Assembly (NCBI GenBank): GCA_030837965.1
Contig: JAUTXP010000066.1
Location: 1 to 51,960 of the forward strand
Direction of reading: 5' to 3'
Length of the DNA: 51,960 bases
Source of the DNA: Acidimicrobiaceae bacterium
GTDB lineage: Bacteria > Actinomycetota > Acidimicrobiia > Acidimicrobiales > JAUTXP01
A program made the translations under genes and the position numbers. Positions 1 through 51,960 of this stretch are shown here, in pieces (positions within the stretch are counted from its first letter, which is position 1; each line of letters begins with the position of its first letter). Below the pieces are notes generated by a model. It was given only the letters and a program-made list of their open reading frames with translations, searched no databases and was not told the origin of the DNA.

Positions 1-205
1 CGGCCAGCCGGTCGTCGCCCCCGCCTGCCACCGGGTCGCCCGCGGGCTGCTGGTCGGCGGGCTGGGTCGCGCCTTGCGGCGGCGTGGACTCGGCCGCGGT
101 GGCCTGCACGGCGTCGGCCGCGTCAGACGACTCGCCCTGCTGGGCGGCCAGCGCGGCCTTGCGCTCGGCCGCCCTCTTCAACAGGTGTTCGGGGACGTCA
201 GCCAT
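1..205 (-). CDS. N-terminus of a probable cytochrome bc complex subunit (partial)
   Basis: The gene runs off the left edge, so only about 68 residues are visible. They start at ATG 205 and read MADVPEHLLKRAAERKAAL, then an Ala/Gln/Gly-rich stretch. No catalytic domain is in view. It lies 32 bases downstream of the cytochrome b gene on the same strand, so it is probably the next subunit, such as the cytochrome b C-terminal half or a b/c fusion. The first residues closely match the start of the cytochrome c encoded from 2242 (PEHLL-x-R-x2-ER-x-AAL in both), which supports membership in the same complex. The identity of the rest cannot be told from this window. Confidence 0.6.
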   Translation of the reverse strand, partial: MADVPEHLLKRAAERKAALAAQQGESSDAADAVQATAAESTPPQGATQPADQQPAGDPVAGGGDDRLA

Positions 206-237
206 GCGTCGTCGACCTCCCTCGCGTCACGCTGTTC

Positions 238-1035
238 CTACAGCGGTCCACTGATGCCCCCGTCCTTGCGCACCCGCCAGAAGTGCACGGCCATGAAGAT
301 GACAATGACGAAGGGGAACATGAGCACGTGCAGCACGTACCAGCGCAGCAGCGTGTCGGTACTGATCTCGACGCCGCCCAACAACACGAAGCGGACCTGC
401 TGACCGAACACAGGGGTGTACCCCATCATGTTGGTCCCCACGGTGACGGCCCACAGGGCGAGCTGGTCCCACGGCAGCAGGTAGCCGGTGAACGAGAGCA
501 GCAGGGTGAGGGTCAACAGGATGACGCCGATGACCCAGTTGAACTCCCGGGGCGGCTTGTAAGCCCCGTGGTAGAAGACCCTGGCCATGTGCAGGAACAC
601 CGACAGCACCATGAGATGGGCCGCCCATCGGTGCATGTTCCGCACCAGGAGGCCGAAGGTCACCGACGTCTGGAGGGTGCGGATGTCGTTCCACGCCTGG
701 GCCGCAGTAGGCCGGTAGAAGAACATCAAGAAGATGCCGGTAACGGTCAGCATGATGAAGAGGAAGAAGCTCAGTCCGCCGAGGCACAGGGTGTAGCTGA
801 CCTTCACCGCGTGGCGCTTCACCTTCACCGGGTGCAGGTGGTAGAGCACCGAGTTCATCACCACGTAGGACCGGTTCCTGGGGCTGTCCGTGTAGCCCTT
901 GCGGAAGATGGACCCGGGCCGGAACACCGACGTCATGAACTGCGAGCCCTTGAAGTTGTCCATGGCGTCGAGGGCGCGCTTTTTGAGGGGCACTCGCTCC
1001 TTGGTCTCGGAAGGGTTCGCGAACCGTCTCGCCAC
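238..1035 (-). CDS. qcrB: Menaquinol-cytochrome c reductase, cytochrome b6-type subunit
   Basis: This 265-residue membrane protein is the cytochrome b N-terminal half, which carries both b hemes and passes electrons from menaquinol to the high-potential chain. Candidate heme ligands are H135/H149 and H236/H251. The 14 and 15 residue spacings fit the b6 type rather than the mitochondrial type. The segment GYLLPWDQLALWAV, the typical third-helix motif, is near residue 184. The missing C-terminal helices would have to come from a separate subunit, probably the cut-off gene at 1-205. The start is GTG 1035, preceded by AAGGAG at a five-base spacing. It lies nine bases after the ferredoxin stop, so the two are surely cotranscribed. 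The family call is strong; the exact quinol type is inferred. Confidence 0.9.
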   Translation of the reverse strand: MARRFANPSETKERVPLKKRALDAMDNFKGSQFMTSVFRPGSIFRKGYTDSPRNRSYVVMNSVLYHLHPVKVKRHAVKVSYTLCLGGLSFFLFIMLTVTGIFLMFFYRPTAAQAWNDIRTLQTSVTFGLLVRNMHRWAAHLMVLSVFLHMARVFYHGAYKPPREFNWVIGVILLTLTLLLSFTGYLLPWDQLALWAVTVGTNMMGYTPVFGQQVRFVLLGGVEISTDTLLRWYVLHVLMFPFVIVIFMAVHFWRVRKDGGISGPL

Positions 1036-1044
1036 GAGGACTCC

Positions 1045-1458
1045 TTAGAACCGCATGCCGTACGAGTAGCCGTGCTTGTTGTCCCGCTGGTGCGGGTCGC
1101 CCGCGCGGGCAGCCACGCCCGCCTTGCCCATGATGATCACTCCGGTGGGGCAGCGGTCCACGCACAGACCGCATCGGGTGCAGACGTCCTCGTCGACCAC
1201 GAAGACCACGTGGTCGTCCGGGTCGACGCCGGGCTGGTCGGTGTTGACCGAGTCGGCCACCGTTTGGGCCGACAGCATGTGGATGCACTTCCACGGACAG
1301 ATGTCGACGCAGCCCTCGCACATGATGCACTCGGACTGGTCGATGTGGAGGAACTGCTTGGGCTTGACCGACTTGGCCAGGTCCTCGGGCGCGATCTCCT
1401 GAAGCACGTAGTCGCCGGGGAAGCTGGGCAGCGGCGGGTTGGCGTCGTTGCGGGCCAT
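1045..1458 (-). CDS. Two-cluster 4Fe-4S ferredoxin subunit of the cytochrome b operon
   Basis: This 137-residue protein has two typical 4Fe-4S motifs, CIMCEGCVDICPW near residue 62 and CTRCGLCVDRCPTG near residue 101, so it should carry two cubane clusters. There is no signal peptide, so it probably acts on the cytoplasmic side. The ATG at 1458 is preferred over longer in-frame starts because residues upstream of it are low-complexity and overlap the preceding gene. It sits between a small membrane protein and the cytochrome b gene. No Rieske protein is encoded in this window, so this ferredoxin may be a dedicated electron donor or acceptor for the b-type subunit. That role is inference from context only. 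Confidence 0.85.
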   Translation of the reverse strand: MARNDANPPLPSFPGDYVLQEIAPEDLAKSVKPKQFLHIDQSECIMCEGCVDICPWKCIHMLSAQTVADSVNTDQPGVDPDDHVVFVVDEDVCTRCGLCVDRCPTGVIIMGKAGVAARAGDPHQRDNKHGYSYGMRF

Positions 1459-1468
1459 GCGAAGCGCC

Positions 1469-1957
1469 TCAGACCTCGGCCGTCTCGGCCTTGCGCAGCA
1501 GTGGCCGCCCGTAGGCGCTGGTCTCGATGGCGGGCTGGACGGGCTTCTTGCCCCGGCCCTGCCACCACAGCCAGGCGATGATCTGGCCCACGAGGAACAC
1601 CACATAGATGCCCGCGGCGACGATGTCGCGCAGCACCTGGGCGGTGATGATGATGCGGCCCCTGCCTCCGAACTCGATGCCCTTGTCGAACAGCAGGTGG
1701 TCCTTGCCCCCGAAGGGCAGCGGGCCCATGGGGATGCCGATCTTGTCGCTGCGCCACTTGAGCCCGCCGTCGGCCCAGCGCAGCCACTGGTCGGGGATGA
1801 CGCCGTAGATCAACAGCATGAGGGCGAACAGGAACGTGCTGGCCACGAAGGCCTCGCCCCACGTCAGCGGAGTGCCCGGCGGACGGCGAGTGCCCACCCG
1901 CACGGCCACGCCCACCAGCACCGCGGTGATCAGCAAGGAGGCTGTGAAGCTGACCAT
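1469..1957 (-). CDS. Membrane protein at the head of the cytochrome b/ferredoxin operon
   Basis: This 162-residue protein is of a family I do not recognise. It has a hydrophobic N-terminal helix (about residues 3-22), a second near 36-52 and a third near 112-131, with a glycine- and charge-rich loop between the last two. The C-terminus is charged and probably cytoplasmic. A GAGGGAG Shine-Dalgarno-like sequence precedes ATG 1957. It is the first gene of the minus-strand respiratory operon and ends 10 bases before the ferredoxin start, so it is probably an anchoring or assembly subunit of the same complex. No cofactor-binding motif is visible. Confidence 0.7.
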   Translation of the reverse strand: MVSFTASLLITAVLVGVAVRVGTRRPPGTPLTWGEAFVASTFLFALMLLIYGVIPDQWLRWADGGLKWRSDKIGIPMGPLPFGGKDHLLFDKGIEFGGRGRIIITAQVLRDIVAAGIYVVFLVGQIIAWLWWQGRGKKPVQPAIETSAYGRPLLRKAETAEV

Positions 1958-2001
1958 CTCCCTCGCTTTCGCTGGCTCGGCTGGTGGGGGTATCGGGGGT
2001 T

Positions 2002-2017
2002 CGTGAAAACGCTCACA
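2002..2017. promoter_or_regulatory. CRP/FNR-type operator, CGTGA-N6-TCACA
   Basis: The 16 bases match the CRP-family consensus TGTGA-N6-TCACA at nine of ten fixed positions. The site lies in the 284-bp region between the divergent respiratory operons. It touches a TAGAAT hexamer on the minus strand (2017-2022), so it would overlap the transcription start of the minus operon. That position suits repression there, or long-range action on the cytochrome c gene. No CRP-like regulator is encoded in the window. Confidence 0.5.
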
Positions 2018-2022
2018 TTCTA
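2017..2022 (-). promoter_or_regulatory. Probable -10 element of the cytochrome b/ferredoxin operon
   Basis: TAGAAT on the minus strand, 59 bases upstream of the ATG at 1957. It is one of few AT-rich hexamers in this region and abuts the CRP-like site. No convincing -35 box is seen. Confidence 0.35.
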
Positions 2023-2199
2023 CCCGGGCACAGCTTTGCAGCCCTACCCGGCGGCGGGCGCGGTTCTAGCACGGCGCCTTGGGCGACTCCACATCGGCGA
2101 AAGGCTCGTCGGGCTTTGGTTTTCGAGCAGGCGCGGGGCCAGTCGCGGGGTTGCTCGTGGGCCGGCTCGCACGCTTGGTTGCCAGTCGCCCGGCGCGCC

Positions 2200-2205
2200 T
2201 ACAGT
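2200..2205 (+). promoter_or_regulatory. Possible -10 element of the cytochrome c gene
   Basis: TACAGT on the plus strand, with a TTGCCA-like hexamer 15 bases upstream. It would give a leader of about 30 bases before the GTG at 2242. Spacing is short, so support is weak. Confidence 0.25.
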
Positions 2206-2241
2206 TCGGCCGTTCGACGGCACCCTTCGTGGAGGTAGTGC

Positions 2242-2934
2242 GTGACCGAGATCCCCGAGCACCTCCTGCAACGCTCACGCGAGCGTCGGGCCGCGCTCGG
2301 CGGCGAGGGCGGGAGTGAAGGCGACGGCCAGTCGGCCGCGGCCGCGCCCTCCAGCGGGGCGGCAGAGGCGGGCGACTCGGGCGCGGGCGACGCGCCCTCG
2401 GCCGCAGTCCCTGCTGTTGCCGCGTCGGCCCCGGCTGCTTCGGCTGCGTCCGGGTCGGCTGCGCCTGCGGTCATCGACGAGCCGCCGTCGCCCATCATGC
2501 TGGCCGACCGCGAGGTGCGCAGGACCCGAGTGCCCATCTGGGCCGTGCCCGTCCTGGTCGTCCTGCCCTTCTGGGCCATCCTCTACGCGGGCGCCTTTGG
2601 CGACCGAGGCGGCGAGGGCCCGGTCGACCCGGCCGTGCTCGGACCCCGGGTGTACGCGGCCAACTGCTCGAGCTGCCACGGCGGCGCGGGTGAGGGCGGG
2701 GTCGGGCCCGCCCTGGCCAACGGCGGCGCCAAGATCACCTTCCCCGCCCAGGCCGACCATGTGGACTGGGTCAAGCAGGGCTCGCTGGGTCGGGCCAAGG
2801 GCACGCCCTATGGCGATCCGGCCCGGGCGGGCGGCCAGCGCACCATCCAGGCGGGCGTGATGCCGGGCTTCGCGGCCACCCTTTCGCCCGCCGAGATCGA
2901 CGCCGTCGTCCAGTTCGAGCGGGAGAAGCTGTAA
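2242..2934 (+). CDS. Membrane-anchored monoheme cytochrome c
   Basis: This 230-residue protein has a cytoplasmic N-terminal region, an Ala/Ser/Gly-rich linker, one transmembrane helix (about residues 97-119) and an extracytoplasmic cytochrome c domain. The heme site is CSSCH (C142, C145, H146), and M207 in GVMPGF is the likely sixth ligand. It would carry electrons between the bc-type complex and a terminal oxidase. GTG 2242 has a GGAGG at six-base spacing. The first residues, MTEIPEHLLQRSRERRAAL, resemble the start of the partial gene at 1-205. It is followed after five bases by a flavoprotein gene, so the two form an operon. Confidence 0.9.
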   Translation: MTEIPEHLLQRSRERRAALGGEGGSEGDGQSAAAAPSSGAAEAGDSGAGDAPSAAVPAVAASAPAASAASGSAAPAVIDEPPSPIMLADREVRRTRVPIWAVPVLVVLPFWAILYAGAFGDRGGEGPVDPAVLGPRVYAANCSSCHGGAGEGGVGPALANGGAKITFPAQADHVDWVKQGSLGRAKGTPYGDPARAGGQRTIQAGVMPGFAATLSPAEIDAVVQFEREKL

Positions 2935-2939
2935 CGACC

Positions 2940-4196
2940 GTGCCCCCTGCGCAGCACGACGTCGTCGTCGTGGGCGGCGGCCCCTCGGGCGCCGCGTGCG
3001 CGTACTGGTTGGCCGAGGCCGGGCACGACGTCCTGCTGCTGGAGAAGAAGCAGTACCCCCGGGAAAAGACGTGCGGCGACGGGCTCACGCCCCGCTCCGT
3101 CAAGCAGCTCGAGGACATGGGTCTGGCCGACAAGCTGGCCGAGCATCACCGCTTCGACGGGCTGCGCTCCATCGCCTTCGGACGCACGCTGGAGATGCGC
3201 TGGCCCGCGCACCCCGACCTGCCCGACTACGGCTACGTCGTCACCCGCAAGGACCTCGACCACTTCGTGGCCGAGCGGGCGGTGAAGGCGGGGGCCACGT
3301 TGTGGGAGCAGTCGGAGGCGGTGGCGCCGGTGCTTGGGGGTGGGCTGGTGCGGGGCGCATCGGTGAAGCGCAAGGAGTCGGGCCACGTCGTGGACGTGCG
3401 GGCCCGGTATGTGGTGGTGGCTGACGGGGCCAACTCCCGGTTCGGCCGGGCGCTGGGCACCTCACGTCGGCGCGACTACCCGTTGGGCATGGCCATCCGC
3501 GGCTATTTCGAGTCGCCCCGCCATGACGACCCGTGGATCGAAAGTCATCTGGACATCCGTGACCGCGCCGGCAACGTGCTGCCCGGCTACGGCTGGATCT
3601 TCCCTGTGGGCGACGGCCGGGTGAACGTGGGCATCGGCCTGCTGTCCACCTTCAACCAGTGGAAGGCGGTCAACACCACCCACCTCATGGAGGCGTTCGT
3701 CGACTACGCGCCCGAGTCGTGGGGGATCTCGCCCGCGTCCTCGTGTGGGCCGGCCACGGGTGGGCGGCTGCCGATGGGCATGTCGGTGGGGCCCTCGGTG
3801 GGACCGACGTGGATCGTCACCGGCGACGCCGCGGGCGCCATCAACCCGTTCAACGGCGAGGGCATCGCCTATGCCTACGAGACGGGCAGGCTGGCCGCGG
3901 GCGTGGTCGGCGACGCGCTGTCGTCAGGCGACGGACTCGTGTTGCAGGAGTACCCGAGGCTGTTGGACGAGCGCTACGGGCTGTACTTCAAGGTGGCCAG
4001 GGCCTTCGTGCGCATCATCGGCAGGCCCGAGCTGATGCGGCTGCTGGTATCGACCGGGATGCACTCGAAGTCGTTGATGGAGTGGGTGCTGCGGATCATG
4101 GCCAACCTGTTGCGACCCGACGAGCTGGGTCCGGCCGAGGCCGCCTACAAGGCGGTGGCCGCCATCGCCCGCCTGGCCCCCACCACCCCCGCCTGA
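2940..4196 (+). CDS. menJ: Geranylgeranyl reductase family FAD protein (MenJ-like)
   Basis: This 418-residue flavoprotein starts with the FAD-binding Rossmann motif VVVGGGPSGAACAYWLAEAG (about residues 9-28) and the family signature KTCGDGLTPRSV near residue 42. The second FAD motif TGDAAGAINPFNGEGIAYA lies near residue 293. Members hydrogenate isoprenoid chains. In actinobacteria the best known member, MenJ, saturates one bond of the menaquinone side chain. The position directly behind a cytochrome c and opposite a quinol-oxidising complex fits a menaquinone role, but substrate choice between quinone and other isoprenoids cannot be read from sequence. The start is GTG 2940, five bases after the previous stop. 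Confidence 0.8.
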   Translation: MPPAQHDVVVVGGGPSGAACAYWLAEAGHDVLLLEKKQYPREKTCGDGLTPRSVKQLEDMGLADKLAEHHRFDGLRSIAFGRTLEMRWPAHPDLPDYGYVVTRKDLDHFVAERAVKAGATLWEQSEAVAPVLGGGLVRGASVKRKESGHVVDVRARYVVVADGANSRFGRALGTSRRRDYPLGMAIRGYFESPRHDDPWIESHLDIRDRAGNVLPGYGWIFPVGDGRVNVGIGLLSTFNQWKAVNTTHLMEAFVDYAPESWGISPASSCGPATGGRLPMGMSVGPSVGPTWIVTGDAAGAINPFNGEGIAYAYETGRLAAGVVGDALSSGDGLVLQEYPRLLDERYGLYFKVARAFVRIIGRPELMRLLVSTGMHSKSLMEWVLRIMANLLRPDELGPAEAAYKAVAAIARLAPTTPA

Positions 4197-4250
4197 CCCG
4201 GCCGCACCCGTCGTCCCGCCCCCCCGCCGGCCCGCCCCCGCCGCCCCGCT

Positions 4251-4300
4251 GTTCTTGTCAGCCTCAGTTCGACCGCAAACCGTCGCGCCCTGACAAGAAC
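4251..4300. terminator. Inverted repeat between convergent genes
   Basis: Perfect 11-bp arms, GTTCTTGTCAG at 4251-4261 and its complement at 4290-4300, separated by 28 bases. It lies between the 3' ends of the flavoprotein and BNR-protein genes, so it could end transcription from both sides. There is no clear U-tract; the long loop lowers confidence. Confidence 0.45.
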
Positions 4301-4321
4301 GGGAAAACAAGGGGGTGGGGG

Positions 4322-6076
4322 TCAGTTGGTCGGGCGGCGGCGGCGGCGAAGGGCGAGGGCGACCACGAGCAGCACGGCGCCGGCCAGGGCCAGCCTCGGG
4401 TCTCGACCGGTGGCGGCAATGGTCCCGGGCCCACCCGCCCCGCCGGAACCGCCCCCGGCGGACGCGCCCCCACCGGCGCCGGGCGTCACCACCTTGGCGT
4501 CCAAGCACGACGTGACGGCCACGCCCCGCAGCAGCCCAGGCCCACCCGTTTGGCACTGGAAGTCGATCTCGGTCCGCGACCCGTCGGGCGGCTCGAACGT
4601 GTAGGCGACCTGGGCCGCGCCGGTGGCGTCGATCTTGATGTCGTTGACGTCGGCCAGATCGCGGTTGTCACCGGGCAGGCAGAAGATGCCGAGGGTGCAG
4701 ATGTCGCCCGTGTGCATGGCGTCGTCGCGCAGCTTCTGATTGGTCCACGTGACCCCGCCGTCGAGCGTCTGGGCCATGTAGAGGTACCACGGCGCAGTGG
4801 CCGGCATCTGACACGGCTTGCCCGGGAAGCGCACGCCGTGCGGGTTCTGCGGATCGGCGGCCACCTCGGGCGTGCAGTTGGGCAGCGCGGGGTCGGACCC
4901 GTCGAAGGCCAGCTTGTTGGCGGGCGTGGCCACCACGTTCTTCACGGGCGAGCCCAGATACAACAGGTCGAGCCTGCCCTCGTCCCCCGCCACCAGTCGG
5001 GAGAAGTAGGCGGTGTGCACCTCGGGCCCGTTCACCTTGGCGATCGGGCCGAAGGCCAGCGCCGTCGCCGAGACCGGCTTGGGGGCCGACGCCACGTAGA
5101 CGCCGAACTCGCCGTTGATGAAGTCGGGGAAGGCCACGTGCACGCCGCCTGCGCGGTCGATGGCCACCGATCCAAAGAGCTCGGACATGTCGCCCGGCTC
5201 GGCCGCGGTGTAGTCGGGGCCGGCGAACGCCTCCGACGCCGTCCACGTGGCCCCCTCGTCCTTGGAGAGAGCCACGAAGAAGTGGTTGAAAACGGTGCCC
5301 TGCGTGTAGTTGCAGCCCGTGCCCGCGTTGGTGGCCGGACCGGCCCCCGCCGTCCAGCCCACGTAGACCCAGCCGGTCACGGGGTCGACGGCGATGCCCG
5401 CGGGCACGGTGTCGCAGAAGCTGCTGAGGACGGCAGGCGGGTCGGTGATGATGTCGACCGGCGTGCCCCACGTCTTGCCGCCGTCTTTCGACGTGTTGAC
5501 CCACATCGTGTTCGGGCCGAAGTCGTGGTACGTCATGTAGACGCGGCTTTCGTCGGCCGACTTGCCCTCCGGCGTGAAGGCGGCCATCCACTCCCTGTCC
5601 ACGCTGAACACCTGATGCGACGAGCAGCCCCCCGCATAGGAGGCGAACCCGTCGTCGCTGCGGGCCACCACGGCCTGAAGCCCCACGTCCGACGGGATGC
5701 CGACGGCCACCTGGAGGTCGGCGAAGTACGTGCGCCCGGCCTGGTCGGTGGTCAACTCGACGTCGCCGATGTCGGCCGCGCTGGTGCAGCCGGTGAGGTT
5801 CTTGGTCAGGGCCTCGGCCCCGCCCTTGTGGGCCCACGTGCGCCCGCCGTCGGTGGACACGGCCAACTGGCTGCCCCCTTGGTAGGCCACGTACCGGATG
5901 TTGTTCTTGTCCACCACGGTGGCGGGCTCGTTGGCGAACTTGGTCCCGGAGACCTTCGGGTCGTCGACCCGGACGGGGGCGGTGAAGGTCGGGGTCGTGG
6001 CCGCCGACGAAGGGGCCAGCCCGGCCACCAGCAGGAGCAGGGAGGCGAGCGCGAGCCAGGCCGCGAGTCGAGGCAT
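4322..6076 (-). CDS. Secreted BNR/Asp-box (sialidase-like) repeat protein, C-terminally anchored
   Basis: This 584-residue protein has an N-terminal signal peptide (cleavage probably near AAA/T at about residue 25) and four Asp-box motifs: STDGGRTW, SKDGGKTW, SKDEGATW and TLDGGVTW. These mark a beta-propeller as in sialidases and related exoproteins. The C-terminus has a Gly/Ser-rich linker, the segment IAATG, a hydrophobic helix and an RRRRR tail. That layout matches a cell-wall sorting signal of the LAxTG type used by class E sortases, with Ile in place of Leu. I do not see the full set of sialidase arginines, so enzymatic activity is unproven and a binding role is equally possible. It is a single gene, convergent with the flavoprotein gene. 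Confidence 0.75.
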   Translation of the reverse strand: MPRLAAWLALASLLLLVAGLAPSSAATTPTFTAPVRVDDPKVSGTKFANEPATVVDKNNIRYVAYQGGSQLAVSTDGGRTWAHKGGAEALTKNLTGCTSAADIGDVELTTDQAGRTYFADLQVAVGIPSDVGLQAVVARSDDGFASYAGGCSSHQVFSVDREWMAAFTPEGKSADESRVYMTYHDFGPNTMWVNTSKDGGKTWGTPVDIITDPPAVLSSFCDTVPAGIAVDPVTGWVYVGWTAGAGPATNAGTGCNYTQGTVFNHFFVALSKDEGATWTASEAFAGPDYTAAEPGDMSELFGSVAIDRAGGVHVAFPDFINGEFGVYVASAPKPVSATALAFGPIAKVNGPEVHTAYFSRLVAGDEGRLDLLYLGSPVKNVVATPANKLAFDGSDPALPNCTPEVAADPQNPHGVRFPGKPCQMPATAPWYLYMAQTLDGGVTWTNQKLRDDAMHTGDICTLGIFCLPGDNRDLADVNDIKIDATGAAQVAYTFEPPDGSRTEIDFQCQTGGPGLLRGVAVTSCLDAKVVTPGAGGGASAGGGSGGAGGPGTIAATGRDPRLALAGAVLLVVALALRRRRRPTN

Positions 6077-6183
6077 GAGGAATGGCTACCCGATTCGCAT
6101 CGATCCGATCCGCTCACCCGCACAGGCCGTTGCCCGGCCCCGGCGTGTGACGGATATCTCGTAGACACGATGGGGCGCCCCCG

Positions 6184-6203
6184 GTTGACTGACCAGTGTT
6201 AAC
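6184..6203. promoter_or_regulatory. Possible TetR operator upstream of the MMPL gene
   Basis: GTTGACTGACCAGTGTTAAC is an imperfect inverted repeat around ACTG-AC-CAGT, 26 bases upstream of the transporter start. The downstream TetR-type regulator is an obvious candidate to bind it. The TTGACT inside it could also be a -35 box. Support is by position and symmetry only. Confidence 0.25.
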
Positions 6204-6229
6204 CCAGGTCTCACGGAGGGGTCCTCTCG

Positions 6230-8512
6230 ATGCTCACCCGCTTGGCGCGCGTCGTCGTCGTGCGAAAAAAGCTCGTCCTGCTGGGCGCCCTCGTCGTGGT
6301 CGTGGTGGCGGGCGCGGCGGGCGGGAGCGTGGCCCAACACCTGAGCACGGGCGGGTTCGACGACCCCCACTCCGAGTCGTTCAAGGCCGACGCCTCGCTC
6401 ACGAAGCACTTCCAAGGCGGCCAGCCCAACATGGTGCTGCTCGTCACGGCCAAGCACGGCACCGTCAACGCGCCCGACGTGGTCGCCGCGGGCCAAGCCC
6501 TCACCGACCGATTGGCGCACGAGCCCGGTGTGCGGGCCGCGCTGTCCTATTGGACGTTGGCATCCGCGCCGCCGCTACGCAGCAAGGACGGCCGACAGGC
6601 CTTGGTGCTGGCCCGCATCGACGGCGACCAGGACACCGTCCACGACCGCATGGAACTGCTCGGCCCGCACTACCGACAGGACACGGCGTTGATGACCGTA
6701 CGCGTGGGCGGCTTCGCCGAGGTCTTCCGCGAGGTCGGCACCACCATCGAAAAGGACCTGCAGAAGGCCGAGGCCATCGCCGTCCCCATCACGCTGCTGC
6801 TGCTGATCCTGGTGTTCGGCAGCGTGGTGGCCGCCGGTCTGCCGCTGGGCATCGGCATCGTCGCCATCGTCGGCACCATGCTCGTGCTTCGGATCGTGGC
6901 CGCCATGACCGAGGTCTCGATCTTCTCGCTCAACCTGACCACGTCCATGGGCATGGGCCTGGCCATCGACTACTCGCTGTTCGTGGTGTCGCGCTTTCGC
7001 GAGGAGCTGCGGGCCGGACGGGCCGTGGACGACGCCGTCGTGCGCACGGTGCAGACCGCGGGCAAGACGGTTGCGTTCAGCGCCTTGACCGTGGCCGCGT
7101 CACTGGCCGCGCTCCTGGTCTTCCCGCTCGCCTTCCTGCGGTCGTTCGCCTACGCGGGTATCGCGGTCGTGCTGTTCGCGGGCGTGGCCGCGGTCGTGCT
7201 CCTGCCCGCGCTGTTGGCCGCCCTCGGTCACCGCGTCGACAGCCTGGTCCTGTTCAAACGGCATCCGAAGGAGGTGGGCGAGGGCTTCTGGCACCGGGCC
7301 GCGGTCACGGTGATGAAGCGGCCCGTGCCCATCGCCACCTCGGTGATCCTCGTGCTGCTGGTGTTGGGCGCGCCGTTCCTCAACGTTCACTTCGGCCTGC
7401 CCGACGACCGGGTGCTGCCCCCGTCCGCGCCTGGCCGCCAGGTGAGCGACCAGATCCGCGCCAACTTCTCGTCCAACGAGGCCTTCGCCCTTTCGGTGGT
7501 GGCGTTGGGCGCCGACCCCGTGGGCCGGGCGGGCGACATCGACTCGTACGCGGCCCGCCTGTCCAAGCTCGGCGGCGTGGCGCGGGTCGACGCGGCCACC
7601 GGCTCGTACATCGGCGGCGCACTCGTCCTGCCGCCCAACGCCATCTCGGTCCGCTTCCGATCCGACGCAGGGACGTTCCTGTCGGTCGTGCCCAACATCG
7701 AGCCCTATTCGGCTGAAGGCGAGCGGCTGGTCAAGCAGGTCAGGTCCGAGCCATCACCGTTCGCCGTCAAAGTCACGGGCGCGTCGGCCCAGTTGGTGGA
7801 CGCCAAGGCGTCGCTGTTCTCCAAGCTCCCGGTGGCGGGCGGGATCATCGCCGTCATCACCTTCGTTGTCCTGTTCCTCTTGTTCGGCAGCCTGCTGGTG
7901 CCGGCCAAGGCGGTGGTGCTCAACCTGCTCAGCCTCACGGCCACGTTCGGGGCCATGGTGTGGATCTTCCAGGAGGGGCACCTCAGCCGCACTCTCGGGT
8001 TCACGGCCACGGGCATGTTGGACACGACCACGCCCATCCTCATGTTCTGCGTGGCCTTCGGCCTCTCCATGGACTACGAGGTCTTCCTCCTCTCACGCAT
8101 CAAGGAGGAGCACGACAAGGGCCGCGACACGGTGACGTCCGTGGCCGTCGGGCTCGAGCACACCGGGCGCATCGTGACCGCGGCGGCCGCGCTGTTGGCC
8201 GTGGTGTTCATCGCCTCGGCCACGTCGCAAGTGACCTTCATCAAGTTGTTCGGCGTGGGCCTCACGATGGCGGTGCTGATGGACGCCACCTTGATCCGCG
8301 CTGCCCTCGTCCCTGCCTTCATGCGTCTGGCTGGACAGGCCAACTGGTGGGCCCCGTCGTTCCTGCGGCGGGTCCATGACCGGTGGGGCTTCAACGAAGG
8401 CGAGGGCTCCGGTACGAGTGACAGCACGGACGTGGCCGTCGCCCGCATCGACTACAACGTGCACATGGTCGACGGGGCGGCCTCCGAGCTGGAGGGCACT
8501 CGTAACCCCTGA
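6230..8512 (+). CDS. MMPL/RND-family transporter
   Basis: This 760-residue inner-membrane protein has the two-fold MMPL layout: an N-terminal helix, a periplasmic domain, a block of six helices (about residues 185-345), a second helix, a second periplasmic domain and a second block of helices (about 535-710). Family motifs include SMGMGLAIDYSLFVVSRFREE in the first block and the matching FGLSMDYEVFLLSRIKEEHD in the second, each with the Asp-Tyr pair linked to proton relay. Members export lipids or small amphiphiles using the proton gradient. ATG 6230 has a GGAGGGG ribosome site. The TetR-type gene directly behind it overlaps its 3' end, which suggests substrate-induced control. The substrate is unknown. 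Confidence 0.9.
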   Translation: MLTRLARVVVVRKKLVLLGALVVVVVAGAAGGSVAQHLSTGGFDDPHSESFKADASLTKHFQGGQPNMVLLVTAKHGTVNAPDVVAAGQALTDRLAHEPGVRAALSYWTLASAPPLRSKDGRQALVLARIDGDQDTVHDRMELLGPHYRQDTALMTVRVGGFAEVFREVGTTIEKDLQKAEAIAVPITLLLLILVFGSVVAAGLPLGIGIVAIVGTMLVLRIVAAMTEVSIFSLNLTTSMGMGLAIDYSLFVVSRFREELRAGRAVDDAVVRTVQTAGKTVAFSALTVAASLAALLVFPLAFLRSFAYAGIAVVLFAGVAAVVLLPALLAALGHRVDSLVLFKRHPKEVGEGFWHRAAVTVMKRPVPIATSVILVLLVLGAPFLNVHFGLPDDRVLPPSAPGRQVSDQIRANFSSNEAFALSVVALGADPVGRAGDIDSYAARLSKLGGVARVDAATGSYIGGALVLPPNAISVRFRSDAGTFLSVVPNIEPYSAEGERLVKQVRSEPSPFAVKVTGASAQLVDAKASLFSKLPVAGGIIAVITFVVLFLLFGSLLVPAKAVVLNLLSLTATFGAMVWIFQEGHLSRTLGFTATGMLDTTTPILMFCVAFGLSMDYEVFLLSRIKEEHDKGRDTVTSVAVGLEHTGRIVTAAAALLAVVFIASATSQVTFIKLFGVGLTMAVLMDATLIRAALVPAFMRLAGQANWWAPSFLRRVHDRWGFNEGEGSGTSDSTDVAVARIDYNVHMVDGAASELEGTRNP

Positions 8513-9137
8513 CGCGGCCAAGCGGCGGCCGCGGGCCAAGCGGGGCGAGGGCGACCGCCTGCGCAACGAGATCCTGACCGCGGCCTCCGACCTGTTGTTG
8601 AAGACGGGCGACGAAGAGGCCGTCTCCATCCGGGCCGTGGCCGACGCCGTGGGCGTGACGCCGCCGTCGATCTACCTCCACTTCGCCGACAAGGAGGAGC
8701 TGCTGGTCGCCGTGTGCGAGGAGCAGTTCCGTCGGTTCGGCGACTTCGTCGAGCAGGCGGTGTCAGCCTCCAACGACCCGGTCGAACGGCTCATGTTGCG
8801 GGGCCAGGCCTACGTGCGCTTCGGCATCGAGCACCCCGAGCACTACCGCATCCTCTTCATGAGCAGGACGGGCACGGCCAGGGCGGCCGACGAGCGGGCC
8901 CGGTCGGTGAGCGGGTTCGACCGGCTGGTGCAGAACGTGCAGGCCTGCATCGATGTGGGCGCCATCGACGCGGGCGCCCTCGGCGAGCCCGACGCCCGGC
9001 TGACGGCCACCGGCCTGTGGGTCATGGTCCACGGCGTCACGTCGTTGGTGATATCGGTCCCTGGGTTCCCGGACGTCGGGATGGACCGGCTGATGGCGCA
9101 CCTGGGCGCCATGTGTATCCGCGGCCTCGGCGGCTGA
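8418..9137 (+). CDS. TetR/AcrR-family regulator with WHG-type C-terminal domain
   Basis: The N-terminal helix-turn-helix, AVADAVGVTPPSIYLHFADKE, is a clear TetR DNA-binding domain. The C-terminal part has the WVMVHG signature of the TetR_C_33/WHG ligand domain. The start is uncertain. Good homology begins near 8520, but no ATG or GTG lies there. The closest in-frame choices are GTG 8418 (chosen; GAGGG 11 bases upstream) and ATG 8376, both inside the 3' end of the transporter gene. It probably represses the transporter operon. A strong hairpin follows at 9292-9338. Confidence 0.8.
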   Translation: MTARTWPSPASTTTCTWSTGRPPSWRALVTPDAAKRRPRAKRGEGDRLRNEILTAASDLLLKTGDEEAVSIRAVADAVGVTPPSIYLHFADKEELLVAVCEEQFRRFGDFVEQAVSASNDPVERLMLRGQAYVRFGIEHPEHYRILFMSRTGTARAADERARSVSGFDRLVQNVQACIDVGAIDAGALGEPDARLTATGLWVMVHGVTSLVISVPGFPDVGMDRLMAHLGAMCIRGLGG

Positions 9138-9291
9138 ACGCTTTCCCCCGACGCCCTTGACGTCTGGTGCCCGAACAGCACATGCGAGGCCATGGGGACG
9201 AATGGCCGCCGTTGGTCTGGCCACGCTTCGGCCAGTACGTGGGCACAGGTACCGGCGGCATCCAAGTCGGCTAGCGCCCCTCCTTTTGCCG

Positions 9292-9338
9292 GACTGGAGG
9301 ACATAGGTACCCGTGAGGTGTGCCTATGTCCTCCAGTC
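9292..9338. repeat. Family-2 palindrome, copy 1 (bidirectional terminator-like)
   Basis: Perfect 16-bp arms, GACTGGAGGACATAGG (9292-9307) and its complement (9323-9338), with a 15-base loop. It lies between the convergent TetR and hemL genes. The arm core CTGGAGGACATAG recurs exactly in the hairpin at 25770-25816, with the same loop length but a different loop sequence. No U-tract follows on either strand. Confidence 0.8.
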
Positions 9339-9380
9339 GGCGGTTGGGGGGACGGTCAGTCGGCGGTTGGCGGGACGGTC
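9335..9380. repeat. 23-bp tandem duplication at the hemL stop codon
   Basis: Two adjacent 23-bp units (9335-9357 and 9358-9380) differ at one base. Read on the minus strand, each unit begins at or near TGACCGTCC, and the first TGA is the hemL stop. The duplication therefore fills the space between the gene end and the palindrome. Confidence 0.75.
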
Positions 9381-10665
9381 AGGGCGCGGTGACGGCGGCC
9401 AACGTGGCCGACAGCGTGGCCGCGATGTCCTCAGCCGTGTGGGCCAGGGAGGGGAACAGGGCCTCGTAGGGGCCAGGGGCGAAGGCCACGCCGTGGGCCA
9501 GCAACCGGTTGAACAGCGCCGCGTACTCGCCCGTCCCGCACGAGGCCCGGGCCTGGTCGTAGTTCGTCACCGGGTCGGGGCCGAAGAACAGCCCGACCAG
9601 CGGACCGACCTGGGGGACGGTGACAGGGACGCCCAGACTGTCGAAGGCGGATCGCAGCCCGTCGGCCAAGGCCGTGGCCGTGGTCGTGAGCGCCGCGTAG
9701 GCCCGGTCGTCCAACTGCGAAAGCACGGCCAGCCCGGCCGCAGTGGCCAACGGGTTCCCCGACAGCGTGCCCGCTTGGTACACCCGCCCGAGCGGGGCCA
9801 GCACCTCCATCACCTCGCGGCGTCCGCCGAATGCGGCCAGTGGCAGCCCGCCACCGATCACCTTGCCGAACATCCACAGATCGGGCCTCACGCCGAACAG
9901 ACCGGATGCGCCGCCCGGCCCGACGCGGAATCCGGTGATCACCTCGTCGAACACCAACAGCGCGCCCGCCGCGTCGCACGCCGCCCGCAGCCCTTCCAGA
10001 AAGCCGGGCGCAGCAGGGACCAGGCCCATGTTGGCGGCGACGGGCTCGACGATCACGCAGGCCACGTCGCCCCCGACTTCGGGCACCACGTTGTAGGGCG
10101 CGACCACCGTCTCGGCCACCATCGAAGCGGGGACGCCGGCCGAGTCGGGCAGACCCAACGTGGCCATCCCCGTGCCCCCGCCCGCCAGCAGGCCGTCCGA
10201 ATGTCCGTGGTAGCACCCGGCGAACTTGATGACCCGCGACCGGCCCGTGAAGCCGCGCGCCGTGCGGATCACCGACATGCCCGCCTCGGTCCCGCTCGAC
10301 ACCAGCCGCACCATCTCGCAGCCGGCCACCCGCTCGCACAAGGCCTCGGCCAGCGCCACCTCGCGCTCGGTGGGCGCGCCGTAGGTCGTGCCCTCGGCCG
10401 CGGCCCGCTGCACGGCGTCGACGACCACTGGGTGGGCGTGGCCCAGGATCGACGCGCCGTAGGACTGGACGTAGTCGATGTAGCGGTTGCCCTCCACGTC
10501 CCACACATGAGCGCCCGAGGCCCGGGCCACGAAGTACGGCGTCCCCCCCACCGACCGGAAGGCCCGCACCGGCGAGTTCACGCCGCCCGGGATGACCTCG
10601 CCTGCCCGCTTGAACAGGGCCTCGTTCGACTGGTTCGCGCCGCTCGAACTGTCCGGGTTATCCAT
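9379..10665 (-). CDS. hemL: Glutamate-1-semialdehyde 2,1-aminomutase
   Basis: This 428-residue PLP enzyme converts glutamate-1-semialdehyde to 5-aminolevulinate, the second step of the C5 heme pathway. The PLP lysine is in MFGKVIGGGLPLAAFGG (about residue 265), and the DEVITGFRV motif with the PLP-contacting Asp is upstream of it. Length is normal. ATG 10665 overlaps the hemB stop by eight bases. It is the last gene of the minus-strand heme operon, and hemA in the same operon provides its substrate. Confidence 0.95.
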   Translation of the reverse strand: MDNPDSSSGANQSNEALFKRAGEVIPGGVNSPVRAFRSVGGTPYFVARASGAHVWDVEGNRYIDYVQSYGASILGHAHPVVVDAVQRAAAEGTTYGAPTEREVALAEALCERVAGCEMVRLVSSGTEAGMSVIRTARGFTGRSRVIKFAGCYHGHSDGLLAGGGTGMATLGLPDSAGVPASMVAETVVAPYNVVPEVGGDVACVIVEPVAANMGLVPAAPGFLEGLRAACDAAGALLVFDEVITGFRVGPGGASGLFGVRPDLWMFGKVIGGGLPLAAFGGRREVMEVLAPLGRVYQAGTLSGNPLATAAGLAVLSQLDDRAYAALTTTATALADGLRSAFDSLGVPVTVPQVGPLVGLFFGPDPVTNYDQARASCGTGEYAALFNRLLAHGVAFAPGPYEALFPSLAHTAEDIAATLSATLAAVTAP

Positions 10666-11641
10666 GCAGCAGTTCGGCCAGCTCGCGGGCGAAGTAGGTG
10701 AGGATGATGTCGGCCCCCGCCCGCTTAATCGCGGTGAGGTGCTCCATGGCCGCGGCCTGCCCGTCGATCCAGCCCCGCTCGGCCGCGGCCTTGACCATGG
10801 CGTACTCGCCGCTCACGTGATAGGCGGCCACCGGCATGTCCACCGACGCGGCCACCGCCGCGATCACGTCGAGGTAGGCCAGCGCGGGCTTGACCATCAC
10901 CATGTCCGCCCCCTCCTCGATGTCGGCCGCCACTTCGGCCAACGCCTCTCGGAAGTTGCGGGGGTCCTGCTGATAGCCCTTGCGGTCGCCGCCGCCCACG
11001 ATGGTCACATCGACCGCATCGCGGAACGGGCCGTAGAGGGCGGACGCGTACTTGGCCGCGTAGGCCAGGACGGCGACCCGGGAGTGCTCGGCCTCGTCCA
11101 GCGCGGCCCGGATGGCGCCGACCTGCCCGTCCATCATCCCGCTGGGCGCGACGACGTCCGCCCCTGCCGCGGCCTGGGCCACGGCGATGTGGCCGTACAG
11201 CGCGATGGTGGCGTCGTTGTCCGGCTGGCCCTGCCGGTCGAGCACGCCGCAGTGGCCGTGGCTCGTGTACTCGTCCAGGCACAGGTCGGCCATCAGGGCC
11301 ATGCGGTCGCCCACCTCGTCGCGCAGATCCCGCAGCGCGACCTGCACGATCCCGTCCGGGTTCCACGCCTCCGACCCGCGGGGGTCCTTGTGCTCAGGCA
11401 CCCCGAAGAGGATCACCGCGGGCACGCCCAACTCGGCCAGCTCCCGCACCTCCTTGCGCAGCGACTCGCGGGTGTGCTGCACCACACCAGGCAGCGAAGC
11501 GATGGGCTGGGGCGAGGCGATGCCCTCGCGCACGAACAGCGGGGCGACCACGTCGTCGACGGACAGCCGGGTCTCGGCCACCATGCGGCGCAAGGCCGGG
11601 GTCTGGCGCAGGCGGCGGAGTCGCCGGGCGGGAAACGTCAC
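10658..11641 (-). CDS. hemB: Porphobilinogen synthase (delta-aminolevulinate dehydratase)
   Basis: This 327-residue enzyme condenses two 5-aminolevulinate molecules into porphobilinogen. The metal-site segment DLCLDEYTSHGHCG keeps two of the three zinc cysteines of the classical CxC-C site, with Asp in the middle position. The Schiff-base lysine is in VMVKPALAYLD (about residue 252), and the other conserved segment PSGMMDGQVGAIR is present. GTG 11641 overlaps the upstream stop as GTGA, so translation is coupled. Confidence 0.95.
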   Translation of the reverse strand: MTFPARRLRRLRQTPALRRMVAETRLSVDDVVAPLFVREGIASPQPIASLPGVVQHTRESLRKEVRELAELGVPAVILFGVPEHKDPRGSEAWNPDGIVQVALRDLRDEVGDRMALMADLCLDEYTSHGHCGVLDRQGQPDNDATIALYGHIAVAQAAAGADVVAPSGMMDGQVGAIRAALDEAEHSRVAVLAYAAKYASALYGPFRDAVDVTIVGGGDRKGYQQDPRNFREALAEVAADIEEGADMVMVKPALAYLDVIAAVAASVDMPVAAYHVSGEYAMVKAAAERGWIDGQAAAMEHLTAIKRAGADIILTYFARELAELLHG

Positions 11642-13101
11642 CGTCCAAGCCTACGGCGCACCGCCGCGATCAGTCCCTCGATGGTGTGCTCCTCGGCCAC
11701 CACGTCGACAGTGAGCCCGCAGTCCCGGGCCGTCTGCGCGGTGACGGGGCCGATGCAAGCGACCACGGGGGGGACGGGCAACCCGAGGCCCACGTAGTTG
11801 GTGACGGTGGACGACGACGTGAAAGTGATGACGTCGGCCGCAGCGGCCTCGGGCGGGGTCGCGGGCGGGGCCGCGCGGGGCGGCGCAGCAGGGACGGTGC
11901 GGTAGGCCTCGACCACGTCCACCTCCCAACCCTTGGCCCGCAAGCCGTCTGGCACCACTTCTCGCGCCACAGCGGCGCGCGGCAGCAGCACGCGCCCGCC
12001 CTCGGCACCAGCGACGGGGAACGCCTCCACCAACGACTCGGCCACGGAACGCTCGGGCACCAGATCGGCCACCAAGGACCGAGCGGCCAAGGCTTCGGCC
12101 GTCCCGGGGCCGACGGCCGCGATGCGGGCCGACCCGAATCGGCGGGCGTCGCCCACTGCGGCCATGAACCGGGCCACGGCGTTGGCCGACGTGAAGACGA
12201 CCCAGTCGTAGTCCCCCACCCGCTGGGCCTTGTCCGCCAAGAGCTTTAGGCGATCAGGCGGCGGGTCGGTGATGGCGATGGCCGGCACTTCGACGACGGC
12301 CGCGCCCAAGTCCCGCAGCGCGGCGCTCAACTCCGAAGCCTGCTCGCGCGCCCGCGTCACCACCACCCGAACGCCGAACAGCGGGCGGGCCTCGAACCAC
12401 CGCAGGTCCAGCGACGCCACCTGGCCGATGACGATGGTCGCGGGCGGCTCGAGGACGGCCTGACCCAAGCCCGCCAACGTGGTGCGCACCGTGGACTGCT
12501 CGGGCCGCGTCCCCCACCGCACCGCGGCCACGGGCGTGTCGCCCGCCAGCCCGCCCGCCATCAACGACTCGGCGATGGCGGCTCGATGGGCCACGCCCAT
12601 GAGCACCACGATGGTGTCGCCGGAGCGGGCCAGCGCATCCCAGTCCGCGTCCGACTCAGGCTCGTGCCGACTGTGCCCGGTGACGACCGTGAACGACGTG
12701 GCCAGCCCCCGATGTGTCACCGGGATGCCCGCGTACGCGGGCACGGCCACGGCCGACGTGATGCCCGGCACGACCTCGAACGGCACCCCGGCTTCCAACA
12801 GGGCTTGGGCCTCCTCGCCGCCGCGGCCGAACACGAACGGGTCACCGCCCTTGAGCCGCACCACGTCGAGTCCGGCGCTTCCCTTCTCGACCAGCAGCCG
12901 ATTGATCGACTCCTGGTCGACCGGTCCGCCAGGGCGCTTGCCCACGTCGATGCGCTCGGCCTCCGGCGGAGCCAGGTCGAGCAGCGACACCTCGGACAGC
13001 CGGTCGTGGACGACGACGTCGGCCCGGGACAAGACCTCGGCCCCGCGCACGGTCAGCAGACCGGGATCGCCCGGCCCGGCACCGACCAGATAGACGGTCA
13101 C
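11638..13101 (-). CDS. cobA-hemD: Fused uroporphyrinogen-III C-methyltransferase / uroporphyrinogen-III synthase
   Basis: This 487-residue protein has two domains. Residues 1 to about 240 are a SAM-dependent uroporphyrin-III methyltransferase (VYLVGAGPGDPGLLTVRGAE, then VVRLKGGDPFVFGRGGEE and VPGITSAVAVPAYAGIPVTHR). The rest is HemD (VVVTRAREQASELSAAL, VFTSANAVARF, ITFTSSSTVTNYV). HemD closes hydroxymethylbilane to uroporphyrinogen III. The methyltransferase diverts it to precorrin-2 for siroheme or cobalamin. Putting both at the branch point on one chain is common in actinobacteria. The start is GTG 13101, overlapping the hemC stop as GTGA; longer in-frame starts read antisense-like low-complexity sequence. 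Confidence 0.93.
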   Translation of the reverse strand: MTVYLVGAGPGDPGLLTVRGAEVLSRADVVVHDRLSEVSLLDLAPPEAERIDVGKRPGGPVDQESINRLLVEKGSAGLDVVRLKGGDPFVFGRGGEEAQALLEAGVPFEVVPGITSAVAVPAYAGIPVTHRGLATSFTVVTGHSRHEPESDADWDALARSGDTIVVLMGVAHRAAIAESLMAGGLAGDTPVAAVRWGTRPEQSTVRTTLAGLGQAVLEPPATIVIGQVASLDLRWFEARPLFGVRVVVTRAREQASELSAALRDLGAAVVEVPAIAITDPPPDRLKLLADKAQRVGDYDWVVFTSANAVARFMAAVGDARRFGSARIAAVGPGTAEALAARSLVADLVPERSVAESLVEAFPVAGAEGGRVLLPRAAVAREVVPDGLRAKGWEVDVVEAYRTVPAAPPRAAPPATPPEAAAADVITFTSSSTVTNYVGLGLPVPPVVACIGPVTAQTARDCGLTVDVVAEEHTIEGLIAAVRRRLGR

Positions 13102-13982
13102 GACAACACCTCGGCCCCGGCTGCGTCGTCCAGCAGATACCGGGCCACCTCCCGGCCCAGCGCGGCCGGGTCGCCGCCAGCCGTGCGCGTCTCGCGCATG
13201 ACGATCGACCCGTCGAGCGACGCCACCATCCCGGTCAACGTCACCGTTACGCCGTCCTCGCCGATCACCGCGTACGCGCCCACCGGCAGGTCGCAGCCGC
13301 CGCCCAACTCGGCGAGGAAGGCGCGCTCGGCCGTGACCGCGAGCCGCGTGGGCGCGTGGTCGATGGCGGCCAACATCTCGATCGTCTCGGTGTCGTCGGC
13401 CCTGCACTCCACGGCCAGCGCGCCTTGGGCGACCTGGGGCAGCAGCACGGACGGGTCGAGCACCTCGTCCACCCGGTCCCACCGGTCGAGCCTGCGCAAT
13501 GCGGCCGCGGCCATGACCACCGCGTCGTAGTCGGACGCCTTCTCCAAGCGCGTGTCGATGTTGCCCCGCAGATCGGTGAAGACGAGGTCAGGCCGGAGCC
13601 AGGCCAACTGGGCCCGCCGCCGCACGGAGCCGGTCGCCACCAGCGCGCCCGCCCGCAGGCCTGCGAGCGTCGACCCCACCAGCGCGTCACGCGGGTCGCC
13701 CCGCTCGGGGAAGGCGGCGATGACCAGGCCGTCGGTCGGCGTGGAGGTCAAGTCCTTGGCCGAGTGCACGGCGATGTCGGCCCTGCCTTCGAGCACCGCA
13801 GCCTGCACTTCCTTGACGAACACGCCCTGGCCCCCGATGGCGTGGATGGGGACGTCGGTCCGCCGGTCGCCGGTGGTCTCCACCACCAAGGCCTCGCCCA
13901 GGCCGGAGCCCAGCAGCGACAGCACCAAGTCGGTCTGCCAACGGGCCAGCGCGCTGCCGCGCGTGGCCGCCCGCAGCGCCAT
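13098..13982 (-). CDS. hemC: Hydroxymethylbilane synthase (porphobilinogen deaminase)
   Basis: This 294-residue enzyme polymerises four porphobilinogen units to hydroxymethylbilane. The start region MALRAATRGSALARWQ is the typical beginning. HSAKDLTSTPTDGL holds active-site residues, and the dipyrromethane-cofactor cysteine is in LGGGCDLPVGAYA (about residue 232). ATG 13982 lies five bases after the hemA stop. Its own stop overlaps the next start, as usual in this operon. Confidence 0.95.
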   Translation of the reverse strand: MALRAATRGSALARWQTDLVLSLLGSGLGEALVVETTGDRRTDVPIHAIGGQGVFVKEVQAAVLEGRADIAVHSAKDLTSTPTDGLVIAAFPERGDPRDALVGSTLAGLRAGALVATGSVRRRAQLAWLRPDLVFTDLRGNIDTRLEKASDYDAVVMAAAALRRLDRWDRVDEVLDPSVLLPQVAQGALAVECRADDTETIEMLAAIDHAPTRLAVTAERAFLAELGGGCDLPVGAYAVIGEDGVTVTLTGMVASLDGSIVMRETRTAGGDPAALGREVARYLLDDAAGAEVLS

Positions 13983-13987
13983 CGGCA

Positions 13988-15250
13988 CTACAGGTCGAAC
14001 AGGGTGCGCAGCGCCTCGGCCAGCCGGTCGCCCCGGGCCGAGCCCGCCGCGTCCTTGAGCCGGACGGTGGGCTCGTGGAGCAGCTTTTGGATGAGGCCCC
14101 GCGTGAGGGCGTCGACCGCCTCCCGCTGGCGCTCGTCGAGCCCGTCCAGCTTGGCCCGGAACCGGTCCAGCTCCACGGCCCTCAGGGACTCGGCCCGCTC
14201 CCGCAGGGCCACGATGAGGGGGGCCAGCTCGCGGGCCGTGGCCGTGGCCACGAAGCGCTCGACCTCGTCGTCGACGATCTCCTCGACTCTGGCGATCTCG
14301 CGCCGCCTGCCCTCGAGCCCTTGGCCCGCGAAGACGCGCAGGTCGTCCATGTCGAGCAGGGTCACCCCAGGCAGGTCGGCCACGGCCGAGTCCACGTCGC
14401 GCGGCACGGCCACGTCCACGATCAACAGGGGCCGACTTGGCCGGCCGGCCATGACCGGCGCCAGGTCGCCCGCCTCCAACAGGACGGAAGACGCGCCGGT
14501 GGACGTCAACAGCACATCCACGTCGGCCAGGGACTCGGGCAGTCCGCCCAACTGCACGGCCCGTCCGCCGACGCGGGCGGCCAGGGCCACGGCCCGCGAC
14601 CACGTGCGGTTGGCAACCAGCACCTCGGCCACGCCCTTCGAGCCGGCCAGGGCCACGGCCATGCCCTCGCCCATGTCACCCGCGCCCAGCACGAGCAGGC
14701 GGCGTCCTTCCAACGAGCCCAGCCGCTCGGTGGCCATGGCCACCGCGGCCTGTGACACGGACGTGGTGCCCCGGCCGATGGCCGTGTCCGACCGGGCCCG
14801 CTTGCCCACCTCGACCGCGTGCCGGAACAGCGCGCCCAGCACCGGACCGGCCGCCCGCTCGGCCCTGGCCTGCTGCCACGCGTCGCGCACCTGGCCCAGG
14901 ATCTCGCTCTCGCCGAGCACGGCCGAGTCGAGCCCGCACGCCACGCGGAACAGATGGCGGACCGCGCCCTCCTCGTAGAAGGAGTAGAGGTGGTCGCTGA
15001 AGTCCTCGGGGGCGGTGAAGCCCAAGCGGGCCAGGAACTCGCGCACGTCGGCCATGGCCGCGTGAAAGCGCTCGGCCACTACGTAGATCTCCGTGCGCAT
15101 GCACGTGGAGAGCACCACGGCCTCGGACACGTTGGCCAGGCCAGTGAGGTCGGCCAGCGCCTTGGGCAGGTGGGCGTCCGACACCGTCATGCGCTCGAGC
15201 ACGTCGAGCGGGACGGTCCGGTGGTTCAGGCCTACGACGAGGACAGACAC
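13988..15250 (-). CDS. hemA: Glutamyl-tRNA reductase
   Basis: This 420-residue enzyme reduces glutamyl-tRNA to glutamate-1-semialdehyde, the first step of the C5 heme pathway and its usual control point. It begins VLVVGLNHRTVPLDVLERM. The catalytic cysteine is in VVLSTCMRTEIYVV (about residue 50), the NADPH site in RLLVLGAGDMGEGMA, and the C-terminal dimerisation helix region is complete. GTG 15250 lies inside the end of the upstream precorrin-2 dehydrogenase gene (19-base overlap), so translation is coupled. Confidence 0.95.
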   Translation of the reverse strand: MSVLVVGLNHRTVPLDVLERMTVSDAHLPKALADLTGLANVSEAVVLSTCMRTEIYVVAERFHAAMADVREFLARLGFTAPEDFSDHLYSFYEEGAVRHLFRVACGLDSAVLGESEILGQVRDAWQQARAERAAGPVLGALFRHAVEVGKRARSDTAIGRGTTSVSQAAVAMATERLGSLEGRRLLVLGAGDMGEGMAVALAGSKGVAEVLVANRTWSRAVALAARVGGRAVQLGGLPESLADVDVLLTSTGASSVLLEAGDLAPVMAGRPSRPLLIVDVAVPRDVDSAVADLPGVTLLDMDDLRVFAGQGLEGRRREIARVEEIVDDEVERFVATATARELAPLIVALRERAESLRAVELDRFRAKLDGLDERQREAVDALTRGLIQKLLHEPTVRLKDAAGSARGDRLAEALRTLFDL

Positions 15251-15861
15251 GCCTGGAGGCGCTCCCTTGCTTGCTGGACCTGGCCGGCCCTGATCAATGT
15301 GAGCATGTCCGACTCCAGGGCCTTCTGCCAAGCCAAACCCTCGGTCGAGCGGCCCTGGGCCTTCAACGCCTCCCGCTCGCTGGACAGCAGTTCGAGCAGC
15401 ACCTCGTACTCGGGGCCCAAGTCGGCCTCGATGCGGGCCTTGAGCCACGTGGCCAACGCCGGGCTGTGGCCGCCGGTGGAAACGGACACGGTGAGGGGCC
15501 CGCGCCGCACGACTGATGGCAGGGTGAACGAGCAGGACAGCGGGTCGTCGGCGCTGTTGACCCACACGCCCGCGGCCTCGCCGTCCTCGAACACCGCCGC
15601 GTTCACGGACCGGTCGTCCGTGGCCGCCACCACCAGCCGCCATCCCCCGGCCGCGTCGCCCCGCCGGTATGGGCGCTGCTCGACCGTGACAGGAAGGGCC
15701 CGGACCTCGTCACCCACCTCGGCCGCGATCACGTGGACCACCGCGCCACACGCCAACAGGCCCTCGGCCTTGCGGGCCGCGATGTGGCCGCCGCCCACGA
15801 CCAGGCAGCGTCGGCCGTCGAGGACGAGGTTCACCGGGTACTGGGTCGACTCGACCGGCAT
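15232..15861 (-). CDS. Precorrin-2 dehydrogenase / sirohydrochlorin ferrochelatase family
   Basis: This 209-residue protein is a Met8/CysG-N/SirC-type enzyme that oxidises precorrin-2 to sirohydrochlorin with NAD. The NAD motif is CLVVGGGHIAARKAEGLL (about residues 19-36). VVAATDDRSVNAAV and NSADDPLSCSFTLPSVVRRGPL are family signatures, the latter including the catalytic Asp region. It begins 13 bases after the rex stop and overlaps hemA. Together with the cobA domain it would make the siroheme branch available from the heme operon. Confidence 0.9.
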   Translation of the reverse strand: MPVESTQYPVNLVLDGRRCLVVGGGHIAARKAEGLLACGAVVHVIAAEVGDEVRALPVTVEQRPYRRGDAAGGWRLVVAATDDRSVNAAVFEDGEAAGVWVNSADDPLSCSFTLPSVVRRGPLTVSVSTGGHSPALATWLKARIEADLGPEYEVLLELLSSEREALKAQGRSTEGLAWQKALESDMLTLIRAGQVQQARERLQACLSSS

Positions 15862-15874
15862 GGCGTGGGCCTCG

Positions 15875-16531
15875 TCAGGCTGAGGCCGACTCCGCCTGAC
15901 GCTGCTGGTAGAAGCTCAGGATCTGGAGCTCGATGGACAGGTCGACCTTGCGCAGGGTCACGCCCTCGGGGACGGCCACGACCGCGGGGGCGAAGTTCAA
16001 GATGGACGTGATGCCCGCGGCCACCAGCCGGTCGGCCACCTCTTGGGCCGCGGCGGCCGGGGTGGCGATGATGCCGATGGCCGGGTGCCTTTCGGCCGCG
16101 ATGGCGGGCAGGTCGTCCAGGTGTTGGACGGCGAGTTCGCCGATGCGCTCGCCCACCTTGGCCGGGTCCGCGTCGACCAGGGCCACGACCCGAAAGCCGC
16201 GCACGAGAAAGCCGCGGTAGTTGGCCAGCGCGTGGCCCAGGTTGCCGACTCCGACGATCAGCACGGGCCAGTCCTGTGTGAGCCCCAATTCTCTGCTGAT
16301 CTGGAAGACGAGGTACTCGACGTCGTAGCCCACGCCCCGCGTGCCGTACGAGCCCAGGTAGGACAGGTCCTTGCGCACCTTGGCCGCGTTCACGCCCGCC
16401 AACTCGGCCAGGCGCTCGGACGAGATGGTGGCCTGCTGCTGGTCGCGCACCTCGAACAGGGCCCGCAGATAGACGGGGAGTCGGGCCACGGTGGCCTCGG
16501 GGATGCGGCGCGGTGTGATCGACCCAGCCAT
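15875..16531 (-). CDS. rex: Redox-sensing transcriptional repressor Rex
   Basis: This 218-residue regulator has an N-terminal winged helix (IPEATVARLPVYLRAL, AELAGVNAAKVRKDLSYLGSYGTRGVGY) and a C-terminal NAD(H)-binding Rossmann domain (LIVGVGNLGHALANY). Rex leaves DNA when NADH rises and usually represses respiratory genes. It heads the heme operon, as in streptomycetes. ATG 16531 is supported by a TATGGT hexamer eight bases upstream, which suggests a leaderless transcript. I see only same-orientation CACAA half-sites upstream, not a clean Rex palindrome. Confidence 0.95.
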   Translation of the reverse strand: MAGSITPRRIPEATVARLPVYLRALFEVRDQQQATISSERLAELAGVNAAKVRKDLSYLGSYGTRGVGYDVEYLVFQISRELGLTQDWPVLIVGVGNLGHALANYRGFLVRGFRVVALVDADPAKVGERIGELAVQHLDDLPAIAAERHPAIGIIATPAAAAQEVADRLVAAGITSILNFAPAVVAVPEGVTLRKVDLSIELQILSFYQQRQAESASA

Positions 16532-16539
16532 GACGGGCG

Positions 16540-16545
16540 ACCATA
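16540..16545 (-). promoter_or_regulatory. -10 element of rex (leaderless)
   Basis: TATGGT ends eight bases before the rex ATG, so transcription should start at or next to the start codon. Confidence 0.45.
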
Positions 16546-16583
16546 GCCGCCCCCTTCGCCCCATTCACAATCGCACAACCCAA

Positions 16584-16614
16584 CTTTTCCACAGCAGCAG
16601 GTGCTGTGGAAAAG
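16584..16614. repeat. 31-bp palindrome, copy 1
   Basis: Arms CTTTTCCACAGCA (16584-16596) and its perfect complement (16602-16614) flank the loop GCAGG. It begins one base after the stop codon of the GGDEF-EAL gene (reading the minus strand) and ends 52 bases upstream of the rex start. The sequence is identical to four other copies in the window. Confidence 0.95.
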
Positions 16615-16615
16615 A

Positions 16616-19045
16616 TCAGAGGGGGGACGCGGAGAGGAGGATTTCGTGGGCCGGGCGGGGCGGGCTGAACAAAAAGCCCTGGGCTGCGCCGCACCCGAGC
16701 CGGATCAATTCGTCGCGCTGGGTGGGCTGTTCCACGCCCTCGGCGATGCACGTCAGCCCCAGGGCGCTGGTCAGCCCGAGCACCGCGGTCACGATGGCGT
16801 CGTCCTCGGCCCGCGAGCCCAGCCCGCTCACGAAGGAGCGGTCGATCTTCACCGCGTCGATCGGAAACCGACGCAGGTAGGCCAGCGACGAGTAGCCGGT
16901 GCCGAAGTCGTCGATGGCCAGTCGGACGCCCAGCCGCTTGAGGGCCCGCAGCACCGACAGCGAGAGGTCGGCATCGTCCATCAATGCGCTCTCCGTCAAT
17001 TCCAGGCAGAGCGCATCGGCGGGCAGGCCCGACTCCTCGAGCGCGGCCGCCACCCGCGCAATCAGCCCGGCCTCGCCCAACTGACGCACCGAGAGGTTGA
17101 CGGCCACCACGAAGGGGTGGCCCGGGTGCTCGTCACGCCATTGGCGCCCGTAGTGGCACGCCTCTTGCAGCACCCAGCCGCCCACCCGGTCGATGAGCCC
17201 GCTGCGCTCGGCTTGAGGGATGAACTCGCCGGGCGCCAGCAGGCCGCGTTCGGGGTGCTGCCAGCGCACGAGGGCCTCGAAGCCGATGAGGTTGCCGGTG
17301 GCCAGCTCGATCTCGGGCTGGAGCCACACGCGCAACTCGCCTGACTCCAAGGCCCGCTCCAACTCGCTGTCCAGATCCCTGCGGGCCCTGGCCTCGCGCC
17401 GGCGGGACTCGTTGAACACCTCGAAGCGGGCCCGGCCCCGCTGCTTGGCCGTGTAGAGGGCGGCATCTGCGTCCCGAAGAAGGGCCTCGGGGTGGTCGTC
17501 CTCCCCATGGGTCATGGCGATGCCGATGCTGGCCGTGATCCTGATCTCGGCCCGGCCCACGAGCAAGGGCTCGGCCAGGGCGACGTTGATGCGCTCGCAC
17601 AGCCCAATGGCCTCCAACTCGCCGATCAGCCCCTCGCACACCACCACGTACTCGTCGCCCCCGACTCTGGCGACCATGTCCATGGGCCTGACCACGTCCC
17701 GGATGCGCGTGGTCACCATGGGCAGGACCTGGTCGCCGCCCTCATGGCCCAACCGCTCATTGACCTCTTTGAAGCGGTCGAGGTCGATGACCAGCACGGC
17801 CACTTTGTCACCCTTGGCGCCCGCCCGGCCCAACACGGGGCCGAGCTGCTGCACCACCTCGGCCCGGGACACGATGCCCGCTTGACGGTCGGCGTCGGCC
17901 GCCCCCGCCAGCAAGGCGGCCGACCACTCGTGGGCCGCGGCCTGGCGCTCGTAGGCCAAGGCGACGAGCGACGAGGCCACGTCGAGCACCTGCTGCTCGG
18001 CCGGCGTGGTCGGGCGGCCCTGCGGCCGGGAGACGGACAGCGCCTCGGGCCCGGCCCGGTCGGCGTCGATGACCAACGTGCATCCGGGCGCGTGCTCCTC
18101 GACCATCTTGCCGATGCCGCGCAGCACCTCGCCCAGCGGGGCCCGGCGGGCGATGGCGGTGAGCACGCCCGCCTCTGCGGCCAGTACGTCGGCGTATCGG
18201 CGGCGCTCAGTGACGTCCCGGAGATAGACGACGACGCCGCCGACCTGAGGCGAGTCGAAGCAGTTGGTGAAGACGGCCTCCATGGTCCGCCAGGAGCCGT
18301 CGCCATGGGCCATGCGGAACTCGACCGGGCCGGTGATGCCGGGCCGGGCCATGGCCACCGTGACCGAGCCCGCCACCAACGGCATGTCGTCCTCGTGCAA
18401 CAGGCTGGGGACGTCGACGGGGCGGATGTCGCCTTGACCAAGCAGGCCCAGCAGCCGGTCCAGGCCCGGGCTGCGCCAGATCACGTCGCCGTCGGCGTCG
18501 AGCACGACCACGGTGTCCGACGCATCGCGCATCAGCCACTCGAAATGGCGGACGGCGGGCTCGGACTGCACGTATTGACGACGGGCAGTGAGCTCGGCCA
18601 TGACGAGGCCGGCCACTGCCTCCAAGATGGCGACCTGGCTCGAGGTGAACTGGCGAGGCCGGTGGTCGGCTCCGAACACGGCCCCGATCACCTCGCCCGA
18701 CGGGGTGCGCAGCGGGGCCGCGGCCCAGGCGCCGACTCGCAACGGGTGATGGCTGAAGGCCGGCTGGACCACGGCATGGCCGATCACGATGGCGCGGTCA
18801 GAGTCGAGCAGCGTCGGCATCAAGGCCCAGGACCGTGGCAAGTACCGACGGTCGATTCCGACAGCCGCCTCCAACCGCAGCCTGCAGTTGTCCACCAAGG
18901 CCACCGCGGCCATGGGCACATCCAGGAAATGGGCCAGGGCCCGCACCGCGCCGGCGAACCCCGCGTGATGGGCAGGGTTCGGCGGGCGGTAGTCAGCCGC
19001 CGCAGTCAACCGCCGTCGCTCAGCCTCCGGAACGACTCCTGCCAT
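16616..19045 (-). CDS. GAF-PAS-GGDEF-EAL cyclic-di-GMP enzyme
   Basis: This 809-residue soluble protein has a GAF domain (about 25-155), a PAS domain (about 165-285), a linker, a GGDEF domain (about 410-540) and an EAL domain (about 555-805). The cyclase motif is GGDEY (462-466) with the metal Asp in DLDRF. The phosphodiesterase domain keeps EALVRW (from 590), NLSVRQ, ELTESALM, DDFGTGYSS, KIDRSFV and EGVE, so both activities look intact. It would set local cyclic-di-GMP in response to a signal sensed by GAF/PAS; no heme or flavin ligand is obvious. ATG 19045 follows an AGGGGAG. A palindrome lies immediately after the stop. Confidence 0.93.
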   Translation of the reverse strand: MAGVVPEAERRRLTAAADYRPPNPAHHAGFAGAVRALAHFLDVPMAAVALVDNCRLRLEAAVGIDRRYLPRSWALMPTLLDSDRAIVIGHAVVQPAFSHHPLRVGAWAAAPLRTPSGEVIGAVFGADHRPRQFTSSQVAILEAVAGLVMAELTARRQYVQSEPAVRHFEWLMRDASDTVVVLDADGDVIWRSPGLDRLLGLLGQGDIRPVDVPSLLHEDDMPLVAGSVTVAMARPGITGPVEFRMAHGDGSWRTMEAVFTNCFDSPQVGGVVVYLRDVTERRRYADVLAAEAGVLTAIARRAPLGEVLRGIGKMVEEHAPGCTLVIDADRAGPEALSVSRPQGRPTTPAEQQVLDVASSLVALAYERQAAAHEWSAALLAGAADADRQAGIVSRAEVVQQLGPVLGRAGAKGDKVAVLVIDLDRFKEVNERLGHEGGDQVLPMVTTRIRDVVRPMDMVARVGGDEYVVVCEGLIGELEAIGLCERINVALAEPLLVGRAEIRITASIGIAMTHGEDDHPEALLRDADAALYTAKQRGRARFEVFNESRRREARARRDLDSELERALESGELRVWLQPEIELATGNLIGFEALVRWQHPERGLLAPGEFIPQAERSGLIDRVGGWVLQEACHYGRQWRDEHPGHPFVVAVNLSVRQLGEAGLIARVAAALEESGLPADALCLELTESALMDDADLSLSVLRALKRLGVRLAIDDFGTGYSSLAYLRRFPIDAVKIDRSFVSGLGSRAEDDAIVTAVLGLTSALGLTCIAEGVEQPTQRDELIRLGCGAAQGFLFSPPRPAHEILLSASPL

Positions 19046-19184
19046 CGGACTCCCCTGCTACAGACCCCCCGAATCAGACGAATGGTGCCACATCTGTCAG
19101 CGTGCGCAAAGCGGGTAGTGGTCCTATGCGCACGCACAGCGCGAACCAAACCCCCTTTTTGGGGGTATTCAGCCGCCCCCCGCG

Positions 19185-19215
19185 CTTTTCCACAGCAGCA
19201 GGTGCTGTGGAAAAG
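19185..19215. repeat. 31-bp palindrome, copy 2 (over a promoter)
   Basis: Identical to copy 1 (arms 19185-19197 and 19203-19215, loop GCAGG). Unlike the others it lies between divergent genes, not behind a stop codon. Its right end is 31 bases before the GTG at 19247, so it covers the -35 region of the likely leaderless promoter of that gene. Confidence 0.95.
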
Positions 19216-19233
19216 TTCGGGAGGGGGTGGGGT

Positions 19234-19239
19234 TAGCCT
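19234..19239 (+). promoter_or_regulatory. -10 element of the 7-TM protein gene (leaderless)
   Basis: TAGCCT ends seven bases before GTG 19247. Palindrome copy 2 lies directly upstream. Confidence 0.4.
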
Positions 19240-19246
19240 CGGGCTG

Positions 19247-19981
19247 GTGTTGTCGCTGCACCGGGCCTTGGCCGCCACCGCTGCGCTGGTCGGACTGGCC
19301 TTCGCCCTGTGCACGTTCGAGCGCTGGCTGGCCCGTCGGAGGCGCCACGAACTGGCGTGGAGCGCGGCCCTGCTCATGTTCAGCCTGGCCGCCGCGGCCC
19401 TGGGCGCAGGCGTGGGCACGGGCTGGAGCGGGCCGCTGTTTCGCGTCTACTTCTTCTTCGGGGCCATGGCCAACGTGCCGGTTCTGGCCCTGGGGACCGT
19501 CTATCTGTTGGCCGGACCTCGACGGGGGGACCGGTGGGCCGCGGCCGTCGCGATGGCCGTGGCCTTCGCCGGGGGCGTGGCCGCGGTGGCCCCGCTGCGC
19601 CACGCCGTGCCCCGCCACCAGCTCATCCCCCAGGGGTCCGACGTGTTCGGCCCGCTCCCGCGCGTGCTGGCCGCGGTCGGGTCGGCAGGCGGGGCCGCGG
19701 TCGTGTTCGGCGGCGCGGCATGGAGCGCGTGGCGCTTGCGACGGGGCCGCATGGTCACGGCCAACATCCTCATTGCCGGGGGCACCGCGGTCCTGTCGGC
19801 CAGCGGGGTGCTGAACTCGGTGGCCGACGCCATGACCGGCTTCGCCATCACCCTCGTCGTCGGGATCAGCGTGCTGTTCGCCGGGTTCCTGGTGGCGACG
19901 ACGCCGCCCGCTACGCCGAGCGCAACTGACGGCGAAGCAGCTTCCCCGCCAATCCGTGAGGCACCTCCGGCACGAAGCTGA
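19247..19981 (+). CDS. Seven-helix membrane protein of unknown function
   Basis: This 244-residue protein is nearly all membrane helices, about seven, separated by short loops with Arg-rich cytoplasmic turns (for example RRRRHELAW and RLRRGRM). The tail is Pro/Ala-rich. I recognise no catalytic or transport motif. The start is GTG 19247, seven bases after a TAGCCT hexamer; reading upstream would translate the palindrome. Its last 71 bases overlap the 3' end of the opposite acyl-CoA ligase gene. Confidence 0.7.
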   Translation: MLSLHRALAATAALVGLAFALCTFERWLARRRRHELAWSAALLMFSLAAAALGAGVGTGWSGPLFRVYFFFGAMANVPVLALGTVYLLAGPRRGDRWAAAVAMAVAFAGGVAAVAPLRHAVPRHQLIPQGSDVFGPLPRVLAAVGSAGGAAVVFGGAAWSAWRLRRGRMVTANILIAGGTAVLSASGVLNSVADAMTGFAITLVVGISVLFAGFLVATTPPATPSATDGEAASPPIREAPPARS

Positions 19982-21383
19982 CTTCGGTGGGCGCCTTGTA
20001 ACGGGCCAGACAGGACGCGGCGAACTCGGTCACGTCGGCCTCGGTCAGCCCGTCGGCTCCCGGCCCTCGCACCACGAACGCCTTGACCGCCTCGCCCGTG
20101 GCCGCCGCAGGCACCCCGACCACGGCCACCTCGGCGATGCCGGGATGGGCCAGCAGGGCCTCCTCCACTTCCACCGGGTACACGTTGAACCCGCTCACGA
20201 TGATGAGGTCCTTGGCCCGGTCCACGATCCAGAGGTGGCCGCTCTCGTCGGCCACCGCAATGTCGCCCGTCTTCAGCCACCCGTCCGGCGTCAGCACCGC
20301 CGCTGTCGCCTCCTCGTCCTGCCAGTAGCCGCTGAACACGTTGGCTCCCCGGACCCAGATCTCGCCGTCGTCACCCACCAGCGCGTCCTCGCCCTCGGTG
20401 TCGATGAGCCTGACCTCGACGCCCGGCAGCGGCACGCCGATCGACCCCGCCTTGGGCTCGTCTTCGATCAGCGACGACGTGACCACGGGCGACGCCTCGG
20501 TCAGCCCGTAGCCCTGATGGATGGGGACGCCGAAGCGGGTCGTGAAGGCATGGGCCACCTCGTCGGGCAGCGGCGCCGCGCCCGACGTGAGCAGGCGGAC
20601 GTGGGCGAAGGCGTCGGCCTCGGCACCGGGCAGGTTGGCCCAGGCCCGGTACATGGGCGGGGCCCCCGCGACCAGGGTCACGCCGTGGTCCCGCACCATG
20701 GCAAGGGTCCTGGTCGGCTCGAAGCGCTCGTCCAGCGCCACCGACCCGCCCACCAGCAGCATCAGCCCGAGCACCACGTTCAGTCCGAAGATGTGGAACA
20801 GCGGGAGCACTCCCAGGCTCACATCGCTGCTTTGCACCTCCCGGCCCGGATGGCGTTGGACCTGCTCGAGGTTGGCCCGCAGGTTGCCATGGGTGAGCAT
20901 GGCCGCCTTAGGGGACCCGGCCGTGCCCGCGGTGAAGATGAGGACGGCCAGGTCGTCGTCGGCCCTGTCGACCATGGGCACCTCGCCGCCCCGCCCGCCC
21001 CGCCCGCTCAGGTCGTCCAGCACGACGAGCCCGGGGCGCTGGGCGGCCAAGCCCGCCACCGCCTCGCGCCCAGTCCGGCCCACCACCAGCACCGTGGCGC
21101 CAACGGCGTCGACCTCGCGCTCCAGCTCGGCCGCCGGGCTGCCCGGGTTCAAGGGCACCGCCACCGCGCCCAGGCCGAGCGCGGCCAGATAGGCGATCAC
21201 GAAGGCGGGGTCGTTCTCGCTGACCAGCGCCACCCGGCCGCCAGGGCCGATGCCGTGCTCGGCGAGCGCAGCCCGGGCGCCTGCCACCTGGGTCCTCAGG
21301 TCCCCGTAAGTGAGCACACCCGCCGCCGTGCGCAGGGCCGGGGCCTCGGCGGGGTGGGGCTCGATGACGGCGGCGAGGTTCAC
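19911..21383 (-). CDS. Acyl-CoA synthetase / AMP-dependent ligase
   Basis: This 490-residue enzyme of the ANL superfamily activates a carboxylic acid with ATP and CoA. Motifs in order: the phosphate loop FTAGTAGSPKAAMLTH (about residue 148; usual form TSGTTGxPK), GYGLTEASPV, GWLKTGDIA, KDLIIVSGFNVYPVEVEE, and the C-terminal catalytic lysine in LAGKLLRRQL. Length suits a medium/long-chain fatty acid or aryl acid ligase; the substrate cannot be fixed. It starts at GTG 21383 and diverges from the CAP-domain gene. Confidence 0.88.
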   Translation of the reverse strand: MNLAAVIEPHPAEAPALRTAAGVLTYGDLRTQVAGARAALAEHGIGPGGRVALVSENDPAFVIAYLAALGLGAVAVPLNPGSPAAELEREVDAVGATVLVVGRTGREAVAGLAAQRPGLVVLDDLSGRGGRGGEVPMVDRADDDLAVLIFTAGTAGSPKAAMLTHGNLRANLEQVQRHPGREVQSSDVSLGVLPLFHIFGLNVVLGLMLLVGGSVALDERFEPTRTLAMVRDHGVTLVAGAPPMYRAWANLPGAEADAFAHVRLLTSGAAPLPDEVAHAFTTRFGVPIHQGYGLTEASPVVTSSLIEDEPKAGSIGVPLPGVEVRLIDTEGEDALVGDDGEIWVRGANVFSGYWQDEEATAAVLTPDGWLKTGDIAVADESGHLWIVDRAKDLIIVSGFNVYPVEVEEALLAHPGIAEVAVVGVPAAATGEAVKAFVVRGPGADGLTEADVTEFAASCLARYKAPTEVSFVPEVPHGLAGKLLRRQLRSA

Positions 21384-21501
21384 GTCAGCAATTCCAGCAC
21401 GGCGGGCGGTCGACGCGCCTGTCCAGGCGTGGCCCGCCGCGGCCGGGGTTAACCGAAACTTGGATCAAGCGCGGGGGCCGGTCCGACGATGACTAGTGCG
21501 C

Positions 21502-22185
21502 ATGCGCCGACTTCTCATCGTCATTTCCATTGCAATGACCAGTCTCGTCGCCTCAATCCTGACCGCGGCCCAGGCGTCGGCGGGTGACACCAGTTCGATG
21601 GAATCGGACTTCGTGGCCCATGTGAACGCCGTCCGGGCGGGCAAGGGCCTGGCCCCCTTGACCATTGATGGCGAATTGACCGGCATTGCCCGGCGCTGGG
21701 CCTCGCAGATGGCGTCCGCGGGCCAGATCTCGCACAACCCGAGCTTCCCGAACCAGGTGCACGCGGACTGGTCCAAGTTGGGGGAGAACGTCGGGACCGG
21801 GCCCGACGTGCAGTCCATCCACGACGCCTTCGTGCGCAGCGCCCACCACTACGCCAACATCGTCGACCCCGCCTTCACCCGGATCGGCGTGGGCGTGGTC
21901 ATCGGCGCCAACGGGGCCATCTTCACCGCCCACCAGTTCGAGCGGCTGGCGTCAGACGACGCCGCCGCACCCCGGGCCGCCGCCCCCGCCCCCACGGCGG
22001 CCCGGGCTCCTCGCCCCGCTGCCGTCCGTGCCCCGGCCCGTGCCGCTGCGCCCAAGCCCGCGGCCGCTCCCGCCCCGCCTGCACCCGTTGCTCATGCGCT
22101 CGCGGCGGCCCGGCCTGCGCCTGCCCCGGTCATGCCCGAGCGGGTCGCCCTGGCCCTCGAGCAACTGCAGGGCCGCGGCCTGTAA
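21502..22185 (+). CDS. Secreted CAP/SCP-domain protein
   Basis: This 227-residue protein has a signal peptide (cleavage near ASA/GD) and a CAP domain (about residues 30-150) with FVAHVNAVRAGKGLAPL, WASQMASAGQISHN, LGENVGTG and GVGVVIGANGAIFTAHQF. The last 80 residues are an Ala/Pro/Arg low-complexity tail, perhaps wall-associated. Bacterial CAP proteins are often linked to the cell envelope; no enzymatic activity is assumed. An in-frame GTG two codons upstream (21496) is an alternative start. No good Shine-Dalgarno sequence is visible. Confidence 0.85.
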   Translation: MRRLLIVISIAMTSLVASILTAAQASAGDTSSMESDFVAHVNAVRAGKGLAPLTIDGELTGIARRWASQMASAGQISHNPSFPNQVHADWSKLGENVGTGPDVQSIHDAFVRSAHHYANIVDPAFTRIGVGVVIGANGAIFTAHQFERLASDDAAAPRAAAPAPTAARAPRPAAVRAPARAAAPKPAAAPAPPAPVAHALAAARPAPAPVMPERVALALEQLQGRGL

Positions 22186-22211
22186 GTACGGGGCCGGTCG
22201 ACTGGCGCGGG

Positions 22212-22301
22212 TCAGCGGGTCATTACGAGGAACTGGATCAGCCCGGCGGCCAGGATGGCCAGCAACAGGATGGCCAGCGCGATGGTGGTCCCAGGCCGCA
22301 T
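22212..22301 (-). CDS. Possible 29-residue single-helix membrane peptide
   Basis: The frame reads MRPGTTIALAILLLAILAAG and then nine more residues ending VMTR, a plausible single transmembrane helix with a positive end. It starts 11 bases after the SAM hydrolase stop on the same strand. There is no clear ribosome site, and so short a frame could be chance, but the hydrophobic pattern is coherent. Confidence 0.4.
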   Translation of the reverse strand: MRPGTTIALAILLLAILAAGLIQFLVMTR

Positions 22302-22312
22302 CGACGGCGAGG

Positions 22313-23125
22313 CTATTGGTCCGGCGGGGCGTCCAACGAAACCGCGTCGCCCGGCCGCAGGCGCAGCTCGTCGGCCGCAGACCGCCGCTCCATGGCCACC
22401 GACACGAGTCCATAGGAGTCGACGACGAGGCCGATCTCGCCCGTGCGCAGGTCGGCATAGGTGAAGGCCCGACGGGCCGTGCGCACCTGCTCGCCCCATC
22501 GCAGGCGGACCCGGTCGCCGTACTGGGTGATCTCGTCGGGGTCGACGTTGAGCTGGGCGTTGCCGTAGCGGTCGACCCACAGCACCTCCGCGACCAACGC
22601 CCCTTCCTCCTCCCGCGCCAGCGGGACCATGCCCGGCGTGAGCGTGATGGGGTCGACCAGGTCGCCCAACTCGGCCAGGTCGACACCCGCGGCCAGGTGG
22701 GCGGCGGCCGGGGCGAACACGTCCCTCCCGGCGAACGTGGGGCCAGGCGAGGCGATGTGGAAGTCGGCGTTGGTCAGCGAGACGGCCCGCTTGGCCCCGC
22801 CCACCATGGCCATGGCCGCGGCCAACAGGCCGTTGTCCGGCCCCACGAAGGTCAGCCCGTTCTCCTCGGACTCCACGGCCACGGCCCGTCGATCAGTGCC
22901 CACGCCCGGGTCGACGACAGCCAGGACAGGGCCGGGGGCCAGGTACTGGGCGGCTCGGGCCAGGGTGAGCGAGCCTGCCCGCACGTCGTGGGCCGGGACT
23001 TCGTGGGCGATGTCGACCACGGCCGCGTGCGGGGCGATGTGGCGGATGACCGACTTGACCACCCCGACGAACTCGTCGGTCAGCCCGTAGTCGGACAGGA
23101 ACGAGATGGTCTCCGAGCGCGCCAC
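22313..23125 (-). CDS. SAM hydrolase / SAM hydroxide adenosyltransferase (DUF62)
   Basis: This 270-residue enzyme of the fluorinase/chlorinase superfamily cleaves S-adenosylmethionine with water to adenosine and methionine. Family motifs: FLSDYGLTDEFVGVVKSVI at the start, DPGVGTDRRAVAV, FVGPDNGLL, and the hydrolase-type segment GRDVFAPAAAHLA with the Arg-Asp-His set used to activate water. GTG 23125 lies six bases after a TAGCGT hexamer. It follows the HTH gene and may share control with it. Confidence 0.9.
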   Translation of the reverse strand: MARSETISFLSDYGLTDEFVGVVKSVIRHIAPHAAVVDIAHEVPAHDVRAGSLTLARAAQYLAPGPVLAVVDPGVGTDRRAVAVESEENGLTFVGPDNGLLAAAMAMVGGAKRAVSLTNADFHIASPGPTFAGRDVFAPAAAHLAAGVDLAELGDLVDPITLTPGMVPLAREEEGALVAEVLWVDRYGNAQLNVDPDEITQYGDRVRLRWGEQVRTARRAFTYADLRTGEIGLVVDSYGLVSVAMERRSAADELRLRPGDAVSLDAPPDQ

Positions 23126-23131
23126 GGCCGG

Positions 23132-23137
23132 ACGCTA
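23132..23137 (-). promoter_or_regulatory. -10 element of the SAM hydrolase gene (leaderless)
   Basis: TAGCGT ends six bases before GTG 23125. Confidence 0.4.
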
Positions 23138-23169
23138 CCGCGCCCCCTGGTCCAGCCCAGTCCTGCGGT

Positions 23170-23373
23170 TCAGCCTGCTTCGGTGTAGCGGTCCGCCAGG
23201 TACTTGTCGACGTCGTCCTCCCGGAGCCGGTAGGACTTCCCGACCCGCACCGCGGCCAGTTCGCCCGCGTTGATGAGCCGGTAGACCGTCATGTTCGACA
23301 CCCTGAGCAGCGCCGCCACCTCGGCCACCGTAAGGAACCGGGCTTTCGCGTGCTGTTGCGACAGTGGAATCAC
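23170..23373 (-). CDS. Small excisionase-like HTH protein
   Basis: This 67-residue protein has a MerR/excisionase-type winged helix: FLTVAEVAALLRVSNMTVYR, then RLINAGELAAVRVGKSYRLR. It resembles the small DNA-binding protein next to proC in mycobacteria, and it lies 73 bases from the proC stop here too. It is chromosomal rather than phage-derived by context. GTG 23373 follows a GGAGAGGGG tract. Target genes are unknown. Confidence 0.88.
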   Translation of the reverse strand: MIPLSQQHAKARFLTVAEVAALLRVSNMTVYRLINAGELAAVRVGKSYRLREDDVDKYLADRYTEAG

Positions 23374-23446
23374 CCCTCTCCGCCTGGGGGGACTGTAAAC
23401 GAATGTGGACGCTGAGTGAAGAGTGAAGATGCGGGTCGGAGCCTGC

Positions 23447-24235
23447 TCAGCCCGCGCCCAGTTCCTTGGAGCGCTCGGTGGCGGCCATCACGGCCTCCAA
23501 AAAGGCGCTGCGCACGCTCTTGCTCTCCAAGACCCGCAGGCCCGCGGCCGTGGTCCCGCCGGGCGAGGTGACGCCCGCGCGCAGGGTCTCCGCGCTGTCC
23601 CCCGACTCGGCCAGCAGCCGGGCCGCGCCGAGCATGGTCTGCACGGCAAGGGTCTGGCTCACGTCCCTGGGCAGGCCCGCCAGCACCCCGCCCTCGATCA
23701 GGGCCTCGGCGACGAGGAAGACATAGGCCGGACCTGACCCGGACAATCCGGTGACGGCGTCGAGCAGGTACTCGGGCAGGCGCACCACCTTGCCCACCGC
23801 GGAGAGGATCTCCTCGGCCCAGGCCAGGTCGTCCTCCGTCGCCGACGAGCCGCTCGAGATGGCGGCCGCCCCGGCCCCGACCAGGGCGGGCGTGTTGGGC
23901 ATGGCCCTGATCACGGGAGTGTCCGGGCCCAGCCACGCCTCGAGCTTGACGAGGGGGACGCCGGCGGCGATGGACAGGACCCGGTCGGCGCCCCGCAAGG
24001 AGGCGCAGGCGCCCTGGACGTCACTGGGCTTGACCGCCAGCACCACGCCTTGCGCAGGCACGGGCGCGTCGCTCACCCGCAGGCCGTGGGTGCGGGCGGT
24101 CAGATCCCGCCTGCGGGCATCGAGAGGCTCGACCACGGTGATGTCGTCGGCCTTCCCCCAGCCCGCGTCCAGCAGGCCGGCCACGAGGGCCTCGCCCATC
24201 CGTCCGCCGCCCACCACCAAGAGCCGAGTCGCCAC
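23447..24235 (-). CDS. proC: Pyrroline-5-carboxylate reductase
   Basis: This 262-residue enzyme makes the last step of proline synthesis using NAD(P)H. It begins with the Rossmann motif LLVVGGGRMGEALVAGLLDAGW and has VIRAMPNTPALVGAGAAAI and the C-terminal signature SGSGPAYVFLVAEALIEGGVLAGLP with SPGGTTAAGL. GTG 24235 is preceded at seven bases by TAGCCT, which itself overlaps the stop codon of the M23 peptidase gene. Confidence 0.95.
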   Translation of the reverse strand: MATRLLVVGGGRMGEALVAGLLDAGWGKADDITVVEPLDARRRDLTARTHGLRVSDAPVPAQGVVLAVKPSDVQGACASLRGADRVLSIAAGVPLVKLEAWLGPDTPVIRAMPNTPALVGAGAAAISSGSSATEDDLAWAEEILSAVGKVVRLPEYLLDAVTGLSGSGPAYVFLVAEALIEGGVLAGLPRDVSQTLAVQTMLGAARLLAESGDSAETLRAGVTSPGGTTAAGLRVLESKSVRSAFLEAVMAATERSKELGAG

Positions 24236-24242
24236 CGTCGGC

Positions 24243-24248
24243 AGGCTA
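24243..24248 (-). promoter_or_regulatory. -10 element of proC (leaderless)
   Basis: TAGCCT ends seven bases before GTG 24235 and includes the TAG stop of the upstream peptidase gene. Confidence 0.4.
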
Positions 24249-25397
24249 GGGGAGATACTGGCGGGGGTTCTGGGGCGACCCGTTGACCCTGGTCTCGAAG
24301 TGCAGGTGGGGTCCGGTGGAGTGTCCGGTCGAGCCCACGTAGCCGATGACCTCGCCCTGGCTGACCGACTGGCCCTCGCTGGCCCCGAGCCTGCTCTGGT
24401 GGGCGTAGAGGGTGGAGAAGCCGCCGCCGTGGTTGACGACGATGACGTTGCCGTAGCCGTTCATCTGCCCGGAGAACACCACCACGCCGCCCTTGGCCGC
24501 GTGGATGGCCGTGCCGGTGCCCGCGCCGATGTCGATGCCCGCGTGCAGCCGCCCCCACCGATAGCCGAAGGGCGACGTGACCGGCCCTCGGATGGGCCAG
24601 ATCAGGCCTGAGCCGGAGACCCGGCCGTCGATCCCTGGGTCGCCACCGCGGGAGGCCCGTTCGCGCTCTCGCGACTGGATGAGGGCGACCAGGCCCGACT
24701 CCTCGGCCGACACCGCGTCGGCCTCCTGCTGGTAGTCCTTGATGCGGGCTTCGAGGGCCCCGGACAGGCGGGCCTTCTCGCCCAGCGCCTTTTGCAGGTC
24801 CGACAGGCGGGCCAACTGGGCCTTGCGGCGGTCGGCCACCAGGTCGCGGGCCTTCTTGGCCGCGGTCTGCTTGTCGATCAGGTCCAGTCGGGCCGCCCGC
24901 AGGCGGTCGACCACGTCGCGGTCCCGGTCGCTGACCTGGCGCAGGAGCGAGTCCCGCCTGCTGGCCTCCCCCAGGTCGTCGGTGCTGATGACGCCGCCAA
25001 ACGGATCGGAGCGAGGGCGCACGTAGGCGTCCACGGCCCGCTTGACCACGGCCTGGCGCAGGGCGCCGATCTGGCGCTCGGTGTCGGCCAGCTTGGCCTC
25101 GGCCGCACCGACCGCGGCCCCGGCCGCCTCCACCGCCTGGCGGGCCGCGTCGGCCGCCGCCTGCTGGGCCGTGACCTGCTTGGTCAGGGCGCCGACGGCC
25201 TTGTCCAACTCGTCGTCTGAGGCCCTGAGCGCGTTGATCTTGGCCGCCAACTGGGCCTTGCGCTGGCGCACCTGCTCGCGCTTTTGCCTGGTCTTGGACA
25301 GCGAGTCGGCCGCGGCGGCCGGCCCGGCCAGCGCGCCGAGCGCGACCAGCAGGGCCAAGACAAACGCGGCGATGGGGAGTCTGGAGGTCTTTCGCAT
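24246..25397 (-). CDS. Secreted EnvC-like coiled-coil M23 peptidase
   Basis: This 383-residue protein has a signal peptide (to about residue 30), a long coiled coil (about 35-245, Ala/Gln/Lys/Arg-rich) and a C-terminal LytM/M23 domain. Zinc ligands are intact: HAGIDI (H and D), and HLHFE near the C-terminus; GYVGSTGHSTGPHLHFE is the classic end motif. It should cleave peptidoglycan cross-links or activate an amidase, as coiled-coil LytM proteins do in cell division. ATG 25397 has no clear Shine-Dalgarno sequence. The upstream region has unusual symmetry (25446-25700). Confidence 0.92.
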   Translation of the reverse strand: MRKTSRLPIAAFVLALLVALGALAGPAAAADSLSKTRQKREQVRQRKAQLAAKINALRASDDELDKAVGALTKQVTAQQAAADAARQAVEAAGAAVGAAEAKLADTERQIGALRQAVVKRAVDAYVRPRSDPFGGVISTDDLGEASRRDSLLRQVSDRDRDVVDRLRAARLDLIDKQTAAKKARDLVADRRKAQLARLSDLQKALGEKARLSGALEARIKDYQQEADAVSAEESGLVALIQSRERERASRGGDPGIDGRVSGSGLIWPIRGPVTSPFGYRWGRLHAGIDIGAGTGTAIHAAKGGVVVFSGQMNGYGNVIVVNHGGGFSTLYAHQSRLGASEGQSVSQGEVIGYVGSTGHSTGPHLHFETRVNGSPQNPRQYLP

Positions 25398-25445
25398 AAA
25401 GGATTGACACAGGCTCCGCGTGGGAACCCCTGACTGCCAGGCAGC

Positions 25446-25475
25446 ACGGTACTGACGCGCCCGGCGTCACAGCAA
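25446..25475 (-). promoter_or_regulatory. Candidate promoter of the M23 gene with an internal palindrome
   Basis: On the minus strand, TTGCTG (25470-25475) and TACCGT (25446-25451) are 18 bases apart. The spacer carries a perfect inverted repeat, TGACGC-N5-GCGTCA (25453-25469), filling nearly all of it. This is a typical position for a repressor or activator site. Confidence 0.4.
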
Positions 25476-25627
25476 GTTTCTCCGCGCCCACGCCCATGGC
25501 CTGCCCTCGGGCCGGTTTGCCCGGGTTTGCGCCCGGTCGTCGGTTTGGCGGCCTCGGGGCTTGCGGTGGCGGTGGGTCGCGTTTGCGGGTTGAGGTGGGC
25601 CGGGCCAGCGGATACCGTGGCCCGCAA

Positions 25628-25700
25628 TCGAGCCCGAGGTGCTGGACGGGCCATTCGTTCGGGGAAGTGCGAATGCGCCGGAAAGGTTCCTCGGGCTCGA
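25628..25700 (-). ncRNA. Candidate structured RNA or operator: nested inverted repeats
   Basis: Outer arms TCGAGCCCGAGG (25628-25639) and CCTCGGGCTCGA (25689-25700) are a perfect 12-bp pair. Inside them CATTCG (25652-25657) pairs with CGAATG (25670-25675), and on the minus strand GGAA-CCT-TTCC gives a further small hairpin. The whole 73-base block could form a branched RNA, or a cruciform, upstream of the M23 gene. Confidence 0.35.
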
Positions 25701-25769
25701 CCGCGCCCGGGCGCCCGCCCGCCCCCGCGCCCGGCCGCCGGCCTCCGCCAGCCAACTTCCTTGCACCGG

Positions 25770-25816
25770 GTCTGGAGGACATAGCTCGCGGATTCGCCGG
25801 GCTATGTCCTCCAGAC
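25770..25816. repeat. Family-2 palindrome, copy 2
   Basis: Perfect 16-bp arms GTCTGGAGGACATAGC (25770-25785) and complement (25801-25816), loop 15 bases. It lies 22 bases after the ybjN-like stop and could end that operon. The core CTGGAGGACATAG is the same as in the hairpin at 9292-9338. Confidence 0.8.
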
Positions 25817-25838
25817 GAGCTCAGACAGGCGGGCGGCG

Positions 25839-26306
25839 TCAGGCGGGGAACTTGGAGGCGTAGCCGATGCGCATGGCGGGTCGGAAGAACTGCTCGGTGT
25901 AGGCGAAGACCGAGCCCACGATCCGGTCCAGTTCGGCCTCGTCCACGCTCCCGACCGGCATCTGCCCCACCAGGTACACAGCGTCCTCCTCGCCCAGCGC
26001 GAAGCGCATGGCGAACAGCCGCAAGTTCAACCGCAGCAGGTACTCCCAGACCGCCTCCACGTTCTCCTCGGGTCCGGGCATGAAGTACGACTCGTAGTGG
26101 AGCGTGTACTCCCGCAGGGTCAGCCACACGGTGAACGTCTGCTTCTCCTCGCCCGCCATGCGCACGTACCACCGGCGCACATCGGGGTCGGGCTCGCGGT
26201 CGACGGCCTTGACCACGGGCGACTCGTCCAACTGCCGGGTGGCCCAGGCGTCGATGAGGGCCTCGAGCCGGGCCAGCTCCTCGTCGGAGCCTGGAGCTAT
26301 CGACAC
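25839..26306 (-). CDS. YbjN-domain protein
   Basis: This 155-residue protein has the YbjN fold sequence pattern: an N-terminal helix, WYVRMAGEEKQTFTVWLTL, YTLHYESYFMPGPEENVEAVWEYLLRLN and the final FRPAMRIGYAS. The family resembles type III secretion chaperones in fold; its function in actinobacteria is unknown. It directly follows mshA, with a 10-base overlap (GTG 26306), the same pairing as in mycobacteria. It is the last gene before a strong palindrome. Confidence 0.85.
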   Translation of the reverse strand: MSIAPGSDEELARLEALIDAWATRQLDESPVVKAVDREPDPDVRRWYVRMAGEEKQTFTVWLTLREYTLHYESYFMPGPEENVEAVWEYLLRLNLRLFAMRFALGEEDAVYLVGQMPVGSVDEAELDRIVGSVFAYTEQFFRPAMRIGYASKFPA

Positions 26307-27514
26307 TCCACCAGCGAGCGGTCGGTGAGCTCGGCGTACAGCCCCCGCAACCGGGCCGCGGCCACGGGCCAGACGTACTGCCGGGCCCGCTCGGCCGCGT
26401 CGGCGCTGAGCTGGGCGGCCAGCATCGGATTGCCCAGCACCTCGTCGACGTACAGCGCGAACGTGGCTGGGTCGCGCCGCTCGACCAGAAAGCCGGTGCG
26501 GCCGTGGTCCACCAGCGTGCGCAGGCCGCCCACGGCCGCGGCCACCACCGGCGTACCGCACGCGGCCGCCTCCAGGGCGACCAGCCCGAACGACTCGGAC
26601 CGGCTCGGCACGATGCACACGTCGGCCGCCCGGTAGAAGGTGGAGAGCAGTTCGTGTGGCTGGGGCGGCCGGAAAAACACCCGGTCCGACAGGCCCAGGT
26701 CGGCCACCAAGGCGCGGATGCGGTCGGCCTCGGCCTGGCCCTGCACACCGCTCGGCCCGCCGACGGCCACCAAGAACGCGTCCTTGTGGCTGGAGTCAGC
26801 CAAGGCCTGCACGGCCACGTCGAGCGCCTTCAAGGGCTGGACGCGGCCGACGAACAAGAGCATGGGGCGGTCGGCAGGAAGGCCCAAAGCCCGCCGGGCC
26901 TGGGGCCGATAGCCGGGGGCGAAGAAGGCCCGCTCCACGCCGGGCGGCACGATCTCGATGCGCTCGGCGTCGACCCCGTACAGCGACGCGATCTGATGGG
27001 CCTCCACCGAGCACGAGGCCAACACCGTGTCGGCGCAGCCCATCACCGACGCCTCGGCCTGCTCGCGGCGCAACGGCTCGTCCTCGGACGCCTCGGCCTT
27101 GACCCGGGCCAGGGTGTGGAAGGTGGCGACCAACGGCAGGTCAAGCTCGTGCTTGATGCGGTGGCCGGCCACGCCCGACAGCCAGTAGTTGGCGTGCAGC
27201 ACCTCAGCCCTGCGCCCGCCCTCGATGCGCCCGACGACGGCCTCGGCAAACTCGTCCACCAGCTCGGGCAGGTCCTCCTTGGCCACCGGGGCCAGCGGCC
27301 CGGCGGGCACGTGGTGAACGCGAAAGCCAGGCTCCACGGGGACGGTGGCGGGCAGCTCGGGCGACCAGGCCCTGGTGTAGACGTCGCACTCGACGCCCGA
27401 CCGGGCCAGCGCCGCGCTCAGCTCGCGCACGTACACGTTCATGCCGCCGCCGTCCCCGAGGCCGGGCTGGGCCAGGGGCGAGGTGTGCATGGAGAGGACA
27501 GCCAGGTGTCGCAT
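26297..27514 (-). CDS. mshA: D-inositol-3-phosphate glycosyltransferase (mycothiol synthesis)
   Basis: This 405-residue GT4-family enzyme would transfer N-acetylglucosamine from UDP-GlcNAc to inositol-3-phosphate, the first step of mycothiol synthesis. Motifs: LSMHTSPLAQPGLGDGGGMNVYVREL at the start (residues ~5-30, the glycine-rich acceptor loop), HANYWLSG, TFHTLARVKA, VGRVQPLKALDVA, and the sugar-nucleotide signature PSRSESFGLVALEAAACGTPVV. ATG 27514 is chosen; an upstream in-frame TTG (27526) is possible. The MshA rather than generic GT4 call rests on the N-terminal motif and the ybjN neighbour. Confidence 0.88.
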   Translation of the reverse strand: MRHLAVLSMHTSPLAQPGLGDGGGMNVYVRELSAALARSGVECDVYTRAWSPELPATVPVEPGFRVHHVPAGPLAPVAKEDLPELVDEFAEAVVGRIEGGRRAEVLHANYWLSGVAGHRIKHELDLPLVATFHTLARVKAEASEDEPLRREQAEASVMGCADTVLASCSVEAHQIASLYGVDAERIEIVPPGVERAFFAPGYRPQARRALGLPADRPMLLFVGRVQPLKALDVAVQALADSSHKDAFLVAVGGPSGVQGQAEADRIRALVADLGLSDRVFFRPPQPHELLSTFYRAADVCIVPSRSESFGLVALEAAACGTPVVAAAVGGLRTLVDHGRTGFLVERRDPATFALYVDEVLGNPMLAAQLSADAAERARQYVWPVAAARLRGLYAELTDRSLVECR

Positions 27515-27528
27515 CGGGCCGTGCAACC

Positions 27529-27987
27529 CTACCCAGCGACCGTCTCTTCCTCGCCCGACCCGCCGTCGGGGCCGGACGCGTCGTCCACCCCTTCGGGACC
27601 CGCACCCTCCCCCGCGGCCAGGCCCGGCGAGACAGGCTTGTCCTCGTTCTCGTGACGGAAGGCCCGGTAGACCTGGATGAGCATCTGCTTTTGCTCCTCG
27701 GTCAAGAACCGGTCCCTGAGGATGTCGCCTTCCAAGTCGCCGTCGGTGGCCCGCTCTTCGAGGATGCCCGCCCGCACATAGAGCGTCTCGGCGCTGATGC
27801 GCAGGGCCTTGGCGATCTGCTGAAGGATCTCGGCCGACGGCTTGCGCAGGCCCCGCTCGATCTGGCTGAGGTACGGGTTGGAGATGCCCGCCAGCTCGGA
27901 CAGCTTTCGCAGCGACAAACGGGCCGTCGACCGCTGCTCCCGGATGAACTCCCCGAGGTCATGCCACCGGTCGGGGATCTGCGTCAT
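27529..27987 (-). CDS. XRE-family regulator
   Basis: This 152-residue protein has an N-terminal helix-turn-helix: LGEFIREQRSTARLSLRKLSELAGISNPYLSQIERGLRKPSAEILQQIAKAL is read in pieces as the recognition region (about residues 10-60), followed by SAETLYVRAGILEE. The C-terminus is an acidic Gly/Glu-rich tail. It closely recalls a conserved actinobacterial regulator of unknown targets found in mycobacteria and streptomycetes. The ATG at 27987 is six bases from a TACGGT hexamer, so a leaderless mRNA is likely. It ends 14 bases before mshA. Confidence 0.88.
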   Translation of the reverse strand: MTQIPDRWHDLGEFIREQRSTARLSLRKLSELAGISNPYLSQIERGLRKPSAEILQQIAKALRISAETLYVRAGILEERATDGDLEGDILRDRFLTEEQKQMLIQVYRAFRHENEDKPVSPGLAAGEGAGPEGVDDASGPDGGSGEEETVAG

Positions 27988-27993
27988 GCCCAA

Positions 27994-27999
27994 ACCGTA
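27994..27999 (-). promoter_or_regulatory. -10 element of the XRE regulator gene (leaderless)
   Basis: TACGGT ends six bases before ATG 27987; a TTGTCG lies 19 bases upstream of it. Confidence 0.45.
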
Positions 28000-28051
28000 C
28001 GCGTGACCTCTGCCGGTGCGACAACTCCGCCTTTTCCACGCCAGGCCGACC

Positions 28052-28082
28052 CTTTTCCGCACCAGCAGGTCACGCGGAGATG
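28052..28082. repeat. Degenerate copy of the 31-bp palindrome
   Basis: It aligns without gaps to the perfect copies at 23 of 31 positions, including CTTTTCC and the loop region AGCAGGT. The right arm has decayed, leaving only a short TCCGC/GCGGA stem. It occupies the usual place, eight bases after the stop of the HD-GYP gene. Confidence 0.55.
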
Positions 28083-28090
28083 GTGAGGGG

Positions 28091-28831
28091 TCAGGCCGGC
28101 GTCGGGTGCAGGCGTTCGCAGAGGGGGACGAAGGCGGCCACCACGTCCGGGTCGAACTGCGTGCCCGCCATCCGAGTCAGCTCGCCCGCAGCCCGTTCCA
28201 AGGACAGGGCCGACCGATAGGGCCGATCGGTGGTCATGGCGTCGAAGGCGTCGACCACGGCGAAGACCCGGGCGGGCAGGGGAATGTCCTCGCCCTTCAG
28301 CCCTTCCGGATAGCCGGACCCGTCGAACATCTCGTGATGCGACCGAACGATCTCGGCTGCGTTCTGCATGAACGGGATCGACGCCAGCATCTGAAAGCCG
28401 ATGAGCGGATGGGTGCGCATGACCCGCCACTCCGCCGCGGTCAGCGGACCGGGCTTGCTCAAGATGCGCTCGGGCACGCCGACCTTGCCCGCGTCGTGCA
28501 GGAGGAAGCCGAACTCGGCGTCGGGATAGTCGGCCTCGATCCCGATCTCGCGCAAGAGGGCCACGCCGTAGACCCGGCACCGCTCCAAGTGCTGGCCCGT
28601 GTACGCGTCCTTGGCCTCGACCACGAAGGCCAGCGACCGGATGGTCTCCAAGAACGACGTCTTGAGGTTGGCCAGCGCGGCCTCCAACTCGCCCGCCTGG
28701 TGGCGCTCGCGCCGATGGGCCTGTACCGCGTCCCTGGCCAGCACGTGCATCTGGTTCTCGACGTCGGCCGCCGACAAGGTGGGCGGCGCACCATCCCCGT
28801 AGTCGCCCTGCCCGCCCCACGGCACACTCAC
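28091..28831 (-). CDS. HD-GYP cyclic-di-GMP phosphodiesterase
   Basis: This 246-residue protein has an N-terminal helical linker and an HD-GYP domain from about residue 60. Catalytic motifs: HDAGKVGVPERIL (HD), MRTHPLIGF, HHEMFDGSGYPEGLKGEDIPL (the GYP segment), and ARVFAVVDAFDAMTTDRPYR. All metal-binding His/Asp residues look present, so it should hydrolyse cyclic-di-GMP. GTG 28831 overlaps the receiver-protein stop as GTGA, so the pair works as a split two-component output. Confidence 0.93.
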   Translation of the reverse strand: MSVPWGGQGDYGDGAPPTLSAADVENQMHVLARDAVQAHRRERHQAGELEAALANLKTSFLETIRSLAFVVEAKDAYTGQHLERCRVYGVALLREIGIEADYPDAEFGFLLHDAGKVGVPERILSKPGPLTAAEWRVMRTHPLIGFQMLASIPFMQNAAEIVRSHHEMFDGSGYPEGLKGEDIPLPARVFAVVDAFDAMTTDRPYRSALSLERAAGELTRMAGTQFDPDVVAAFVPLCERLHPTPA

Positions 28832-29193
28832 GCGCCCAGCCCCTCGATCACGTCGAGCAAACCGGTGGAGGAGAACGGCTTGGTCAAGAAGGCGTCGGCG
28901 CCCGCCTCTTTACAGGCCGCTTCGAGTGCAGGGTCATCCCTGGCCGTCAGCATGACGACCTTCACCTGGTCGTGGTCGATCCTGCGGCAGACCTCGACGC
29001 CGTCCATGCCCGGCATCATCACGTCGAGAATCACGACCTTGGGCACGGCTTCGAGATCCTGCAACAGGCCCAAGGCCTCGGCGCCGGACCGGGCGTCGAC
29101 CACGTGGTAGTCGTCAGCCTCCAAGACCGTGCGCACCAAACGGCGAACCATCTCGTCGTCGTCGACCACGAGGACGAGGTCGCTGCTGTTCAT
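28828..29193 (-). CDS. Stand-alone response-regulator receiver protein
   Basis: This 121-residue CheY-like domain has VLVVDDDEMVRRLV (acidic pocket), phospho-acceptor Asp in VVILDVMMPGMDGVEV (about residue 57), VVMLTARD and the lysine in FLTKPFS. There is no output domain; the HD-GYP protein translated from the overlapping frame is the likely partner. No histidine kinase is encoded nearby. ATG 29193 overlaps the rsiG-like stop as ATGA. Confidence 0.93.
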   Translation of the reverse strand: MNSSDLVLVVDDDEMVRRLVRTVLEADDYHVVDARSGAEALGLLQDLEAVPKVVILDVMMPGMDGVEVCRRIDHDQVKVVMLTARDDPALEAACKEAGADAFLTKPFSSTGLLDVIEGLGA

Positions 29194-29729
29194 GTCAGCA
29201 GCGAGTCGACGGACGCCTCCCCAGTCTTATATCGACGCACGATCTCCTCCTGAAGGCGGTTGGCCACGTCGTGCAGGCTGTTCCGCTGGGCGGACACCTT
29301 GCGCTCCAACTCGCTCAGCCGGTCGGCGACGTCGCGCATCTCCCCGTCGCTCAACTCGGGCAGCGAGCTGAGCCGGGATGCGCCGATGATCTGGTCCAGC
29401 TCCTGGCTGATCCAGCCGTCCGTGTCGGCCGGGCCGAAGCTGGCCGGCAGCCGGCCCATGCCGCTGGCGTGCGTGTTGTCGGCGATGATCTCGCCCTTCT
29501 CCAAGCGCTCGACCAGAAAGGCCAAGTCGCCGGGCCCGCCCCCGGCCCGCCGCTCCAAGTCGGCGTGGACGATGTCGAGCCTGCCCTGCACCAGGCGGCG
29601 CAGGTAGGACAGCACGTCGGCCGCCTCTTGACTCTCGTCTCTGCGGCTGCGGACCTCGCCCATGGGCAGGGACTCGAGGTCCTCGACGTAGTCGGGCGAC
29701 AGGATCGTTTCAATACGGGCGATCGCCAT
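29190..29729 (-). CDS. RsiG-like anti-sigma factor (cyclic-di-GMP-binding family)
   Basis: This 179-residue helical protein carries two copies of the RsiG cyclic-di-GMP motif E-x3-S-x2-R-x3-Q-x3-D. The first copy keeps S41, R44, Q48 and D52 but has Ala at the Glu position (E35 lies two residues off). The second keeps E142, S146 and R149, but has H153 and N157 instead of Gln and Asp. In Streptomyces RsiG bound to cyclic-di-GMP holds the sigma factor WhiG. Its place in an ATGA/GTGA-coupled operon with a receiver protein and an HD-GYP phosphodiesterase strongly supports a cyclic-di-GMP role. No WhiG/FliA-type sigma gene is in the window. TACCCT lies seven bases before ATG 29729. Confidence 0.75.
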   Translation of the reverse strand: MAIARIETILSPDYVEDLESLPMGEVRSRRDESQEAADVLSYLRRLVQGRLDIVHADLERRAGGGPGDLAFLVERLEKGEIIADNTHASGMGRLPASFGPADTDGWISQELDQIIGASRLSSLPELSDGEMRDVADRLSELERKVSAQRNSLHDVANRLQEEIVRRYKTGEASVDSLLT

Positions 29730-29736
29730 TGGCCGA

Positions 29737-29742
29737 AGGGTA
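29737..29742 (-). promoter_or_regulatory. -10 element of the rsiG-like operon (leaderless)
   Basis: TACCCT ends seven bases before ATG 29729, in the 18-base gap behind the acyl-CoA dehydrogenase stop. Confidence 0.4.
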
Positions 29743-29747
29743 GCGCT

Positions 29748-30896
29748 CTAAAACCCCATCCCTTTTGCGATGTAGTCGAGCATCACCTCGTCGGCCCCGG
29801 CGCCGATGCGGGCCAGGCGGCTGTCCCGCCACGAGCGCTGCACCCAGTGCTCCATCATGTAGCCGAGCCCGCCATGCAATTGCAGGCACGCGTCGGCCAC
29901 CTCGAAGTGCACGCGGGTCGCCAGCAGCTTGGCCTCGGTGATAGCCCGCACCGGGTACTCGCCCAACTGGACACGCCACGCCGTCTCGTAGGTCAGCGCC
30001 CTGGCCGCGTCGACCATGGCCTGGCCTTCGGCCAGCTTGTGGCGAACGGCCTGGAAGTCGGCGATGCGCTGTCCGAAGGCAGTGCGCTCGCGGAGGTACT
30101 CGATGGTCCGGTCGATGCAGAGTTGGGCGCCGGCGCACGCGCCCGCGGCGGCCGAGAGCCGCTCGCCTTGCAGCTCCCACATGATGTGGTGGAAACCTTT
30201 TCCCTCCTCGCCCAGCAGGTTGGCCGCGGGGACGCGCATGTCCTCGAACCGAAGCTCGGCCGTGTCCGACGAGTGCATGCCCACCTTGGCCAGGCGCTTC
30301 TCGACGTGAAAGCCGGGCGTGTCCGTGTCGACAAGGAACAGCGAGATGCCGGTGTGCCGCTGCGACGGGTCGGTCTTGGCCACCAACAGGAGGAAGTCGG
30401 CCCGAACGCCATTGGTGATGTAGGTCTTGCGCCCGTTGACCACGTACTCGTCGCCGTCCCTGATGGCGCGGGTGCGGATGCCGGCCACGTCGCTGCCCGC
30501 GTCGGGCTCGGTGATGCCGAGGGCGCCGATGCGCTCGCCCTTGATGGCGGGCCGCAGGTAGATGGCCTTGTGCTCCTCGGTGCCGAACTTGGCGATGGGC
30601 GGGGTGACGTACTCGCATTGGACGGACACGGCCATCGAGACCCCGCCGCTTCCGCAGCGGGCCATCTCCTCGGACAGCACGAGCATGGTGAGGTAGTCGC
30701 CGCCCTGGCCGCCGTCGGCCGGGTCGAAGTGAAGCCCGAGATACCCAAGCTCGCCCATGCGCTGGAAGACCCAGTCCGGGAAGTGCCCCTCGGCCTCCCA
30801 CTCGTCGGCATGCGGGGCCAACTCCTTCTCGACGAAGGTGCGCAACGAGCGGCGCAGGTCCTCGTGCTCCTCGGTGAACAGCGGATGGGCAGGCAC
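29748..30896 (-). CDS. Acyl-CoA dehydrogenase
   Basis: This 382-residue flavoenzyme oxidises acyl-CoA thioesters to 2-enoyl-CoA. Motifs: LGITEPDAGSDVAGIRT and YITNG (FAD binding), the central ERLSAAAGACAGAQ and RTAFGQRIADFQAVRHKLA, and the C-terminal LQLHGGLGYMMEHWVQRSWRDSRLARIGAGADEVM. The length fits ordinary short/medium-chain enzymes rather than the longer methylsuccinyl-CoA dehydrogenase. GTG 30896 is chosen; longer frames run antisense into the divergent hydrolase gene only 12 bases away. Confidence 0.92.
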   Translation of the reverse strand: MPAHPLFTEEHEDLRRSLRTFVEKELAPHADEWEAEGHFPDWVFQRMGELGYLGLHFDPADGGQGGDYLTMLVLSEEMARCGSGGVSMAVSVQCEYVTPPIAKFGTEEHKAIYLRPAIKGERIGALGITEPDAGSDVAGIRTRAIRDGDEYVVNGRKTYITNGVRADFLLLVAKTDPSQRHTGISLFLVDTDTPGFHVEKRLAKVGMHSSDTAELRFEDMRVPAANLLGEEGKGFHHIMWELQGERLSAAAGACAGAQLCIDRTIEYLRERTAFGQRIADFQAVRHKLAEGQAMVDAARALTYETAWRVQLGEYPVRAITEAKLLATRVHFEVADACLQLHGGLGYMMEHWVQRSWRDSRLARIGAGADEVMLDYIAKGMGF

Positions 30897-30908
30897 GGCG
30901 TGGAGCGT

Positions 30909-31589
30909 ATGTTCGACGGCGTGATCCGCGCCCTCGTCCTCGACTTCGACGGACTCATCCTCGACACCGAGCGCCCGGTGTACGAGTCGTGGCGCTGGGC
31001 CTTCGCCGAGCACGGCCACGACCTGTCGCTCGACGAGTGGGCGTCGTGCATCGGCACGCCCCACGGATGGGACCCGTTGGAGAGCCTGGCTGCGTTGACT
31101 TCGGTCGACCAGTCCGTCATCGAGCGGCGGCGGGACGTGCGCGATCGCCTACTGGCTGCAGAGGCCGTGCTTCCCGGCGTGCTCGACCTGCTCGCGTCAG
31201 CCGCAGACTTGGGACTGCCGGTTGGCATCGCGTCTAGCTCGCCGTTGGAGTGGGTCGGGGGCCATTTGGAGCGACTCGGCCTGGCCGAGCGGTTCGGCTG
31301 CGTGGCCTGCTTTCGCGACGGGGTGGCGGGCAAGCCCGCGCCGGACTTGTACGCCGAGGCGGTGGCGTCGCTTGGCGTGCAGCCCGACGAGGCCATCGCC
31401 TTCGAGGACTCGATGCACGGTGTGGCCGCGGCCAAGGCCGCCGGGCTGTGGTGCGTGGCCGTGCCCCACGCGCTGACGGCCGGACTCGACCTGTCCGCGG
31501 CCGACCTCGTGGTGTCGTCGTTGGCCGACGTGTCGCTGCCCGCGTTGCTCGATCAGTGGAGCGGGCCGACCCGCTCGGTGGGGGCGTAG
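30909..31589 (+). CDS. HAD-superfamily hydrolase (beta-phosphoglucomutase-like)
   Basis: This 226-residue protein has all four HAD motifs: LVLDFDGLILDTE (nucleophile Asp), GIASSSPLEWV, the lysine in AGKPAPDLYAEAV, and AFEDSMHGVAAAKAAG. The subfamily includes phosphosugar mutases and phosphatases; the substrate is open. ATG 30909 is used, with GTG 30921 an alternative. It diverges from the acyl-CoA dehydrogenase with 12 bases between starts, so the promoters must lie inside the neighbouring coding sequence. Its 3' end overlaps sodX by 37 bases. Confidence 0.85.
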   Translation: MFDGVIRALVLDFDGLILDTERPVYESWRWAFAEHGHDLSLDEWASCIGTPHGWDPLESLAALTSVDQSVIERRRDVRDRLLAAEAVLPGVLDLLASAADLGLPVGIASSSPLEWVGGHLERLGLAERFGCVACFRDGVAGKPAPDLYAEAVASLGVQPDEAIAFEDSMHGVAAAKAAGLWCVAVPHALTAGLDLSAADLVVSSLADVSLPALLDQWSGPTRSVGA

Positions 31590-31864
31590 CGGTAGACGGC
31601 CCGTCCGACCACGTCGGCCGTTTGAACGGCGCGGTAGTCAGTGGAGGCGGGCCGGTTGTCGCCCTGGAGATCGACGGTGCCGGCGGCGGCGTCGATGGCG
31701 GCAATGCGCTTCACCACGACGCGCTCGGGCCTGCGCACCGCGACCAAGTGGCCGATGCGCAGTCGGTCCTTCGGCCACCACAGCACCAAGAGGCGGTCGC
31801 CGGGCTGGAGGGCGGGGCGCATGCTGTCGCCGTGGACCTCGACCCTGCGCCACGGCTTGTTCAT
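31553..31864 (-). CDS. sodX: Small S24/S26-type peptidase, probable nickel-SOD maturation protease
   Basis: This 103-residue protein has the Ser-Lys dyad of signal-peptidase-like enzymes: VHGDSMRPALQPGDRLLV (Ser near residue 14) and VVVKRIAAID (Lys near residue 52), then DLQGDNRPASTDYR. There is no transmembrane helix, unlike true signal peptidases. It diverges from sodN, and this family removes the leader of nickel SOD to expose the metal-binding N-terminal His. ATG 31864 is separated from the sodN start by 30 bases. The call leans on the neighbour. Confidence 0.85.
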   Translation of the reverse strand: MNKPWRRVEVHGDSMRPALQPGDRLLVLWWPKDRLRIGHLVAVRRPERVVVKRIAAIDAAAGTVDLQGDNRPASTDYRAVQTADVVGRAVYRYAPTERVGPLH

Positions 31865-31881
31865 AGGATTTTCGGGGTGGG

Positions 31882-31887
31882 TACGGT
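31882..31887 (+). promoter_or_regulatory. -10 element of sodN (leaderless)
   Basis: TACGGT ends seven bases before the sodN ATG (31895). The whole sodX-sodN gap is only 30 bases, so it must be a shared control region. Confidence 0.5.
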
Positions 31888-31894
31888 CGTGGGC

Positions 31895-32311
31895 ATGACC
31901 ATCCTCGCGAGCCTCTTGCGGCGCGCCGACCGGCGCTCGCAGCCTGCACCAGTCTTCGCCCATTGCGACCTGCCGTGCGGCGTGTACGACCCCGCTCAGG
32001 CGCGGATCGAGGCGGAGTCGGTCAAGGCCATCATCGAGAAGTACCACGAGTCCGACGACCAGGTCTTCCGCCACCGGGCCCTGTTCATCAAGGAGGAGCG
32101 GGCCGAGTTGGTCAAGCACCACTTGTGGGTGCTGTGGACCGACTACTTCAAGCCCGAGCACGTCGAGCAGTTCCCGCAGCTCCACGAGATGTTCTGGAAG
32201 GCGACCAAGCTGGCGGGCGAGTGCAAGCACTCGGTGGACGTGGCGGTGGCCCAACAACTGCTCGACTGCGTCGATGAGATCAGTCAGATCTTCTGGAAGA
32301 CCAAGGAGTAG
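31895..32311 (+). CDS. sodN: Nickel superoxide dismutase precursor
   Basis: This 138-residue protein has the diagnostic nickel hook HCDLPCGVYDPAQ at residues 23-35. Cleavage after residue 22 would free H23, which with the two cysteines binds nickel. The remaining helical bundle (FRHRALFIKEERAELVKHHLWVLWTDYF, and the C-terminal part) matches the family at normal length. It converts superoxide to peroxide and oxygen in the cytoplasm. The divergent peptidase gene is its likely maturase. Confidence 0.95.
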   Translation: MTILASLLRRADRRSQPAPVFAHCDLPCGVYDPAQARIEAESVKAIIEKYHESDDQVFRHRALFIKEERAELVKHHLWVLWTDYFKPEHVEQFPQLHEMFWKATKLAGECKHSVDVAVAQQLLDCVDEISQIFWKTKE

Positions 32312-32419
32312 GGAGTAGCAGGGAGTAGGGCGTCGGGAAGATGGGCCAAGTGTTCACGGTCCGACCGGGCGGCACCGCGGTGCTACGTTCCGCCCGAATC
32401 GTGTCTGAAGGGGGAACAA

Positions 32420-33145
32420 GTGGTTGCTCTGGAGATCTTCACCCAGTCGGGTTGGGCCATGTTGGCCCGCTGGGGCCACTTCCTCGCGGGCGTCACGTGG
32501 ATCGGGCTCCTCTACTACTTCAACTTCGTGCAGACCCCTGCGTTCGTGGACTTCGACGCGGGCGCCCGCACCGACGCCATCCGCAAGCTGGTGCCCCGAG
32601 CCCTGTGGTGGTTCCGGTACGGCGCCCTGCTCACGGTGTTGACTGGGCTGCTCATCCTCGGGTTCCAGGAGCAGTTCAAGGCCGACTACTTCAAGTCCGC
32701 GTCCGGCATCAGCATCTCCACCGGCATCCTGTTCGGCCTGATCATGTTCGCCAACGTGTGGGGCGTCATCTGGCCCAATCAGAAGATCGTGATCGCCAAC
32801 GCCGAGGCCACGGCTTCGGGGCGCGAGGCCCTGCCCAACGCGGCGTCGGCCGGGCGCAAGGCCGCGTGCGCGTCCCGCACCAACACGCTGTTCTCCATCC
32901 CGCTGTTGTTCTTCATGGGCTTCACCAGCCACCTGGCGCCGCTCTACCACGACGTCACGGGAAGCAAGCGGGCCACCTACTGGATCGTGGTGCTGGTGCT
33001 CACCATCATCATCGAGGCCATCGCCCTGATGGCGCCGTCGGTGGGCAAGCCTCAGGCCTGGCACATCGACAAGCACCGCAACACGATCATCGCCGGCTTC
33101 GTGTACTGGGCCGTGCTGATCCTGCTCTTCGAGGCGATCTTCTAG
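32420..33145 (+). CDS. PuuD-like (urate oxidase N-terminal type) membrane protein
   Basis: This 241-residue protein has about six membrane helices and starts MLARWGHFLAGVTWIGLLYYF, a pattern of the membrane domain in PuuD-type urate hydroxylases. IWPNQK and RTNTLFSIPLLFFMGF are further family-like segments, and H20 and others could bind heme. The C-terminal cytochrome c domain of true PuuD is absent, and no other purine-degradation gene is nearby, so urate oxidation is not assured. GTG 32420 follows AAGGGGG. Confidence 0.6.
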   Translation: MVALEIFTQSGWAMLARWGHFLAGVTWIGLLYYFNFVQTPAFVDFDAGARTDAIRKLVPRALWWFRYGALLTVLTGLLILGFQEQFKADYFKSASGISISTGILFGLIMFANVWGVIWPNQKIVIANAEATASGREALPNAASAGRKAACASRTNTLFSIPLLFFMGFTSHLAPLYHDVTGSKRATYWIVVLVLTIIIEAIALMAPSVGKPQAWHIDKHRNTIIAGFVYWAVLILLFEAIF

Positions 33146-33236
33146 CCCCTCCGGTCTCCCTGCCTTCCTCTCATCACGTCTCCCGTCCGCATTTTGGGGG
33201 GCCAGGTGGCAGGCCTGGGCTGGGCGCACGAAACTG

Positions 33237-35189
33237 ATGGGTATGCCGGACCGCCCGTGGGTAATGCGGACGTACTCGGGCCACTCCACGGCCCGAGCGT
33301 CGAACGAGCTGTACCGAACCAATCTGGCCAAGGGCCAGACCGGCCTGTCGATCGCCTTCGATCTGCCCACCCAGATCGGCTACGACCCCGACGCGGTCGA
33401 GGCCGCGGGCGAGGTGGGCAAGGTCGGCGTGCCTGTCGCCCACCTGGGCCACATGGCCCAGTTGATGGACGGCATCCCCGTGGGCGAGATGAACACGGCC
33501 ATGACCATCAACGCCACGGCCATGTGGCTGCTCGGCCTCTACATCGCCAACGCCCAGGACCACGGCGTGGGGCCCGAGGCGCTCCAGGGCACGACCCAGA
33601 ACGACATCGTCAAGGAATACCTGTCCCGGGGCACGTACATCTTCCCTCCGGGGCCCAGCTGCAGGCTGATCGTGGACATGATCGCCTACACCGTCCGGCA
33701 CGCCCCCAAGTGGAACCCCATCAACGTCTGCTCGTACCACCTGCAAGAGGCCGGGGCCACGCCCACCCAGGAGCTGGCCTACGCGCTGGCCACCGCCATT
33801 GGGGTGCTCGACGCGGTGCGCGAGTCCGGTCACGTCACCGAGGACGACCTGCCGGACGTGGTCGGGCGCATCTCGTTCTTCTGCAACGCGGGCATCCGCT
33901 TCGTGGAGGAGACCTGCAAGATGCGGGCCTTCACCCGGCTGTGGGACGACATCTGCCTCGAGCGCTACGGCGTGCAGGACCCCAAGTTGCGCCGGTTCCG
34001 CTACGGCGTCCAGGTGAACTCGCTGGGCCTGACCGAGCAGCAGGCCGAGAACAACGTGCAGCGCATCGTGCTCGAGATGCTGGGCGTCACCCTCAGCAAG
34101 GACGCCAGGGCCAGGGCCATTCAGCTCCCTGCATGGAACGAGGCCCTCGGCCTGCCCCGACCTTGGGACCAGCAGTGGGCCCTGCGCATGCAACAGGTGC
34201 TGGCCTTCGAGACCGACCTGTTGGAGTACGGCGACCTGTTCGAAGGCTCCAAGGTCGTGGAGGCCAAGACGGCTGAACTGGTGGACGCGGCCCGGGCCGA
34301 GTTGGACGACGTGCTCGCCCTGGGCGGCGCCTTCGAGGCCATCGAGGAATTGAAGAGCAGGCTCGTCCGCAGCCAGGCCGAGCGCACCCGGCGCATCGAG
34401 ACCGGCGACCTCAAGGTGGTGGGTGTGAACTGCTTCGAGCAGACCGCGCCTTCGCCGCTCACGTCCGAGGAGTCCATCCTCAAGGTCGACCCCGCGGTCG
34501 AGGCCGAGATGAAGGCCGACGTGGCCGAGTGGCGGGCCCAGCGCGACGCCGACGCAGTGGCCCGGGCCATGGACGAGTTGCGGCGCGTGGCGGCCACCGA
34601 CGAGAACCTCATGCCCGCCACCATTGCCTTGGCCCACGCGGGCGGGACCACGGGCGAATGGGCCGCGGCTTTGCGCGATGTCTTCGGCGAGTACCGCGCG
34701 CCCACGGGTGTGAGCGGGGCGGTGGGCATGCGGGGCGTGGAGATCGCCGACGTGCTGGCCCGCGTGAAGCAGATGGCGGGGGGGCCGCCCAAGCTGTTGG
34801 TGGCCAAGCCCGGCCTCGACGGCCACTCCAACGGGGCCGAGCAGATCGCGGTGGCGGCCAGGGACGCGGGCTTCGAGGTCGTGTACCAGGGCATCAGGCT
34901 GACCCCGCTTCAGATCGCGTCGGCGGCCAGGGACGAGGACGTGGACGTGATCGGCCTGTCCATCCTCTCCGGCAGTCATCTGGAGCTCGTGCCCGAAGTG
35001 GTGCGCCTGGTGCGCGAGGCCGGGGTCGACGCACCAGTCGTGGTCGGGGGCATCATCCCTGAAGACGACCAGCCCAAGCTCAAGGAATTGGGCGTGGCCG
35101 CCGTCTACACGCCCAAGGACTTCGAGCTCACGCGCATCATGGGCGAAATGGCCGACCTGGTGGCTGCCCATCGGGCCCAGGAACGCTGA
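33237..35189 (+). CDS. ecm: Ethylmalonyl-CoA mutase (B12-dependent, MeaA type)
   Basis: This 650-residue single-chain mutase has a TIM-barrel substrate domain (start RPWVMRTYSGHSTARASNEL, then KGQTGLSIAFDLPTQIGYDPD, NTAMTINATAMWLL and QGTTQNDIVKEYLSRGTYI). A C-terminal cobalamin domain follows, with the GLDGHSNGAEQIA (D-x-H-x2-G) ligand motif near residue 527. The overall pattern is closer to the Streptomyces MeaA/Ecm group than to methylmalonyl-CoA mutase large subunits, from memory. It converts (2R)-ethylmalonyl-CoA to methylsuccinyl-CoA. Ccr, which makes the ethylmalonyl-CoA, and an epimerase lie 10 kb away. An in-frame ATG two codons in (33243) is an alternative start. Confidence 0.88.
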   Translation: MGMPDRPWVMRTYSGHSTARASNELYRTNLAKGQTGLSIAFDLPTQIGYDPDAVEAAGEVGKVGVPVAHLGHMAQLMDGIPVGEMNTAMTINATAMWLLGLYIANAQDHGVGPEALQGTTQNDIVKEYLSRGTYIFPPGPSCRLIVDMIAYTVRHAPKWNPINVCSYHLQEAGATPTQELAYALATAIGVLDAVRESGHVTEDDLPDVVGRISFFCNAGIRFVEETCKMRAFTRLWDDICLERYGVQDPKLRRFRYGVQVNSLGLTEQQAENNVQRIVLEMLGVTLSKDARARAIQLPAWNEALGLPRPWDQQWALRMQQVLAFETDLLEYGDLFEGSKVVEAKTAELVDAARAELDDVLALGGAFEAIEELKSRLVRSQAERTRRIETGDLKVVGVNCFEQTAPSPLTSEESILKVDPAVEAEMKADVAEWRAQRDADAVARAMDELRRVAATDENLMPATIALAHAGGTTGEWAAALRDVFGEYRAPTGVSGAVGMRGVEIADVLARVKQMAGGPPKLLVAKPGLDGHSNGAEQIAVAARDAGFEVVYQGIRLTPLQIASAARDEDVDVIGLSILSGSHLELVPEVVRLVREAGVDAPVVVGGIIPEDDQPKLKELGVAAVYTPKDFELTRIMGEMADLVAAHRAQER

Positions 35190-35296
35190 CTGCGCCCGCC
35201 CACGCCGCTGGCCGCGCCGCCCCGTGCCGCAGGAAACCTCACCCCGCCCCCGAACTTTCGATGAAGCGGGCGCAGCCCTTGGCCGATGGAGTGACG

Positions 35297-36022
35297 ATGG
35301 TGGATAGAGACGCGCTGTTGGGGCTGGTCGCCGGTTTGGTCGGCCTGGCCTTCGGCGTGGCCGCCGCCGTGATGTCCATTCCGGGCCTGGCGGTCGGGTC
35401 CGCGGCCTGCGCCCTCGTGGCCGCGGCCGCCTCCGTCATCCTCGTCCGCCGTCTGCACGACGCTCAGCGCGAGCTGGCCGGCGCCACCGCCTTGATGAAG
35501 CTGGTCGACATGCCCGCGCCCGCCCGGGAGGAGGCCCGCTCGCTGGTCGACCCCGAGACGGCCCTGCCCGATCAGCACTTCTTCCACCTGGCCGTGGACG
35601 GCCGGGTTGCCGCGGCCCGTCGGCACTTGTGGCCGGTCGCCATCGTGCTGCTTGAACTGGGCCTGGAAGACGCCGACGCCCGGCACCGCAGGGACGCGGT
35701 GGTGGGCTTCACCGGGGTCATGCGCAGGACCCTTCGGGAGGCCGACGTGGCCTGCCGCTTGGGCCCCACCACGTTCGGGCTCGTCCTCGAGGACACCAGC
35801 GAGGAGGGCGGCGTGTGGACGGCCGAGCGCCTCCAGATCGCCTTGGCGCGCGACACCGTGCGCATCAAGACGCTGGCCGCGGGCGTAGCTAGCTACCCGA
35901 CCCACGGCCTGCGGGCCGACGAGGTGCTCACCAGGGCCCGAACCGCCCTACACCGGGCCTGCTCCACCGATCCGGGCCGCGGCTTGGGCCAGGTCGAGGT
36001 GGCCCAAGCCGACATGGCTTGA
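35297..36022 (+). CDS. Membrane protein with degenerate GGDEF domain
   Basis: This 241-residue protein has two N-terminal membrane helices (about residues 5-50) and a GGDEF-like domain from about residue 85. The domain starts LVDPETALPDQHFF, as in true cyclases. The active-site loop reads ADVACRLGPTTFGLVLEDT, so GGDEF has become GPTTF. It should be inactive as a cyclase and may be a sensor or scaffold. Later GGDEF landmarks (ERLQIAL, AAGVASYPTHGLRADEVLTRARTALHRA) are kept. ATG 35297 has GGAG at five bases; an upstream ATG (35261) lacks this. Confidence 0.75.
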   Translation: MVDRDALLGLVAGLVGLAFGVAAAVMSIPGLAVGSAACALVAAAASVILVRRLHDAQRELAGATALMKLVDMPAPAREEARSLVDPETALPDQHFFHLAVDGRVAAARRHLWPVAIVLLELGLEDADARHRRDAVVGFTGVMRRTLREADVACRLGPTTFGLVLEDTSEEGGVWTAERLQIALARDTVRIKTLAAGVASYPTHGLRADEVLTRARTALHRACSTDPGRGLGQVEVAQADMA

Positions 36023-36071
36023 CGCGGGCGCCTGCCTGGCGAGGCGAATTCGCCCGATTTCCCCAGATTTT

Positions 36072-36094
36072 CCTGTTGTAATCCACAGGTTTTT
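36072..36094 (+). terminator. Intrinsic terminator after the degenerate GGDEF gene
   Basis: CCTGT (36072-36076) pairs with ACAGG (36085-36089), followed by TTTTT. It lies in an unusually AT-rich 90-bp gap between convergent genes. The stem is short. Confidence 0.5.
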
Positions 36095-36111
36095 GCACAC
36101 CCAGTGGATGA

Positions 36112-37170
36112 CTAGAGACGTTGGGCGTTGACGCCAACGACGAAACAGCGGTCGGCCAGGGTGCCAAAGGCGTATTGGGGATAGAAGCCCGCGAACATGG
36201 CCCGGGTTCGCTCCGTCCAGTGCAAGGCCTCGGGCGTGGAGATGCGCCGGTGCACCTGCACGATGCCGCCCTCGTAGACCCGGTACTCGGCCCACGCGCC
36301 CGGGAAGTCCTTGACGCAGGCCACCTCGACCCACGGCACGTCGGCCGTCTCGGCGAAGCGCCGGACCCGGTTGCGATGGGTGTGGCCTGCGAAGTACCCG
36401 GCGATGACCGGCCTGCGGGCCACCACCTCGACCAGCTTCTCGGCGTCGTCGGGCAGGATGCCGAAGTAGCCGGGCTCCCTGGTGGCCGACCCCGGCTTCC
36501 ACGGATGGTGGTGGCCGAAGACGAGGATGGGCTGGTCGGAGTCGGCGGCCAGGTCGTCCAGCCAGGCCAACTGCTCGGCGCCGACCTGCCCGTTGGCCGC
36601 GCCGGGGATCACGGTGTCGAGCACGGCCAGCGTGACGCCGGGGAGGGGCACGCTGAAGGGGGCGTCGGATGCGAAGTCGGCCCCGCTGGCGGCGTCGTGG
36701 TTGCCCCGCACGTAGTGCAGGCGGTCGCCGAAGGCGGGGCCGTAACAGGCGAGGAAGGACTCGAACTCCTCGACCGCGCCGTGTGTGGTGAGGTCGCCCT
36801 TGGCCACGACCGCCGCGGGCTCGATGGCACTGATCTCGGCCACCGCGCCCCGGTTCATGGTCTCCGGGTAGGGGTCCTCGCCCGGTTCGACCCGAAGCAC
36901 GGGCCCGATGTCGATGCCGTCGAGCAGGCCGCACTCGACCTCGCCGAAGTGCACGTCGTTGACGGTGGCGAAGGTGGCCAGCCGCTCGCCCGGCGGCCGG
37001 GGCAACGTGCGGAAGGCCACTCCGTGGAACGTGTACTCGGTGTCGGGCTCGAGCCCGTCGTGCACGATGGCCGCTTCGCCCCGGTGGAAGACGGCCTCGT
37101 CCTCCGCCACCGTGGTCAGTTCAGCCTGTGCGTTCGGTGCGGCGTCGCCCCCAGCGTCGTCGCTTACCAA
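36112..37170 (-). CDS. Calcineurin-like metallophosphoesterase
   Basis: This protein of about 350 residues has a full set of metallophosphoesterase motifs: VNDVHFGE, AKGDLTTHG, YVRGNHD, VFGHHHPW and AGHTHRNR. They bind two metals and hydrolyse phosphomono- or diesters; similar actinobacterial proteins are annotated as cyclic-nucleotide phosphodiesterases, without proof here. A short N-terminal region (YTFHGVAFRTL) looks like a beta-sandwich strand pair. The start is uncertain: TTG 37170, overlapping the accE-like stop, is chosen; GTG 37110 is the main alternative. Confidence 0.82.
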   Translation of the reverse strand: MVSDDAGGDAAPNAQAELTTVAEDEAVFHRGEAAIVHDGLEPDTEYTFHGVAFRTLPRPPGERLATFATVNDVHFGEVECGLLDGIDIGPVLRVEPGEDPYPETMNRGAVAEISAIEPAAVVAKGDLTTHGAVEEFESFLACYGPAFGDRLHYVRGNHDAASGADFASDAPFSVPLPGVTLAVLDTVIPGAANGQVGAEQLAWLDDLAADSDQPILVFGHHHPWKPGSATREPGYFGILPDDAEKLVEVVARRPVIAGYFAGHTHRNRVRRFAETADVPWVEVACVKDFPGAWAEYRVYEGGIVQVHRRISTPEALHWTERTRAMFAGFYPQYAFGTLADRCFVVGVNAQRL

Positions 37171-37340
37171 GGACGGTCGCGGCGCGACGGGACAGGCCGT
37201 ACCCACCAGCGCCCCGAGAACCGCCAGCGGGGCGGGTCGGGTTCGGCCTCGGCCAGCACGACCGGGCGGGGCCACGTCAGCTCCACCGCGGCCACGATGG
37301 CGGCCAACTGCTCGGGTGAAGGCGTGTTCTCGGCAGGCAT
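37164..37340 (-). CDS. accE: Acyl-CoA carboxylase epsilon subunit (small)
   Basis: This 58-residue frame has the epsilon-subunit pattern: PSPEQLAAIVAAVELTW near the start and the aromatic, basic ending RWRFSGRWWVRPVPSRRDRPW read in pieces (SGRWW, then RRDRPW). Such subunits hold actinobacterial alpha and beta carboxylase subunits together. It follows the beta-subunit gene on the same strand but is separated from it by a lipoprotein gene and palindrome copy 3. ATG 37340 lies nine bases after TAGCCT. Its stop overlaps the presumed start of the metallophosphoesterase gene. Confidence 0.7.
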   Translation of the reverse strand: MPAENTPSPEQLAAIVAAVELTWPRPVVLAEAEPDPPRWRFSGRWWVRPVPSRRDRPW

Positions 37341-37349
37341 CGGCCCCCG

Positions 37350-37355
37350 AGGCTA
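37350..37355 (-). promoter_or_regulatory. -10 element of accE (short or no leader)
   Basis: TAGCCT ends nine bases before ATG 37340, between the gene and palindrome copy 3. Confidence 0.35.
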
Positions 37356-37367
37356 CCCCTCTCTCGA

Positions 37368-37398
37368 CTTTTCCACAGCAGCAGGTGCTGTGGAAAAG
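37368..37398. repeat. 31-bp palindrome, copy 3
   Basis: Identical to copy 1 (arms 37368-37380 and 37386-37398, loop GCAGG). It lies nine bases after the lipoprotein stop (minus strand) and 27 bases upstream of the accE start. The right flank TTCGGGGGG resembles that of copy 2. Confidence 0.95.
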
Positions 37399-37407
37399 TT
37401 CGGGGGG

Positions 37408-37998
37408 TCAGCAGTGGGCGGTGAGGCCGACGACTTTGAAGGTGATCGGAGGCTGGATGCGGCCGTCGGCAATCACATGCAGGGTGGCCGTGCCATCAGG
37501 CGCGTCGTCCGGCACGTGCCACTCGGCCCGGTACTTGCCGTCGGTGCTGGCCTTGCCGTAGCCGGACCCGCCGACCTTTTGCCACTGCGGGTGCGACAGC
37601 TCGTTGCTGTGGTCCGCGTATTCGGTGCTGTAGGCCACGGTGTCGTCGGGCCTGGTCGTGACGTTCAGGGCCTGGGCATCGCCCGTGGCCCCCTTGCGCA
37701 CGCACTCCTTGTCCAGCTTCATCACCACGGGGAACGGTGCCTTGGTGGTGGTGGTCGTGCTCCCGGTGCCGCCGGAGTCCGTGCCCGAGCCGGGCTTCAC
37801 CGTCGTCGTGGAGCCCTTGGACCCCTTGGCCTTCGAGCCCTTGGCCGTGGTGGTGGTGTTGCCGTTGGCGTCCGTGCCGCCCGTGGACGAGCCTGCCGTG
37901 GTCGAGGTCGACTTGGCGTTGACGCTTTGCTTCTTGTCGCTGCCACAGCCGGCCGCGAGCAATGACACAAGCGTGAGAACAAGCAGGACGCGCTTCAC
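37408..37998 (-). CDS. Lipoprotein with Ser/Thr/Gly-rich linker
   Basis: This 196-residue protein has a lipoprotein signal (LLAAGC, Cys near residue 18), then about 70 residues rich in Ser, Thr, Gly and Lys with runs of Thr. A C-terminal domain of about 105 residues has predicted beta strands and contains MKLDKECVRKG and a terminal AHC; C98-like and the final Cys could form a disulfide. I do not recognise the domain; an immunoglobulin-like fold is a guess. It lies between the carboxylase beta- and epsilon-subunit genes. Confidence 0.75.
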   Translation of the reverse strand: MKRVLLVLTLVSLLAAGCGSDKKQSVNAKSTSTTAGSSTGGTDANGNTTTTAKGSKAKGSKGSTTTVKPGSGTDSGGTGSTTTTTKAPFPVVMKLDKECVRKGATGDAQALNVTTRPDDTVAYSTEYADHSNELSHPQWQKVGGSGYGKASTDGKYRAEWHVPDDAPDGTATLHVIADGRIQPPITFKVVGLTAHC

Positions 37999-38092
37999 CG
38001 AAAACCCCCGGGTCGGACTATCACCTTGTTACTACGACCGCCGAGGGCTGCGGTGTCGCCCGATATTTGGAAACCGGGCCGAAGAGGGGCCG

Positions 38093-39652
38093 TTAGAGGG
38101 GGACGTTGCCGTGCTTGCGCTTGGGCAGTTCCTCGCGCTTGGACCTCAACATCTCCAACGACCGCACCAGTACGGGACGGGTCTCGGCCGGGTCGATCAC
38201 GTCGTCGACGTAACCCCGCTCGGCGGCCTGGTACGGGTTGGCGTACCGCTCGGTGTACTCCTCGACCAGCTCGGCCCTGCGGGCCACCGGGTCGGCCGCC
38301 TCGGCGATCTCGCGCCGGTAGACGATCTCGACCGCGCCCTGCGGCCCCATCACGGCCAGCTCGGCCGAGGGCCAGGCGAAGGCCAGGTCGGCCCCGATCG
38401 ACTTGGCGTTCATGACCACGTAGGCACCGCCGTAGGCCTTGCGGGTGATGACCTGGATGTGCGGCACGGTGGCCTCGCAATACGCGTAGAGCAGCTTGGC
38501 CCCGTGGCGGATGATGCCCCCGTACTCCTGGTCGGTGCCGGGCAGGAAGCCGGGCACGTCCACGAACGTGACCAGCGGAATGTTGAAGGCGTCGCACGTG
38601 CGCACGAAGCGGGCGCCCTTCTCGGACGAGTCGATGTCGAGCACACCGGCAAGCACCTGGGGCTGGTTGCCCATGACCCCGACCACGTGCCCGTTCAGCC
38701 GAGCGAAACCACAGACGAGGTTCAAGGCCCAGTGCGGGAAGTACTCGAAAAACTCGCCGTCGTCGAACACCGCGCTCACGACCTTGCGCATGTCGTAGGG
38801 CTGGTTGGCCGATGCGGGCATGAGGTCGATCAGCTCGGGCGCGGTCCTGGCCGGGTCGTCGGTGGGCTCGACATAGGGCGGCTCGTCCAGGTTGTTGGCG
38901 GGCAGGAACGTGAGCAGGTATCGCACGTCGTCCAGGCACGCCTTTTCATCCGCGGCCACGAAGGTGCACACGCCCGACTTGGTGGCGTGCGACATGGCCC
39001 CGCCCAGCTCTTCGAGCGTCACGCTCTCGCCCGTCACCGTCTTCACCACGTCAGGCCCGGTGATGAACATGTGGCTCGTCTCGCGCACCATGAAGATGAA
39101 GTCGGTCATGGCGGGCGAGTACACCGCGCCGCCTGCGCACGGGCCCATGATCACGCTGATCTGGGGCACCACCCCGGACGACTGCACGTTGCGGAAGAAG
39201 ATCTTGCCGTAGGAGTCGAGCGAGACCACGCCCTCTTGAATACGGGCGCCCGCCCCGTCGTTCAGGCCGATCATGGGCACGCCCAGCGAAGCGGCCAAGT
39301 CCATGATCTTGTGGATCTTCTCTGCGAACACCTCGCCCAGCGCGCCGCCGAACACGGTGAAGTCCTGGCTGAACACGCAGACCTTGCGGCCGTCGATGGT
39401 GCCGAACCCGGTGATGACGCCATCGGTGTAGGGCCGGTTGTCGGCCAGGTCCGAGTCGTGGGCCCGGTGCCGGGCCAGCATGTCGAGCTCTTGGAACGAC
39501 CCTTCGTCGAGCAGGTACTCGACGCGCTCTCGGGCCGTCATCTTCCCCTTGGCGTGATGGCGCTCGACGGCGCGAGGCGACCCGGCGTGCACCGCCTCCT
39601 GCTTGCGCCGCTGGAGATCCTCCAAGCGCTCCTTGAGCGGGTGGTCCGACAT
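38093..39652 (-). CDS. pccB: Acyl-CoA (propionyl-CoA) carboxylase beta subunit
   Basis: This 519-residue carboxyltransferase moves CO2 from carboxybiotin to an acyl-CoA, most likely propionyl-CoA. Motifs: GKMTARERVEYLLDEGSFQELD, DGAGARIQEGV, MGPCAGGAVYSPAMTDFIFMV (acyl-CoA oxyanion hole), FVDVPGFLPGTDQEYGGIIRHGAKLLYAY and RKAYGGAYVVMNAKSIGADL (biotin-site glycines). The product methylmalonyl-CoA would link to the epimerase in this window. ATG 39652 lies eight bases after TAGCCT. No biotinylated alpha subunit is in the window. Confidence 0.93.
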   Translation of the reverse strand: MSDHPLKERLEDLQRRKQEAVHAGSPRAVERHHAKGKMTARERVEYLLDEGSFQELDMLARHRAHDSDLADNRPYTDGVITGFGTIDGRKVCVFSQDFTVFGGALGEVFAEKIHKIMDLAASLGVPMIGLNDGAGARIQEGVVSLDSYGKIFFRNVQSSGVVPQISVIMGPCAGGAVYSPAMTDFIFMVRETSHMFITGPDVVKTVTGESVTLEELGGAMSHATKSGVCTFVAADEKACLDDVRYLLTFLPANNLDEPPYVEPTDDPARTAPELIDLMPASANQPYDMRKVVSAVFDDGEFFEYFPHWALNLVCGFARLNGHVVGVMGNQPQVLAGVLDIDSSEKGARFVRTCDAFNIPLVTFVDVPGFLPGTDQEYGGIIRHGAKLLYAYCEATVPHIQVITRKAYGGAYVVMNAKSIGADLAFAWPSAELAVMGPQGAVEIVYRREIAEAADPVARRAELVEEYTERYANPYQAAERGYVDDVIDPAETRPVLVRSLEMLRSKREELPKRKHGNVPL

Positions 39653-39660
39653 GGCCCGCG

Positions 39661-39666
39661 AGGCTA
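39661..39666 (-). promoter_or_regulatory. -10 element of pccB (leaderless)
   Basis: TAGCCT ends eight bases before ATG 39652, in the 82-bp gap to the divergent ABC transporter operon. Confidence 0.4.
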
Positions 39667-39734
39667 CGGCCCGGCTCGCCGGCCGCGGGAATCCGTCCGC
39701 GTTGTCGGCCCACTTGCGCCATCCTGGGAACTCC

Positions 39735-41489
39735 ATGCCCTCCTCCCGACCCGACGGGCGCCTGGTCCGGCGCGGCCTGGTCGTGGTGGCCCGACTGGTG
39801 GCCACCGCGCCCAAGCCCTTCTTCGCGGGCGTGGCCGGGGCCATGGTCTACGCGGCGGCCACGGTCGGTTCGTCGTGGGTGCTGGGCCGGGTGGTGGACC
39901 GGGTCATCACCCCACGCTTCGAGTCGGGCCGGGTGGCAACGGGCACGGTCGTGGCCGGCGCTGCGGCCATCGTCGCCGTGGGCGTGGCCAAGGCCGCGGG
40001 CATCGTGTGCCGCAGGGTCGGCGCCACCATCGCCAAGTACCGGGCCGAGGCCACGCTGCAACGGCGGGTCGTCCTTCAGTACCAAGCCCTGCCCACGGCC
40101 TGGCACCAGTCCCAGCGCACCGGTGAACTGCTGGCCCACGCGGGCGCCGACGCCGAGGCGTCCACCGAGGTCATGGCCCCACTGCCCTACACCACGGGCG
40201 TCATCGCCCTGCTCATCATCACGGCCGTGTGGCTGCTGGTCACCGACCTGTTCCTCGCGTTGGTGGGCCTGCTGCTCATCCCCGGCCTGATCGTGTTGAA
40301 CCTGCTGTACCAACGGCGGGTGGAGGTACCGGCCCGGCACGCCCAGGACCTGACCGGCGCGGTGTCGGCCGTGGCCCACGAGAGCTTCGACGGGGCCTTG
40401 GTGGTGAAGGCGCTCGGCGCGGAGGACATGCAGGCCGCCACCTTCGAGGCTGCGGCCACTGAGCTGCGCGACGCCCGGGTCCATGTCGCCTCCTTGCAGG
40501 CCGGATTCAACGCCTTGCTCGACGGCCTGCCCAGCGTGGCCACCATCGCCGTCCTGGTGATCGGCGCCTGGCGGGTGGACGCGGGCGCCATCTCACCCGG
40601 GACCCTGGTCGCGTTCGTGAACCTGCTGACCCTGTTGGTCTGGCCCCTGCGGCTGATCGGGTATGTGCTCGCCGACCTGTCCCGCACGGTGGCGGGCTTC
40701 GACCGCATCGAGCACGTGCTCAACGAGCCGCTGCCCCCGCCCCACCCCAAGCCCGCCCACCTGCCCGCGGGCCCGCTCGACCTGCACGTCGAAGGAGTCG
40801 GGTTCGAGTACGAGCAGGGCGCGCCCGTCCTCGAGGACGTGACCTTCTCCATTCGGGCGGGCACCACCGTGGCCTTGGTCGGCCCGACGGGCTCGGGCAA
40901 GAGCACGTTGCTGCTCTTGCTGGGCAGGCTGATGGAACCGACTCAAGGCGCGGTCCGACTGGGCGGGGTCGACTTGGATGCGGTGGCCGACGACGACTTT
41001 CGGGCCGCGGTGGCGCTGGCCTTCCAGGAGCCGTTTCTGTTCGGCACCACCATCAGGGACAACGTGCTTCTTGGCCGGTCGGCTTCGGACGACGACGTGC
41101 GGGCCGCGCTCGCGTTGGCCCGACTCACGGAGTTCGACTCGGCCACCGTCGTCGGCGAGCGGGGCGCCACCATGTCGGGCGGGCAGCGCCAGCGGCTGGC
41201 CTTGGTCCGAGCGTTGGTGGGACGGCCGCGCCTGCTGCTGTTGGACGATGCCACGTCGGCCGTCGACCCGAGCACCGAGGCGGCCATCCTCAACGGCCTG
41301 TCCGACGGACTGGGTACCACCACCACGATCATGGTCGCCACCCGTCCCGCCACTATCGCCTTGGCCGACGAGGTGCTGTACGTCGAAGAAGGCCGAGTGG
41401 TCGCTCGGGGGTCGCACGACGACTTGCTGCGCCGCGTGCCGGGGTATGCCCGACTGGTGCGGGCCTACGAGCAGGGGAAGGCGGCGTAG
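39735..41489 (+). CDS. ABC exporter half-transporter, degenerate-site subunit
   Basis: This 584-residue protein has six membrane helices (about 20-320) and an ATPase domain. Walker A is GPTGSGKST and the signature is the canonical MSGGQRQR. However Walker B reads LLLLDDATSAVD, with Asp where the catalytic Glu belongs, and the switch region reads VATRPAT with no His. These are the hallmarks of the degenerate half of a heterodimeric exporter. The partner is translated two bases downstream. Substrate unknown. The start is ATG 39735; longer frames run antisense into pccB. Confidence 0.9.
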   Translation: MPSSRPDGRLVRRGLVVVARLVATAPKPFFAGVAGAMVYAAATVGSSWVLGRVVDRVITPRFESGRVATGTVVAGAAAIVAVGVAKAAGIVCRRVGATIAKYRAEATLQRRVVLQYQALPTAWHQSQRTGELLAHAGADAEASTEVMAPLPYTTGVIALLIITAVWLLVTDLFLALVGLLLIPGLIVLNLLYQRRVEVPARHAQDLTGAVSAVAHESFDGALVVKALGAEDMQAATFEAAATELRDARVHVASLQAGFNALLDGLPSVATIAVLVIGAWRVDAGAISPGTLVAFVNLLTLLVWPLRLIGYVLADLSRTVAGFDRIEHVLNEPLPPPHPKPAHLPAGPLDLHVEGVGFEYEQGAPVLEDVTFSIRAGTTVALVGPTGSGKSTLLLLLGRLMEPTQGAVRLGGVDLDAVADDDFRAAVALAFQEPFLFGTTIRDNVLLGRSASDDDVRAALALARLTEFDSATVVGERGATMSGGQRQRLALVRALVGRPRLLLLDDATSAVDPSTEAAILNGLSDGLGTTTTIMVATRPATIALADEVLYVEEGRVVARGSHDDLLRRVPGYARLVRAYEQGKAA

Positions 41490-41491
41490 GG

Positions 41492-43270
41492 ATGGGCGCG
41501 TCCCAACGCCTGTCGACCATCGACGTCCTGCGCCGGGGCTGGCGCTCCAGCCCTGAGCTGCGGGCGGGCGCGGGCGTCACGCTGTTGTTGGCATTGGTGT
41601 CCGCGGGCGGTCGCGTCGTGGTGCCCGTGCTCGTGCAGCAGATGCTCGACAGGGGACTGCATCACGGCGTGGGTGGTGCCGTGTTCTGGTCCATGGCCGG
41701 GGGCGGCGTCCTGGCCGTGGTGGCCACTGGCGTGGCCGCGGCCGCGACCCGCACGCGCATGGCCCGGGCGGGCGAGTCGGCTCTGTGCGCGCTGCGCACG
41801 CGAGCCTTCCGCCACATCCATCGGCTGAGCCTGGCCACCCAGACCGACGAGCGCAGGGGGGCGCTGGTCAGTCGGGTCACGAGTGACATCGAGACCATGA
41901 GCCACTTCCTGTCGTGGGCGGGCGTGGCCTGGCTGGTGAACATCGCGGTGATGGCGGTGGTGCTCGGCGTGATGGCCGTGTACGACTGGCGTCTGACGCT
42001 CGTCGCCCTGGTCGTGGTCGTGCCCATGGGCGTGGTGCTCTCGATGGTGCAGCGCCGACTGGCCGTGGCCTACGACACCGTGCGGTCGCGGATCGCCGAC
42101 ATGTTCGCGGCCGTGTCCGAGGCCGTGCTCGGTCATCACGTCATCCGCAGCTACGGCGCCCAGCGCCAGTCCACTGAACGGCTGGAGTCCAGCATCGAGG
42201 CCAGCCGCAAGGCGAATGTGCGAGCGGGCGTGATCTCCGCGTTCCTGTTCCCCTCGGGCGACGTGTTCTCCGTGCTGACCGTCGCGGCCGTGTTGGTGTT
42301 GGGCGTGTGGCTCGGGCCCGCGGGCGGCCTGAGCGTGGGCAAGCTGGTCGCCTTCTTGTTCCTCACCAGCTTGTTCCTCGAGCCCGTCGCTGAGTTCACC
42401 GAGATCATCGACAACACCCAGACCGCGGTGGCGGGCTGGCGCAAGGTGCTCGACGTGCTGGACACGCCGGTGGAGGTCATCGATCCCGACCCGGGCGTGG
42501 CCCTGCCCGCGGGGCCGCCCGCCATCGAGGTGCAGGGCGTGTCCTTCGGCTATCGGGACGCGCCGGTGCTGCACGAGGTGTGGGCCACCGTGCCCGCGGG
42601 CGCGCAGGTCGCGGTGGTGGGGGCGACGGGCTCGGGCAAGACCACGTTGGCCAAGCTGCTGACCCGGCTGGCCGACCCGGACGAGGGCCGCATCGTGATC
42701 GGCGGCGTCGACCTGCGCGACGTGGCCCCGTCGTCGTTGCGCACGTCGGTGGTGATGGTGCCGCAGGAGGGCTTCCTGTTCGACACGACCGTCTTGGAGA
42801 ACGTGCGCTTCGGGCGGCCCGCAGCCGACGACGACGACGTGCGGGCCGCCTTCGCCGAACTCGGGTTGAAGTCGTGGGTGGATGCATTGCCGCGCGGGCT
42901 GCACACGCGGGTGGGGCAGCGGGGCGACAGCTTGTCGGTGGGCGAGCGCCAGTTGGTGTCGCTGGCCCGCGCCTACGTGGCCAACCCCACGTGCCTCATC
43001 CTCGACGAGGCCACGTCGGCCGTTGACCCGGCCACCGAGGTGCGCATCAGCCGGGCCGTCGAGAGCCTGAGCAGGGGACGCACGTCGGTCACCATCGCCC
43101 ACCGGCTGGCCACGGCCGAGCGGGCTCAGCTCGTGCTGGTGATGGACGGGGGCAGGCTGGTCGAGCAGGGCACGCACGAGGAGCTGGTGCGCTTGGGGGG
43201 CGTCTACGCCGCGATGCACCGACGCTGGTCGTCGGGCATCGAGGCCGAGACGGCGGTCCAGGCCCGCTAG
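41492..43270 (+). CDS. ABC exporter half-transporter, catalytic subunit
   Basis: This 592-residue protein has six membrane helices and an ATPase domain with Walker A GATGSGKTT, Walker B CLILDEATSAVD (catalytic Glu intact) and switch His in VTIAHRLAT. Its signature is LSVGERQ rather than LSGGQ. In the dimer this odd signature faces the partner's degenerate Walker motifs, while the partner's good MSGGQ faces this subunit's intact site. This is the expected asymmetric arrangement. ATG 41492 is two bases after the partner's stop. Confidence 0.92.
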   Translation: MGASQRLSTIDVLRRGWRSSPELRAGAGVTLLLALVSAGGRVVVPVLVQQMLDRGLHHGVGGAVFWSMAGGGVLAVVATGVAAAATRTRMARAGESALCALRTRAFRHIHRLSLATQTDERRGALVSRVTSDIETMSHFLSWAGVAWLVNIAVMAVVLGVMAVYDWRLTLVALVVVVPMGVVLSMVQRRLAVAYDTVRSRIADMFAAVSEAVLGHHVIRSYGAQRQSTERLESSIEASRKANVRAGVISAFLFPSGDVFSVLTVAAVLVLGVWLGPAGGLSVGKLVAFLFLTSLFLEPVAEFTEIIDNTQTAVAGWRKVLDVLDTPVEVIDPDPGVALPAGPPAIEVQGVSFGYRDAPVLHEVWATVPAGAQVAVVGATGSGKTTLAKLLTRLADPDEGRIVIGGVDLRDVAPSSLRTSVVMVPQEGFLFDTTVLENVRFGRPAADDDDVRAAFAELGLKSWVDALPRGLHTRVGQRGDSLSVGERQLVSLARAYVANPTCLILDEATSAVDPATEVRISRAVESLSRGRTSVTIAHRLATAERAQLVLVMDGGRLVEQGTHEELVRLGGVYAAMHRRWSSGIEAETAVQAR

Positions 43271-43285
43271 GACGAGGCGGTCGGC

Positions 43286-44002
43286 ATGGAGGCGTCCGAG
43301 CCTGTGGGGCGTTCGGGGCCTGTGGGGCCTGTGGGGCCTGTGGGGCCGGTCGAGCCCGTCGAGCCGCCCGCCACCGGGTGGGTATTCCCCGACCCTCGCC
43401 AGGCCGACGGCGAGGTGGTCGGGGTGGGGGCCGACTTGGAGCCGGGCACGCTGTTGGCCGCCTATCGGGCGGGCGTGTTCCCGATGCCCACCGACTCGAC
43501 GCTGGTCTGGTGGTCGCCCGATCCGCGAGGCGTGCTGCCCTTGGACGGGCTGCGGGTGTCGCGGTCGTTGCGCCGGTCGATGGAGCGGTTCGAGGTGCGG
43601 GTCGACACCGCTTTCGCCGACGTGGTCGCCGCGTGCGCCGACCCGGATCGGGACTTCGGCTGGATCTCGCCCGACATCGCCGCCGCCTACGGCCGACTGC
43701 ACGAGCTGGGCTGGGCCCACAGCGTGGAAGCCTGGTCGCGGGCGACCGGCGAGCTGGCGGGCGGGCTCTACGGCGTGGCCATCGGCGGGCTGTTCGCGGG
43801 CGAGTCGATGTTCCACCACGAGCCGGACGCGTCGAAGGTGGCCTTGGTCCACTTGGTGTCGCGGCTGCGCGAAGGCGGGGCGTCCCTGCTGGACGTGCAG
43901 TGGGTGACGCCGCACCTGGCCTCGCTGGGCGCGGTGGAGGTCAGTCGCGACGAGTACCTGGGCCTGCTCGCCTCGGCCCTGTCCCGCCCTCGTTCCCTCT
44001 GA
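43286..44002 (+). CDS. aat: Leucyl/phenylalanyl-tRNA-protein transferase
   Basis: This 238-residue enzyme adds Leu or Phe from tRNA to proteins with N-terminal Lys or Arg, marking them for Clp degradation. Motifs: GWVFPDPRQADGEVVGVG, AYRAGVFPMP, WWSPDPRGVLPLDGL, and FAGESMFHHEPDASKVALVHL. The first 30 residues (PVGRSGPVGPVGPVGPVEP) are not part of the family core and are encoded by a 9-bp tandem repeat. ATG 43286 may therefore be upstream of the ancestral start. Confidence 0.92.
   Translation: MEASEPVGRSGPVGPVGPVGPVEPVEPPATGWVFPDPRQADGEVVGVGADLEPGTLLAAYRAGVFPMPTDSTLVWWSPDPRGVLPLDGLRVSRSLRRSMERFEVRVDTAFADVVAACADPDRDFGWISPDIAAAYGRLHELGWAHSVEAWSRATGELAGGLYGVAIGGLFAGESMFHHEPDASKVALVHLVSRLREGGASLLDVQWVTPHLASLGAVEVSRDEYLGLLASALSRPRSL
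43315..43347 (+). repeat. 9-bp tandem repeat inside the start of aat
   Basis: The unit GGGGCCTGT is repeated about 3.7 times and encodes Gly-Pro-Val triplets. It preserves the reading frame on gain or loss of a unit and could vary in copy number. Confidence 0.85.
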
Positions 44003-44044
44003 CTTGTCGCGCTGATTGCCGAATACGGCAACGAGCGCGACAAG
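44003..44044. terminator. Nested hairpin between convergent aat and exonuclease genes
   Basis: Arms CTTGTCGCGCT (44003-44013) and complement (44034-44044) enclose a second perfect stem, TTGCCG-AATA-CGGCAA (44016-44031). It starts directly after the aat stop and ends 13 bases before the exonuclease stop, so it can serve both strands. No U-tract follows. Confidence 0.65.
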
Positions 44045-44057
44045 ACGCGGCTCAGGC

Positions 44058-44951
44058 TCAGGTGAGGGCGGCGCGGCGGGCGGCCAGCTTGGCGGCCCGC
44101 TCGGGCAGCCGGGGCGCGCCGAGGTGCTCGCACGCCTCGGCGAAGGCGGCCGGGTCGGGCGGGCCGGTCCAGCGCAAGGTCTCCACGTCGGTGCACAGGT
44201 CGGGGTCGATGCGCAGTGTCGCCAACTCGCGATAGAGCATGGCCTCGTCGTAGTGGTCGTGGAGGCAGTTGGCGAGGGTGCGGGCGCCGCGCACGTCCAC
44301 GTCCCAGCGCTCGGCCATGCGGGGGATGTCTTCGATGTGCGGGTAGCGCTTGAGCACGCCCGACGCGGCCTTGGACCCCCAACCGGGCAGCCCGGGGAAG
44401 CCGTCGGCGCTGTCGCCCACGAGGGCGAGCCAGTCGGGGATGGACGTGGGCCCGATGCCGTACTTGGCCTTGATGCCGGCCTCGTCGGTCACGACCTCCT
44501 TGCGCCGGTCGAGTTGCACGACCCGGTCGCCGACCACGCACTGGCCCAGGTCCTTGTCCGGCGAGGCGATGATGACCTGCTCGACCCGCTCGTCGTGGGC
44601 CAGAGTGGCCGCGGCCGACGCCAGTCCGTCGTCCGCCTCGAGCCCGACCATCGGCCACACCACCACGCCCATGGCCTGGAGCACTGCCTCCACCACAGGG
44701 AACTGGGCCTTGAGCTCGGGGTCCACGCCCTCGCCTGTCTTGTAGCCCGGGTACAGGTCGTTGCGGAACGACTCGATGACGTGGTCGGTGGCCACGCCGA
44801 TATGGGTGGCCCCTTGTTCGAGCAGGGTCAGCATCGAGCCGACCACACCACGAGTGGCCGCGGCCGTGCCCCCCTTGGCCCGCACCTCCGCGGGCGCGCC
44901 GAAGTGGTAGCGGAACAGCTCGTAGGTGCCGTCGATGAGGTGGACGCGCAT
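44058..44951 (-). CDS. 5'-3' exonuclease (PolA-type 5' nuclease domain)
   Basis: This 297-residue nuclease matches the N-terminal domain of DNA polymerase I as a free-standing protein. It begins VHLIDGTYELFRYHF, with GLEADDGLASAAATLA and IASPDKDLGQCV for the metal-binding acids, and the helix-hairpin segment ALVGDSADGFPGLPGWGSKAASGVL. Such enzymes remove RNA primers or flaps. ATG 44951 lies just downstream of palindrome copy 4. Confidence 0.9.
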   Translation of the reverse strand: MRVHLIDGTYELFRYHFGAPAEVRAKGGTAAATRGVVGSMLTLLEQGATHIGVATDHVIESFRNDLYPGYKTGEGVDPELKAQFPVVEAVLQAMGVVVWPMVGLEADDGLASAAATLAHDERVEQVIIASPDKDLGQCVVGDRVVQLDRRKEVVTDEAGIKAKYGIGPTSIPDWLALVGDSADGFPGLPGWGSKAASGVLKRYPHIEDIPRMAERWDVDVRGARTLANCLHDHYDEAMLYRELATLRIDPDLCTDVETLRWTGPPDPAAFAEACEHLGAPRLPERAAKLAARRAALT

Positions 44952-44994
44952 GGCCCGCCGACCTTACGGGCTAACACATTCGGCCGCGTTCCAA

Positions 44995-45025
44995 CTTTTC
45001 CACAGCACCTGCTGCTGTGGAAAAG
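44995..45025. repeat. 31-bp palindrome, copy 4 (reverse orientation)
   Basis: Arms as in copy 1 (44995-45007 and 45013-45025), but the loop on the plus strand is CCTGC, so this copy is inverted relative to the other four. It lies ten bases after the epimerase stop and 43 bases upstream of the exonuclease start (both minus strand). Confidence 0.95.
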
Positions 45026-45035
45026 TCGAGGGGGG

Positions 45036-45455
45036 TTACTCCTGGACCAGTTCGATGAGGGTGCCGAAGGCGGTCTTCGGATGCAGGAAGGCCACCGTCG
45101 TGCCCCGGCTGCCCGTGCGGGGGTGCTCGTCCACGACCCGCGCCCCCTCGGCCTTGATGTGGTCCAAGACCTCGGCGCAGTCCGCCACTCGATAGCCCAC
45201 GTGGTGCACGCCCTCGCCGTTCTTCTCCATGTACTTGGCCAGGGGCGACGTGTCCGTGTACGGCGTAAGGAGCTGGATGTAGGAGTCGGCCACCTTGATC
45301 AGGGCCTCGTCCACGCCGTCCGACTCGATGCGCTCGCGATGGGCCACCTCGGCGCCGAACATCTGCTTGTACCAGTCGATGACGGCGTCGAGGTCGCGCA
45401 CGGCAATCCCGACGTGGTCGATCTCAGTGAGCTTGCCGCCCCCGCCCCCGCTCAC
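45036..45455 (-). CDS. mce: Methylmalonyl-CoA / ethylmalonyl-CoA epimerase
   Basis: This 139-residue glyoxalase-fold protein starts IDHVGIAVRDLDAVIDWY, with the metal ligands His in that motif, Gln in SYIQLL, His in GVHHVGYRV and Glu in GTLIELVQE. It interconverts the 2R and 2S forms of methylmalonyl- and often ethylmalonyl-CoA. GTG 45455 overlaps the ccr stop as GTGA, tying it to the ethylmalonyl-CoA pathway. A palindrome follows ten bases after the stop. Confidence 0.93.
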   Translation of the reverse strand: MSGGGGGKLTEIDHVGIAVRDLDAVIDWYKQMFGAEVAHRERIESDGVDEALIKVADSYIQLLTPYTDTSPLAKYMEKNGEGVHHVGYRVADCAEVLDHIKAEGARVVDEHPRTGSRGTTVAFLHPKTAFGTLIELVQE

Positions 45456-46795
45456 GCGTGCCGCCGGAACAGGGTGATCTTGTCCTCGCCCACCTTCTCG
45501 CGGAACTCGGGATTGTCGATCCCGAGCCCTTCCGAGGGGGCCAGGCACAGCACGCCCATCTTCCCTTCGTGCAGGTTCTTGTGGACCGTGAGGGTGGCCT
45601 CGCCCACCTGCTCCAGCGGGAACACCTTGGACAGGATGGGCTGGATCATGCCGTTGGCGATCAGCCGGTTGGCGTCCCATGCCTCGCGGTAGTTGGCGAA
45701 GTGCGAGGACTTGATCGACTTCAGCTTCATCCAAAGATGCCGGTTGTCGTACTCGATCATGTAGCCCGACGTGGCCGCGCACGTGACGACCGTGCCGCCC
45801 CGCGCGCACACGAAGACCGATGCACCCATGGTCTGTCGGCCCGGGTGCTCGAAGACGATGCCAGGGTCCTCGCCGATGAGGCCGCGGATGTCCTTGCCCA
45901 GCCGCCGCCACTCGCCTTCGTCCTGGGTGTGCTCGTCCTTCCAGAACTGGTAGCCCGCGGCCTTGCGGTCGATCACGGCGTCGCAGCCCAGTTCGTGCAG
46001 CAGGTCGACCTTGTCAGCCGAGGACACCACGCCCACAGGGATGCCGCCGCCGTTCAGCACGTACTGCACGGCATAGCCGCCCAACCCGCCAGTGGCGCCC
46101 CAGATCAGGACCGAGTCGCCCTGCTTCATGGCCGCCCCGTTCTTGGACACGAGCATCCGGTACGAGGTGGAGTTGCACAGCGCGTTGCACGCCGCCTCCT
46201 CCCACGTGAGGTGGGCGGGCTTGGGCATGAGCTGGTTGGCCTTGACCACGGTCAGGTCGGCCAGCCCGCCGAAGTTGGTTTCGAAACCCCAGATGCGCTG
46301 ATTGGCAGCCTGCATCGAGTCGTCGTGGGCCGACGGGTCCTGGTCGTCCACGTGGTTGCAGTGGATGGTGACCTTGTCGCCCGGCTTCCAGTTGCGCACC
46401 GCGCTGCCCACCTTCAGCACCACGCCCGAGCCGTCGGAGCCGACCACGTGATACGGCAAATTGTGGCGGGCGCCCCACGACGACTCCTTGCCCAGCCGCT
46501 CCAAGAACATGAAGGTGGGCAGGGGCTCGAAGATCGACGTCCACACCGTGTTGAAGTTGATGGCGCTGGCCATCACGGCCACGTAGGCCTCGTCCGGCGC
46601 CAGCTCGGGCGTGGCCACTTCCTCGACATGGATCGACTTGTTGGGGTCCTTGTCGCCCGATGGGATGCCCTCGAACATCCCCACCTCGTCCTTGCGGACG
46701 GTGGCAGCCCGGTACGACTCGGGAATGGGAAGGGCGCCGATTTCGGCACCCGACGCGCCCGCCTGGATGGCGGCGAGGATCTCCTGCATCGACAT
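45452..46795 (-). CDS. ccr: Crotonyl-CoA carboxylase/reductase
   Basis: This 447-residue zinc-free member of the medium-chain reductase family reductively carboxylates crotonyl-CoA to ethylmalonyl-CoA with NADPH. Diagnostic segments include AINFNTVWTSIFEPLPTF, HVVGSDGSGVVLKVG, ANQRIWGFETNFGGLADL, LIWGATGGLGGYAVQYVLNGGG and IVFEHPGRQTMGASVFV. Length equals the Ccr norm. ATG 46795 lies eight bases after TAGCCT. It is the signature enzyme of the ethylmalonyl-CoA pathway or of polyketide extender-unit supply; with Ecm in the same window the former is more likely. Confidence 0.93.
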   Translation of the reverse strand: MSMQEILAAIQAGASGAEIGALPIPESYRAATVRKDEVGMFEGIPSGDKDPNKSIHVEEVATPELAPDEAYVAVMASAINFNTVWTSIFEPLPTFMFLERLGKESSWGARHNLPYHVVGSDGSGVVLKVGSAVRNWKPGDKVTIHCNHVDDQDPSAHDDSMQAANQRIWGFETNFGGLADLTVVKANQLMPKPAHLTWEEAACNALCNSTSYRMLVSKNGAAMKQGDSVLIWGATGGLGGYAVQYVLNGGGIPVGVVSSADKVDLLHELGCDAVIDRKAAGYQFWKDEHTQDEGEWRRLGKDIRGLIGEDPGIVFEHPGRQTMGASVFVCARGGTVVTCAATSGYMIEYDNRHLWMKLKSIKSSHFANYREAWDANRLIANGMIQPILSKVFPLEQVGEATLTVHKNLHEGKMGVLCLAPSEGLGIDNPEFREKVGEDKITLFRRHA

Positions 46796-46803
46796 GGGTC
46801 CGG

Positions 46804-46809
46804 AGGCTA
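46804..46809 (-). promoter_or_regulatory. -10 element of ccr (leaderless)
   Basis: TAGCCT ends eight bases before ATG 46795. Its TAG is also the stop codon of the small upstream frame. Confidence 0.4.
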
Positions 46810-46962
46810 CCCGTCGGTAACCGGGGCGGGCCAAGGCGGCGACGCGCCGTCGGCCAGACCGGGCCCGAGCTTGGCGTCCACGCCGTCCGAGAAGTGGACC
46901 ACGGGCCCGTCGCTCGGTCGGGGCACGCCCGCGGCGGCCAGCGACTCCTGCGTGATGGCCAC
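46807..46962 (-). CDS. Small unknown frame or gene remnant upstream of ccr
   Basis: From GTG 46962 the frame encodes 51 residues, including ITQESLAAAGVPRPSDGPVV and then HFSDGVDAKLGPGLADG. It has GC-rich third positions and a protein-like composition, unlike most antisense frames here. It could be the tail of a truncated gene, because an upstream in-frame stop lies near 47000, or a small protein. I recognise no family. Confidence 0.3.
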   Translation of the reverse strand: MAITQESLAAAGVPRPSDGPVVHFSDGVDAKLGPGLADGASPPWPAPVTDG

Positions 46963-47036
46963 CCAGGCCGCGCCGTCGATCAGATCAGGGACAGCTCGGG
47001 GCTATCACCCGCCCGATGCCTGGGTAGGGCACGGCC

Positions 47037-47486
47037 ATGGGAAAGATCAACCGCTCGACCGTGGTCGGCTGTCCGCCGGACCGGGTCTTCGCCGTGCTGT
47101 CTCAGGTGGAGCGCCTGGCCGACTTCTCGTCCATGACCGTCGACATCCGCAACGGCCCCGGGCGCCCGGTGCAAGTGGGCGACCACTTCGAGCAGGTGGT
47201 CAAGGTGCTGGGCAAGGAGCTGGATACCGAGTGGGAAGTGGTCGAGGTGCAGGCCCATTCGCTGCTGCGCTTCGAGGGCACGGCGTCGGCAGGGGCCCGA
47301 GCCACACTGGTCGAGCGGCTCACGGCCGAGGGCACCGGCACCCGCGTCGAGCTGGACGTGGACTACGACCTGCCCCTCGGCATCCTGGGCGACGCGGTCG
47401 ACGCGGTGTACCTCCAGAGCAAGAACGAAGAGCAGGCCGAGGAGATCCTGGGCAAACTCAAAGCCCTGTGCGAGACCACTCCCTGA
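47037..47486 (+). CDS. SRPBCC (START-like) family protein
   Basis: This 149-residue protein has the polyketide-cyclase/START-like fold pattern: INRSTVVGCPPDRVFAVLSQVERLADF at the start, a central beta sheet with WEVVEVQAHSLLRFEG, and a C-terminal helix QSKNEEQAEEILGKLKAL. Members bind hydrophobic ligands in an internal cavity. It overlaps the next gene (tocopherol-cyclase-like) by 19 bases, so the two probably act together on a lipid or isoprenoid. The ligand is unknown. Confidence 0.8.
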   Translation: MGKINRSTVVGCPPDRVFAVLSQVERLADFSSMTVDIRNGPGRPVQVGDHFEQVVKVLGKELDTEWEVVEVQAHSLLRFEGTASAGARATLVERLTAEGTGTRVELDVDYDLPLGILGDAVDAVYLQSKNEEQAEEILGKLKALCETTP

Positions 47487-48478
47487 CCGGCCGACTGGCC
47501 GACGCCTATCGACGAACGGGCGCGGACGTTCCCGGCGGCGATCCGCTCCCCACCCACGGCGCCCTCATGGAGGGCTGGTTCTGGCGGTTCACGGACGTGA
47601 TCCGTGGCCGCGTCGTCATCGCCTTGTGCGGCGTGAACCGCCATCCCGACGGGCCCTGGGCCACGGTGGCGGTGGCCGTCCACCCCGGCAACGTGGTGCG
47701 GTCCGCGGTCGTGGAGTCGGCCGACGCGTCCTCGTCCGACTACCGGGTGCAGGCGGCTGACGTGCTCAAGGCCGACGCCGGATCGCTGCACGTCGAGTTG
47801 GACGACGTGTGCCTCTCAGTGCAGCTCCACGATCTGGTCGACTGGCCGTTGCGGCTCGGGGGCGGCGGGCTGGTGTCGGCCGTGCCCTTCCTGGGCCAGT
47901 ACTGGCACCCGCACGCGTTGGGCGGACGAGTTGCGGGCGCCATCACCATCGACGGCCAGTCGTTCGACCTCGATGGGGCCGACGTCTACGCCGAGAAGAA
48001 CTGGGGCGCGGGCTTTCCCGACTGGTGGTGGTGGGGCCAGGCCCAAGGCTTCGCCGACCCATCGTTGTGCGTGGCCTTCGGCGGTGGCCGGCTGCGGGCC
48101 GGACCGCTGGCGGCCGACGTGACCGGCTGCATCGTGCGCATGGGCGACCGGATCGTTCGCTTCGCGCCGCCGCTGTCGTGGGTGCGCACCCATATCGGCG
48201 ACGGCGGGTGGCGGGTGACGGCCCGGCGTCCAGGGTGGCGGGCTGTGCTCGAAGGCCACGGGGCGGGCACGGAGCCCGCGGTGCTGCCCGTGCCCTTGCC
48301 CCACGAGCGGCGCAACGTCGACCTCGACTTCGAGCACCTGGCGGGCCGGATGCGGATGCGGGTGTGGTGCAAGGGCGATCTGGTCGTGGACGATGAGAGC
48401 ACGCTGGCCGCGCTGGAGGTCGGGTCGACCGACCCCGAGCGGGCCGCGGCTCTGGCCGCCCGGGCCGCGCCGGCTTGA
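47468..48478 (+). CDS. Tocopherol-cyclase-like lipocalin-fold protein
   Basis: This 336-residue protein has the family signature YAEKNWGAGFPDWWWWGQAQ near residue 180 with FADPSLCVAFGGGRL after it, and GALMEGWFWRFTD near the start. The real enzyme closes the tocopherol chromanol ring in plants and cyanobacteria. Bacterial homologues of this type have unproven roles, and no tocopherol genes are nearby. GTG 47468 overlaps the SRPBCC gene. A hairpin follows the stop. Confidence 0.78.
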   Translation: MRDHSLTGRLADAYRRTGADVPGGDPLPTHGALMEGWFWRFTDVIRGRVVIALCGVNRHPDGPWATVAVAVHPGNVVRSAVVESADASSSDYRVQAADVLKADAGSLHVELDDVCLSVQLHDLVDWPLRLGGGGLVSAVPFLGQYWHPHALGGRVAGAITIDGQSFDLDGADVYAEKNWGAGFPDWWWWGQAQGFADPSLCVAFGGGRLRAGPLAADVTGCIVRMGDRIVRFAPPLSWVRTHIGDGGWRVTARRPGWRAVLEGHGAGTEPAVLPVPLPHERRNVDLDFEHLAGRMRMRVWCKGDLVVDDESTLAALEVGSTDPERAAALAARAAPA

Positions 48479-48495
48479 GCGGCTGTTTCAGCCGC
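48479..48495 (+). terminator. Hairpin after the tocopherol-cyclase-like gene
   Basis: GCGGCTG-TTT-CAGCCGC, a perfect 7-bp stem starting directly after the TGA. No U-tract follows. Confidence 0.5.
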
Positions 48496-48549
48496 CGTCC
48501 CAGCGCCGCACACGCACCCTGCGTCTGGCTCGTTCCTCGCCGCCGTCCG

Positions 48550-48580
48550 TAGACTGGACGCCTCGGTCCACAGCAGGAGG
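48550..48580 (+). promoter_or_regulatory. -10 element and strong ribosome site of the thiolase gene
   Basis: TAGACT (48550-48555) lies upstream of AGGAGG (48575-48580), which is six bases from ATG 48587. Unlike many neighbours this gene has a normal leader, and the ribosome site decides the start. Confidence 0.5.
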
Positions 48581-48586
48581 TTGGTC

Positions 48587-49771
48587 ATGTCCGGTTCGGT
48601 CATCGTCTCTGGAGCCCGCACCCCCATCGGCAAGCTGGCGGGCGCCTTGGCCGGCTTCAGCGCCGTGGACCTGGGCGGCCTGGCCATCAAGGCCGCGCTG
48701 GAGCGGGCCGGGGTGAAGCCCGAGGACGTGGACTACGTCTTCATGGGCCAGGTCCTGCAAGCCGGGCAAGGGCAGATCACGGCCCGTCAGGCCGCGGTGA
48801 AGGCGGGCATCCCGATGACCGTCCCGGCCACCACCATCAACAAGGTCTGCCTCTCCGGGCTCAACACCATCTACCTGGCCGACCAGATGATCAGTAGCGG
48901 CGAGGCCGAGATCGTCGTGGCGGGCGGCATGGAGTCGATGACCAACGCGCCCTACCTCCTCCCCGGCGCCCGGGCGGGCTATCGCATCGGCGACCAGAAG
49001 GTGGTCGACGCCATGATGTACGACGGTCTCTTCTGCGCCTTCGACATGGTGGCCATGGGCGCGGGCACCGAGAAGTACACGAAAGCGGCCGCGTCCATCA
49101 GCCGTGAACAGCAGGACGCCTTCGCGGCCAACTCGCACGAGCGGGCCTCGGCCGCCATCAAGGAGGGCCGCTTCGCCGACGAGATCGTTCCCGTCGAGGT
49201 GCTGCAGCGCAAAGGCGACCCGGTCGTGGTCGACACCGACGAAGGCGTGCGCCCCGGCACCACCACCGACACCCTCGCCGCCCTCAAGCCCGCCTTCGCG
49301 GCCGACGGCACCATCACCGCGGGCAACGCCAGCCAGATCAGCGACGGCGGCGCGGCCGTGGTCGTCATGAGCAAGGCCAAGGCCGAGCAGCTCGGCGTCA
49401 CCCCGCTGGGCGAGTTCGTGAGTTTCGGCCAGGTGGCGGGCCCGGACCCGTCCCTGTTGACCCAGCCGTCTCGGGCCTCCAAGCAGGCGCTGGACAAGGC
49501 CGGCATTGCCGTGGGCGACGTGGACCTGTTCGAGTTCAACGAGGCCTTCGCGGCGGTGGGGCTGGCCTCCATGGCCGACCTGGGCATCAGCGACGAGATC
49601 TGCAATGTCAACGGCGGGGCCATCTCGCTCGGCCACCCCATCGGCATGTCGGGCACCCGGCTGGCCATCACCATCCTCAACGAGCTGCGGCGCAGGGGCG
49701 GCGGCACCGGCGTGGCCGCGCTGTGCGGCGGCGGCGGGCAGGGCGACGCGGCCGTGCTCCGCACCCTGTAG
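48587..49771 (+). CDS. Acetyl-CoA C-acetyltransferase (thiolase)
   Basis: This 394-residue enzyme condenses two acetyl-CoA to acetoacetyl-CoA or cleaves 3-ketoacyl-CoA. Active site: nucleophilic Cys in INKVCLSGLNTIYLA (about residue 88), EFNEAFAAVGL, His in NGGAISLGHPIGMSGTRL, and the second Cys in GVAALCGGGGQGDA. ATG 48587 is chosen over an upstream in-frame TTG because of the AGGAGG. With Ccr nearby it can feed the ethylmalonyl-CoA pathway; beta-oxidation is an alternative. Confidence 0.93.
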   Translation: MSGSVIVSGARTPIGKLAGALAGFSAVDLGGLAIKAALERAGVKPEDVDYVFMGQVLQAGQGQITARQAAVKAGIPMTVPATTINKVCLSGLNTIYLADQMISSGEAEIVVAGGMESMTNAPYLLPGARAGYRIGDQKVVDAMMYDGLFCAFDMVAMGAGTEKYTKAAASISREQQDAFAANSHERASAAIKEGRFADEIVPVEVLQRKGDPVVVDTDEGVRPGTTTDTLAALKPAFAADGTITAGNASQISDGGAAVVVMSKAKAEQLGVTPLGEFVSFGQVAGPDPSLLTQPSRASKQALDKAGIAVGDVDLFEFNEAFAAVGLASMADLGISDEICNVNGGAISLGHPIGMSGTRLAITILNELRRRGGGTGVAALCGGGGQGDAAVLRTL

Positions 49772-49787
49772 ACGCACCGTTCGCCGC

Positions 49788-50609
49788 ATGGACGTCGAAG
49801 CCCGCGTGCGGGCCAACGTCGACCGGGTGCGCGCCCTGTTGGCCGGGGCCGACGGGGCCCGCCCCATCCCGGGCAGCGACTGGACGGTGGCCGAGGCGGG
49901 CGCCCACGTGGTGTCCGGGGCGCGCAACTACGTAGAGCTGTTCCGTGGCGTGCCCTCGCCCGTGGGCGATATCTCGGAGACGGCCGCCGTCAATGCCAGT
50001 CATCTGGCCGAGTACGCCGAGCGGGACCCGGCCGCCATCGCCGCCGATCTACCTGGTACGTACGACGAAGTGTTGGCTGCCTATCGCGAGGCGGGGCCCG
50101 ACGCCGTGCTCCAGTGGCATGGAGGACTGGCCGTCACCGCGGCCGACAACCTGGGCGTCCTGCTGGGCGAGCTCGTCGTGCACGGCTGGGACATCGCCCA
50201 AGGGCTGGGGCGGCCGTGGCCCATCGACCCGGCCGACGCCCGCGCCGTGCTCGTCGCCGGCCTTCGGGTGGCTCCCGTGATGGTCGATCGTGACAAGGCG
50301 CGCCGCCTCACCGGCACGATGGAGATCCGGCTGCGGGGCGGCGAGCGGGTCAGCCTGCGTTGGCGCGACGGGGCCCTGGACGTGGGCGAGGTGGCTGCCG
50401 TCGGACAGGCATTGTCCGACAAGGCCGACTGCGTCATCTCAGCCGAGCCGGTCGCCTTTCTGCCCGCGCTTTTCCACAGCAGCAGGTGCTGTGGAAAAGT
50501 CAGGCGTCGACTTGGCGGCGGCCCTGGAGGGCCCGGCCGAGGGTCAACTCGTCGGCGTACTCGAGGTCGCCGCCGACGGGGAGGCCGCTGGCAATCCTGG
50601 TCGTCTTGA
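49788..50609 (+). CDS. DinB/MDMPI-like protein with an aberrant C-terminus
   Basis: The first 227 residues look like an actinobacterial maleylpyruvate isomerase/DinB-fold protein: [35 protein letters not shown] with a metal-type His, [16 protein letters not shown] with the HGWD ligand motif, and a C-terminal sterol-carrier-like domain ending [14 protein letters not shown]. From there the frame reads through palindrome copy 5 ([10 protein letters not shown]) and on antisense through 110 bases of recR. The native end appears lost. Such proteins may act on mycothiol adducts, which fits mshA in the genome, but the substrate is unknown. Possibly a pseudogene. Confidence 0.7.
50469..50499. repeat. 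31-bp palindrome, copy 5
   Basis: Identical to copy 1 (arms 50469-50481 and 50487-50499, loop GCAGG). Its right end touches the recR stop codon with no gap, and its left end lies inside the reading frame of the convergent MDMPI-like gene. Confidence 0.95.
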
Positions 50610-51099
50610 CCCCTACGGGGCCGAGCAGGCGGGCCAGGTACATGGCCGTGGCGTCACCCTCGATGTTGGGGTTGGTACACAGGATGACCTCGGTGATGGC
50701 CTCGGTCTGGATGCGGCCCAACAGCTCCTTGACCCGCAACTGCTCGGGCCCGATGCCCTCGATGGGGCTGATGGCCCCTTGCAGCACGTGGTATCGGCCC
50801 CGGAACTCCTGCGTCTTCTCGATGGCGACGATGTCGCGCGGCTCTTCCACTACGCACACCACGCCCGCCTCCCTGCGGGTGTCCGAGCAGATCTGGCACA
50901 GCTCGCCCTCGGACACGTTGAAGCACCTCCGGCAGAACGAGATGCGGTCCTTCACCTCGGTGATGGCTTGGGCCAGGCGCAGGGCGTCCTCTTTGGGCAG
51001 CTTCAGCATGTGGAAGGCGATGCGCTGGGCCGACTTCGGGCCCACGCCGGGGAGCCGGCCCAACTCGTCGATGAGGTCTTGAACCGGGCCTGCGTACAC
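50500..51099 (-). CDS. recR: Recombination mediator protein RecR
   Basis: This 199-residue protein has the helix-hairpin-helix [22 protein letters not shown], a four-cysteine zinc finger ([18 protein letters not shown]) and a Toprim domain ([24 protein letters not shown]). It works with RecF/RecO in gap repair. GTG 51099 lies two bases after the ybaB stop. dnaX-ybaB-recR is a widely conserved order. The gene ends exactly at palindrome copy 5. Confidence 0.95.
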
Positions 51100-51101
51100 G
51101 C

Positions 51102-51473
51102 TCAGCCGTTGGGCATGGCGAGCCCGCCGCCGCCCGTGCCAAGGCCGCCCGGGTTGAGCCCGCCGAGGCCGCCCAGTCCCCCGGTGGCTTCGTCCATGGC
51201 CTCTTGCGCCACCTCGCGGGCCCGGCTCACGGCGTCGTTGATGGCGGCCAGCACCAGGTCTTCGAGCAGGTCGACCTCGGCCGGGTCGACCGCCTTCGGG
51301 TCGATCTGCACGGACTGGAAGTCGCCCGCCCCGTTCACCGTGATCTTCACCACGCCGCCGCCGGACTCGCCCTGCACGACCACTTCGGCCGCCTCGGCCT
51401 GGGCCTCCATCAGGCGCTGCTGCATGACTTGGGCCTGCTCCAACAGCCCGCCCAGATCGAATTGGTCGCTCAT
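51102..51473 (-). CDS. ybaB: YbaB/EbfC nucleoid-associated protein
   Basis: This 123-residue DNA-binding protein starts [21 protein letters not shown] and has the core [18 protein letters not shown] and [16 protein letters not shown]. The Gly-rich C-terminal tail is common. ATG 51473 overlaps the dnaX stop as ATGA. Confidence 0.93.
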
Positions 51474-51960
51474 GTGGGGTCGACCTCCTCGAGGTTCCCG
51501 AACGCCTGCTTCAGGCGGTCCTCCGGCGAGGTTACCGCCGCCTCGGGCGCGTCCCTGAGCTCCTCGACCCGGACGTCTTCCTCGGCCGGGTCGAGCACGC
51601 CGGGCGGCGCCTCGGGGGCGACCGTATCCGTGGCCTCCACCACCAGGCGCAAAGGCACCGGCCTGCCAAAATGGGCGGCCAGCACCGACTCCACCTCCGG
51701 GCGCACCTCCTCGCAGCGGTCCCTGTGCATGGCGTTGGGCAGGGCGAACACGGCCGTGCCCGCGTCGGTGGCCACGAACCGGCCTGCGCCGAAGCGGGCC
51801 TGGGCCTTGCGGGGCAGGGCGACCAGCACGGCGTCGCCCCACGCCTTGGTGAGCTGGTCGCGCGTGGGCGCGTCTCCCGTCGGCAGGGCCGCGGCCGCGG
51901 CTGGTGACGGAGCGGCGGGGGCAGTTTGCGGGGGCGGCTGCGGTGGCGGGGGCGGGCCGG
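51470..51960 (-). CDS. dnaX: DNA polymerase III gamma/tau subunit, C-terminal part (partial)
   Basis: Only the C-terminal region is in the window; the frame stays open to the right edge. It shows a Pro/Ala-rich linker, then [28 protein letters not shown], typical of actinobacterial DnaX tails, and an acidic end ([15 protein letters not shown]). The ATPase domain lies outside. The identity is supported by the overlap with ybaB and by recR behind it. Confidence 0.85.

Follow-up and report, generated by a model that had tools for sequence, protein, structure and literature searches.

The loss of c-di-GMP from the tight complex of the anti-sigma factor RsiG with the sigma factor WhiG has been called a poorly understood step, since a 0.4 µM site would not be emptied by a global fall to about 1 µM (PMC13232838). 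In Streptomyces, c-di-GMP signalling at WhiG is terminated by the phosphodiesterase RmdB (PMC13232838). The window analyzed here, a stretch of 51,960 nucleotides that makes up one contig, raises the question of whether mostly uncultured actinobacteria may encode this sigma lock beside its own release mechanism. RsiG with WhiG, c-di-GMP, and RmdB were known before; the rsiG-linked receiver and HD-GYP genes described below appear to be new, and the literature searched, largely outside subscription journals, contains no report of either. Coupling of rsiG to its own receiver and phosphodiesterase genes points to local release, offers a compact gene set for testing, and would extend the RsiG-WhiG switch to two-component input across families of Acidimicrobiia.

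The rsiG operon and its products

The source genome (3.55 Mb in 88 contigs, 97.9% complete) contains a single copy of the rsiG-like gene, which lies in the following setting within the window.

26297..27526, minus strand: MshA-like glycosyltransferase (NCBIfam TIGR03449, 397 bits, below the curated cut-off of 462; assigned with the help of synteny)
27529..27987, minus strand: XRE-type regulator (Pfam HTH_3, E = 1.4e-12), often the direct downstream neighbor of rsiG in the class
28091..28831, minus strand: HD-GYP protein, predicted phosphodiesterase, 246 aa (Pfam HD_5, E = 1.2e-35), with a GTG start codon that is a mechanical ORF call
28828..28831, minus strand: GTGA, 4-base overlap of the receiver stop and HD-GYP start (junction sequence)
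28828..29193, minus strand: stand-alone receiver domain, 121 aa, ATG start (Pfam Response_reg, E = 1.5e-28)
29190..29193, minus strand: ATGA, 4-base overlap of the rsiG stop and receiver start (junction sequence)
29190..29729, minus strand: rsiG-like gene, 179 aa, ATG start (Pfam PF22802, phmmer, AF2, Foldseek)
29259..29306, minus strand: c-di-GMP motif 2, residues 142 to 157, E142-S146-R149-H153-N157, with Asn for Asp at 157 (sequence)
29574..29621, minus strand: c-di-GMP motif 1, residues 37 to 52, A37-S41-R44-Q48-D52, with Ala for Glu at 37 (sequence)
29748..31064, minus strand: acyl-CoA dehydrogenase (Pfam), directly upstream of rsiG across a gap of about 18 bp

A preliminary description of this DNA had claimed a coupled operon of RsiG, receiver, and HD-GYP genes with ATGA and GTGA overlaps, and the three minus-strand ORFs and their junction sequences agree with it. 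Relatives of the operon likewise have short gaps or overlaps of 4 bases, which, like the gene order found at 22 further loci, counts against chance. No sigma gene is recognized beside the operon, as had also been stated, the sigma factor being encoded elsewhere in the genome, and no kinase gene is recognized next to the operon either. The acyl-CoA dehydrogenase gene is found upstream of rsiG at four other loci (L045, L046, L061, and L095), and the MshA-like glycosyltransferase forms the conserved end of an rsiG-XRE-glycosyltransferase block.

The 179-aa protein matches the RsiG-like family PF22802 in two stretches (E = 4.6e-21; 74.7 bits against a Pfam cut-off of 27). Its best solved relatives in phmmer searches are the Streptomyces venezuelae RsiG chains of RsiG-c-di-GMP-WhiG complexes (6PFJ, E = 5.7e-15, residues 16 to 178). 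The AF2 model, built from an alignment of 44 relatives (pLDDT 87, pTM 0.80), consists of two long helices, 23 to 62 and 128 to 169. Foldseek matches this model to 6PFV and 6PFJ with a probability of 1.00 and TM scores of 0.63 to 0.74 and to nothing else below an E value of 1, and its VIA Z to solved RsiG is 14.1, versus 9.0 for the next unrelated chain. Profile, closest solved relative, and predicted fold all bear out the earlier label of an RsiG-like protein; judged by profile, sequence, predicted structure, and fold, it is a member of the RsiG anti-sigma family, modeled as an antiparallel coiled coil. Like Streptomyces RsiG, it is a single coiled-coil chain of similar length with a C-terminal tail, and it carries two versions of the c-di-GMP motif, with 8 of the 10 positions kept; unlike the Streptomyces gene, for which no such neighbors have been described, its gene has receiver and HD-GYP genes beside it. 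The single-motif RsiG of Rubrobacter radiotolerans (7LQ2 to 7LQ4) follows the same ligand logic, and the motif-1 helix can be aligned with it (E = 3e-5), but that protein is a half-size homodimer rather than a twin-motif single chain. Viral contigs that were searched contained no relative of the window RsiG.

The receiver keeps the acidic residues D12 and D13, the phospho-acceptor D57, T83, and K105, which are conserved in its relatives. The HD-GYP protein aligns with PmGH (4MCW; E = 4e-37) and retains seven of its eight metal ligands (H81, H112, D113, H141, H165, H166, and D194), along with K116, D75, and D197; the HD and GYP residues are at positions 112 to 113 and 173 to 175, respectively. 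The metal ligands are invariant in all 16 orthologues aligned. Tyr77 occupies the variable E185 position (Glu185 in PmGH), which puts the protein in the Y/F subgroup with a predicted binuclear site; E72 had been considered as a metal ligand and was dropped, since Tyr77 takes the E185 place. Judging from the sequence, c-di-GMP is the probable rather than the certain substrate, because the solved structure nearest to the enzyme is that of a 3'3'-cGAMP phosphodiesterase; a search of the genome for a SMODS-type nucleotide cyclase, a source of cGAMP, found none. The combination of a receiver and an HD-GYP domain with a helical linker resembles response regulators of the RpfG/TM0186 type, but the window receiver and enzyme are encoded by separate, overlapping genes. 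Separate ORFs, and not a single RpfG-type polypeptide, were found in the window and in the linked relatives examined. The N-terminal helical linker of the HD-GYP protein (about residues 20 to 65) is conserved in part, in keeping with possible docking of a separate receiver at this site.

The WhiG partner and its possible outputs

The preliminary description had proposed looking for WhiG or FliA genes elsewhere in the genome. A WhiG-type sigma factor is indeed encoded on another contig (G000:C41:12947-13735), with 283.5 bits to TIGR02479 and an E value of 4.4e-101 to the WhiG of 6PFJ. Its KYVAGR stretch is intact and provides the equivalents of K57, G61, and R62, the WhiG residues that touch c-di-GMP (PMC8325347), so that the cognate sigma factor has the same ligand-contact residues as in Streptomyces. 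The preliminary reading depended on a WhiG-type sigma factor and on c-di-GMP binding; because the genome encodes WhiG with these contact residues, it withstands the first of the two. Among 198 genomes of the class, 119 encode both RsiG and WhiG, 3 RsiG alone, 4 WhiG alone, and 72 neither, where WhiG was counted at scores of at least 235 bits, in the score gap above the FliA-like group (Fisher test, 6e-45, uncorrected for the relatedness of the genomes).

A second, FliA-like sigma factor (G000:C24:17694-18620) was considered as the RsiG partner and rejected: it has DFAVSQ in place of KYVAGR, its best matches are FliA proteins, and its gene lies near an FlgN gene. That region (G000:C24:17694-20007) combines the FliA-like sigma gene with genes for a LuxR-type regulator and FlgN; judging by gene starts, no further flagellar genes are recognized in the 20 kb beyond the sigma gene on that contig.

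Searches of the genome for WhiG-type promoters (TAAA-N14-16-GCCGAT) gave no exact match. With up to two mismatches and a spacing of 15, there were 26 matches, compared with 30 for a control pattern, so these promoters are not enriched and no regulon could be drawn. The genome also encodes secretion- or pilus-type ATPases, including two whose genes are a short distance apart on contig C51. Because these ATPases and FlgN are present, pili or motility are possible outputs, none of these genes being linked to WhiG here; pili have been proposed as an output in Rubrobacter.

Recurrence and inheritance of the rsiG linkage

In this class, rsiG is usually followed by the conserved XRE regulator and the MshA-like glycosyltransferase, and the receiver and HD-GYP genes occupy the slot between them and rsiG. 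The XRE gene adjoins rsiG in most of the 139 loci surveyed, and the regulator (27529-27987 of the window, minus strand) is highly conserved in this position throughout the class (GEFIREQR...LSLRKLSELAGISNPYLSQIERGLRKPSAEIL). Both the receiver and the HD-GYP protein are encoded at 16 surveyed loci, the receiver only at 8, and neither at 115; because loci were chosen for the similarity of their RsiG to that of the window or for a top profile score, these counts are not population frequencies, and many of the relatives are MAGs. With the window (17 of 140) and six further loci from GTDB, the RsiG-receiver-HD-GYP order is found at 23 loci. Five additional loci (L262 to L266) encode RsiG and HD-GYP without a detected receiver.

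A pair unique to the window is ruled out by closer relatives with the same order (22 further loci), and a strict dependence of HD-GYP on the receiver is ruled out by L262 to L266. The 8 receiver-only and 5 HD-GYP-only loci indicate that receiver and HD-GYP do not form an obligate pair and that each can persist alone; most relatives in the class have RsiG and WhiG with neither of them. On the RsiG tree, the carriers fall in one part of the order and are interleaved with noncarriers, which suggests one gain followed by several losses, a pattern also compatible with transfer. Pairwise distances of the three proteins covary, with Spearman coefficients of 0.51 for RsiG and receiver, 0.34 for RsiG and HD-GYP, and 0.60 for the remaining pair. 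At one locus (L211, G222:C9), a metallo-beta-lactamase-fold hydrolase (PF12706) is encoded between the receiver and XRE genes, in the place of HD-GYP; it is possibly another kind of phosphodiesterase.

An alignment scan for the HD-GYP protein, covering one genome per species in 84,980 species, returned 80 loci. The 28 nearest relatives (52 to 83% identity over the matched part) have rsiG upstream in 26 cases, and in the other 2 the contig end cuts the flank. These 26 comprise 20 loci with the RsiG-receiver-HD-GYP order, from records labeled Acidimicrobiia, Acidimicrobiales, Acidimicrobiaceae, or Actinomycetota, the 5 RsiG-HD-GYP loci L262 to L266, and a more distant RsiG-receiver-HD-GYP locus (L267). 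Among the other 52 loci (45 to 54% identity, mostly Thermoleophilia), none has a recognized rsiG within 5 kb. All rsiG-linked HD-GYPs form one clade in a quick tree (SH-aLRT 92), consistent with the earlier statement that a phosphodiesterase is made with RsiG: the linkage is persistent (26 of 28) and specific (0 of 52). In L269 to L316, mostly from Thermoleophilia, a receiver gene frequently follows the related HD-GYP gene (45 to 54% identity) directly instead of preceding it.

The conserved neighborhood could nonetheless belong to an enzyme that controls c-di-GMP globally. The genome has 26 GGDEF matches and thus many diguanylate cyclases in the same cell, which makes global control plausible, and conservation of gene order extends in any case to the XRE and MshA-like glycosyltransferase genes near rsiG, which have no obvious functional link. 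However, this HD-GYP clade adjoins rsiG wherever the flanks are known, even in the distant set L262 to L267. In the 23 genomes tested, HD-GYPs with at least 70% identity are found only at rsiG, and those genomes that lack the gene at rsiG have only HD-GYPs of at most 45% identity, i.e., they do not carry the clade elsewhere. Global control is therefore regarded as improbable. The inherited linkage fits better with what we consider a probable, if not a secure, interpretation: a dedicated and probably phosphorylation-controlled phosphodiesterase module that is joined to the RsiG-WhiG switch and encoded beside the anti-sigma gene.

Proposed sigma release and the RsiG ligand site

In such a module, RsiG would hold WhiG in a c-di-GMP-bound complex as long as c-di-GMP is high. 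A sensor kinase encoded elsewhere might phosphorylate the stand-alone receiver, which would then dock on the helical linker of the HD-GYP protein and switch the enzyme on, the two genes acting as a split response regulator. Translated together with RsiG from one coupled message, the enzyme would lower c-di-GMP in the vicinity of RsiG, and this local fall would free WhiG. The 26 GGDEF matches of the genome are in keeping with a c-di-GMP switch of this kind. Like RmdB, the predicted window enzyme would act as a c-di-GMP phosphodiesterase to relieve the inhibition of WhiG by RsiG; RmdB, however, is a GGDEF-EAL protein that binds WhiG, whereas the window enzyme is an unrelated HD-GYP protein that comes with a receiver and is encoded with rsiG.

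The comparison with RmdB also provides the main rival, direct protein antagonism, in which the receiver and/or the HD-GYP protein would bind RsiG or WhiG and displace the other in the manner of Streptomyces RmdB, catalysis being secondary. RmdB reportedly works through binding to WhiG, and to keep RsiG off WhiG it did not need its catalytic activity (PMC13232838). Consistent with such a role, the receiver gene adjoins rsiG at 8 loci without HD-GYP, and receiver distances track RsiG more closely than HD-GYP distances do (0.51 versus 0.34). On the other hand, a pure adaptor would not need the HD-GYP catalytic residues, which are conserved in 16 of 16 orthologues, and five loci have HD-GYP without a detected receiver. 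We consider direct antagonism unlikely overall, though the strongest of the competing explanations.

In the solved RsiG complexes, the Glu and Ser residues of the motif E(X)3S(X)2R(X)3[Q/H](X)3D form bonds to ribose, and guanine is stacked upon by Gln or His; the splayed guanine is read at its edge by Asp, the central one by Arg (PMC8325347). The two motifs of the window RsiG agree at 8 of 10 positions; Ala37 and Asn157 stand where the Streptomyces protein has Glu and Asp. In an alignment of 166 rows of RsiG relatives, of which about 15 duplicate a contig already represented, 156 rows carry Glu at position 37, and Asp at position 157 is equally frequent (156 rows; about 94% in each case). Ala37 is found only in the window, L045, L046 (the same as L240), and L047, and Asn157 only in the first three of these. 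The substitutions listed in the preliminary description are all present, including His153; that residue, however, is the commonest in its column (110 of 166 rows), which leaves only Ala37 and Asn157 as unusual. The RsiGs of L045 and L046 (69 and 66% identity, respectively) keep both, and L047 has D157 beside Ala37, so that one change alone is tolerated. The two replacements are lineage specific; they are missing from most loci with the same operon and thus lie outside its logic.

The residue sums 37 + 157 and 52 + 142 both equal 194, which would place Ala37 opposite Asn157 in an antiparallel coil centered on the motifs, with one end of the ligand site altered and the other canonical. Helix geometry thus indicates that the two residues are probably at the same end. 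The earlier suggestion that the substitutions change stoichiometry or affinity is thereby narrowed: altered stoichiometry is disfavored, and a weakened half-site is favored. In the lineage of the window, Ala37 and Asn157 probably weaken one end of the site and make the complex easier to release.

A more radical alternative is that the ligand site of this lineage is degraded or altered and that WhiG is held without c-di-GMP or with another nucleotide. The replaced residues are ligand contacts, Glu to ribose and Asp to the guanine edge (PMC8325347), and both replacements are kept in L045 and L046 at positions where Glu and Asp prevail in about 94% of the rows. The 8 positions that are kept include both Arg residues and one Asp, the ligand contacts of WhiG are likewise kept, L047 tolerates Ala37 with D157, and no SMODS-type cyclase was found in the genome; such a departure from c-di-GMP dependence is accordingly the least likely of the readings weighed here. 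Slightly less remote, though still quite doubtful, is an elaboration of the preferred phosphodiesterase module in which the HD-GYP clade is a dedicated RsiG-WhiG release enzyme and the lineage of the window has coevolved an asymmetric RsiG site, with Ala37 and Asn157 at one end conferring lower affinity or accommodating a different base; phosphorylation of the receiver would then eject the ligand and free the sigma factor.

Two other window proteins contain domains of c-di-GMP metabolism. A GAF-PAS-GGDEF-EAL protein of 809 aa (16619-19045, minus strand), encoded about 9 kb from the operon, is a second c-di-GMP turnover protein. Of a GGDEF domain, the short protein encoded at 35261-36019 on the plus strand has just the C-terminal part (profile positions 62 to 154 of 161), and it is probably degenerate.
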